Shown here: positions 1 to 43,987 of the stretch, in pieces
Numbering within the stretch: position 1 is the first letter of the stretch
How the letters are laid out: every line of letters starts with the position of its first letter
Source of the DNA: Methanosphaera stadtmanae
Lineage (GTDB): Archaea; Methanobacteriota; Methanobacteria; Methanobacteriales; Methanobacteriaceae
DNA: 43,987 nucleotides
Direction of reading: 5' to 3'
NCBI GenBank assembly: GCA_015062805.1
Contig: SUTQ01000015.1
Coordinates: 12,084-56,070, forward strand
Notes under the pieces: model-generated
The model's database searches: none
Told to the model about the DNA's origin: nothing
The model's input: only the letters and a program-made list of their open reading frames with translations
Translations under genes and position numbers: made by a program

Positions 1-1
1 T

Positions 2-31
2 ATTTCTATCCTATGTTAGTCTGATTATAAC
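2..31 (-). CRISPR. Leader-end CRISPR repeat (array continues left of window)
   Basis: On the minus strand this 30-nt unit starts GTTATAATCAGACTAAC and ends ATAGGATAGAAAT. It closely resembles, from memory, the 30-nt repeats of Methanobacteriales type I-B arrays, which read ATTTCAATCC at one end and GTCTGATTTTAAC at the other. The 3' end ATAGAAAT corresponds to the 8-nt 5' handle of I-B crRNAs, so the array is transcribed on the minus strand, the same direction as the cas genes. Only one copy is visible and no second full copy follows to the right, so this is the terminal, leader-proximal repeat. Array size and spacers lie outside the window. Confidence 0.8.
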
Positions 32-217
32 AGGCAAAAATTTTTGTTATTTTTGCCATTTCTATAAGTATATTTGTTTTTTAAAAGGTTATATTTTTTT
101 GATGTGTAATTATGTAAAAAATATGGAAAATAAACAAAGTGTTTTTCATAAGTATAAAAAGATTTTAACCTAAAATAATATTTTTTTTAATGAAATAAAA
201 GTTTTCAAAAGGAAATT
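32..217 (-). promoter_or_regulatory. CRISPR leader between cas2 and the array
   Basis: This non-coding, very AT-rich stretch lies between the cas2 stop and the terminal repeat, which is the usual place for a leader. Two bases from the repeat is a perfect 9-bp inverted repeat, GGCAAAAAT at 33-41 and ATTTTTGCC at 49-57, with a 7-nt loop. A weak minus-strand TATA-like stretch (about 62-75) lies upstream of it. The array promoter and spacer-integration signals are expected here. That role is inferred from position; the inverted repeat is seen directly. Confidence 0.6.
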
Positions 218-481
218 TTAAAGTATAAGATCTATTTGAGATTTTTCTATGCCAATTACTTGCCTATCTATAAAATCCTCTGTTTTTGTAGTAAATATAA
301 TTACTGAATCTTCTTCCTCATCTATTATTTCTTTAAGACTTGATTTAATTTCTGTTAATTGACTTTTTGTTACTTCTCCTTCAAATACCGAATTTTGTAT
401 CCAGAATAAGTGTTGTCTCAAGAAGCTTTTTACCTTATTTACTCTATCTACTTTTATATCATAAACTATTATAACATACAT
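218..481 (-). CDS. cas2: CRISPR-associated endonuclease Cas2
   Basis: Cas2 forms the Cas1-Cas2 integrase that inserts new spacers at the leader end of the array. The 87-aa product has the ferredoxin-like Cas2 pattern: an N-terminal strand MYVIIVYDI with the conserved Asp at residue 8, then WIQNSVFEG near residues 27-35, which matches the family motif QxSVFEG. I chose the ATG at 481 because GGTGGTGA lies just before it; an upstream in-frame TTG at 493 would overlap cas1 and sit on the Shine-Dalgarno itself. The gene starts 2 nt after cas1 and is the last cas gene before the leader. Confidence 0.93.
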   Translation of the reverse strand: MYVIIVYDIKVDRVNKVKSFLRQHLFWIQNSVFEGEVTKSQLTEIKSSLKEIIDEEEDSVIIFTTKTEDFIDRQVIGIEKSQIDLIL

Positions 482-483
482 CT

Positions 484-1452
484 TCACCACCAAATTGTAA
501 ACGGTTCATACGATTTTTCATTTAATAAATGTTTTTTAAGCTTATATGCTTCCAGACGAATTAATCTTTGATAAGAAACTTTTCGCCCTAAATCCTTGTG
601 TTTTATAGTTTTCTGAAGTCTTTTGTTATATTCATCTATAAATTTGTTTCTTCCCTTTTTGTTTAGTAAACATGAATTTAGATCTTTTTCAAAGTGTTTT
701 TCTGTAATCATCCGTTTATTAACTAAATAAAAGATTAATCTATCTACTATAAATGGTTTGAATATTTCACTTAAGTCCAATGATAATGAGTACCTTCTTT
801 CAAATGGTTCATGTAAATAGGAAATTGTTGGATTTAATTGTGTGTTATACAGTTCTGAAAGTACTGTTGCATACATCATAGAATTTCCAAAGCTTATTAA
901 TGAATTAACCATGTTTTTAGGAGGTTGTCTTGTTCTTGATTCCATTTGAAAGTTTTCAGGTAATATTTCATCAAATTTCTGATAGTATTCGGCTCTTATT
1001 CTACCTTCGACATTCATTATTTCATTGATTGTTTTAGTTTGAGGCAATTCTTTCAAAGTTGTTTTTATGTTGCTTTCTATTTTGTAATAAGATAATACTT
1101 TTAAAATGTTTAAAGCAGAACCCTTTACGAAAAGTTTTGCCAGTTCTAAACGTTTATGGTTTTTTATATAATGTTCACTTTGTTTTATAGTTAAATCACC
1201 AGATATCAACGTTTCTCTGGGATAATATGTTCCATTATAGTATCCATAGTAATTGAAGAAATGAATGGGAATTCCATATTTTGTGAATAAATTTAACACT
1301 TGTGATGATACTGTTATTTGACCATAAGCATATACAGAATATATTTTATTTATTGGTATTGGCTTTTTTCCATTTTTATTAATAAAATAAACCGTATTCT
1401 CATTTCGTTTAAGAATTCCGTCTGATGATAAATAGAAGTTTTTACGATTCAT
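484..1452 (-). CDS. cas1: CRISPR-associated integrase Cas1
   Basis: Cas1 is the catalytic subunit of the spacer-integration complex. The 322-aa product is normal length for the I-B Cas1 family. The all-beta N-terminal domain (about 1-80) is followed by the alpha-helical catalytic domain. The metal ligands are visible: Glu149 in NVEGRIRAEYY, His214 in ISYLHEPFERR, and Asp226/Glu229 in LDLSEIFKP. It sits between cas4 and cas2 on the same strand, with 9 nt to cas4, as an adaptation module cas4-cas1-cas2. Nothing suggests inactivation. Confidence 0.95.
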   Translation of the reverse strand: MNRKNFYLSSDGILKRNENTVYFINKNGKKPIPINKIYSVYAYGQITVSSQVLNLFTKYGIPIHFFNYYGYYNGTYYPRETLISGDLTIKQSEHYIKNHKRLELAKLFVKGSALNILKVLSYYKIESNIKTTLKELPQTKTINEIMNVEGRIRAEYYQKFDEILPENFQMESRTRQPPKNMVNSLISFGNSMMYATVLSELYNTQLNPTISYLHEPFERRYSLSLDLSEIFKPFIVDRLIFYLVNKRMITEKHFEKDLNSCLLNKKGRNKFIDEYNKRLQKTIKHKDLGRKVSYQRLIRLEAYKLKKHLLNEKSYEPFTIWW

Positions 1453-1461
1453 AATTTTTCC

Positions 1462-1962
1462 TCATATAAAGCAAAATTCATAGTAAGCACATTTATAGCA
1501 TTTTTTTGTTTTAACGGGTTTAGGCATGCTTTTATCAACTATTTCTTTTATTTTAGTAATAATATCCTTCATCTCTTTTTTATTTTCATCCGTTAATTCA
1601 ATCTTTTTTGTTTGTCTTATTGTTGGATAATTTAGGATTCCAATGATGTTTTTAAAATCCTTATATTTTTGTAGATAATACATGTAATACAACAATTGAT
1701 ATTTATGAGCTAATTCCATACTATTGCTCTTCTTTACTTCATGAATTTCATAAATATCTCCGTTTTTCCTGATGAAATCCACAGCAATTAAATTGTCAAT
1801 CAACAGTTCATCATCACGTTTATATGATTCTTCATGTAACTTTCGACCTATTCTAACATTATCTGATTCATTTTCTAATTGAACATCATGAGAAAATAAC
1901 CATAATTTGGTTTTGCAAATGAAATAATAATTTATCATGGATCCATTAACTTCTTTTGGCAT
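1462..1962 (-). CDS. cas4: CRISPR-associated exonuclease Cas4
   Basis: Cas4 is a RecB-family Fe-S nuclease that trims prespacers and helps select the PAM during adaptation. A single Cys in NYYFICKTKLW (residue 16 from the chosen start) and three C-terminal Cys in CYKCAYYEFC give the 4Fe-4S signature. The RecB nuclease core shows in VDFIRKNGDIYEIHEVKKS, with the metal-binding Asp and the catalytic E-x-K. I prefer the ATG at 1962 because TTGTGAT precedes it and it lies 4 nt after the cas3 stop; starting at 1998 would add 12 residues and overlap cas3. The product is then 166 aa. Confidence 0.92.
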   Translation of the reverse strand: MPKEVNGSMINYYFICKTKLWLFSHDVQLENESDNVRIGRKLHEESYKRDDELLIDNLIAVDFIRKNGDIYEIHEVKKSNSMELAHKYQLLYYMYYLQKYKDFKNIIGILNYPTIRQTKKIELTDENKKEMKDIITKIKEIVDKSMPKPVKTKKCYKCAYYEFCFI

Positions 1963-1966
1963 ACTA

Positions 1967-4204
1967 TCACAAGATTTCCGTTTCATCTTCACTTTCATAA
2001 TTGTTTAATCTTAATCCAACCTCCGAATCATAGGGAACATTAACAAATATAGTGTCCTTTTCATATTCTATGTTATTCTTACTTTTTTGAATTGAATACT
2101 GTTTATTACTTATATTCAATGTATAAACCATTGCTTCAAAGTATTTCTTCTCATCCACCAAATCACAATATTCTGTAATAAATTCATATGGAACAACTTC
2201 AACCGAATCAAACAATTCATAAAAACCGTTATTTGATTTATCGTTGATAAAAGGAACTAAATAATTGTAAACTTCATTAAAACTATTTGTAACATCATCA
2301 AATATTTTCTGATCTTCTTCATTATATCCATCACAATATACTTCATCCAATAATTCCTGAATAGTACTTTCATACAAAATGTCAACATTTTTAAGGGAAC
2401 TTATGGTCTTTTCTATATGACTGGCATCATATATTAAATCATCATATTTAGAACCAATTGTACAGACATTTGCAGTTTTTATAATTCTTTCTTCCCATCC
2501 TTTACGATTTACTCTGCCAAAGCGTTGAATTAAAGCATCAAAAGGAGCTGGTTGTGAATATAAAACATCATAACTAATATCCAATGAAACTTCAATGGCT
2601 TGAGTACCTACCAGCAAATCAAGATTGTCTAATTTCGACTCGATAATTTGTCTGTCCCTTAATATAAATCGGCTATGCAATAAAGCACTGTTTTCCACGT
2701 TTAACATTTCATAGATTTTCTGTGAATCTTCAACAGTATTACATACTATTAAGACTTTTTTACCATCACTTAAGTCATTGAAAATGTTTTCAATAAAATC
2801 AAAGATACTACCTTCCAAAACATTTACTTTATGTCTAGTATACTTGTCTAATTCCTTTTTAGGTAATGAAATAATATTATCAATTCCCAATTTTTCACTA
2901 AAGAGATCTAGGATAAATGAGGGTAATGTAGCAGACATGATTAATATCGTTACTTTATATTGATTATGCAAAACTTTCAGTATTGATAATATCAAAGCAG
3001 TTGTACGTGAATCATAGGCATGAATTTCATCAAAAATCACCAGGCTGCCTGTCATTTCACTTAATCCCATTTCAAAACCTTTCACTCCAAAGAAATATTT
3101 GATAATTTGGAAAGGAGTTAAAACTTTATATGGCTTATAAATCTTTTTAGTTACATTTTTCAATTCCTTTACATATTTCTTTTTATCTTCATAAGAGCCT
3201 TCACTTAACTGTTTATATAAGAAATAAGAAGAATTTCCATGTAACATACCAACTAATTCTTCACTGAATTCATTCTGAAAACGTTTATACATTGCATTGA
3301 TACTGGCCGTAAAGGGTAACACATAAAATAATCTTTTCGAATACTGTTCATTTTGATTATTCAAAGCCCATAACAATGCTGCTTCTGTTTTACCAGAACC
3401 CGTTGGTGCAATTAAAAAAGTGCTCCCGGTAGTTTTTGATGCAGTTTCCTGTGTAGAACGTAAATGATCCTTAATATTTTCATAAGAATTAAATGTTTTT
3501 GAAGCATGCAAGATATAATAAATTCCTGCAGATGCCAAGTGATCACAAGTTGTTAGAAATCCCTTCAGAAAAAAACCATACAAAGATAAGATAGGATGAG
3601 GATTTTCTTCCATACTTGATTGGTAATCATCCATCATATTCAAATATTCACCAACACTTTCAACAAAAACCGGTTTAATCTCATTGATACTAATATTGTT
3701 AGGTTTTTTTAACTCATGACCTAAATACAACTTACTGAATACAGGTAAATAATCAAAATAGGTATTTAATTCACCGATATTTTCTTGAAGAGTAGCCACT
3801 TTTTGATAAAAAATATCATATTCATTTGAAGAAGGCTTGTAAAAACCGGAATATCTCTCATCCAAAACTTGAATATCCTTATGGTGCGTGATAATTCCAA
3901 GGGCAATAGCGAATGTGGAATAATCATCAATAAATCTTAATGACCTTACAAAAGAAGCTGAAATTACTTCATGCCTATAATTCCAGTATTTTTCTTTAGA
4001 TTCATGTTTTAAAATTTTCTGAAATTCAACTGAAGCCTTACCGAAATCATGCAAAAATAAGGAATAAAAAAGGATATCCCAAAAATTATCAATACCACAT
4101 ATTTGTGGAACTTCGGGATAAGCTTCTTTAATACTTTTTAAAACTCTCAAAGTATTTTCGGTATGTTCCAATAAAGACTCATCTTCTTTGGCTAAAATAA
4201 CCAT
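1967..4204 (-). CDS. cas3: CRISPR-associated nuclease-helicase Cas3
   Basis: Cas3 is recruited by Cascade to unwind and degrade target DNA. The 745-aa product is an HD-helicase fusion. HD domain (about 1-230): His14, His52-Asp53 in LHDFGK, His78, HHKD near 107, and CDHLAS near 220. SF2 helicase: Walker A APTGSGKT at 266-273, DEIH at 392-395, SAT in MSATLP near 424, and motif VI QRFGRVNRKG near 560. All key residues are present. The ATG at 4204 is preceded by GGTGA; an earlier in-frame start at 4243 would overlap cas5. It lies between cas5 and cas4 in the operon. Confidence 0.95.
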   Translation of the reverse strand: MVILAKEDESLLEHTENTLRVLKSIKEAYPEVPQICGIDNFWDILFYSLFLHDFGKASVEFQKILKHESKEKYWNYRHEVISASFVRSLRFIDDYSTFAIALGIITHHKDIQVLDERYSGFYKPSSNEYDIFYQKVATLQENIGELNTYFDYLPVFSKLYLGHELKKPNNISINEIKPVFVESVGEYLNMMDDYQSSMEENPHPILSLYGFFLKGFLTTCDHLASAGIYYILHASKTFNSYENIKDHLRSTQETASKTTGSTFLIAPTGSGKTEAALLWALNNQNEQYSKRLFYVLPFTASINAMYKRFQNEFSEELVGMLHGNSSYFLYKQLSEGSYEDKKKYVKELKNVTKKIYKPYKVLTPFQIIKYFFGVKGFEMGLSEMTGSLVIFDEIHAYDSRTTALILSILKVLHNQYKVTILIMSATLPSFILDLFSEKLGIDNIISLPKKELDKYTRHKVNVLEGSIFDFIENIFNDLSDGKKVLIVCNTVEDSQKIYEMLNVENSALLHSRFILRDRQIIESKLDNLDLLVGTQAIEVSLDISYDVLYSQPAPFDALIQRFGRVNRKGWEERIIKTANVCTIGSKYDDLIYDASHIEKTISSLKNVDILYESTIQELLDEVYCDGYNEEDQKIFDDVTNSFNEVYNYLVPFINDKSNNGFYELFDSVEVVPYEFITEYCDLVDEKKYFEAMVYTLNISNKQYSIQKSKNNIEYEKDTIFVNVPYDSEVGLRLNNYESEDETEIL

Positions 4205-4208
4205 AAAC

Positions 4209-4826
4209 TCACCATAACCATATGCCCTTATCCAATTCTTCATCGTAGTGACATTCTTCAGAATAATTATAATAATTATCCATCAAAATAAATGGCTTCG
4301 TTTGAGCTGTTTTTCTAGGAACATCTTCTGTAAAGGAAATTGGTAATGCCTGCAAGATACCATAGGCTCCTTCTGTTCCAAATGGCAATATTGTCTTTCC
4401 AAGCTTAACATTTGATTTTTTTGACAAATCAACTGTATCAATGCATTTTATCATTGCTAAATCAGAGGATCTGCCTAACAGAACATGGTAATATGGTGAT
4501 TCAAAATATTTTCTAAATTCCAAATCATTAACATACAGGTACATTTTGGGATTAACCAAAAATTCCCTTTTAATTATATTTGATTTATTTCCCGATAATG
4601 ATTTTATTTCATAAATCTGTTCCAAATCTACAGCTTTTGATTCGTAATCAAAAATGAAACCTACAGTCAAATCATCTGGTTTAACTATTTCTCCTTTTAT
4701 TGAAGATAACAATCCATAAATTGTACTTAAAGGAGGAACAGGAAGTGTTGGTTGAAAACCACTTACAAAAGCAGGGTATCTGAATGAAGCGGTCCAACCT
4801 TCAATCAGTACTCTTAAAAATTTCAT
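4209..4826 (-). CDS. cas5: Cascade subunit Cas5 (I-B type)
   Basis: Cas5 is the Cascade RAMP subunit that caps the 5' handle of the crRNA and contacts Cas8. The 205-aa product starts with the Cas5 beta-strand MKFLRVLIEGWTASFR and has the family PPLSTIYGLL motif near residues 31-40. It is at the short end for the family but colinear. The ATG is 1 nt after the cas7 stop, so translation is probably coupled. Assignment to the Cst/Tneap branch rests on the cas7 and cas8 neighbours. Confidence 0.9.
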   Translation of the reverse strand: MKFLRVLIEGWTASFRYPAFVSGFQPTLPVPPLSTIYGLLSSIKGEIVKPDDLTVGFIFDYESKAVDLEQIYEIKSLSGNKSNIIKREFLVNPKMYLYVNDLEFRKYFESPYYHVLLGRSSDLAMIKCIDTVDLSKKSNVKLGKTILPFGTEGAYGILQALPISFTEDVPRKTAQTKPFILMDNYYNYSEECHYDEELDKGIWLW

Positions 4827-4827
4827 T

Positions 4828-5814
4828 TTAAATCAACTCATCAATTTTAGATGTAAATTTATCCGTTATTTCCTTGATTGTTCCAAATTCTATATTTTCA
4901 CTTTCCTTTGCAAATTCTTCAAGTTCTTCATAAATATTTGATAAGAATCCTTTTCTCATACCAATATATACTTTCGAAGTTAATTTATCGTCATAATCGG
5001 ATAATACTTCTTTTAACGCGTTTAAATCAAATATTAATTCATTTTCTTCTTCACGTACTATGTTCATGAAAATATTATTTCCCGTTGATATTGACGTTAA
5101 TAGGACCAACTTCGGTGATACATCAGTTAAATGAGATGTATTTTTTGCTCCACCAGCCAAATAAGGAATAGCGTTAATCACATCCGAAGCACGTTTTACA
5201 CGTTCTTCATTAGATAATTTACAAGAGGTCTCATCCTGTTCCAATCCTTCGGATTCTGCAAATTCTATTAACTTAGGATACATGTTACGATATCCTGTTT
5301 TTTCAATTTTTGAAAAGTTACCTAGTGAATCCAAATCTAATGCAAAAATACCTTTAAATACTGTTGAATAAAATTCATGTTCAAATGGGACTGGATCACC
5401 TTCTTGTCTAGCCATAACACCAAAATCATTTGTTGGATACTGACCAACTATTGAAATTAAAGGTGAATTTTTTAACGGGGAAATTCTTGTTACTGTTCCC
5501 CCTTCTTTTGCTTTGAGTGCTCTCATATAACCAAATACATCATCATCGGGATATTTTATTGGATTAGCTTCCGTAAATGCTATCTTCTTTTCTCTTATTA
5601 TTGGAGATAATTCCCAGTTAAACTGTTTTTGAAGAGTATCTCTCCACCAGTATCTTAATGCTTGTCCTGATACATAAGGATATACCTTTCCGTTTTTTCT
5701 TATTGATTTGACTCTCACTATATTGTCAGTTCTATCTCCTGCATCACTACCCGCATTGTTTAATGCTGAATGTGGAGCATCCATTAACATAAATCCTATT
5801 ATATTTTTATCCAT
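4828..5814 (-). CDS. cas7: Cascade backbone subunit Cas7 (Cst2/DevR family)
   Basis: Cas7 polymerises along the crRNA guide to form the Cascade backbone. The 328-aa product shows the Cst2/DevR N-terminal pattern: SALNNAGSDAGDRTDNIVR (about 16-34) followed by VYPYVSGQALRYWWRDTL (about 43-60), typical of autoregulator-family Cas7 proteins in subtype I-B. A later GAKNTSHLTDVSPKLVLL fits the thumb region. The start is preceded by GGTGATAAT. It lies 11 nt after cas8 and 1 nt before cas5. Confidence 0.93.
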   Translation of the reverse strand: MDKNIIGFMLMDAPHSALNNAGSDAGDRTDNIVRVKSIRKNGKVYPYVSGQALRYWWRDTLQKQFNWELSPIIREKKIAFTEANPIKYPDDDVFGYMRALKAKEGGTVTRISPLKNSPLISIVGQYPTNDFGVMARQEGDPVPFEHEFYSTVFKGIFALDLDSLGNFSKIEKTGYRNMYPKLIEFAESEGLEQDETSCKLSNEERVKRASDVINAIPYLAGGAKNTSHLTDVSPKLVLLTSISTGNNIFMNIVREEENELIFDLNALKEVLSDYDDKLTSKVYIGMRKGFLSNIYEELEEFAKESENIEFGTIKEITDKFTSKIDELI

Positions 5815-5825
5815 ATTATCACCAT

Positions 5826-7133
5826 TTACTTATTGTCTATTAACCATTCACTTAAATTCTCATATAATCTAAAAAGTATTAAATCGCGTGTTTCTTTCCA
5901 AACTTTGTAGTCCGGACAAATATAATTTACAAAATCATCAAAAGTACATAATAATTCTTTATCACCTTTTTCCACCTTACTTTTCATGATTTTACGCAGA
6001 ATATTTGTGAAATTTCCATAGGTACTTGCTTGTTCAATATCTGTCAATACTTTTTTATCATCGTATTTAACGATATATTCACTCAAGGAATCACCTAATT
6101 TACGAATTGCTTCTATACGGTTGTCACTCATATTTTCAACCTCACCCAGGTAATATTTTAATAATTCCCATGAACAGAATGTTTTTTTATTCTTTACATC
6201 AAACAGATAATGTAAGATTGATTTTCCATTCAAAAGATTTTCATAAATTCTATTTTTCTTGTTTTTATATTTTTCCTCTTCCTCATCCTTTTTAATATTG
6301 ACGTATTGACGTCTAATAATATATTTCCAATTATTTTCTTCAGTTGAAGGTATGTAAGTCAAAAAATTAAAGACATTGTTTGGAAAAGAATATAAATCCA
6401 ATTCTGCACCCTGATTATAATTTGTAAAGTAATAAAAATTTAATGAAGGATTAATGTTATCCCAATGTTTTCTATCATATGTTTTAATCATTTTCTCTAT
6501 TATATGAAAGATTCCATTTACCGGATTTTGATATTCTTCATTAAAACAACCAACATAATCTCCACTGGAAACTTGTTTATTGTAATTTTTTATTGATTCA
6601 ATACTCCAATATTTCATTACTTTTTCTGAATCCGAGTGGAACAATATAAACTTACCGCCTGAACGATATAATACCAAAGGCATAAACTGGATTAACAGTA
6701 CACATAATGGACAATAGTCTGCACCCTCTTTTGCATATGAAAAGAAGTTTTTGAAACTTACAGAACCTGTTAATGGAACATCCCGTTTAACATGTTCTTT
6801 AATTGAATCTCTTCTTCCACAACCAATGCATGTACCATTGTCTGTTGTATCATTTATTGAATTAAACAACTTGTCTAACTCTTCAGGATATAGCTCTTGT
6901 TTTTTATCCTTATAGACATTATTCGTTAATATGCTATTGGGAAATATACTGAACATATTCTTATTCCATGCGGGTGTTAAATAAAGTTCAGAAATTAACT
7001 TTATACCCTCATGTAAATGATTGAATGTCATATCATTGATTTTAGTCTCTTTACACACCAACATATTCAATGCATAAATTCCCGAATCAATAAAAGGATT
7101 TCCTGTAATATGTAAATCTAATTTTTCAGACAT
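5826..7133 (-). CDS. cas8: Cascade large subunit Cas8 (Cst1, CxxC-CxxC type)
   Basis: Cas8 is the large Cascade subunit responsible for PAM recognition and Cas3 recruitment. The 435-aa product carries the two CxxC pairs that define the Cst1 family: C102-IG-C105 and C141-PL-C144, probably a zinc site. The segment PLTGSVSFKNFF between them is typical. Outside this core the family is very divergent, so the call also rests on position between cas6 and cas7. AGGTTGAT precedes the ATG. This large subunit makes the system the Tneap-like branch of I-B. Confidence 0.9.
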   Translation of the reverse strand: MSEKLDLHITGNPFIDSGIYALNMLVCKETKINDMTFNHLHEGIKLISELYLTPAWNKNMFSIFPNSILTNNVYKDKKQELYPEELDKLFNSINDTTDNGTCIGCGRRDSIKEHVKRDVPLTGSVSFKNFFSYAKEGADYCPLCVLLIQFMPLVLYRSGGKFILFHSDSEKVMKYWSIESIKNYNKQVSSGDYVGCFNEEYQNPVNGIFHIIEKMIKTYDRKHWDNINPSLNFYYFTNYNQGAELDLYSFPNNVFNFLTYIPSTEENNWKYIIRRQYVNIKKDEEEEKYKNKKNRIYENLLNGKSILHYLFDVKNKKTFCSWELLKYYLGEVENMSDNRIEAIRKLGDSLSEYIVKYDDKKVLTDIEQASTYGNFTNILRKIMKSKVEKGDKELLCTFDDFVNYICPDYKVWKETRDLILFRLYENLSEWLIDNK

Positions 7134-7142
7134 ATAATCAAC

Positions 7143-7874
7143 CTAATGATAAATATCAACTAAACCAAAACCTTGACTGTTTTTACTGGATATTCCACAG
7201 TCATATGCAAATTTTATTAAATCAACATCACCATCCAATACGAGATCCATATTGTATGCTCTGTGATATGTTGTGTTTTCACCTTTGTTGATAGTTATTC
7301 TTTTTCGTTTGACTGACTTCATATTTGAGTATACATTAATAGTTTTATCAGTACTTTCTAAATTATTGAATTTTAAATACTTTTTTATCAGGTTATTTTC
7401 AATACCTCTATAAAATTCTTCTGATGGTGCCAAATCCCATTCACGTAGCTTTCCATCAACTTCTCTTTTAGTGGTTACTATAATGGGAGATAATGTTATA
7501 AATTCCATTTTTGAAGAAAACTTGGGTTGTTTTATAATTTCACATTTTACAATTTTCAGTATTTGACCTATGAAATTGATTTCAGATTGGTTTATTATTC
7601 CATTGACCAGTTCTGTAATTAATCTGTCATCAGGACTGGAAATAATAAAACTTATTTTACCGTTTTTTGAAATGAATCCTCCATCAATCATTTTACGTTG
7701 AGATATATTGATTCTGCTAAAGCAAAAATATTTAAAAGTTGATTTAGCGTGTAATTTATTTGCATAATCAATATCTTCCATTAATCCATAGATTATTGAT
7801 GAAAGAATATGATTATAATTAAATGGAACATTTATTATGCCATTTTCGTTTGTTAAATATAATTTTAAACGCAT
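7143..7874 (-). CDS. cas6: CRISPR RNA endoribonuclease Cas6
   Basis: Cas6 cuts the pre-crRNA within each repeat, leaving the 8-nt 5' handle. The 243-aa product has the two-RAMP layout. His42 in KLHAKSTFKYFCFS is at the usual place of the catalytic His, and the C-terminal glycine-rich loop GISSKNSQGFG is at 227-237. The ATG at 7874 is preceded by AGTGGT; an in-frame GTG at 7883 lies within that Shine-Dalgarno. It is the first gene of the operon, and the same Cas6 would be expected to act on the mini-CRISPR RNA encoded just upstream. Confidence 0.92.
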   Translation of the reverse strand: MRLKLYLTNENGIINVPFNYNHILSSIIYGLMEDIDYANKLHAKSTFKYFCFSRINISQRKMIDGGFISKNGKISFIISSPDDRLITELVNGIINQSEINFIGQILKIVKCEIIKQPKFSSKMEFITLSPIIVTTKREVDGKLREWDLAPSEEFYRGIENNLIKKYLKFNNLESTDKTINVYSNMKSVKRKRITINKGENTTYHRAYNMDLVLDGDVDLIKFAYDCGISSKNSQGFGLVDIYH

Positions 7875-7946
7875 ATCTACCACTTAATAAAACTATTTTT
7901 TTGTATAATAATTATATTGTTAAATATAGTATTTAAATAATATGTT

Positions 7947-7968
7947 TTTATAAATAATCTTATATTGG
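7947..7968 (-). promoter_or_regulatory. cas operon promoter with putative self-targeting site
   Basis: On the minus strand TTTATAAA (7954-7947) is a good archaeal TATA box about 75 nt before the cas6 start. The run 7965-7948, overlapping the TATA box and the expected TFB site, matches the guide of the mini-CRISPR RNA (8026-8009) at 17 of 18 positions. The three bases before it on the same strand are CCA (7968-7966), a PAM accepted by characterised I-B systems such as that of Clostridioides difficile. A second AT-rich stretch near 7920-7932 could be an alternative TATA box. Confidence 0.6.
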
Positions 7969-7978
7969 ATAATAAAAC

Positions 7979-8056
7979 ATAAAAAAAATTAAACCTAAAG
8001 TAGGCTGATTATAAATAATCATATATTTTTCTATTCTTAAAAAGTCTGATTAGTAA
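7979..8056 (-). ncRNA. Degenerate mini-CRISPR RNA (CreR-like)
   Basis: Two repeat-like units are oriented like the real repeat. The first (8056-8027) keeps TAATCAGACT and the handle-like end ATAGAAAA and matches 20 of 30 bases. The second (8015-7986) keeps TTATAATCAG and TAGG and also matches 20 of 30, but has lost the handle. Only 11 nt separate them, so the guide would run into the second unit. A run of eight T (8,7988-7981 on the minus strand) follows as a likely terminator. Known CreA/CreR RNAs of type I systems use such pseudo-repeats to turn Cascade into a repressor. The function here is inferred; the sequence pattern is direct. Confidence 0.7.
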
Positions 8057-8075
8057 TATTATGTTCTTCTTAAAA

Positions 8076-8090
8076 TTTATATATAACTCT
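8076..8090 (-). promoter_or_regulatory. TATA box of the mini-CRISPR RNA
   Basis: The minus strand reads GAGTTATATATAAAT here, a strong archaeal TATA box with a purine-rich BRE-like stretch before it. Its centre is about 25 nt upstream of the first repeat-like unit, so transcription should begin at about 8055, right at the start of that unit. The spacing is what makes the downstream unit look like a real transcription unit. Confidence 0.55.
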
Positions 8091-8098
8091 CTGAAACT

Positions 8099-8449
8099 AA
8101 GTTCGGAAATTTATAATGTTTTTACAATTTAAAAACAAGTTGATTAAACTAATTGAATATCCCGTTTCAAGAAATTAAGAATTGATTTTCATATTTTATC
8201 TTTTATCATGGAATATTTTCTGTAAATGATGTTTAGGGAAAAGTAATTTGTGAAAATGGGGAAGATTTGAAGTTTAAATAAATAAAAAAATGATTAAAAT
8301 ATAGAATATTTATTAGAATAAATATTATTAAAAAATTAGTGAATAGTATGTAATATATGGAACATACTAAAAATATAAAAAATAAGCAAGTGATGTATAT
8401 GTATTAGTATAAAAATATGAAAAAAGAGGAAAATCGCCTATGAGCAATA
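8099..8449. other. Non-coding gap with an AT palindrome
   Basis: No open frame with a ribosome binding site is visible on either strand in this 350-nt gap. The only structure is a perfect inverted repeat, AATATTTATT at 8305-8314 and AATAAATATT at 8317-8326, separated by AG. It lies about 125 nt past the stop of the following minus-strand gene and could be its terminator or just AT-rich chance. Confidence 0.4.
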
Positions 8450-9454
8450 TTAATTTCTCAAAAAAGATTCGATTTCTTGATAAATATCTGATTCATATGT
8501 GTCCTTTCCAAAATATTCTTTGGTACAATATTGTACATTTTCATTAGAATTTCTTTTAATAATGTTAGAATCAGTTACATTATTAACATTTAAACAATTA
8601 ACCGTATACTTAATTAATTCCATTGAATCATTTATATCTTTTCTATCATGCAAATATAAGTAAAGTTTATTGTTTTCAATATAATATTTAACCATATAAT
8701 TAGTTGTATTAATTAAATCTGCTTCTTTGAGACTTAATTGTATTTTCAGATATTCCTCTTTAAAAAATATTTCAAATAATATCTTATTATTTAATATGTA
8801 TTCTACACATCCTTTTTCACGTTTAATTTTAATTTTATTATCGTAGTTTATTATTTCATTTTCCAATATTTCATAGATTATTTGTACTTTAGAACTTATT
8901 TTATCTCCATTTAAATTAACATTTTCAAAATCTTCTACAACAAATGTTATCATTTGATCTAAATTAATTTCTGATAAATTCACAGGCTTTTTGTTTACAT
9001 AAACTCTTATATGATAGAACAATAAGCTTTTTTGAATGTGATTAATTATTTTATTACTTTTACGTTTATATCCATAAGTATCTAAAAGAGTTCTTAGTTT
9101 TTTTCTTGAATACGACCTATTTTCTAGTATTCTATCTAATCTAATTGTCATTAAATAATAATCAACTAGTTCTTCTTCAGAAAGGCTATTTTCATAACTT
9201 AAACCTAATTGTTCATAATCCTTTTTAACCATTCTCTCTTCATTCAAATATTCTTCAGAATCTATTAAATATTCAATTACTTCCTGAATATCCAATTTGA
9301 AAATTTTTTTATCATTTTTATATTTAGGATGTATGAAAGTAAAATCAATTTCATACAACATATCAATTACTTTAAATTGTTTTTCTATAGAATCGTTTTT
9401 ATCAATAAAGTAATATGCCATTACTTCAGGAGTATAATAATTCAATATTACCAC
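8450..9454 (-). CDS. Unknown 334-aa protein (possible DUF5655-like C-terminus)
   Basis: I do not recognise this protein with confidence. It is 334 aa, soluble, rich in Lys, Glu, Ile and Asn. The last third (about 205-300) has alternating strands, with EYILNNKILFEIFFKEEYLKI followed by a second strand pair, resembling DUF5655 domains, which often occur at the end of restriction or DNA-binding proteins. The GTG start overlaps the end of the helicase-HNH gene by 7 nt, with GTGAT as Shine-Dalgarno, so the two were probably cotranslated. The frame is intact although both genes upstream in the cluster are broken. Confidence 0.55.
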   Translation of the reverse strand: MVILNYYTPEVMAYYFIDKNDSIEKQFKVIDMLYEIDFTFIHPKYKNDKKIFKLDIQEVIEYLIDSEEYLNEERMVKKDYEQLGLSYENSLSEEELVDYYLMTIRLDRILENRSYSRKKLRTLLDTYGYKRKSNKIINHIQKSLLFYHIRVYVNKKPVNLSEINLDQMITFVVEDFENVNLNGDKISSKVQIIYEILENEIINYDNKIKIKREKGCVEYILNNKILFEIFFKEEYLKIQLSLKEADLINTTNYMVKYYIENNKLYLYLHDRKDINDSMELIKYTVNCLNVNNVTDSNIIKRNSNENVQYCTKEYFGKDTYESDIYQEIESFLRN

Positions 9455-11727
9455 TTATCACTTTTTTTACTATTACATAATGAACAAAGTAATTGAAGAT
9501 TATCAGGGATACTTAAACCCTTTTTATTTAACGGTCGTATATGATCAACTTCAAAATCTATCCTATTCTTACTTTTTAAATGAGATTTTTGACATACATA
9601 ATAGCCATCCTTATCTAAAGCTTTTTCATATGTTCCATCTCTTAATTCTTTCTCATATTCCCTATCATATTTTTTGATTTCAAAAAGACTTAACTTTAGA
9701 ATATCTCCATTTGGGTTAGGTTTCATATGAATATTAATATCATAATCTTCAGGATTTAAAAGTTTGTCTATTTCGATTGTAACTTGTTCTCTAAAGAATT
9801 TTTTACGACTAGCATAGAATATATTAATTAAATTATCTTCTGACTCCCAAATAGAATCCAAATATTCTTTCTTTTCAAAGTCTGACAAACCCTTTTTAAG
9901 TATTTCTACTGCAATACTACTAACATCCAATTCCTCTTTATTAAAGTCAAATTCATGGAATAAAGGTTTTTGTTCTTTTTGTGCATAGAATTTTAATAAC
10001 GCCATGATATCTTTGTAATTATATGGTGGAATCATTTCACCAGTAAAAAATACTTCCTGACATTTTTCTTCTAAGATACTTAGTTGTTCATTAGTCAAAT
10101 ATTCATCAGTTACCCCATATCGTTCAAACAATGCCCCAATCTCATTTAACATGTTCTCATAAGCATCTTTTGTACTGTCATATATTAGAATTTGGTGTGA
10201 AACATTATTACAATCATCAAACTCATCAGATTCCAAATATTTAAACGTATACATTCCAATTGGAATTCTTTCAACAAATGGAATACATTGAAGTTTCTCT
10301 GAATCTATACTGCCATCCAATATACGTGCAAATTCTTCTATTTTGTTCAATGAAATTACTTGCAAATCATATTGCTGATTATTAGTTTTCTTATCTACAA
10401 AATCATTTATTTCATCTCTAAATAGATTGCTAACTGGTTCCCATTGAACTTGATTGTTCCAATTATCAATAAATGAAACAATATACGCTACTTTAGTTCC
10501 ACCTTCTGTTTTTGGTCCCCTTTATGCACGACCAACCATTTGAGTCATTAAAATGTTTGATATTGTAGGTCGTGTTAAGAAAACTGTCTGTATTTGTGGA
10601 ATATCAGAACCTTCACTCAATATATTTACATTAATAAGAACATCTAATTCATCATTCTTAAATTTGTTTATAATCTTATTATTATCACGTTTCGTATTTC
10701 TACCAACATCTTCCACATCTCCAGAAATGACAAAATCCACTCGTATTCCCTCATCTTCAAATAAAGTATTTAATTGATTAGCTTGAGGTCTACTAATTGC
10801 AAAAATAAGTGTCTTACCGTACTTATCCTTATTTTCAAGGTAGTGTTCCATTATCATCCTATTTCTCGTAGCATTTTCTGCTAATTCCTTTTCAATCTCT
10901 GGGGGAAGATATCCCGTTCTATTTATTGTATTTAAATCATCAACACCCAATGTACCTTCAAATTGGAAATCTGTTTTGGGTTCAACAGGTATTGGTTTTG
11001 CAAGATAATTCTTTTTAATTAGTTCAGATAACCCAATTTCATAACAGATACCTAGAGTATGTTCATCATGAACAGGTATATTATTAACTATACTGTCATT
11101 AAATATATTGGTTAATAATCCTTCTTCTTCCTTAATTGTTCTGATAGGTGTTGCCGTAAGACCAATAATCTTAAGACTTTTTATTCTGGATCCGATATAA
11201 TCTATAATTCTTCTATAGCTTTTAGCTGTAGAATGATGAGCTTCATCAATTACCAAAAACAGTTCATTTTCACCATCCAACCAGTCACCAAGTGCTTCCA
11301 TATTTCTTATAAGACTATCCTTGCTAGCGATTATAACATCATCCTTTGCTTCAATATCACCCACACGGTCATGTTTTGGATGATTACCTGATATAATCCT
11401 ATAATAATATTTACTCCTATTTGGTAGATAGGTCAACAGAGAGTTCCTATCAAAGCCTTGTAAAGCTTGATCAAGAAGCATCTGTCTGTGAGCAATCCAC
11501 AATACTTTAATTTTTTTATCAATGGCATTTGTTAAAAGCCAACTGGTAGCTGTAAATGTTTTTCCACCACCAGTAGGAAGAACAACAAGAGTACTAAAAG
11601 AATCTTGTTTATTCATTATATCTAGATTTTTTTTAGCATCATTTTGAAAATAATATGGTTGATTCAATGGCTTTCCTTGACCTACTTCAAAGAATCCATT
11701 TCCAGTTTCAGTAAATTTTTTGTTCAT
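9448..11727 (-). pseudogene. DEAH-box helicase with HNH domain, split by in-frame TAA
   Basis: The frame runs 760 codons with one in-frame TAA at codon 402 (10522-10524). Before it is an SF2 helicase core: LPTGGGKT, VIDEAHH, GLTATP, ending in QMVGRA. After it the same frame continues RGPKTEGGTKVAYIVSFID, then ends in an HNH nuclease, FEVDHIRPL with LLCSLCNSKK. The normal motif would read QMVGRALRG, so TTA (Leu) to TAA is likely. The stop falls inside motif VI and cuts off the arginine finger. The C-terminal part has no start signal of its own. GTGAT precedes the ATG at 11727. Readthrough or a sequence error remain possible. Confidence 0.85.
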
Positions 11728-11796
11728 TATATCACTCTTTGTAAAATAATCATAAACAATATTATAAATTAGATATTTAAAAGTATGTTAAATGTA

Positions 11797-13544
11797 TTAC
11801 AATCCTTCAAAATATTCCCTAATACTCTTTGCTATGAGTTTTCTACGTTCTACTAAGAATTCATCATAATCCATATTCCAGAATTCATATGGTAAGTCAT
11901 ATCGCTCAGAATAGTTATCTTCCAATTCATTTCTTTCATTTTCATTAATTAAATCAAGCATCATTGGCCAATAATCTCCTGGTGCCTTATCGCTTATTTT
12001 AATATTATCCCTATATTCAATATAAATCATATTTGCTTGCTGATTATATTGTGTCTGGTTTAATCCCCGTTTTTTAAGGTAGTTTTGTGGGAATATGTGA
12101 TGCTTGTCTATGGATTTTTTAGGTGATTTAATATCGGGCCTTAGTTGATCCCTCAGCTTTGTATGTGAAAACAGTATATTATCATCTTTATAAACCAATG
12201 ATGCATTGTAAACCTTATATGCATAGTTGTACATACTAGTTACCATGCTCCTCTGAGGCAAAGTGATATTCCAAAAGTCATTTGTTATCTCATTGTTCAT
12301 TATGTTACTTAATGTTTCAACGTATTTTTCAGAGTTTTTAATCCGAATTAAATCCTGTTCAATTATAGATTCTGGCGAACCTGAATATCTTTGCGTTAGT
12401 TGACTAAATACAAACCATTTACTAATTACACTGTTCAATTCATAACTGTTTACATCAAAGGTAAGTTTACCTATTAAATACAGTGCATAAGTAACATAAA
12501 ACCCAACTTCTGAACTAATCAAGTCTTTATAATTAATAAAGCCAATACTGCTAATTAATGTTATGTAATCCTGCCAATAAACAAGATTAAGAACATCTTC
12601 CAAAGCTTTTTTAAATATATCAAGGTTTTGATTCCTTAATTCTTTAGTTGTTGTACGATTTTCAAAATCCCTGCCCTTAAGAATCAGATAAGCATACTTA
12701 AGTCTTCCACGATAAAAAGCATATGCTACAGCACTACGCAACAGATGTTCTGGATTAGGTAATGCATTAATTCTATTATATGGTGAGGAGTGACCATCAA
12801 TGCTTGGCACTTTACACCCTTTACTGAATTCCTCTAAAGCAACTCGACCCTCATCATAATAAATACTTAACAAGGTTAAAATGAAATCAGATTGATTTAA
12901 GACCTTCCCTTGGAATTTATACGGACAAATATCTCAGAAACCTCTTCAGGATCTAAATCACTAGACAATTCTAACACACTGAAAGGATAATGTTTAATAT
13001 CTGCAATCCTATCAATATTCTCCTCAATCAAGTCTTCATCAATATCCATTTCAGGCTTCTTGTCATACAATGATTTAATATATTCTCTTCTTACATTACG
13101 TTTATCCATGAAAATATCTGTGATGTTATTTATCCATTCAACATCCTTTTCCTTACTGGAATTAACGACATCAATTTCTTCCGTTAAAGGATTAAAACAT
13201 ATACGAGGCAATCTTTTTTTATAATTTTTATCCAGAACTTCCTTTCCGGTGAATATTGTGAATAATGAAGTCAGTCTCTGTTGACCGTCAATTACAAGAC
13301 GACTGGGTGTGGTTGATTTATCAAAACCAATAGGCTTAAATTCACTTCCATCACCAACTTTCCACAAAATAATTAAACCAGCAGGTAATCCCTTATATAA
13401 AGAATCAATCAAATCTCTTATTTGAGTGTCTTTCCAAACAAAAGGACGCTGCAAATCAGGTAAAGCTATGGTACCCGAATCCACTTCACTTATTAAATTT
13501 GTTAACTCATAACTAGTATTATTAAAAACTACACCATTACTCAT
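11797..13544 (-). pseudogene. DUF262/DUF1524 (GmrSD-like) nuclease, frameshifted
   Basis: This is a two-domain protein of the type IV restriction-like GmrSD family. The DUF262 half has LPDLQRPFVWK near residue 35 and the DGQQRLTSL motif near 87-95 and runs to VRINSKGRS, where a stop appears at 12897-12899. A different frame continues directly with LNQSDFILTLLSIYYDEGR and goes on to the DUF1524 nuclease motif DKHHIFPQNYLKK. Restoring one T in the run near 12899-12901 rejoins about 582 residues. GTGAT precedes the ATG at 13544. It lies 69 nt upstream of the helicase-HNH gene on the same strand. Confidence 0.85.
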
Positions 13545-13946
13545 TTGAATCACTATAAAATCTTAAATATAAATTTATTATTTTTAGATAATAAAATCTT
13601 TTAAAGAAATTATCATTTTTTTTATTATAAATAAAATCTTTTACTACAAGACTAAGAAGATTCAGATTTTTCTGATATGTTATGACAATACGAAATTTAT
13701 CTGTTTTTACAGTCTATAAAAGAAAAATCAAAGCTAATCACAATTATGATGAAATTTCCCTAGTTTTACAACAATTCTTGGAAAAACCTTAATTAAAAAA
13801 GATTAAAACACGAAAAGAAATATTAATTTATTCAATTATAAAATGTTAGAATGGACTTATAAAAAGAAAAAGACTGTTTAAACCCATAAAAATTTACGAC
13901 CTCTTTTATGATTGTTTTTTATTATTTCCAACAATATTAAATATCC
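13545..13946. other. Divergent intergenic region
   Basis: This 400-nt region separates the minus-strand DUF262 gene from the plus-strand helicase-nuclease. It must hold promoters for both. Apart from the diverged repeat at 13790-13903 I see no coding frame and no strong hairpin. Confidence 0.5.
13790..13903 (+). repeat. Diverged non-coding repeat, copy 1
   Basis: This stretch aligns by eye over about 115 nt with 18061-18178. The best-kept parts are TAATTAAAAAA at the start, AGAAAAAGA at 13864-13872, and ATTTACGACCTC against ATTTACCATCTC at the end. Each copy lies about 85-90 nt upstream of a plus-strand gene. Origin (mobile remnant, duplicated promoter region or RNA) is unknown. Confidence 0.5.
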
Positions 13947-13958
13947 TTTAATATAAAC
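13947..13958 (+). promoter_or_regulatory. TATA box of the helicase-nuclease gene
   Basis: TTTAATATAAAC is a good archaeal TATA element about 40 nt before the start codon, which predicts a very short 5' leader carrying the GTGGT ribosome binding site at 13979-13983. Confidence 0.45.
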
Positions 13959-13991
13959 CTATTTTTAATACAGTTAATGTGGTAGATGGTA

Positions 13992-16900
13992 ATGTTACAA
14001 ACTCCTGATGAAAAACAAGACAAAGCTATATATTACCCATTGGACCCCGTATTGATAGAAGCAGGTCCTGGTGCCGGTAAAACGTATGTATTGATAAAAA
14101 GAATTGAATATCTGTTGAAAACCAAAATGATAAATCCTGAAAGTTTATTGGTAATTACATTTACCATTAAGGCTGCTGATGAGCTGAAGAAACGTTTAAG
14201 TTCACCGGAATATGACATATCTTCTGAAGACTTGAGTAAAATGTTTATTGGAACTATTCATAGTTTCTGTAACCATCTTCTAAGTGAATATTCAATGAAT
14301 GATATCCAACTGTTGGAAAGTGAGGATATCAACGAACGTAAAGTCCTATTTTTACAAAAAAACTATGAAAATCTGGGTTTCACTGGATACAATTTTATTG
14401 AAAAATGGGAAATTGATACAATAATTAAAAAATACGACCAATTCACCAATTTTGGTCTAAAGGATGATGAACTGGCAGATTATCTTGAAACAAACTACAA
14501 AATATCTGAAGATTATAAGAACTTTGTGAACGATTATATGGATAACTATAAAGTATTTCCTAAAGATAATATGAAGGATAATGACGATTATTATAATTCA
14601 TGGTATTTTGCCAAGTTTATTGCATTGGTCAAATCCTATAAGATATACGAAAAACTGTTGAAAGAGAATAATTTGTCTGATTTTGCCTTTTTACAGGTTT
14701 ATGCTAAAGAGCTTTTATCCAATGATGATGAACATATAGCAAAGCTTCTTCCATATAAGAACATATTGATAGATGAATTCCAGGATATTGATCCCATTCA
14801 GAAAGACATTTTTGAAATATTGCAGAAATACTCCGATTCCTTTACTGTTGTAGGAGATGATGATCAGTCAATATATGGATTCAGAGGTAGCTTTTCTGAT
14901 AACTTCGATGATTTTGGCAAAAGGAATAACAGAATTAAACTTGATATTAATCATCGTTCAGGAAAAAATATCATAGATTTTAATGAACACTTTATTAGGA
15001 AATATCGTAAAAATGAGAAAAATCTCATACCTAAACAGAAACCTATTGAATCTAACGTGTATTATATGGTAAGTGAGAAGGCTGATTCAATTTCAAATCC
15101 TGAAGCAAAAAATATTGCATTGATTATCAAATCCTTAAAGGATGAGAATATAATTAATAATTATTCTGATATTGGTGTATTATTCAGGGGTATTCAATCA
15201 TTTGGAAATCTTAAAAAACCTATAATGGCTATTTTAGATAAATTTGAGGAGTATGCCATTCCATACAATATACATAATGCTTCACCATTGACTGATAAAA
15301 AAGAAGTAAGAATCATGATGACCCTTTTATGGTACATGAAAAAAACATCACCTCGAACATATTACACTAAAACAGAAAGAGAATGGTTGAATTTAAGAGT
15401 ATTTTCAGAATTGAAGGACTGCTTGAATCTTAATGAAGAAACCTGTAAAATATTGTCTGACATTGAAGATAAGTTTGAGGAGGATGTTATTGAAGCAGAG
15501 CTTAATCATGAGAATGGATTGTATAGAAATAGAGCTAAAAATTTACAAGTAATGTATGATAGATACCATAAAGAAAGAGCTACTGCTTTGTTTAATGAAA
15601 TATTGAATAGTGTTCCACATTTCCAGTTAAATGAAAAAAGCAGAACCGATTTAATGGACATTGGCATAACCGATGAACACAATCTGGATTTCTTCGAAAG
15701 GCTATACAAGTATAGGAAAGAATATTATGAAAGTTCAGAAGAAGAACGTGATTCATTACTGACCGTTTATTATAAACTATTGGACATATCGGGATTGTTA
15801 AAGGGAAGATTTGTTGAGAGCAACAATAAGAATGACAGAATATTAAATAATCTGGCAATATTTACCCAAACAATATCAAATTACATGGAACTTATGGATG
15901 AAAATGATTTGAATGGATTGATAGGATTTATTTTATCAAACTACGACAGCTATTCAAGCCATAATGAAAAAACTGGTCTGGAGGATGAAGTTCAATTATT
16001 AACTATTCATAAGGCTAAAGGATTGGAATTTCCTGTGGTGATAGTTTGCTCGTTAGAAAATAATGATTTTCCGTTTAAAGAAATTACCAAAGAATCATTG
16101 GATGAGTTATCCAATAGCGAGCGTGGACGTCCATCATATCCTATTAAACCGGATTTCTTCAAATATAAAAATTATGATGAGGAAAGGGAAATTGAACTTG
16201 AAGATCTTGAAGAAAAACACATATTCTATGTTGCCTGTACACGGGCTGAACAGCTGCTGATATTATCAACAGTACTTGACAAGGAAGGAAACAAACCAGA
16301 ATTCATTGAAGAAATGGAAGAAAACACACCACTATCCGAAATATCCTCAAATGAATTCAGTAATATCAATAAATTAATAACCAAGAAAGAAGACGAAAAA
16401 ACAGAAAGAGTTAAAATGAGTTACACCAGCTTTTCAGCATACAACAAATGTCCTCGAAAGTATAATATCGGTTACAATTACCAGTTCAGGCTTCCTGTTT
16501 CAAAGGTAATAACTGACGGATTGGCTGCACATACAATACTGGAACGAATGAATAAAGAGGTTCTACAGGGAAAAGATATACAAACAGAAGACATTTCCAG
16601 AATATCTGATGAAGTATTAGAAAATTACCCGGAAATTGAAGAGGAAACATTTAAAAATGCAATAAGTGGAATAAACAAATACTGGAATGATTATTCAGCT
16701 AGCCAATGGGAAGTGATTGGCTCTGAAGTTCCATTTAAGATTATTAAAGAAAACTATGACATAGAAGGAAAAATTGATTTAATACTTAAAAATTCCAATA
16801 CAAATGAAATTAAAATTGTAGATTATAAAACTACCAATCAGGAAAAATTAAAGGCCAGGAAGAAAACTCATGAAGAACAATTATGTATATATGCCAAAGC

Positions 16901-17132
16901 ATTAGAAAATTATCCAGAATACAACCAGTATGACATCAGATATGCCAGTGTATATAGCTTATATGATAATTATGAACTGAAAATAGATTTAACGAAAGAA
17001 AAAATAGAGCAAGTAAACGATTCATTAAATCAAACTGTAGAAAACATTTTGAATAAGGAATATTCTAAAATCAACGAGGAACATTGTGAATATTGTCCTT
17101 ATTATGACATTCTCTGTAAACATAATAAATGA
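13992..17132 (+). CDS. UvrD-family helicase fused to a RecB-like Fe-S nuclease
   Basis: The 1046-aa product is a single-chain helicase-nuclease of the AddA/RecB type, probably for DNA end processing or defence. SF1A motifs: TPDEKQDKAI (Q motif), Walker A AGPGAGKT at 24-31, IDEFQD, GDDDQSIYGFRGS, TIHKAKGLEF and YVACTRAEQL. The C-terminal PD-(D/E)xK nuclease (about 808-1046) has GLAAHTILER, GKIDLI, VDYKT with Asp944 and Lys946, and EEQLCIY. Cys820, Cys1032, Cys1035 and Cys1042 form an AddB/Cas4-like Fe-S site. GTGGT favours the second ATG (13992) over 13986. No AddB-like partner is visible. Confidence 0.85.
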   Translation: MLQTPDEKQDKAIYYPLDPVLIEAGPGAGKTYVLIKRIEYLLKTKMINPESLLVITFTIKAADELKKRLSSPEYDISSEDLSKMFIGTIHSFCNHLLSEYSMNDIQLLESEDINERKVLFLQKNYENLGFTGYNFIEKWEIDTIIKKYDQFTNFGLKDDELADYLETNYKISEDYKNFVNDYMDNYKVFPKDNMKDNDDYYNSWYFAKFIALVKSYKIYEKLLKENNLSDFAFLQVYAKELLSNDDEHIAKLLPYKNILIDEFQDIDPIQKDIFEILQKYSDSFTVVGDDDQSIYGFRGSFSDNFDDFGKRNNRIKLDINHRSGKNIIDFNEHFIRKYRKNEKNLIPKQKPIESNVYYMVSEKADSISNPEAKNIALIIKSLKDENIINNYSDIGVLFRGIQSFGNLKKPIMAILDKFEEYAIPYNIHNASPLTDKKEVRIMMTLLWYMKKTSPRTYYTKTEREWLNLRVFSELKDCLNLNEETCKILSDIEDKFEEDVIEAELNHENGLYRNRAKNLQVMYDRYHKERATALFNEILNSVPHFQLNEKSRTDLMDIGITDEHNLDFFERLYKYRKEYYESSEEERDSLLTVYYKLLDISGLLKGRFVESNNKNDRILNNLAIFTQTISNYMELMDENDLNGLIGFILSNYDSYSSHNEKTGLEDEVQLLTIHKAKGLEFPVVIVCSLENNDFPFKEITKESLDELSNSERGRPSYPIKPDFFKYKNYDEEREIELEDLEEKHIFYVACTRAEQLLILSTVLDKEGNKPEFIEEMEENTPLSEISSNEFSNINKLITKKEDEKTERVKMSYTSFSAYNKCPRKYNIGYNYQFRLPVSKVITDGLAAHTILERMNKEVLQGKDIQTEDISRISDEVLENYPEIEEETFKNAISGINKYWNDYSASQWEVIGSEVPFKIIKENYDIEGKIDLILKNSNTNEIKIVDYKTTNQEKLKARKKTHEEQLCIYAKALENYPEYNQYDIRYASVYSLYDNYELKIDLTKEKIEQVNDSLNQTVENILNKEYSKINEEHCEYCPYYDILCKHNK

Positions 17133-17175
17133 TATTAAATTATATGGAAATGAAGAGAAAAGAAGTATGTGGTAT

Positions 17176-17466
17176 TTAATTAATGATATACTCATAAATA
17201 TCTCTTCTAACCTCTTTGTCTAATTTAAACCTAAAATTCACTATTGATTTTTCTTCATCTTGATCTTTCATTATTGTTGTTTTTTAGTATTCATCAGGTT
17301 CTACTTGTCCAATAAAATAGAATTCATTCATCGTCACTTTTATTGATGAATGGTATAGTTTATTCCAGTTTTCTTGTATGATTATTGCAAAATAAAAATA
17401 ATAGTGGTCATCTCCATTCTTTATTAATATAAATGTCTTTAAATCTATAATTAATGTTATTAAGTC
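17176..17466 (-). pseudogene. Decayed unknown gene with in-frame TAA
   Basis: The minus strand has an open frame of about 97 codons broken once by TAA at 17284-17286. Its conceptual product reads like a genuine protein, for example YYFYFAIIIQENWNKLYH before the stop and FRFKLDKEVRRDIYEYIIN after it. No start codon with a ribosome binding site is present and the 5' end runs into a stop at 17467-17469, so the N-terminus is lost. I do not recognise the family. Confidence 0.5.
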
Positions 17467-17498
17467 TTAAACGAAGAAAAAATAAATAAAATTGTTAT

Positions 17499-17840
17499 TT
17501 AACTTTCATAGTAGTACACTAAATCATCTTCTAACTTAAATTCCCATCCTTCTCCAGCACCAACAATGTATTTTCCTGTTTATGTATTTTTTACGACACG
17601 AGATAATAATATTGTTTTATCTTTTATGTTCAAAATATATTCACAGACATTAACATTATCCGGATAGTCTTCATCAATGATTCCACTGAATACATAAGTA
17701 TCATTCCCTTCTTCTGTTTCTGTGTGGTATTCTGTAAAGTTGTCTAACGGTTCTTCGATTATAGGTTGGTTTTGTATATCTTCTGGTATTTCTAATTCAA
17801 CATTAAATTTTTGTAACAATTCTTTAATGAAGTCATTCAT
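17499..17840 (-). pseudogene. Small unknown acidic protein, in-frame TAA near C-terminus
   Basis: The first 86 codons (17840-17583) encode an acidic protein starting MNDFIKELLQKFNVELEIP. A TAA at 17580-17582 interrupts it, and the same frame then continues TGKYIVGAGEGWEFKLEDD and ends YYYES at 17499. The continuation has normal protein-like composition, so the gene was probably 114 codons long. The truncated 86-aa form may still be made. Function unknown. Confidence 0.55.
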
Positions 17841-18178
17841 ATCATTCCATATTTTTACAATTGCATTTTAGTTTTATAAAAAATCATTAATTAAATTATT
17901 TATTTGAACAATATTCTATTTAATACCATGAGATTTTACAATAATACCTAAAAAAAAAACATCACAATCTTCATAGATAAATATTACTATACTTTAAAAT
18001 CCAAAAATAGAAAAAACATGAAACAAATCAGTAATTACTGCTGAAATACAGATTCAGAAATAATTAAAAAATAATACAAAAGACGAAAACGGAATATTAA
18101 GCTGTTATATTATCAAGGGTCGAATAGACTGATAAATAAGAAAAAGATGCTTTAAGCCTAATAATAATTTACCATCTC
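17841..18178. other. Gap upstream of the adhesin gene
   Basis: This is a divergent intergenic region between the small pseudogene and the adhesin-like gene. I see no gene. The second copy of the diverged repeat occupies its right-hand third. Confidence 0.4.
18061..18178 (+). repeat. Diverged non-coding repeat, copy 2
   Basis: This is the partner of 13790-13903 in the same orientation. Shared blocks include AGAAAAAGA (18139-18147) and the end ATTTACCATCTC. The two copies flank the helicase-nuclease and the two decayed small genes as direct repeats about 4.2 kb apart. Confidence 0.5.
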
Positions 18179-18179
18179 A

Positions 18180-18192
18180 AAAAATATAAATA
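18180..18192 (+). promoter_or_regulatory. TATA box of the adhesin-like gene
   Basis: AAAATATAAATAT fits an archaeal TATA element. It is about 75 nt before the ATG at 18264, so an A/T-rich 5' leader of roughly 45-50 nt is expected, ending in the ribosome binding site AGGAATGAT. Confidence 0.4.
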
Positions 18193-18263
18193 TCATATCT
18201 TAAAAACCAATTAATAAGAAATAATAATTTTTAATAAAAAAATATGAGTATAGGAATGATTTT

Positions 18264-20912
18264 ATGAAAAATAAAAAGATTAAAATGATGTTTTTATTTT
18301 TTTCATTATTAATATTATTATTTGGAACAGTTAGTGCAACAGATACATCAAATGAAACTGAAATCAACTGTGTCCAAGACACTATTCAGGATACTGATAT
18401 TTCTGAAAGCATTGTTCCACATAATCAAATTGTAGAAAAAAATGATCAGATCATCAATAAAACAAATACAAAGAAATCAAATAACCAAATTCCAACAAAA
18501 ATTACAATAAATCCTATTGAAACAACACAGTATACTAATAACGTGACCATATCCGGAAACTATAAAGATATAACTGGAAGAATATTAAGGTATACTCCAT
18601 TAAATGTGAAAATCAATACAAATTCATACAGAATACAAACGGATGTCAATGGAAACTTTATTGAAAAATTTAGAACAAACACGGTAGGTACTAACACCGT
18701 TACGATAAACTATCCTGGAAACACGAAATTTGAAGGCAACACAACCACTAAAACTTTCACTGTTACCAGACAAGACACGAATATTACAATAAACACCCTT
18801 AAAACAACAGAATATAGTGATTATCTGACAATAACTGGCAAATATACTGATAAGAATGGAGTTAACTTAAGATACACTCCAATTACATTGAACATAAACG
18901 GAATAAAATATACCACTACAACAAACAACTATGGTGAATACATATTCAATTATAAAACAAATAAAGTTGGATACAATAGTATAACTGCTTCCTATCCTGG
19001 AAATATGAGATATCAAGGTACACAATATTCAACATATTTTTATGTTACAACTAAAAGTACATTAATTAATTTAGATCCTATTGAATCAAAGAGTGTTGCT
19101 AGCATAATAAGATTTACCGGAAATTATGAAGATACCAATGGAAAAAAACTTAGATACACACCATTAAATATTAATATCAATGGATTAAAATACACGACTA
19201 AAACGGATTATTACGGTGAATTTGCTTTAAATTACCAGACAAGAAATGTTGGTGAAAATAAAATTATTATAAGTTATCCTGGAAATGGAAAATATAGTGC
19301 GGCCACAACGGAATCCACATTTGAAGTAACAAGTAAAGCAACCAAAATTACAGTTCAATGTGATGATTATATTCAATACACAAATCATGCTTATATATAT
19401 GGATCTTTCTTTGACTGTGATGAAAATCCTCTTATATACACAACATTGAACCTTAATATTAACGGAAAAAATTATTATACAAAAACAGATAGGGAGGGAT
19501 ATTATTATTTTGACAAATATAAATCTAACCAACTAGGAATAAATAATGTAACCGTATCCTATTCTGGAAACACAAAATATGATGCTCAAAGCAGTTCTTC
19601 AACATTTATAGTTACACCAAAAGATACAATTTTAACAATAAATCCTGACTATGACTACAATCCTATTTACAATACTGAATCAGCTATAATCACTTTTGAA
19701 GGTAATTTTACAGATAGTTCTGGAAATCCTCTTAGATATACACCATTACAAATAGATATTGATGGAAAAAAATACTCTACAAAAACCAATGATTATGGAA
19801 AATATACTTTTTCATTTAAATCCGAGTATTCAGATGAAAATCAAATTACGGTATCTTATAATGGAAATTCAAGATACTATGGAACTTCAGTTAAAGATTC
19901 ATTTGGTATCAGAATTACCCAACTATACCTCAATGATATCAATGAAGCAAAGATGGGTGACTATATAGATGTAAAAGGATGGGTAAATAATAATCTCAAA
20001 CTTCGATTAATTAACATTCCTGTAACCATTACAGTAAACGGAGAAAAATATAATACAATTGTGAATGAAGAAGGATATTTTAATTTAAAATATCAAGTCA
20101 AAAAAATGGGAGTCAATAATATAACTGCTAGATATGATGGAAATTATAAATATGCTTCGTCTTCAAAAACCATTAGATTCATAGCGGATAGAATTCCTAC
20201 AAGAATAACAATTTCAAATACTCTAAAACAACCTAATGGTTATACGATAATTAAAGGACAATTCTATGATTATAGAGGAAACATGTTAAGATATACACCA
20301 TTGACTCTCAATATAGATGGAATAAAATATACAACACAAACCAATCAAAATGGATTATTTACCTTTAACTATGATGGAAATCCCAATATTCAACATTCAT
20401 TAATAGCAAGTTATGCCGGAAATGCCAAATATGACTCGACAGAAACACAAATATTTTTCAAAGCCCAAACACAAGAAAATAAGATTGAAATATTGACACC
20501 ACATACAAAAGAATATTATTATGAAAACGATCATGAAGTATTATGTAAAGAAAATTATGAAGACATAAACATTTGTGATACAGTACACTTAGGATCTGAT
20601 ATAATTTTTGGATTTACCACTTATGTTGAAGGTCAAATGATGCCTGGTACATATATCGAACAAAACGGGTTAATTATCGAAGAAGAAGCACCTGCAAACA
20701 CTATAACCAATGTAGAGTTCTATTATAAAAGTTATGATGGAGATAGTACCTCTTTTATAATTTATCCGGAGTGGGAACAAACCAATATCTTTGACTCAGA
20801 GTTAATAAAAGGATACATACCATATAAAGCAGTGATTACATATCATCCTAAAACACCAACAGAAATACGTGAATACTATACACCGTTTGATTATCCAAAT
20901 GAGTATCAATAA
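18264..20912 (+). CDS. Secreted adhesin-like protein with seven Ig-like repeats
   Basis: The 882-aa product starts with a Sec signal peptide (Lys-rich start, hydrophobic core about 9-24, VSA-T cleavage site near 26). After a low-complexity Asn/Ser/Thr linker come seven Ig-like repeats of about 93 aa. Each has the pattern LRYTPLxLNINGxKYTTxT, then G-x-Y/F-x-F-N-Y, then SYPGNxKY, as in the Big_3-type repeats of methanogen adhesin-like proteins. The last 145 residues differ and contain two Cys and several aromatic strands. No C-terminal membrane helix is visible, so attachment to the pseudomurein wall is unclear. Probable role: surface interaction. Confidence 0.88.
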   Translation: MKNKKIKMMFLFFSLLILLFGTVSATDTSNETEINCVQDTIQDTDISESIVPHNQIVEKNDQIINKTNTKKSNNQIPTKITINPIETTQYTNNVTISGNYKDITGRILRYTPLNVKINTNSYRIQTDVNGNFIEKFRTNTVGTNTVTINYPGNTKFEGNTTTKTFTVTRQDTNITINTLKTTEYSDYLTITGKYTDKNGVNLRYTPITLNINGIKYTTTTNNYGEYIFNYKTNKVGYNSITASYPGNMRYQGTQYSTYFYVTTKSTLINLDPIESKSVASIIRFTGNYEDTNGKKLRYTPLNININGLKYTTKTDYYGEFALNYQTRNVGENKIIISYPGNGKYSAATTESTFEVTSKATKITVQCDDYIQYTNHAYIYGSFFDCDENPLIYTTLNLNINGKNYYTKTDREGYYYFDKYKSNQLGINNVTVSYSGNTKYDAQSSSSTFIVTPKDTILTINPDYDYNPIYNTESAIITFEGNFTDSSGNPLRYTPLQIDIDGKKYSTKTNDYGKYTFSFKSEYSDENQITVSYNGNSRYYGTSVKDSFGIRITQLYLNDINEAKMGDYIDVKGWVNNNLKLRLINIPVTITVNGEKYNTIVNEEGYFNLKYQVKKMGVNNITARYDGNYKYASSSKTIRFIADRIPTRITISNTLKQPNGYTIIKGQFYDYRGNMLRYTPLTLNIDGIKYTTQTNQNGLFTFNYDGNPNIQHSLIASYAGNAKYDSTETQIFFKAQTQENKIEILTPHTKEYYYENDHEVLCKENYEDINICDTVHLGSDIIFGFTTYVEGQMMPGTYIEQNGLIIEEEAPANTITNVEFYYKSYDGDSTSFIIYPEWEQTNIFDSELIKGYIPYKAVITYHPKTPTEIREYYTPFDYPNEYQ

Positions 20913-21211
20913 GTATTGGAAAGAATTTTATTTTATTAAATTTTTTTCACTTAAACTTTTTTTATTTTAACATTAAAAATCTTTCAAAAAATATTAGAAT
21001 TCAACTTTTTCTTTATTTTCCCCTTTGATTCATAAAACGTATACCATAATTATAATTTATTTAATCAAAGTCTTTACATACCCTAAGATGATTTAAGGTT
21101 TTGGCAATCATTCACTTAATGCTTTCAGAATTTTCTCTCTATCGTCCAGTTGCAATCATTTGTCTCCTATAAAAAAAAATGGTTAAATGGATTTAAATAT
21201 GAAAAATCCAA
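20913..21211. other. Convergent gap, no gene seen
   Basis: This gap lies between two convergent genes. Several T-runs after 20920 could terminate the adhesin transcript. A 15-codon frame near 21155 on the minus strand is too short to support. Confidence 0.35.
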
Positions 21212-21919
21212 TTAAACTTGCTTGTCCCTTTCTTCTTTAGCAGTGACAAAATCTCCACTGGATAATGTTGTGGAACAGAAATCCTTATAGTCATCATGTC
21301 TTTTTCCAGATTTCATCGCATTTTGTGATTTCCTCTTGGCAAAGATTTTTCCACAATGTGGACAGGTAATTTCGAGCAATCTTTCATATTCGCCTATCCC
21401 ACACAATACGGAATTTTCATCAATCAATGATTCAATCCTGCCTATTGCTTCATGCTCTGTGTATCCCTTTAATTGAGGCCTTAATGCAGTATAAACATAT
21501 TCCTCTCCACATTCACACCTGGAGAAATAGGTTATGCTGTTTAGATCCAGTTCCTTTTGGGGATTAAAGTCTTCCTCAAATAGCACATCCCTACCGCACT
21601 TGTGGCACTTCAGATTATCCAGTAGTTCATATTCCACAAGTGTACCAATCATTCTGTTTTTATCGTTGTCGTATTCCTTTATCAGCTCATTCCTATCCCT
21701 GAGGGGATATTCCCTTTTTACTTCCTCCAACGAATAGATCTTGATGATTATATCACAATTGTCACACATTGTTTCGTATAGACAACCTTTTGCCAGTGAT
21801 GGTCGTGCTATTGGAAAGTGGTTCATTACATAATCATGATATTCCAAAACGTCATCACTCATTAAATGGAATACTGTTTTCTTTTGCCTTAGTTTTTCAT
21901 ATTCGTCCAATGAATCCAT
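21212..21919 (-). CDS. Unknown zinc-ribbon protein
   Basis: This 235-aa protein has paired cysteines typical of zinc ribbons: CDNC near residue 52, CHKC near 105 pairing with CEC near 136, and CPHC near 186. I cannot name the family. The C-terminus is charged and ends in KEERDKQV. AGGTGA precedes the ATG. The stop of the TPR gene lies 21 nt upstream on the same strand, so the two are probably cotranscribed. By eye the GC content and codon choice are higher than in the flanking genes, as in the TPR gene. Confidence 0.7.
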   Translation of the reverse strand: MDSLDEYEKLRQKKTVFHLMSDDVLEYHDYVMNHFPIARPSLAKGCLYETMCDNCDIIIKIYSLEEVKREYPLRDRNELIKEYDNDKNRMIGTLVEYELLDNLKCHKCGRDVLFEEDFNPQKELDLNSITYFSRCECGEEYVYTALRPQLKGYTEHEAIGRIESLIDENSVLCGIGEYERLLEITCPHCGKIFAKRKSQNAMKSGKRHDDYKDFCSTTLSSGDFVTAKEERDKQV

Positions 21920-21940
21920 AATTATTCACCTATTGCATTT

Positions 21941-23746
21941 TTAGTTAAACCATATGTCTATAATCTCCTCTTCTACCGGATATTTCACTTCATATGCCTT
22001 CCTGATGTCATCCATGTTTCGTTTGACCTTAGCTATTGCACCTTCCTTATCATAATGCATGGAAGAGTTCATAAGAGCGATTACCACATCTTCAACATAT
22101 TCCCTCAAAGAACTGTACTCCTTGGATTCACTGGATGCGGCTGCGGAGTCCTTCATTTTAATATAAAAACAGATTGCATCATAAAACTTTTCAATATCCT
22201 CATTATCCGGATATGCTTCAGCAAGTTCTTTTGCATAGTTTAAGGCTATCACTTCATCATCTATTTTTGAATATAGCCTTGCCTTATCGAAGCATAAATC
22301 CATGGTCTGTGACGATTTCTCGAAGAGTCTGGTGAAAAATTCTTCATAGTTTCCTGTAAAGTCCAGGATACATCCGGAAAGGTGTTCATCGTACCATCGG
22401 AAATTATCCAGTTCATGAATCTGTCTTCCGGATATAATGTCATATCCCAAGTAATCGATTGATTGAATGTTATTTTTATAGTCCCTGCAGGCTTTCAGAA
22501 CGTTCTTATAGCATTCAAAAGACTCCTTTAAAAATCCCGCCTTAAACAGTTTGTATGCCTTTGTTTCAAAATAAAGCAACTGTTTATCGTATCTCAATGG
22601 ATATTGATTTGTCAGTTCCTGCCTTAGCTTGAAGATGTCATCATCTTCAGGATATTCCTTAAGATATAACATTAAATTTCTGTAAGCCTCTTTCTTATCC
22701 TTTCTTTCGTAATAATCTTCCTTGGCTTTGTTTAGAAAAGATTTGGCACGATATTGCATCACACGCTCGTCATCACCATCAAATCCGCCCAAAGCAAAGG
22801 AACGATTATAGCAGTCCATGGATTCATCCGTCCTGTATGAATCCGTCAATATGTATGCCTTGACATTGAAAAACTTATAGTTTGTCGGATAGAGGCCTAT
22901 TGCCTTATCAACACATTCCAATGCTTCACCATACCTTCCCGAATAGAACAATGATGAACTCCTGTATTCCAGTGCCCTTTCATTATCCTTATCCAATTCG
23001 AGTATCCTGTCACATATCTCCAGGACGCTATCGTAATCCTTTATGCCATATGCCGATTCGCATTCATCCAACAGATCTTCAATAGTGAATTCGTCTTCCT
23101 TGTACTTCCTGATGATTTCCCACATTGTCCTGAATTCATCAATACTCAGATAATTCTCCAGTCTATCCTCAAGGATGGCATCGATATCCAGGCAGCTGTC
23201 AAAACTATCACCAACAAATGGAGAATGTATAGTCGGATACAATCCCCCCTGATATGTCATGCTTTTCACGTTTATCAGGACCATTGCAGAAGATGAATTA
23301 CCTTCATTTATTGAAGTGAATCTTTCGCTTTTAAGATACTTCCAGAAGGAAGTGTCCCTGTCCTTCAGTTTGTCATCCCTGACGATAAAACAGGATGTTC
23401 CCATTCTTATCAGGGAGTTGTCATCATTTTCTATGGATCTGTTGTTCCTGGCTTTCTTAAGTATATTCCATATTGTTTTAAATTCGTCAACGCTGAATGC
23501 CTTTGACGGACTTTCATCCACAATCGTCTCTGTCAGTTTGACCGGATATTTTACCCCTGTTGCATATAGCATGCTGTTTACATTGATATAAAATATGTTT
23601 AAACTGCATGCCACCATATATTCGGGTTTTGAAGGTCTAAAGCCTTCCTCCTTTATATACTGTTCAAATTCTTCCTTTGCATCTTCACCGGAATCTTCCC
23701 TTACCATGAAACATGCATTTCCGGCGAACAATCGCAACGCACCCAT
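21941..23746 (-). CDS. TPR-repeat protein with duplicated N-terminal domain
   Basis: The 601-aa product has two parts. The first 220 residues are a tandem duplication. Copy 1 has GNACFMVRED, INVNSMLYATGVKYP and SVDEFKTIWNIL; copy 2 has GTSCFIVRDD, INVKSMTYQGGLYP and SIDEFRTMWEII. From about 225 on are tetratricopeptide repeats, for example YDSVLEICDRILELDKDNERAL and YGEALECVDKAIGLYPTNYKF, indicating a protein-binding scaffold. The ATG at 23746 is chosen because AGGAGG lies 7 nt before it. The duplicated domain is not one I recognise. By eye GC content is clearly higher than in neighbouring genes. Confidence 0.78.
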   Translation of the reverse strand: MGALRLFAGNACFMVREDSGEDAKEEFEQYIKEEGFRPSKPEYMVACSLNIFYINVNSMLYATGVKYPVKLTETIVDESPSKAFSVDEFKTIWNILKKARNNRSIENDDNSLIRMGTSCFIVRDDKLKDRDTSFWKYLKSERFTSINEGNSSSAMVLINVKSMTYQGGLYPTIHSPFVGDSFDSCLDIDAILEDRLENYLSIDEFRTMWEIIRKYKEDEFTIEDLLDECESAYGIKDYDSVLEICDRILELDKDNERALEYRSSSLFYSGRYGEALECVDKAIGLYPTNYKFFNVKAYILTDSYRTDESMDCYNRSFALGGFDGDDERVMQYRAKSFLNKAKEDYYERKDKKEAYRNLMLYLKEYPEDDDIFKLRQELTNQYPLRYDKQLLYFETKAYKLFKAGFLKESFECYKNVLKACRDYKNNIQSIDYLGYDIISGRQIHELDNFRWYDEHLSGCILDFTGNYEEFFTRLFEKSSQTMDLCFDKARLYSKIDDEVIALNYAKELAEAYPDNEDIEKFYDAICFYIKMKDSAAASSESKEYSSLREYVEDVVIALMNSSMHYDKEGAIAKVKRNMDDIRKAYEVKYPVEEEIIDIWFN

Positions 23747-23762
23747 AATCATTCCTCCTATA

Positions 23763-24026
23763 TTAACACCATTCCGTGTTCTTTAGATTTCCTGATTTAA
23801 AGATTACATTCCTTTCATCAATATCAACATGTTTCAGATATTTCTCATAAACAGAAAATTTTCGTTTTCTTTTTAGAGATCCGGGGCTTTTATCCGAATC
23901 ATCCCATATTCTCTTGGGTCGTCGGCAGTTACACAATTTGCCAAAGCTATCTGCCGTTTTATTACATCTCGTTTCGTTATCTATTAAATTTATTCTTTCC
24001 GTAATTATCTTATTAATCTGATTCAT
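23763..24026 (-). CDS. Small basic protein of unknown function
   Basis: The 87-aa product is rich in Lys, Arg and Asn and holds four Cys (TRCNK, LCNCRRPKR, EWC at the end). The central part, KSPGSLKRKRKFSVYEKY, is strongly basic. The ATG at 24026 is preceded by AGGTGAT, a near-perfect ribosome binding site; an in-frame GTG at 24035 lies within it. It is the first of three same-strand genes with the TPR and zinc-ribbon proteins. It could be nucleic-acid binding, but nothing proves this. Confidence 0.6.
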   Translation of the reverse strand: MNQINKIITERINLIDNETRCNKTADSFGKLCNCRRPKRIWDDSDKSPGSLKRKRKFSVYEKYLKHVDIDERNVIFKSGNLKNTEWC

Positions 24027-24035
24027 GTAAATCAC

Positions 24036-24404
24036 CTATATTTTTTTTCAGTCTGGGTAAATATATATTTGGAATAATTAATATTTAAATATTTCTATAA
24101 GTATTCCATTTATTTATATAAAAATTAGAATAACTTATTATGAAATATAACAAAACCAGTTAAAAAGGAAAACAAGCCAAAATAACAAATAATATAACAA
24201 TAAGTGGAATAAAATTTTTAGCAATTTTTCTGATATTTGCAAATAAAATATTCCAGCAAATAAACCAGGCACTAAAAAGCTTTCTTAAATAGTCAAAAAG
24301 CAACTATAAAAGAACACTCCAATTAAAACTTTAGATGACTTATGCAGATAATTTCAGATGTTAAAAAAAATAGAATAAGAAAATAAGGGGATAAAAAAAT
24401 AAGA
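24036..24404. other. Intergenic gap, no gene seen
   Basis: This is very AT-rich and non-coding in all frames by inspection. A promoter for the small basic protein is expected near 24050-24110 on the minus strand, where the sequence is TATA-rich, but no single element stands out. Confidence 0.35.
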
Positions 24405-24821
24405 TTACTGCAATCTTTTAAGTCCACTCAACAGTTTTTTATGAGTTGTCAAAAGATGTAACACTAAAAAGATTAGACTAATTATTGAAGAGGATTTATG
24501 GATATCTGACATTTTATTGTTTCCAATTTTAATGCTTTTTAATGATTTCTGGCTGGTAAAAATTCCTGTGATGATAGTTATTAATAATGAAATCAGTAAT
24601 CCTATATTTATTATGAGATTTATTGTTCTTTTTATGGTGTATTTTCCCTTGGTTATTGCTTTAAAATACTTTTCATTTAGTTTTAAATGTGCCAATATTA
24701 AAAATATTAACCCTATTCCCAAAACTTCATGAATTAAAATTGGAAGACTAACAAATTCCAGTATGATTGTAACAATCATTAATATGTCTACACTAATTCT
24801 TTTTATCATCTGATTTTCCAT
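24405..24821 (-). CDS. DUF4405-like membrane protein with conserved histidines
   Basis: The 138-aa product has four hydrophobic segments (about 10-30, 33-46, 66-88 and 111-126). Histidines lie at 31 and 45 in the first pair and at 108, 122 and 127 in the second pair. That two-by-two helix layout with His near the helix ends is typical of DUF4405/cytochrome b561-like proteins that may bind heme. No ribosome binding site is visible before the ATG, so the mRNA may be leaderless. The flanking genes give no functional hint. Confidence 0.6.
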   Translation of the reverse strand: MENQMIKRISVDILMIVTIILEFVSLPILIHEVLGIGLIFLILAHLKLNEKYFKAITKGKYTIKRTINLIINIGLLISLLITIITGIFTSQKSLKSIKIGNNKMSDIHKSSSIISLIFLVLHLLTTHKKLLSGLKRLQ

Positions 24822-25112
24822 ATAAATACTATATGCATTGATTAATTTATATTTTGCTTTTGGTTAAACAGATTTTCTTCATTGTTCAGAAAAGATATAA
24901 ATGGGAATCTTACTTTTGAAAAATAATTCATTGTCGAATTGAAGAAATATTAAGTGAAATATACTTCAATTGATTAAGAATGTAAAGAACTATAAAAACA
25001 AATATTTGTTCAAATTTATAGAAAAGAATAATTTCAATGGTATAAGTGAGCTATAAATAATAATTGTAATACACTGTAAAATTATTACAAAAGAAGTTTT
25101 AGTAAGAAATGT
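24822..25112. other. Intergenic gap upstream of the candidate RNA
   Basis: No coding frame is apparent. It probably holds the promoters of the DUF4405-like gene (minus strand) and of the RNA starting near 25113 (plus strand). Confidence 0.35.
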
Positions 25113-25362
25113 TATATAGGTGGTGATACAAAACAATAATTATACAAATGTTAAAGTGGTTTAACCTATGTGAATAGGTGATTCAATCATGACAAAATTA
25201 GATTAAGGTAGTAATACATATCCCATTTGTCCTGGGTTATTACTCCTTCTTTTACTTTGTTTTACTCTTTTTATAGAATATAATTATCTTTAAAATTTTC
25301 AACAGTTAAATTCTGAAGTAATCCCACTTACTTTTTTTGTATAAATTATTTGTATATATACT
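25113..25362 (+). ncRNA. Candidate structured RNA, copy A
   Basis: About 250 nt here are highly similar to 31711-31960 although both lie in non-coding DNA. Both copies have ATAGGTGGTGAT at the 5' end, then ACCTAT (25164-25169), then ATAGGTGAT (25174-25182). ACCTAT can pair with either ATAGGT, giving two mutually exclusive hairpins. A second hairpin pairs AGTAATA (25210-25216) with TATTACT, with CCCA/TGGG stacked inside, and T-rich sequence follows. A five-codon frame (MTKLD) follows the second GTGAT. Neither copy has a conserved longer frame. I do not recognise an RNA family. Confidence 0.5.
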
Positions 25363-25590
25363 TAAAAATTATGTTTTTAATCATAATAATTCATTATTTT
25401 ATAATGGAATATTCATATAATTTAAATAAATAAAAACTTTTATTGTAACTTAGTATCTCTTTTTATTATTCTGTATTATTGTTTCATTCAAAAAAAATTT
25501 TTCATTAAATATTATATTAATCTCATTAACCTAAAAAGATAAGTTAATCTTTGAAGAAAAATAACATTAACTATGGATTTTGGTGAAAAT

Positions 25591-25737
25591 ATGAAAACCT
25601 GTAGACTGGAAGTACTTGATGATTCCTATAAAGAAAAAGCAAAGAAGAAAAAATCAAAATCTCTTCCCAAAATAATTTCAATCGCACTTTTTATACTTTT
25701 AATTATACTGATTATATTGAAAATATCATTACATTAA
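25591..25737 (+). CDS. Small tail-anchored membrane protein (48 aa)
   Basis: The short frame MKTCRLEVLDDSYKEKAKKK... ends in one hydrophobic segment, ISIALFILLIILIIL. A lysine-rich stretch just before it should stay in the cytoplasm, so the C-terminus would span the membrane. The ATG at 25591 is preceded by GGTGA at a normal distance; an in-frame ATG at 25573 lies upstream of that signal. It lies 230 nt downstream of the candidate RNA. Function unknown. Confidence 0.55.
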   Translation: MKTCRLEVLDDSYKEKAKKKKSKSLPKIISIALFILLIILIILKISLH

Positions 25738-25890
25738 TCTTGAAGACTAAGGTAATAAAATGTCGATTGTATAATTTCTTCATCAACGATAGAAAAACAG
25801 ATTGAAGGTAAGGATAACTGATTAATACCCTATCCGGTTTTGATGAAATTCTTAACATCCAATAAAAAAAATGTTATCAAATTATATATT

Positions 25891-26205
25891 CTAATATAAT
25901 TCTTCCACATCATATCCAAAAATTTTATTCGTGCTTTGATTACATGCAAATGCTATCTTGTAATTTTCCACATCGAATGAATTATATTTAATATTATTTT
26001 TATCATTATTTTCTATGATTGTTGTAAAGGATTCTAATTTTAGATGAAATTCCATTCCTGTATACTTCATGTAACTTTCTTTAATAACCCAGTAGTTGAA
26101 CAATTCATTTTGAAGAATCATCTGATTCAATATTTCTCATGTATTCACTGTTAAAGAAGTATAATTTGGCAATGTTGAAGTCAAAGAAAATATTAAAGAT
26201 ATATC
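25891..26205 (-). pseudogene. 4'-phosphopantetheinyl transferase relic
   Basis: The C-terminal 79 codons carry the Sfp-type signature FNYWVIKESYMKYTGMEF, which matches W-x-x-K-E-x-x-x-K-x-x-G with the catalytic Glu and Lys. Upstream, in another frame, is FDFNIAKLYFFNSEYMRNIE, which fits the preceding I-A-x-x-F-F-x-x-E-Y segment of the family. A frameshift therefore separates the two near 26131-26150, and the N-terminal half is missing. Such enzymes load the pantetheine arm onto carrier proteins of nonribosomal peptide synthetases; an NRPS relic lies at 37.3-38.6 kb. Confidence 0.75.
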
Positions 26206-26287
26206 TCCTGTTTAATAGTATTTAATAAACATAATTTTATTAGATATGTTTTAAATAATTATATCATAGAAATATAAGGATTATATT

Positions 26288-26824
26288 ATGAATTATAAAC
26301 ATATTCCCAATATTTTGTCTTTTTCAAGATTTTTGTTAGCAATGGTTTTTGCCTGGTATTTTAATAATTTATTACATTCTAATCAGGAAATTGTTTTTCC
26401 TTTGATAGTATTTATTTTAATATTGGTCACAGATTTTCTTGATGGAGTAATCGCCAGAAAGACAGCTAATACTACAGATTTTGGTGCATTGCTGGATGTT
26501 AGCGCAGATATGTTTTTTGTACTGCTTTCATATTTGATTTTAGTGTTGAATCATTTGTTGCACCCATTATTTATTTTCGTATTGTTATTTAAGTTTGTGG
26601 AGTTTATCTATACTTCCAACAAAAAAGATACCAATAGGAAACTGGTATTTGATACTTTGGGAAAGAACGTGTCAAAGTTCTGGATTCTATTTCCGGGAAT
26701 AGTTTGCATATTATGTTATTTTAGAATGGATAATTTAGTACTGATAATTAATGCTATTGCATTGATTACTACAATTTTAGCATTATTATCTACCATTACT
26801 AGATTAATTGATAGTGGGAAGTAA
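26288..26824 (+). CDS. CDP-alcohol phosphatidyltransferase family protein
   Basis: This integral membrane enzyme transfers a phosphatidyl or archaetidyl group from a CDP-activated lipid to an alcohol in polar lipid synthesis. The 178-aa product shows the full family signature: Asp49, Asp52-Gly53, Ala56-Arg57, Gly66, Asp70 and Asp74. Six hydrophobic segments surround it. The acceptor alcohol (glycerol phosphate, inositol phosphate or serine) cannot be told from the motif. AAGGAT precedes the ATG. The next gene starts 1 nt after its stop, so it shares a transcript with the fumarate reductase-like genes. Confidence 0.85.
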   Translation: MNYKHIPNILSFSRFLLAMVFAWYFNNLLHSNQEIVFPLIVFILILVTDFLDGVIARKTANTTDFGALLDVSADMFFVLLSYLILVLNHLLHPLFIFVLLFKFVEFIYTSNKKDTNRKLVFDTLGKNVSKFWILFPGIVCILCYFRMDNLVLIINAIALITTILALLSTITRLIDSGK

Positions 26825-26825
26825 T

Positions 26826-27389
26826 ATGAATTTTTTAGATAGAATTTCTTTAAGAAAAATTAATTCAATGGTTTTATTGGTAATAATAATTTTACTAGTA
26901 TGGCATGCCCTCGAATCACTTTTATACTTGATTGGAATAACTCCTTATTCACCTAGTTTACAGGTAACTGGTAGGAGATTATTCTTATGGGTATCGCTTC
27001 ATGTAATAATCAGTTTATACTTATTCATTAAGGATAAGTACGTTAACCGAAAATTTAAGAAATATAATAATATTCGTAATGATACTCAAATACAGATTAT
27101 CAGTGGAATTGCAATTGTAGTTTTTGTTATATTGCATGTTTTAACATATTCGATTTCACCTGTAAATATATTGAATAATTATATGGTATATATTCATTTT
27201 ATTATTGATAATTTACTGTTTTGTTCTTTATTGATTCATTTAACGATAAGTATTCCAAAACTGATGGTATCATTTGGTTTTTTAACAGAAGAAAATTCGT
27301 ATGAGAAGTTTTCGTATAGAATATCAACAGCTTTAAAAATAATATTCATTGTTCTGTTGTTTGCAGAGTTGTTATATTATTTATTCTGA
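26826..27389 (+). CDS. Putative membrane anchor of fumarate reductase/succinate dehydrogenase
   Basis: The 187-aa product has five predicted membrane helices (about 15-37, 52-69, 90-110, 120-143, 166-186). Histidines in or at the helices are His27, His59, His104, His124 and His138, the kind of arrangement that binds b hemes in the five-helix cytochrome b (FrdC/SdhC type B) of fumarate reductases. The family call rests on topology, the histidines and the position directly before the flavoprotein and Fe-S subunits, not on a sequence motif. The ATG at 26826 is 1 nt after the previous stop. Confidence 0.65.
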   Translation: MNFLDRISLRKINSMVLLVIIILLVWHALESLLYLIGITPYSPSLQVTGRRLFLWVSLHVIISLYLFIKDKYVNRKFKKYNNIRNDTQIQIISGIAIVVFVILHVLTYSISPVNILNNYMVYIHFIIDNLLFCSLLIHLTISIPKLMVSFGFLTEENSYEKFSYRISTALKIIFIVLLFAELLYYLF

Positions 27390-27402
27390 GGAGAATGATT
27401 AC

Positions 27403-29079
27403 ATGGATACAAAGAATGTATTGGTTATTGGTGCAGGATTATCAGGTTTAACCTGCAGTGTCAAGTTAGCTGAGAATGGAAATAATGTGCATTTGTTTTC
27501 ACCTTCACCATCAGAAAGATCACAGTCCGTGATGGCAATGGGTGGAATAAATGCTGCCTTAAATAATAAGGGACAGGATGACTCTCCAAGTCAACATTAT
27601 ACAGATACGATAAATGGAGGTCAGGAAATAAACAATCACACAGCAGTTAAGAAATTAACAGATGATGCTCCTGAAATAATTGAATGGCTTGATTCTATTG
27701 GAACCAGTTTTACACGGGACGAAAATGGAAACATAGATCAGAGATATTTTGGCGGACAAAAAAAGCAACGAACAGCATATGCTGGAGCACGAACCGGAAA
27801 ACAGGTATTAACAGCAATCAATACTATGCTGAGAAAATATGAACATGAAAATCTTGTTAAACGTTACATTGGATGGAGATTCCTTTCATTAATTCTGAAT
27901 GATAAGGGTGAATGTATTGGTGCAGTATTAATAAATGAATTCACAGAGGAAATACAATCATTTGAAGCAGATTGTGTTGTTATAGCAACCGGCGGGTTGA
28001 ATAAAGTCTTTGGAAAAATATCAGGATCACTTCAGAATGATGCCGGTACAACGGCAAGATTGTTACAGCAGGAGATTGAACTTGCAAACCTTGAAATGAT
28101 ACAATTCCATCCTACTACAATAAAAACTCCCGTTAAAAACATGCTTATAACTGAAGCTGCCAGAGGTGAAGGCGGTCGTCTATACACAATTAAAGACGGC
28201 GAAAAATGGTACTTCATGGAGGAATGGTATCCGGAACTGGGAGCGTTAATGCCAAGGGACGTTGTTTCACGTAGTATTTATAAGGTTTGCAATCAGTTAA
28301 ATCTTGGAATTAACGGTGAAAACATTGTATATCTTGACGTTTCATTTTTACCGGAAGAAACTGTTAAGGTAAAATTGGATGAGGTTTATGATGTATGTAC
28401 ACAATACTTAAATCTGGATCCAACTGTAGATCCTATACCTGTATATCCTGGTATACATTACTTTATGGGTGGAATATTAACTGATGATGCTCATAAAACC
28501 AGTATTAAAAACTTATATGCCGTAGGGGAATGTTCAGCACAATACCATGGTGCAAATAGACTGGGTGGAAACTCATTGCTTGGAGCAATACATGGAGGAT
28601 ACATCGCGGCCGAAGAAATAAACAGTCAAACAATAACTTCAGGCAGTAATGATGAAATAATAAGAAAAGAATTGGAAAAACAGGAGGATAAATATGCTCA
28701 ATGGAAGGATAATCAAACGTCAGAGTATACTTCATCCTATACTGTTGAAGAGGAATTGGCCACTATTATGAATAATGCAATGGGAATATACAGAGATGAG
28801 GAAACTTTAAAAGAAGCAATGGGACAATTAGAACAATTAGAAAATGAAGAGATATATTCTCATGAAAGTTACTATGAATATGTTTTAATAAAATCATTAA
28901 TACACTTATCAAAGGCATTCATCATATCAGCCATCAATAGAAAGGAAAGTAGAGGAGCTCATCAGAGAATAGAATATCCTGAAAAAAGTGACAAATACAG
29001 GAAAACAACAGTAATACAGGAAAAAAACAATGAAATGATAGTGTCTTTTAATGATACGGATAAAAAGATGGGATGGTAA
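27403..29079 (+). CDS. Fumarate reductase/succinate dehydrogenase flavoprotein subunit
   Basis: The 558-aa product is a full FrdA/SdhA-type subunit: GAGLSG for FAD near residue 10, IQFHPT, EAARGEGGRLY, PRDVVSRSIY, HYFMGGI, GANRLGGNSLLGAIHGG and ESRGAHQR. The active-site His and Arg residues are conserved. In the flavinylation motif, E. coli FrdA has RSHTVAAEGG, while this protein has RSQSVMAMGG. Gln41 thus replaces the His that binds FAD covalently, so FAD should be non-covalent, as in enzymes suited to fumarate reduction. The ATG at 27403 is preceded by GAGGAG. L-aspartate oxidase is less likely given the adjacent Fe-S subunit. Confidence 0.88.
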   Translation: MDTKNVLVIGAGLSGLTCSVKLAENGNNVHLFSPSPSERSQSVMAMGGINAALNNKGQDDSPSQHYTDTINGGQEINNHTAVKKLTDDAPEIIEWLDSIGTSFTRDENGNIDQRYFGGQKKQRTAYAGARTGKQVLTAINTMLRKYEHENLVKRYIGWRFLSLILNDKGECIGAVLINEFTEEIQSFEADCVVIATGGLNKVFGKISGSLQNDAGTTARLLQQEIELANLEMIQFHPTTIKTPVKNMLITEAARGEGGRLYTIKDGEKWYFMEEWYPELGALMPRDVVSRSIYKVCNQLNLGINGENIVYLDVSFLPEETVKVKLDEVYDVCTQYLNLDPTVDPIPVYPGIHYFMGGILTDDAHKTSIKNLYAVGECSAQYHGANRLGGNSLLGAIHGGYIAAEEINSQTITSGSNDEIIRKELEKQEDKYAQWKDNQTSEYTSSYTVEEELATIMNNAMGIYRDEETLKEAMGQLEQLENEEIYSHESYYEYVLIKSLIHLSKAFIISAINRKESRGAHQRIEYPEKSDKYRKTTVIQEKNNEMIVSFNDTDKKMGW

Positions 29080-29082
29080 AAT

Positions 29083-29793
29083 ATGGAAACATTAAAAGTA
29101 ACGATTATAACACAAGAAAATGGTGAAGAAGTAATCAAGGAATATGAATACACCGGCAATCTTAACATCCCCGTAACAACTTTACTGGAAAAAGTAAACC
29201 ATAGCAATAATACAAAAATTCACTATTCATCCAGCTGTTTACAGGGATTGTGTGGAAGTTGTGCAATGCTAATAAACGGATGGCCAAAACTGGCATGCAA
29301 AACCTTCGTTAATGAAGAGGTAATGACAAAATATTTTCATAAAATAACCATAGAACCTTTAAGTAAATTTCCTGTTATCAAAGATCTTATTATAGACAGA
29401 AGTAAAATATATGAAAACATGAAAGAAGCACAGCAATGGTTAGATGAAAAAGCAAAAATTAATCCTGAACATATTCAATTCGAATATGAAGTTTCCCAGT
29501 GCTTGATGTGTGGATGTTGTCTGGAATCATGCCCGAACTATAATGGGGAAGACAATTTCATGGGAGTGGTATTACCTGTATCCTCTTCAAAAATTACGGC
29601 TCAGGAAACTAGTGATGAAAAAATAAAACTGCTTAAACAAATTCATAAAAAACATTTCTATAACGGTTGTGTCAAATCATTGGTTTGTCAGGATGTCTGT
29701 CCAATGGAAATACCGACACAAAGAGCAATATCTCAAATGAATTATAAATCAGTCTGGCATTTGTTTCACTTATTTAACAGACAAGAAAAATAA
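29083..29793 (+). CDS. Fumarate reductase/succinate dehydrogenase iron-sulfur subunit
   Basis: The 236-aa product is a normal-length FrdB/SdhB. The [2Fe-2S] ligands are Cys52, Cys57, Cys60 and Cys72 (SSCLQGLCGSC, then LAC). The C-terminal ferredoxin domain has Cys140, Cys143, Cys146 and Cys150 followed by Pro, and Cys196, Cys202 and Cys206. It links the flavoprotein to the membrane anchor. The long CCG-type extension of the methanogen thiol:fumarate reductase subunit TfrB is absent, so coenzyme M/B thiols are not expected to be direct donors. It starts 3 nt after the flavoprotein stop. Confidence 0.88.
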   Translation: METLKVTIITQENGEEVIKEYEYTGNLNIPVTTLLEKVNHSNNTKIHYSSSCLQGLCGSCAMLINGWPKLACKTFVNEEVMTKYFHKITIEPLSKFPVIKDLIIDRSKIYENMKEAQQWLDEKAKINPEHIQFEYEVSQCLMCGCCLESCPNYNGEDNFMGVVLPVSSSKITAQETSDEKIKLLKQIHKKHFYNGCVKSLVCQDVCPMEIPTQRAISQMNYKSVWHLFHLFNRQEK

Positions 29794-29873
29794 TGATTTG
29801 GTATCAGTAAATTGATATTATTTAAAGTTATTATCTTAAGATTTTGTAATAAAAAAAAGGTAAATAAAGGAGA

Positions 29874-30842
29874 TTAATTTGTATCTTCTACTGCTACAAC
29901 TTCATCTGTATTTGCTTGTTCAGCAGTATCTGTTTTAACTTCATCGTTTGTTGATTGTTCGGAATTGTTTGTATCAGCTTGATTGGATTCGGTATTGTTT
30001 GTTGTGTTTGTTTGTGTACTGTTTTCTGCAGTACCAACATTTTTATTTTCTGGGGATGGTGCTGGTAGTGTTAGTCCATTCCAAGATATTGTTCCGTCAG
30101 GATTTAATACTAAGTTTGATGTGTCGAATCCTAATCTGTTTAATGATTTTATGAACTCATCAAACGTTATTTCTTCCTCAAGGTATCCTTCTATTAAATC
30201 ATTGAGTATTATATATTTATCTGCTAATGTAAGTTTGTAAGTATGATGATTATTGCCTCCAAATATGCTATTATGATTGTTGTTTGTTACTGCCTGTTTT
30301 AATTGGGCATTGCTTGTTCTTGCAATAGCATTTTGTGTTCTTTGTGGAAGGTTTTTTATATCCTCATCTGTTATGGTTGATGTGGAATTGTTATTTTTAA
30401 GATTGTATACTATAATGTATAATGTGTAATATTCATCATCATCCAAATTATTTAAAACATCATATAATTCTTCTTCTGTTGTATTGTTACTGTTTAAATA
30501 TTTGTTAAATTCTTCAAAGTCATCCTCGTTAATTTCTTTCATTAAATTTAATAGTTGATCATGTTGTTCAGTGTCGAGTGATGTTATCATATCATGTAAT
30601 GTGCCTATTTCTGTCCTTTTAGTTATATTTTCTGTAGTATTGTTGTTTGTCTGATTTTCTGTATCATTTATTGTGGTATTCTGGTTATCACTTGTTTCGT
30701 TTGTATTTTGAGTTGAAATATCATTTTCCACTGAAATGTTATCTGATTGTGATAAACTATTGTTATCCTGTGCAGAGAGTGATGTTAATCCAGTGAACAT
30801 TATGCTTATTATTAATAATATTGTAATTATTTTCTTATTCAA
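29874..30842 (-). CDS. Secreted Asn/Thr-rich protein of unknown function
   Basis: The 322-aa product has a clear signal peptide (KK start, hydrophobic 4-18, LSAQ cleavage near 24). A low-complexity Asn/Thr/Ser linker rich in N-glycosylation sequons follows, then a structured acidic helical part (about 75-250), then a second low-complexity tail. No known domain is recognised and there is no C-terminal anchor. The start is a TTG at 30842, supported by a strong GGAGGATTAC just before it; there is no nearby ATG. It is probably exported to the cell surface. Confidence 0.7.
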   Translation of the reverse strand: MNKKIITILLIISIMFTGLTSLSAQDNNSLSQSDNISVENDISTQNTNETSDNQNTTINDTENQTNNNTTENITKRTEIGTLHDMITSLDTEQHDQLLNLMKEINEDDFEEFNKYLNSNNTTEEELYDVLNNLDDDEYYTLYIIVYNLKNNNSTSTITDEDIKNLPQRTQNAIARTSNAQLKQAVTNNNHNSIFGGNNHHTYKLTLADKYIILNDLIEGYLEEEITFDEFIKSLNRLGFDTSNLVLNPDGTISWNGLTLPAPSPENKNVGTAENSTQTNTTNNTESNQADTNNSEQSTNDEVKTDTAEQANTDEVVAVEDTN

Positions 30843-31337
30843 TTAGTAATCCTCCGTTAATATGGTAATTATTTTAATGGTATAATAATATTTATGGGTA
30901 TATTATAAAGTAATTTTTGTTTTTTATGAATTTTTTTATTGAGGGATATGTATGGTATGAAAGATTTTTTTTTATTTACACGGTTTTTAATTAAATAATG
31001 AATATTGCATTTGAATAGCATCATCGAAAGTTAAAAAGTTAAGAAATTTTGAGACAATAGTAAAAATAGAAAAAGTGTTAAAAGATAAAATTTCATAGGA
31101 TATAAAAAAATATAAATTTATAACTTTTTTTTTATTTATTTAGTACAGATATTACGAAACAAATATTTAAAATAGTGTAAAAGTATTAGGTTCATGAAAA
31201 ACTGTTGTTTTATGAAAATCTGATTTTATATAATCAATGTTTTAACAACTGATATGTTAGACATAAAATTTAATAATATTCAATATTTGATATTTTTTTA
31301 TTAAAAGAAGTATTTAATTATTATATTTTCATTTTTT
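30843..31337. other. Intergenic gap, no gene seen
   Basis: About 500 nt of very AT-rich DNA lie between two minus-strand genes. A TATA-like stretch near 30885-30910 (minus strand, TTTATAATATAC) probably drives the secreted Asn/Thr-rich protein. I see no coding frame and no RNA-like hairpin. Confidence 0.35.
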
Positions 31338-31526
31338 TTAAAAATTTCTTCTTGTTTTATCACTTGTTAAGTCGTATTTATTCTTTAATTCTCTGATATT
31401 AGATGAGTATTCCATTGATATAATATCATACTCTTCATTACCATTTTTCACATCTGGAGAAATGATTGTAGGGAAATCAAAAGAATTAATCATTGTATTA
31501 ATATCTTCGGCTTTATCAAAAATCAT
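31338..31526 (-). CDS. Small unknown protein (62 aa)
   Basis: The 62-aa acidic product starts MIFDKAEDINTMINSFDF and ends with the basic stretch KYDLTSDKTRRNF. The ATG is preceded by GTGAT at good spacing, which supports a real gene. No family is recognised. It lies 185 nt from the second candidate RNA, on the opposite strand. Confidence 0.5.
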   Translation of the reverse strand: MIFDKAEDINTMINSFDFPTIISPDVKNGNEEYDIISMEYSSNIRELKNKYDLTSDKTRRNF

Positions 31527-31710
31527 TTTAAATCACTTAAAATTATTTATATTGTACATATCTATGTTTAATAAAGTATTAAATATTATCTATACTTATT
31601 AAATCTTAAAAAAAGAAACAAAGAATTGAAAAAGAATAGAAAATATTATAAATGATAAATTTAAATTATAATACTAATAAAATATGCAAAAGAATATTAA
31701 TAACGAATTA

Positions 31711-31960
31711 TATATAGGTGGTGATACAAAACAATAATTATACAAATGTTAAAGTAGGTTTAACCTATAATAATAGGTGATTTAACCATGACAGTATGAG
31801 ATTTATGTAGTAATACATATCCCATCTGAGCATGGGTTATCATTCCTCCTTTAGCTTTGTTTTACTGATTTTATAGGATATATTTATCTTTAAAATTTTC
31901 AACAGTTAAACTTTGGATTTATAATCCTACTATTTTTTTGTATAAATTATTGTTTATACT
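31711..31960 (+). ncRNA. Candidate structured RNA, copy B
   Basis: This is the partner of 25113-25362. The elements ATAGGTGGTGAT (31714-31725), ACCTAT (31763-31768), ATAGGTGAT (31773-31781) and the CCCAT/ATGGG hairpin (about 31821-31836) are all kept, and the loops differ from copy A. In the first hairpin the stem is identical while the loop changes from GTGA to AATA. The tiny frame after the second GTGAT is only three codons here, so coding conservation is not the reason for the similarity. The block CTTTAAAATTTTCAACAGTT near 31890 is also shared. Confidence 0.5.
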
Positions 31961-32092
31961 AAAGTCTATTTTTTTGTTATCCTGTCCCTTTAACGAATGA
32001 TATTATCTTTCATACTCATTTATTCTTTCAGATAATGAATTTTCCTTGTTTGTATTTTATTACCCCTTTATTATATTCTTATAACCCTTTTT
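31961..32092. other. T-rich gap
   Basis: This short non-coding stretch has many T-runs on the plus strand that could end the transcript of candidate RNA copy B. Confidence 0.3.
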
Positions 32093-32428
32093 TTATAATG
32101 TAATAATATGTAGTGAATTATTATACTCATAAGCCATTGATTCCTGTTTAAGAATATGATTATGTTCCCTGAACCATTCTATGAATATAGTGGATGGTTT
32201 TTTATGTAAGTTTTCTTTCGGGGCAAATATTGTTATGAGTATTTCATCAAAGCAGCGTTTCTTGTAATAACCTTTCACGTTTGTTTTGTAGAAACTATGA
32301 TAAGCGTTATTATTTAATTCAGTAATCAGATTATTTATGCATTTTTCAGAAACTATGGATTTTAATTGACCATCCACATATTTATAGGAAGGTATATGTA
32401 GAACATATTTCTCCTCCAGCACTAACAT
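32093..32428 (-). CDS. Unknown 111-aa protein
   Basis: The product starts MLVLEEKYVLHIPSYKYVDG and has mixed strands and helices with two Cys and several aromatic residues; no family is recognised. I place the start at the ATG at 32428 because GGAGTTGAT, close to the full ribosome binding site, lies just upstream; an ATG at 32443 sits in front of that signal. The gene stands alone, and its composition fits a soluble cytoplasmic protein. Confidence 0.55.
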   Translation of the reverse strand: MLVLEEKYVLHIPSYKYVDGQLKSIVSEKCINNLITELNNNAYHSFYKTNVKGYYKKRCFDEILITIFAPKENLHKKPSTIFIEWFREHNHILKQESMAYEYNNSLHIITL

Positions 32429-32443
32429 AAATATCAACTCCAT

Positions 32444-32753
32444 AAAAACTTTTTTCCCTGTATTAGTTAGAATGGTATTTTAATATTCCCTATAAGAATG
32501 TTAAAAATACCATAACCAAAAACAATTATAACTTCTATTGAATATTTAATCTATTTTTTGTTACCTGTACCTTAAACAAACATTATTATTTTTCTTTATT
32601 TTCATTATTAAAATATTTTCATTTTTATTTTATTACCATGACATGATAATAATTACAAAAGTAGGTATGTTTACTATTTTTAGAAATTCTCTTTTTTATA
32701 TTATTATATTCATCCGTTTTGAATTAATGTTGATTAAATCAATAATTTTTCCA
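32444..32753. other. Intergenic gap, no gene seen
   Basis: This AT-rich divergent region lies between the 111-aa protein and the lipoprotein. No open frame or hairpin stands out. Confidence 0.3.
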
Positions 32754-32767
32754 TAAATATATAAATA
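32754..32767 (+). promoter_or_regulatory. TATA box of the lipoprotein gene
   Basis: TAAATATATAAATA is a strong TATA element about 90 nt before the ATG at 32854, predicting a 5' leader of about 65 nt. Confidence 0.45.
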
Positions 32768-32853
32768 TTGAGAAATACATTGATTAACATCATTATTATA
32801 AAATTTAAAAATTATTTGGTGTATCTTCTTAAAAATTAGATGGGAGTTGTGTT

Positions 32854-33624
32854 ATGAAATTAAATAAAACGTGGATATTGGTTCCACTGTTAATTGTTTT
32901 GGTTGTTTCATTAAGTGGATGTGTCAGTGACTCTTCATCCGACACCGTTGAAACAACTGAATCTGAAGAAGTTTATGATATGTGGGATGGTCCTCCCGGT
33001 GACTGGATGGTTGTTGATGGTGTTTTAACTAACGGTACATATAATACTACCGATTTAACTAATGCCTGGGATCATTACAGGAAGGTTCACGTTGTGGCTT
33101 CGGATTTTGTTTTTGTTTATAACGACAGTATTTCTGATAAGTATCATGGTGATACCGGTTTAAAGTATGCTGTGTTTAATGATACCTTAACCGGTTGCTG
33201 TTTCCATATTGATAAAAATCTGGCAAGAGGAGTTGCTTATGCCACCAAGAATAAATTCAATATTAAAAATTTCTCTTTTGAATGCTGGCGGTCTTACGGC
33301 AATGAGTATAATCCTCCTGATGACTTTTATGAAATATATGACAACACCAACATCACTCTGGATAACGGTACTGTAATTGAATCTTTAAAAATCGATCAGG
33401 ATTTGACTCCAGATCAGAAATCGTATTTTGATGATTATGATACTCAGCTTTACAGGTATTATGAAGACCAGAAAATCAAGGAAATGCGTAATATGGAAGA
33501 TTATATGGCAGATATCGAAAGTGACATTGATTACCAAAACACTAAGAATGACAAAGAAAAAAATAAAGGTACATTCAGTGGTTATACCAGTAGAAGTGGC
33601 TATATTTATGGCCGTTACTACTGA
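32854..33624 (+). CDS. Secreted lipoprotein of unknown function
   Basis: The 256-aa product has a signal peptide ending in the lipobox-like LSGC, with Cys23 as the probable lipid or anchor site. A Ser/Asp/Glu linker follows, then a compact domain (about 42-190) with GPPGDWMVVDG, several N-glycosylation sequons and a Cys-Cys pair in LTGCCFHID. It ends in a charged helical segment (about 190-240) and a Gly/Tyr-rich tail, SGYTSRSGYIYGRYY. No known domain is recognised. It is probably displayed on the outer face of the membrane. Confidence 0.7.
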   Translation: MKLNKTWILVPLLIVLVVSLSGCVSDSSSDTVETTESEEVYDMWDGPPGDWMVVDGVLTNGTYNTTDLTNAWDHYRKVHVVASDFVFVYNDSISDKYHGDTGLKYAVFNDTLTGCCFHIDKNLARGVAYATKNKFNIKNFSFECWRSYGNEYNPPDDFYEIYDNTNITLDNGTVIESLKIDQDLTPDQKSYFDDYDTQLYRYYEDQKIKEMRNMEDYMADIESDIDYQNTKNDKEKNKGTFSGYTSRSGYIYGRYY

Positions 33625-33783
33625 TTTCTTTTTTTATTTTTTTTTGAATATTTAATGAATTTGAGCATTTTATCCGGAAATGATAAAATGAACTATAAAA
33701 ATTAATTGTTTTAAAATGTTAAAATTTAATCTCAAAAAAAAGTAATGGAATAAATTATTCATTTATTCCCATTTAAAATTATA

Positions 33784-34758
33784 CTAGCTGAATACTTTTA
33801 ATAATTCTATAGTATAATAATCCTCTGATGAATAGGAATCTTCTGATGAATATGAATCATCTGATGAATATGAATTCATTGAATTATCATTATAACTTGA
33901 TGAACTATCTGAAGAACTATCTGTTACGGCAGATTCTGTTGTGTCATCAACTTCTTCAACAGCTTCCAGGGTAATGGTTATTGTTTTGGATATGCCGTTA
34001 TAAGTTTCATTACCTGAATAACTTACATCCATTGTATTGGATCCAATATTTAAGTCACTGTTTTCTGTATTGTATTCATAGGTAAATTGACCGTTTGAAT
34101 CTGTTGTTTGCGTAAATGTTTGTCCATTAAATTTTATGGTTATTTCTGCATCTGATATTGCAGTGCCGTTTTCATCCACCAATTTACCTTTTATTGTGGT
34201 GTTTGTATCGTTTGTAAGTTTCTGATCTTTCATGTCAATTGTAGTGTTAATTTTTTCTGCATCTGTGCTGTTGTTTAAATCTGTATTACCTGTAGTTACT
34301 GGTTGATTAGCATCATATAACGGAGGTTGTTCTATCATGGCTACTGTTACATTCTCAGTTGTCTGATAATTGTTTTGTATAATGTTTACAATGTTCTGAT
34401 CCCATACCTGAATGTGATTAACCTGTTTATTTTCGTTGATGAATGCTACCTGAATCCATGTATTGTCAGGATAGTGATACCATAACGCACCATTGTAGAC
34501 TTTAAATCCCCAGTTATCTACGGGTGCATGACCAAATGGGTCCCAGAATACCAATATAACTTTTTGCATTGCTCCTTTAGGTGGAACGTGTCTTTTTACA
34601 TGTTCTGCTGGGGTAGCATTATCGGAACTGTTGTTTAGACTTATTGTTTCATCTACTTCTAACTCTTGAGGCATCATAAAGTCTTCAGCTGCAACGATAC
34701 CGACAAGTACTACCAATACAAGAACTGCTGCTATTATTATTGCATTTCCTGTCTTCAT
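33784..34758 (-). CDS. Surface protein with one Ig-like/carboxypeptidase-regulatory domain
   Basis: The 324-aa product has an N-terminal hydrophobic segment (about 6-24, ending VAAED), which may be a signal peptide or anchor. A unique domain with FWDPFGHAPVDNWGFKVYNG (about 71-90) follows. Then comes one Ig-like domain (about 188-265) with GKLVDENGTAISDAEITIKF, FTQTTDSNGQFTYEY and VSYSGNETYNG. The tail is Ser/Asp/Tyr-rich with repeated SYSSEDS units. GGAGAGGA precedes the ATG. It is probably a smaller member of the adhesin-like surface proteins. Confidence 0.72.
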   Translation of the reverse strand: MKTGNAIIIAAVLVLVVLVGIVAAEDFMMPQELEVDETISLNNSSDNATPAEHVKRHVPPKGAMQKVILVFWDPFGHAPVDNWGFKVYNGALWYHYPDNTWIQVAFINENKQVNHIQVWDQNIVNIIQNNYQTTENVTVAMIEQPPLYDANQPVTTGNTDLNNSTDAEKINTTIDMKDQKLTNDTNTTIKGKLVDENGTAISDAEITIKFNGQTFTQTTDSNGQFTYEYNTENSDLNIGSNTMDVSYSGNETYNGISKTITITLEAVEEVDDTTESAVTDSSSDSSSSYNDNSMNSYSSDDSYSSEDSYSSEDYYTIELLKVFS

Positions 34759-35218
34759 AAAATTTTCCTCTCCTTTAAATATATTAATTTACATATATGA
34801 ATATATTTTAAAATAATATATATTTTTTCCAATGAACATGAAAAAATATTCCAATTTCATATTTTTATTATGATGATATGCATTATATAACTTATTTTTC
34901 ATAAAAAAATGTATATCCTTATTTAATTAAGAGATATTGTATTTAAAATCAATAATAATTATAAAAACATTAAAATTAAGAAGCATTTTTCAAATATTTT
35001 TACTGGTTTTTGATGAATGCTTCAATGAAAATACTTTCTCTAATCAATGATTAGGGAAAATGAAGTTATAAATAATACATAATCTAAATTAATAAAATAT
35101 AACAATTTACTTTATGAAAATATTCCATAAGTATTATAATAAATGTATGATAGATTGCAGGATATCTAAGATAAACTGTTCTATGTTTTATATAAACTTT
35201 GTAATAGGAGATGATAAT
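34759..35218. other. Divergent intergenic gap
   Basis: This holds promoters for the two flanking genes. TATA-rich stretches near 34790-34830 (minus) and 35090-35110 (plus) are candidates. No further gene is seen. Confidence 0.3.
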
Positions 35219-35431
35219 ATGTTTAGCGGTAGTGATGAATTTGTTTTAAGAGAAATAGCAGACGGTTCACATAAAATTAAAGACGTTTTAATGAAAAATG
35301 CAATAGAATTGGAGTTTGCCAATAATCTAAAACTTTATGAAATGGGTATTATTGATGAAAAAGAGTTTAATCGACGATATGAAGATTATAAGTTTCAGCA
35401 ACAACAGGTTGACAAATATATATTCAACTAA
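35219..35431 (+). CDS. Small unknown protein (70 aa)
   Basis: The 70-aa product, starting MFSGSDEFVLREIADG, looks helical: two amphipathic helices around ADGSHKIKDVLMKNAIELEF and KEFNRRYEDYKFQQQQ. A near-perfect ribosome binding site, GGAGATGAT, precedes the ATG at 35219. Longer in-frame versions from 35114 start without such a signal and have a Cys-rich, atypical N-terminus, so I reject them. No family is recognised. Confidence 0.6.
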   Translation: MFSGSDEFVLREIADGSHKIKDVLMKNAIELEFANNLKLYEMGIIDEKEFNRRYEDYKFQQQQVDKYIFN

Positions 35432-35572
35432 TCAACTTTTATTTTTTTTTCTTAAACAAGAAATACTTATTTTTATGTTAAATATAAATCTTAAAAAAAA
35501 GTAAATGGGAAATTATTCTTTTTCCCAAAAACATTAAAAAATACAATACCTACTTTTTCTAAGGATATTCTA

Positions 35573-37261
35573 TTACCCTTTAACCTTATCATATACGTAT
35601 TCGATATTGTTTAAATCCAGTACTTCACTGACTTTAACGTTCTCTGATGAAAATGTTTTTTCAATGTCAGCCATGACTTCCCTTTTTCCTTCATCCTTCA
35701 TGTTGACAACTATTCTGTCATCATAATCAATGAGCAATGCCTCTATGGACACGTTATCATCATTTGATTCAAAAATGAAGTTAATTATCTGATTCAACGT
35801 TTCACAATATGTCTCATCAGCATTCAGACTTTTCAAATGATTGAACATTTCAGTTTTCACATCATCATTTTTAGATTTAATCACATAGTTTCTGGATTTT
35901 TCAATTAACCCTTTTTTAATGAAAAAGAGTCCTGAATACTCCGTCTGTTTTCTTTGAACCAGCTTCACATAAACTGCAACAACCACAACAGATAAGGTAA
36001 ATCCCAACAGGAATGATATCCAAACACTATTGATACCGATAAACGGATATAATGCGAATGTAAACATTAGCGGTCCTGCCAGCTCCGAAATGAGTGTAAT
36101 GATTCCCGATTCGACAGCCCTTTCAATTCCTTCATAATAGAATATCAGTGTAGTTGAAAATGCCATAGGAATAAATGACAATGAATACAATCTCAGAGCG
36201 TTTTCCACTACCGCACCATTAGGAACGTTGGCAAGGTTATAAAACATCAATAATCCATCCGGATAAACCAATAAGAATATGGTGAATATTACCGAACTGA
36301 TCAGGGACAATATTAGTGATTTTCTTACAATATACTGTATATTATAAAAATCATTTTGAGCATAAAATATTGGTATAATAGACGATAACGTTTCAGAAAA
36401 TCCTACCAGGAAGATACTTATAACCAGTAATGCGTTCATGCATACATTAAATATGTCCAGACCGAACTCACCCATAACTGCACTAAGGATTAAGTTAAGA
36501 ACATAAATCAGTATTATGTTGAAAACACCCATACTTGCACTTGGAAATCCTATCTTTATTATTTCAATTGCAGATTTGATTCCAGATTTGAGTTTAACAC
36601 TGGACCATACAAATTTGAAAGTCCTTTTCGGATCGAAAATATATTTGAAAGAACCGATTAATCCAACTATATATCCTATAAGCATTGCAAGTGATGCTCC
36701 TTCAATTCCCATGTGGAAAACACCAAGGAACAGATAATCCAGGATTATATTGATGATGTTTATAAGAACAATTAATCCTGAAGCGAAATTTGGCTGTCCA
36801 TCCACACGGATAAACTGAGTTAACACTCCCAATATGGTCACTATAGGGAAACATATGAATAAATATGTTCCATATGCCTTTACATATGCAACTGAACCTG
36901 CTGTCGGATGCAATATGGTAATCTGTAAATCTTCAAATATAAAACATGCCAGTAAAATCAAAATAGACAGAACTATGGTTGTAATCATTGATACCGTGAA
37001 ATAATAATTGCTTCCGTCCTCATCAAATTCCGCCTTCTTGTTCAATGACAATATCTGACCGCCCAATCCGAAGAGCCATTCAAATATTGTAACAAGGAAT
37101 ATCAATGGGGATAAGGTCTGCAGTGCAGCCTGCCCATTATATCCTATGAATGTTGCAATAAAACTTGAATCAACAATTGAAGTAATATTTAAAGCCATTG
37201 CTATAAGTAATGATGGCAACAGCAACTCTTTATATTTATGAAAAATTATATTGTTAGACAT
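35573..37261 (-). CDS. MATE-family exporter with extra C-terminal domain
   Basis: The 562-aa product has about twelve membrane helices in two bundles (to about residue 435), as in multi-antimicrobial extrusion (MATE) transporters that export compounds in exchange for Na+ or H+. The last 120 residues are soluble and not part of the usual MATE fold. The segment IINFIFESNDDNVSIEALLI, then DDRIVVNMKDEGKRE, weakly resembles the N-box and D-x-G region of anti-sigma-factor kinases. A strong GGGGGGTG precedes the ATG. It follows the NRPS relic by 11 nt, so it was probably the exporter of that peptide. Confidence 0.82.
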   Translation of the reverse strand: MSNNIIFHKYKELLLPSLLIAMALNITSIVDSSFIATFIGYNGQAALQTLSPLIFLVTIFEWLFGLGGQILSLNKKAEFDEDGSNYYFTVSMITTIVLSILILLACFIFEDLQITILHPTAGSVAYVKAYGTYLFICFPIVTILGVLTQFIRVDGQPNFASGLIVLINIINIILDYLFLGVFHMGIEGASLAMLIGYIVGLIGSFKYIFDPKRTFKFVWSSVKLKSGIKSAIEIIKIGFPSASMGVFNIILIYVLNLILSAVMGEFGLDIFNVCMNALLVISIFLVGFSETLSSIIPIFYAQNDFYNIQYIVRKSLILSLISSVIFTIFLLVYPDGLLMFYNLANVPNGAVVENALRLYSLSFIPMAFSTTLIFYYEGIERAVESGIITLISELAGPLMFTFALYPFIGINSVWISFLLGFTLSVVVVAVYVKLVQRKQTEYSGLFFIKKGLIEKSRNYVIKSKNDDVKTEMFNHLKSLNADETYCETLNQIINFIFESNDDNVSIEALLIDYDDRIVVNMKDEGKREVMADIEKTFSSENVKVSEVLDLNNIEYVYDKVKG

Positions 37262-37272
37262 GATACACCCCC

Positions 37273-38595
37273 CTATTCAAAGTAATTTAATTCGTTCAAG
37301 TAATCTATTAACCGTTTTAGATATTTTTCATCAGGCTCAGGCCAGTCAAATCCTAATGAATTAAGAATTTCAGTAGTCTGATCCAATTTAATATTTTCCT
37401 CGAAGTCATCCTCTTCATCAAGCTCATCGGCTGTAATATCTGCAGTGATTATACCCCGAATATTTTCGTTCATGTTCTGTTCATAAATTTCTCTGAATTT
37501 AGAACAGTCAACTTCCTCAATTCCATTGCCGTAGGTGTTCAACACGTCAACTATGTTTCTAAGAGGAATGTATTTGTTGTTCATACAGTGGAATACCCTT
37601 GATTTTTCAGGAGTCTTTGACAGTTCAAGAATTCCTTTTGCAACACAGTCTATCTGACTCATGTCCGTCTGTGAATCGGCCATGACGGTGTTGATGGCTT
37701 TCAGCTTATTAATGGCCTTCAGGTTGTTCAGGAATGCGTTCGTGTCATAGTTTTTCTGGAACACTCCGTCAGAGTATCTGCCCATCAAGTTTCCAAGCCT
37801 CATGATTTTTACTGAAAGACCTTTGGTTGCTGCTTCCAGTACCATTCTTTCAGCCAGAAACTTACTGCAAATGTATTTGTTTTCCATTGACTGTTCATAG
37901 TATAATGTACGTTCATCATATTAAGGATTTGGATATTTTTCCTCATTCAGTGAGTATGATGAAAGAACACTTATCGTGGATGTCTGTATATACCTGATAT
38001 TATTTCTTGTCTGTGCAAACTTGAGACCGTTAATTACTCCGTCGACATTTACCTTGAATATGTAGTCATCTGCAGTGTAATGTTTTACAATAGCTGCAGA
38101 ATTTATTATTGTATCAATAGGTTCTGCTTCAAGTTTCTTGAAGTCATCAATTTCCGTAACGTCACCTTCACTTAGAATGATACGTGACCCTATCAGTCCT
38201 GTCAGGTCTTCATCGAAGTAATAGTTCATTAAATCTATTAAACGTTCTTCACAGGAATCATAATCACCTTTCCTGAGCATACAATAGATTTTTCCTTCTT
38301 CATTCCTGATGAATTCATAGAGTATGTGAATTCCTAAAAATCCTGTAACTCCCGTCAAAAGAACGTTACCCAGTTCAAGTCTTTCACCTTCACGGAAGTT
38401 TTCCACTGTATTTTCTTCCAGAAGCTTATTGATTTGGCTATAGTCATAGTTTTTGACTACATCTTCTTCTATATCAATTTCGACTTCAGAATCGTCTTCA
38501 CCTGACAATACTTTTGCCAGTGCTCTAGGAGTTTTCTTCATGAAAATGTCATCATATCTTTTAAAATGAATTTCATGAAATAAATTAATAAAATT
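37273..38595 (-). pseudogene. Terminal reductase end of a nonribosomal peptide synthetase, relic
   Basis: The frame shows the last part of a peptidyl carrier domain (IFMKKTPRALAKVLSGE, partly upstream of the ATG at 38541). A thioester-reductase domain follows, with the NADP loop LLTGVTGFLG near residue 64 and a C-terminal half containing YICSKFLAERMVLEA (Tyr and Lys of the short-chain reductase type) and MRLGNLMGRYSDG. A TAA at 37921-37923 interrupts it; the same frame continues YDERTLYYEQSMENKY. All condensation and adenylation domains are missing, and the open frame ends at about 38595. Such reductases release the peptide as an aldehyde or alcohol. Confidence 0.78.
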
Positions 38596-38646
38596 TTAAA
38601 TATTAAATCAGACTAACTAAGAATATAGGAAAGGATATGTGATAAT

Positions 38647-38943
38647 ATGGATTTAACAAAACAATACAATGAAAAAGAATTAACAATTACCGTTAAAGGT
38701 AAAATCGATACAATTAATGCACCTGATTTTGAAAACGAAATAATGGACGAAATGGGTAAATTCGATTCATTAATTCTCAATCTTAATGATTTAGAATACA
38801 TTTCAAGTTCAGGTTTAAGGGTTTTAATTGCCGTTGAAAAGAAATTAAGTCCTGAAAACATTCCCGTTACAATTAAAGTCAATGAAATTATTAAAGAGAT
38901 TATTGTAATATCCGGTCTTGACAAGGTCTTGAATATCGAATAA
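38647..38943 (+). CDS. STAS-domain anti-sigma-factor antagonist-like protein
   Basis: The 98-aa product is a single STAS domain: an N-terminal strand pair with KGKIDTINAPDFENEI, then LILNLNDLEYISSSGLRVLI. Ser54, two before Gly56, corresponds to the phosphorylated Ser of SpoIIAA. Archaea lack bacterial sigma factors, so it must act in another phospho-switch. From memory, Methanobrevibacter ruminantium NRPS loci also carry a MatE exporter and anti-sigma antagonist genes, which fits the neighbours here. GTGAT precedes the ATG. It is transcribed divergently from the NRPS relic. Confidence 0.85.
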   Translation: MDLTKQYNEKELTITVKGKIDTINAPDFENEIMDEMGKFDSLILNLNDLEYISSSGLRVLIAVEKKLSPENIPVTIKVNEIIKEIIVISGLDKVLNIE

Positions 38944-39210
38944 AATTAAAGGGAAATTTCTTCCTATTCAAGATTCTCCGACAAATTTTTATTTATTCTA
39001 TTTTTCTTATTTTTAATTATAAAGTTCAGATATTGATTATAAAACAATATTAAATGATTTAAAAACATAATAAAACAATAACTTGAAAGAAAAATAATTG
39101 TTTAAAAAAAATTGCACATAATCATAACTGAAAAAAATGTTTTTTGTCAGCCACTCATATTTAAAAAAAAAATAGTTATGGGTGATGATATCTAATTTTG
39201 AATATAATCT
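38944..39210. other. Convergent gap, no gene seen
   Basis: This is AT-rich DNA between convergent genes. T-runs after the STAS gene may act as terminator. Confidence 0.3.
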
Positions 39211-39573
39211 CTAATAGCCGTTTGCTTCACGTTCCATTTCCTCGGCCATTCTTTTAATATCAGCTTTGCTTGTACCCTTTTCTACCTGTCCATCATAGAC
39301 AGTTCTATCGTTCTTGTCAAAGTATTCGTTTAATTCCTCATCATAGTATATTCCATCATCATCCGATTTACTTTTACTTGTTGACTTTTTTGTAGTTGTC
39401 TTTGCTGTTGTCTGATTTACTTCATCCGTTGTATTGTTTGTTTCATTTAGAGTTAAGTTCACTTCATCTGTTGTATTATTTGAATTGAAATTTATTGGAA
39501 ATGCTGTTAAAGCTAGTATTGCAACCAGAACCACTCCAAAAATACATAGAATTAAAATATTTCTTTGTTCCAA
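39211..39573 (-). CDS. Small membrane-anchored extracellular protein
   Basis: The product (about 120 aa from a TTG at 39573) has one hydrophobic helix (ILILCIFGVVLVAILALTAF) near its start. An Asn/Thr-rich linker with sequons follows, then a Lys/Ser stretch, then a charged C-terminal part, YYDEELNEYFDKNDRTVYDG. The sequence AGGAGTGGAT just before the TTG decides this start; the upstream in-frame ATG at 39636 has no such signal. It resembles short secreted repeat-tail proteins, but no domain is recognised. Confidence 0.6.
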   Translation of the reverse strand: MEQRNILILCIFGVVLVAILALTAFPINFNSNNTTDEVNLTLNETNNTTDEVNQTTAKTTTKKSTSKSKSDDDGIYYDEELNEYFDKNDRTVYDGQVEKGTSKADIKRMAEEMEREANGY

Positions 39574-39595
39574 ATTATCCACTCCTAAATAATAA

Positions 39596-39724
39596 TTATT
39601 TATAATCAAGGTTTTCATAAATGTTTTGTAGTGCATCCGTTAATGTTTCTGTTTTGACTGTGTATTAATCTTTTTCATTTGAGTAACTAATGGTTTTATG
39701 AAATTCATCAACATATAACAAATA
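39596..39724 (-). pseudogene. Possible coding remnant
   Basis: A 43-codon minus-strand frame with one internal TAA (39665-39667) reads YVDEFHKTISYSNEKD before and YTVKTETLTDALQNIYENLD after the stop, which looks protein-like. It has no start signal and is bounded by stops. It may be the tail of a deleted gene or chance. Confidence 0.25.
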
Positions 39725-40263
39725 TCAATGGTTTTTTTATCCATTGAGATTATTGATTTTTTAGTGTTACAGTATTTTTTTTATTTTAATAAAATTTAGG
39801 TTTATATATTGAAATAATTAATTATTATATTGAAAATCCAATATAATAAAGTAATTAAATAGGAAGAAGAAGAGGGGAGGATAAATAATAATTAATTCAC
39901 ATTAATTGTTACTATTTTTGCATTGTTAGTGATTCTCCATTATTTCTTGTAAATTATACTATATCTTTTTTTATCATAATATTTTGTCTCAAGGTATATC
40001 ATTTACTGTGATTATGGTGTTTTTATGTTGAAGAATACATCAAAACAGTAATAGTGATTAAAAAAGTTTACTCAAAAACATATAAATTAAAAGAGGATTA
40101 ATGTTAAATAATACAATCATTTTCCAACATACTGGTTTTTATATTATATTCATTATTAATCATTATAATTAAAATGAATAATACACATTATATATAATAC
40201 TCTTTTTAAGTGATGGAAAAAATTAAGATGAGCTTAATCAATATAAAAGAAAATTATTATTGA
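39725..40263. other. Intergenic gap, no gene seen
   Basis: AT-rich DNA. A short G-rich stretch, GAGGGGAGGATAAATA near 39882, looks like a ribosome binding site but is not followed by an open frame. Nothing else is supported. Confidence 0.3.
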
Positions 40264-40284
40264 GGGGAGGTTGACAACATCCCC
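40264..40284 (-). terminator. GC-rich palindrome after the large adhesin gene
   Basis: GGGGA (40264-40268) pairs with TCCCC (40280-40284), and inside it GTT pairs with AAC, leaving one mismatch and a small loop. It is the most GC-rich short stretch in the area and lies about 40 nt past the adhesin stop. On the minus strand it is followed by an A/T stretch with T-runs, so a terminator or mRNA 3'-end stabiliser is plausible. Confidence 0.4.
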
Positions 40285-40325
40285 CCCATGATAACTAAAA
40301 AGAGAGTTAATTTTTATATAATTCT

Positions 40326-43175
40326 TTAATTTGTTGCTTCGAAACTTTTTGTTACTTTGTCTCCGAGGTAGTTGGTGTTTCCTTTGTATGTTACCGTTAC
40401 GTTTTGTATTCCTGCTTTTGTTGGTGTGTATGTACATGTGAAAATTCCTTTGCTGTCAGTGAAGATATGTTGTTCTTCTCCATTTACTTTGACATATATG
40501 TTACAGTTTTTATAGGCAGTTCCTATGTCATCTGTTAGTTTACCTGTTATTGTTGCCGGGCTACCTACAGGTATATTTAGAATTTCATCTACTATGAGTT
40601 TTGTTGCATGTTGTGTTATTGAAAGTGTTTTTGTTACGGTTAATTGAGTGTCTGTGGTTTTGTCGTTGTATGTTGCTGTTACTGTGAAGTTTCCTATTAG
40701 CATTGCCCGTGCTTTGTATGTGTATCTACCATTTTTGTCTGTTATTAGTGTGATTGTTTCGCCGTTGATCGTTAATTGTACTTCTTCACCAACGAGGATA
40801 TTTCCTTCGTAATCTGTTACTTTTCCTTGTATTGTGTAATTGTCTCGGTATGTTGCTGGTCTTACTGTGAACATTACTAGTTTTGTAGCTGTTGTAGTGA
40901 ATGTTGCTGTTGCATTTGTTCCAAGATACTTAGTATTTCCTTTATATATTACTTTTACTTCTTGTTCACCTATGGTGTTGGTTGTGAATGTGGCTTTAAA
41001 CTTAGCATTAGTATCTGTTAAGACATGCTGTTGTTCTCCATTCAGGTATATGTAAAGATTTACCTTGCGTAATAGAGTACCATCAATACTGCTAATCATA
41101 CCGGTGATTGTAACGTTGTCATTGCATGTTACACTTGCAATGTTGTTTATTGTGATTTTTGATTCTTTTTTGTTTACTGTGAATGTCTGTGATGTTTGAG
41201 ATGCATTATACTTATCAGTTCCGGCAAATCGTGCAGTAACACTTTGTTCACCCAAAGATCTAATAAGCATAGTGTAATTGAATAATCCATCATTTACTGT
41301 AATTACATTAAATTCTACATCACCAATCGTTAAAGTAATATTACAATTAGATAATCCCATATTGTCTTCATCAAACAATCTTCCACTAAAAGTAACATTA
41401 GAATTATATTTAGCGGTAATCGAATCAAAAGTTATGCCAGTATTAAGTTGTTTAATGTCTAATGTGAATTCCGTTGAACTAGGATTTATATAATCATTAA
41501 AATAGGTAACATTAATAATATAGGAAGAATCCAGTTTATTATAAATATTTTTGAGTGACTCAACTATGGATACAACAGATAAATCATATCCATCTTCAAC
41601 ATCACCCTCACTAAATAATAGAATATATTCATCCTGATCTTTAACTGTTACATTTATCATACCTTTATTTCCTGTGGTGTCTGTAATAATTAATGGTATT
41701 TTACTCTCCTTTCCTTCAAAATATTCATATGAGTCTTCAGAGGTAGTTATTCCAGAATCCACAGCAGTAACCGTAAACATTACATCGTTTGATTTATGGC
41801 CACAACTTGTATAGTAAACTACGTAACTTCCGGATTTTAAGTTAGATAATGTATAATCTTCATATTTAACAGTAACATTCTTAACATCATTGATATAAAG
41901 TGTAATATCATTAAGTTTATTAGGTAACTCATTATTACCATAATTATCCGGATGCACAAGATTAATAGTATAACTCAATATTATATTATCAAGGGTTGTG
42001 AAAGAACTTTGATCATTCTTTACATACAAGTTAACTTCACTAAGATTAATATCAGTAGATTCATAGACATTATCTTTAATTACATTTTCCTGAGGATTAA
42101 TTAAATCAATAGTTTCCTTATTATCCGCTCTGTTTTCAATAAAATTACTCATTGTGATATTAACATTACCTTTAGAATATATAGCTGCACCATTATTTGC
42201 ATTATTCTTTTTGAAAGTTGAACCGGATATATCAACAATGCTTTTTTCAGAACAACTTATAACTCCACCATCCTCTGTTGCGTTGTTGTATTGTAGTATG
42301 GAATTTTTGATAGATATATTTCCACGGCTATTGAATATTGCTCCCCCCTGTGTTGCATTGTTGTATTGTAGTGTGGAGTCTTTGATAGATATATTTCCAC
42401 GGTAATTGTATATTGCTCCTGCAGTTGGTGCGATATTGTATTCAAATGAGGTATAATCGTTGATATATATTGTTCCAGAGTTATATATTGCTCCCCCATG
42501 ACTATTTGCAGTATTGTATTGTAGTGTGGAGTCTTTTATATATATTGTTCCAGATTTATCGTTGTATATTGCTCCTCCCCTATCTGCGTTGTTGTTTGTG
42601 AGTATAGTGTTGATTATGGTCAGGTTTCCACCATTACTTATTGCACCACCAAGTACATTTGAGGCATTTGTTATGATGATATTTTTTAGGATTACTTTGG
42701 TCTCAGTACTGAATTTAAAGATATGTTTTTGGTTTCCGTTGATTGTTTGTCCATTTCCATCTATTGTTAGGCGCATTTTTTTATTTTCCCATAAAATGAA
42801 TTCATCTACAGTATATGTTCCAGGGTTTAGTGTTATTGTAGTGTCTCGTGATGCATCACTTAGTTCATTGATTCTGTTTTTTAGTGTAGACCAGTTTTGT
42901 ATTTCTGTTTCTGTTTTTGTGTAGATTTTATTGGTGTTTTTTTGTATGTTTTTTGTTGTTGCTTCTTCCTGTTTTCTATTTGTTTCAATTTCATCAATAT
43001 TATCATTATTTTTTTGTATTGTATCTATTTGTGATACTTGTGTTGTATCCTGTAGTGCTGTCTGTGTGTCTTCAGTTGTACTGGTTGAAAAATCAGTTGA
43101 GTCATTAGCACTTACGACTCCTATTATGAGCATCAACAGTGCAGTAAACAGCATTACCTTTTTTATCTTTTTCAT
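40326..43175 (-). CDS. Large adhesin-like protein: beta-helix plus Ig-like repeats
   Basis: The 949-aa product has a signal peptide (MKKIKKVMLFTALL..., VSAND cleavage site). Residues about 90-370 form a right-handed beta-helix of the Pmp/pectate-lyase kind, with repeated GGAIYN, SGTIYI and LQYNNAT units. Then come divergent beta domains, and from about 560 at least four Ig-like repeats with VTYKGNTxYLG and TDSKGxFT patterns. N-glycosylation sequons are frequent. There is no C-terminal helix. The ATG at 43175 follows GTGATTAAA; an in-frame GTG at 43184 lies within that signal. It is probably cell-surface adhesion. Confidence 0.88.
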   Translation of the reverse strand: MKKIKKVMLFTALLMLIIGVVSANDSTDFSTSTTEDTQTALQDTTQVSQIDTIQKNNDNIDEIETNRKQEEATTKNIQKNTNKIYTKTETEIQNWSTLKNRINELSDASRDTTITLNPGTYTVDEFILWENKKMRLTIDGNGQTINGNQKHIFKFSTETKVILKNIIITNASNVLGGAISNGGNLTIINTILTNNNADRGGAIYNDKSGTIYIKDSTLQYNTANSHGGAIYNSGTIYINDYTSFEYNIAPTAGAIYNYRGNISIKDSTLQYNNATQGGAIFNSRGNISIKNSILQYNNATEDGGVISCSEKSIVDISGSTFKKNNANNGAAIYSKGNVNITMSNFIENRADNKETIDLINPQENVIKDNVYESTDINLSEVNLYVKNDQSSFTTLDNIILSYTINLVHPDNYGNNELPNKLNDITLYINDVKNVTVKYEDYTLSNLKSGSYVVYYTSCGHKSNDVMFTVTAVDSGITTSEDSYEYFEGKESKIPLIITDTTGNKGMINVTVKDQDEYILLFSEGDVEDGYDLSVVSIVESLKNIYNKLDSSYIINVTYFNDYINPSSTEFTLDIKQLNTGITFDSITAKYNSNVTFSGRLFDEDNMGLSNCNITLTIGDVEFNVITVNDGLFNYTMLIRSLGEQSVTARFAGTDKYNASQTSQTFTVNKKESKITINNIASVTCNDNVTITGMISSIDGTLLRKVNLYIYLNGEQQHVLTDTNAKFKATFTTNTIGEQEVKVIYKGNTKYLGTNATATFTTTATKLVMFTVRPATYRDNYTIQGKVTDYEGNILVGEEVQLTINGETITLITDKNGRYTYKARAMLIGNFTVTATYNDKTTDTQLTVTKTLSITQHATKLIVDEILNIPVGSPATITGKLTDDIGTAYKNCNIYVKVNGEEQHIFTDSKGIFTCTYTPTKAGIQNVTVTYKGNTNYLGDKVTKSFEATN
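42277..42426 (-). repeat. 75-bp tandem repeat inside the beta-helix
   Basis: Two near-identical 75-bp units (42277-42351 and 42352-42426) encode 25-aa beta-helix turns, RGNISIKxSxLQYNNATxxG. More diverged units continue towards 42600. High DNA identity suggests recent duplication or ongoing homogenisation. Confidence 0.6.
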
Positions 43176-43786
43176 TTTAATCACATAGCATCTCCTATTT
43201 TTAAATATATATTATTATATATGATGGAATAAATATTAAAGATTATTACTAAATTATATGAAAAAAGAAGTTTAATAAAAGATTAAAAATTATTTAAAGG
43301 AGTTTAATTAAACAGAATCCAAAAAATAGGAGGATTGGTGTAAAATAATTAAATTATAAATATTATTATAATTATTTACCAATATTCATGATTAATCATT
43401 ACAATTAATGAAGTATTATATTTTTTTTTATTAATTTCTTCAGGATAAACTTTTTTTTGTTATGAAGTATGAACTTTCATTATAAAAAAATACTACAATA
43501 GAAATGATTCAGAATATTTTTTTGCAATAATCCAATAAATAATTGGGGAATCTAATTAAAATATTTGTATGTAATCATACTTTTTGTATTACTGCATTCA
43601 AAACAAAATCTTGAATTAAAAATACCCGAAATAGAAATTAAGTAACAAAAAGGATATGAAATTTAATGCAACTAGGAAAAAAGGAAAAATTTAATCCAAT
43701 GGAAATTACTATTCTTAATTATTCCTTATAAAAAATAAAATAATTGTGGGAGGTTAAGTTAGAAAAAATAATATTGAATACATATG
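43176..43786. other. Intergenic gap between two adhesin genes
   Basis: About 610 nt of non-coding DNA. TATATA-rich sequence at 43203-43225 on the minus strand is the probable promoter of the large adhesin. Near the right end, GGGAGGTT (43748-43755) recalls GGGGAGGTT at 40264, also just past an adhesin stop. No gene or RNA is recognised. Confidence 0.35.
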
Positions 43787-43987
43787 TTATTCTGTAATTT
43801 TTAGTACTGTGTTTAATGTTCCTTTTTTGTATATACTGTTTTCACCGCTGATAATCATCAGTTCGTAGGTTCCCGGTCTAAGTGTTGTCATGAAGGATAC
43901 ATCTATTAAACCGTTTGTGCTTGTGATGTTGTTTAGTATTGTTTTCTGGTTTATTTTTATTGCTAGTTTGGTGTTGGTTATGAGTAG
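43787..43987 (-). CDS. C-terminal end of another adhesin-like protein (partial)
   Basis: The minus strand is open from the window edge to a TAA at 43787-43789, giving 66 residues. The end reads TLRPGTYELMIISGENSIY and then LNTVLKITE. This beta-sandwich pattern (R-P-G-T-Y, then a final K-I-T-E strand) is typical of Ig-like domains in methanogen adhesin-like proteins. The start lies outside the window. It would be the second adhesin in tandem with the 40.3-43.2 kb gene. Confidence 0.75.
   Translation of the reverse strand, partial: LLITNTKLAIKINQKTILNNITSTNGLIDVSFMTTLRPGTYELMIISGENSIYKKGTLNTVLKITE

Follow-up and report, generated by a model that had tools for sequence, protein, structure and literature searches.

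The 43,987-nt stretch of Methanosphaera stadtmanae DNA analyzed here (the 44-kb window) contains a two-repeat degenerate mini-CRISPR with an 11-nt pseudo-spacer, upstream of an intact type I-B1 cas operon. Does the RNA of this small element act on the operon beside it? The evidence presented below leads us to regard the element as very probably a CreR, that is, a cas-regulating RNA gene that lowers the synthesis of its own Cascade.

Genomic setting and anatomy of the mini-CRISPR

The I-B1 system is complete, comprising cas6, cas8b1/cst1, cas7, cas5, cas3, cas4, cas1, cas2, and an array (Table 1) of at least 94 near-identical repeats with spacers of 32 to 41 nt that begins at the window edge, just past cas2, in a genome of 2.1 Mb. 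ATG 7874 is a better placement of the cas6 start than GTG 7883, since it lines up with the starts in two relatives. Adjoining the cas operon, positions 8450-13553 hold a run of likely defense genes (an unknown 334-aa protein, an HNH endonuclease, a ResIII/DEAD helicase, an unknown 358-aa protein, and a GmrSD N-domain protein), and positions 13986-17132 encode a UvrD-type helicase of 1048 aa with a PD-(D/E)XK nuclease domain (AddA-like).

Table 1. Features of the mini-CRISPR, the cas promoter, and the cas operon, in window coordinates
Feature	Position	Strand	Remarks
TATA-like TATATATAA, candidate mini-CRISPR promoter	8077..8085	minus	~26 nt upstream of psiR1; seen by sequence inspection
psiR1, first degenerate repeat TTACTAATCAGACTTTTTAAGAATAGAAAA	8027..8056	minus	20/30 identical to array repeat GTTATAATCAGACTAACATAGGATAGAAAT
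crRNA 5' handle ATAGAAAA	8034-8027	minus	last 8 nt of psiR1
Guide stretch ATATATGATTATTTATAA	8009..8026	minus	matches promoter 17/18
Pseudo-spacer ATATATGATTA, 11 nt	8016..8026	minus	guide positions 1-11; between psiR1 and psiR2; repeat spacing 41 nt
psiR2, second degenerate repeat TTTATAATCAGCCTACTTTAGGTTTAATTT	7986..8015	minus	20/30 identical to array repeat; guide positions 12-18 fall on its first 7 nt
T8 run, likely terminator	7981..7988	minus	between mini-CRISPR and cas promoter; T9 in L041
PAM CCA preceding target	7966..7968	minus	CCA also precedes the viral protospacer that host spacer 4 matches 36/37
Target (protospacer-like) ATATAAGATTATTTATAA in cas6 promoter	7948..7965	minus	mismatch to guide at position 6 only; identical in L041
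TATA-like TTTATAAA of cas operon promoter	7947..7954	minus	overlapped by target; sequence inspection
cas6, first operon gene	7143..7874	minus	ATG at 7874; TIGR01877, 2.2e-40
cas8b1/cst1, cas7, cas5, cas3, cas4, cas1, cas2 (rest of operon)	218..7133	minus	NCBIfam matches
First repeat of host CRISPR array	2..31	minus	array runs on beyond window

The mini-CRISPR is linked to the cas genes, its two degenerate repeats lying 110 to 185 nt before cas6. The stem of psiR1 has changed from the array's CTA/TAG to CTT/AAG in a compensated manner, and psiR2 retains CTA/TAG and has gained one extra C-G pair. The handle in psiR2 is poor (TTTAATTT), so that 3' processing of the RNA is uncertain. Transcription in archaea terminates at oligo-T, which together with the T9 run of L041 is the basis for reading the T8 run as a likely terminator. 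An Rfam scan of the window gave no match, and the predicted fold of the entire mini-CRISPR does not exceed those of shuffled sequences in stability.

We observe that the 3-bp psiR stem (positions 13-15 with 19-21) is kept through paired changes (CTA/TAG, CTT/AAG, ACA/TGT, and CCA/TGG). In an alignment that takes in arrays of three species, 94.4% of the cells are paired with a covariation of 0.677, a result reached in 0 of 500 shuffles, and every slid register scores low. We argue from this compensated stem that the repeats are maintained as Cas6 substrates and are not decaying, and it lends indirect support to a processed RNA that Cascade would bind; degenerate psiRs are typical of this RNA class (PMC9458426).

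Match between guide and cas promoter

A preliminary description of this locus had proposed that the RNA, read after the handle, pairs with the cas promoter. Letters and coordinates of that match are right, the guide at 8026-8009 agreeing with promoter bases 7965-7948 at 17 of 18 positions with a mismatch at position 6 only. The guide of 18 bases given there does match the promoter; only the first 11 bases (8026-8016) are pseudo-spacer proper, and bases 12-18 belong to psiR2. The proposed overlap with the cas TATA box also appears in the sequence, where the target contains the TATA-like motif, a kind of call that is weak in DNA this AT-rich. The target was placed within 75 to 95 nt of the cas6 ATG, with about 73 nt separating the two, and the limited complementarity between guide seed and promoter comes with a CCA PAM at what is a predicted promoter location. 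A sigma-70 promoter scan was set aside because its outcome has no meaning in an archaeon.

With the guide itself set aside, the runner-up to this target on the two strands of the 44-kb window matches at 15 of 18 positions. Throughout the 2.1-Mb genome there is one other site within one mismatch, which has its mismatch at seed position 1 and is preceded by CTT; the promoter target is thus the genome's only site with at most one mismatch, a CC PAM, and an intact seed. The preliminary description had cautioned that AT-richness raises the frequency of random matches and had called for a shuffle test. Among 200,000 dinucleotide-Markov sequences modeled on this intergenic DNA (504 nt), 138 held a match of at least 17/18 (~7e-4), the share that AT content alone yields, and 2 held one that also had CC at -3/-2 (~1e-5). 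A de novo scan with only the handle, a 10-base seed, and a CC PAM found 3 sites where ~3 were expected, which is chance level; since this short-seed scan does no better than chance, the significance comes from the longer match. Target-like sites elsewhere in the family are likewise chance, being similar to those of a reversed control.

PAM and viral protospacers

Viral protospacers of the host's own spacers give independent information on the PAM. Host spacer 4 matches the IMG/VR contig IMGVR_UViG_3300031760_004771 (L142) at 36 of 37 positions, with position 18 as the sole mismatch, and spacer 69 matches the same contig at 30 of 35 (mismatches at 5, 6, 11, 12, and 27), in both cases after CCA. 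CCA is therefore a natural PAM of this system, in agreement with the earlier suggestion, drawn from other I-B systems, that it works as one here. The two protospacers (2433-2469 and 4610-4644) also make this contig probably a Methanosphaera virus. Related contigs are L145-L147 and L150. Virus contigs akin to the hit gave either nothing new or two weak spacer resemblances (76 to 84%, with CTA and ATT at the PAM places) that we judged uninformative. Of six scans of viral contigs with single spacers, five were without a match, the array produced just one weak match (85%) against phage records, and concatenated spacers yielded only AT-rich noise against 139 family genomes. The I-B1 system of Thermotoga maritima uses a YYD PAM, which covers CCA and CCT, has a seed of positions 1-5 and 7, and is unaffected by a mismatch at position 6 (PMC13199841); by analogy, the position-6 mismatch of the window's guide is probably tolerated, as had been supposed.

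Conservation of guide and target in relatives

A close cas6 is present in 33 of 139 family genomes, and the loci fetched, together with L040, L041, and the window, form a set of 34. L041 is a contig of a MAG labeled Spirochaetaceae, in which it is probably misbinned, and its cas6 is 83% identical to that of the window, which makes it the closest relative. It carries the mini-CRISPR, with PAM and target identical at 21 of 21 positions, the handle at 8 of 8, and the guide at 17 of 18. The sole guide change is T to C at position 6, which is mismatched to the target in both L041 and the window. The flanks have diverged, with identities of 32/59 upstream, 3/13 in the stretch from terminator to PAM, and 51/70 in the cas6 leader. 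L040, a record labeled Methanosphaera stadtmanae SIG25 (cas6 74% identical), has neither guide nor target, which shows that the element is dispensable; many other relatives are without it as well.

A repeat-profile scan of the loci revealed further mini-CRISPR pairs in L082, L084, and L104. The first two come from two other species of the family and have the same architecture with different guides, each fitting its own cas promoter region. In L082, whose genome (1,853,160 bp) is probably that of the Methanobrevibacter smithii type strain, a cultured organism suited to laboratory tests, the pseudo-spacer is 12 nt long. The guide there, AATGAACATATTCTTA, agrees with AATGAACATATACTTA of its own cas6/cas8b intergenic DNA at 15 of 16 positions, with a mismatch only at 12 and a CCT PAM. 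This CreR-like element lies between divergent cas6 and cas8b (L082:3180-3310). L084 has an 11-nt pseudo-spacer, and its guide ATATGGTAGGTATTAT is mismatched to ATATGATAGGTTTTAT within 16 bases only at positions 6 and 12, after a CCA PAM. For each of these two loci, none of 200,000 shuffles gave an equally good off-kink match together with a CC PAM. A look-alike of the L082 guide in L157 was rejected, as it seems to lie in coding DNA without repeats.

When the 34 cas loci were scanned outside arrays without regard to repeats, full matches preceded by a CC PAM came solely from the window, L041, L082, and L084; a fifth full match, in L093, has a TC PAM and looks low-complexity. The co-variation of guide and promoter that had been named as a check is thus borne out, the two being jointly kept in L041, both missing from L040, and paired anew in L082 and L084, which indicates that they are maintained jointly in evolution.

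L104 is a decayed cas6 locus beside a Csh2-type cas7, with a 20-nt pseudo-spacer and a psiR spacing of 50. Its target is weaker (PAM CCT, mismatches at 5, 6, 12, and 18; 0 of 50,000 shuffles with the PAM). Within L104:2400-2800, a perfect ribosome site (GAGGAGGTGA) and a tiny reading frame come directly after the best target (2483-2466, minus strand), and this mini-CRISPR could be part of a CreTA toxin-antitoxin pair in a methanogen. At L098:12745-12815 (minus strand), two half repeats (AATCAGAC) stand 23 nt apart directly before cas6 and are perhaps a decayed mini-CRISPR.

Over guide bases 1-16 of the five guide-target cases, 7 of 8 mismatches fall on position 6 or 12 (nominal binomial 3e-6), or 6 of 7 when the two Methanosphaera loci are counted as one (2e-5); L104 was weighed partly by an off-kink score, which biases the count and, with the few independent loci, makes these figures indicative. 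Judging from these alignments, natural drift confined to the bases that Cascade flips out may be new. Drift limited to every sixth base would be experiment-free, evolutionary evidence that Cascade reads these RNAs, and searches for CreR and CreA elsewhere could use it as a filter.

Alternative explanations and comparison with known systems

The strongest competitor, which we nevertheless consider very improbable, is that the element is a CreA guide of the CreTA type, with a small toxin between target and cas6 as the gene that it represses and control of the cas genes being secondary. CreTA, a type VIII toxin-antitoxin RNA pair known in I-B haloarchaea (PMC9458426), resembles the window's element in its degenerate two-repeat RNA and in the short seed that guides Cascade to a promoter, so that the RNA architecture is identical in kind, and in L104 the best target stands just before a perfect GGAGGTGA ribosome site with its tiny frame. 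The window differs from CreTA in that its target is the cas operon promoter and no toxin gene is recognized: in the window and L041, the ~73 nt from target to ATG show neither a strong ribosome site nor an evident small gene, a search that an RNA toxin without recognizable features would escape. Moreover, the 3' part of this DNA is conserved into the cas6 leader in both.

Less probable still is that the match arose by chance, or that AT-rich DNA beside the remnant of a decayed array was duplicated locally, in either case without function. The intergenic DNA is indeed very AT-rich, an equal match occurs in about 7 of 10,000 shuffles when the PAM is ignored, and the element is missing from many relatives. 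Against this reading, PAM, register, and mismatch position all agree, guide and target are conserved jointly in L041 amid diverged flanks, L082 and L084 show the same geometry with unrelated guides, and the psiR stems are compensated. It is just as improbable that the repeated ATATANGATTATTTATAA, which contains TATA-like TTTATAA and whose two copies stand 61 nt apart, serves as a binding site for a protein (TATA/TFB or repressor) with one copy in each of two promoters, since one copy directly follows the crRNA handle and the other the PAM, the geometry is kept in relatives with unrelated sequences, and L041 and the window vary at position 6 only.

The CreR reading thus remains the one that we favor. 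The idea of a self-repressing guide is already published as the CreR paradigm, of which the window element is a further and unusually clean case, backed by the relatives in other species; the primary paper reportedly appeared in Cell Host and Microbe in 2023. Features in common with CreRs as described are a mini-CRISPR beside a cas operon, degenerate repeats, a partial guide-promoter match with a PAM, and type I-B, whereas the methanogen host, the I-B1 subtype (Cst1), the 11-nt pseudo-spacer, the pairing into psiR2, and the confinement of mismatches to 6 and 12 may set the window element apart. Compared with scaRNA/tracrRNA repression by Cas9, the element differs in that the effector there is of type II and the parts are without homology. 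The likeness is that a crRNA-like RNA redirects a Cas effector, which then represses transcription by way of a shortened match (PMC9458426).

Proposed mechanism

CreRs autorepress I-B, I-E, and V-A systems by partial complementarity to the promoter (PMC13131331, PMC12737573, PMC12948488), the I-B cases being reported in two of these works (PMC13131331; PMC12737573). In the window, the mini-CRISPR would be transcribed from its own promoter up to the T-run, and Cas6 would cut the transcript to a crRNA-like product of ~41 nt made up of the 8-nt handle, the 11-nt pseudo-spacer, and ~22 nt of psiR2. Its 5' end is predicted to read AUAGAAAA-AUAUAUG, i.e., AUAGAAAA-AUAUAUGAUUA, and the L082 counterpart AUUGAAAA-AAUGAACAUAUU. 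Loaded with this product, Cascade would sit on the promoter at the TATA box and block transcription from cas6 to cas2, the 18-bp pairing presumably being too short to recruit Cas3 or the adaptation machinery. We infer repression without cutting from I-B precedent: in Haloarcula, spacers of up to 24 bp repress without interference or priming, and CreA works via an 11-bp promoter match (PMC10989794). Spacers of 16 to 20 bp repressed a coding-region target there only to ~65% (PMC10989794), and repression here might therefore be weak unless the promoter position compensates. Array crRNAs competing for Cascade, or a virus inhibiting Cascade, would ease repression and lead to more Cas protein.

Use of the first bases of psiR2 as guide, seen in the sequence alignments (7 nt in the window, 8 nt in L041, and 4 nt each in L082 and L084), may also be new. 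More tentatively, and with somewhat less than even confidence, we propose for the Methanobacteriaceae that CreR guides have shrunk to a pseudo-spacer of 11 to 12 nt and are completed by the start of the second repeat, of which 4 to 8 nt pair in 4 of 4 close cases. In Methanosphaera, the TTATAA of the repeat would then read the TATA box, making the repeat part of the address, and mismatches whose drift is limited to positions 6 and 12, both flipped out, would record the kinked readout of Cascade. The CreR reading places CRISPR self-repression in gut methanogens, probably with the Methanobrevibacter smithii type strain among them, where CRISPR control has been little studied, and, if true, the repeat as address would show in a new way how short guides of this kind can get.
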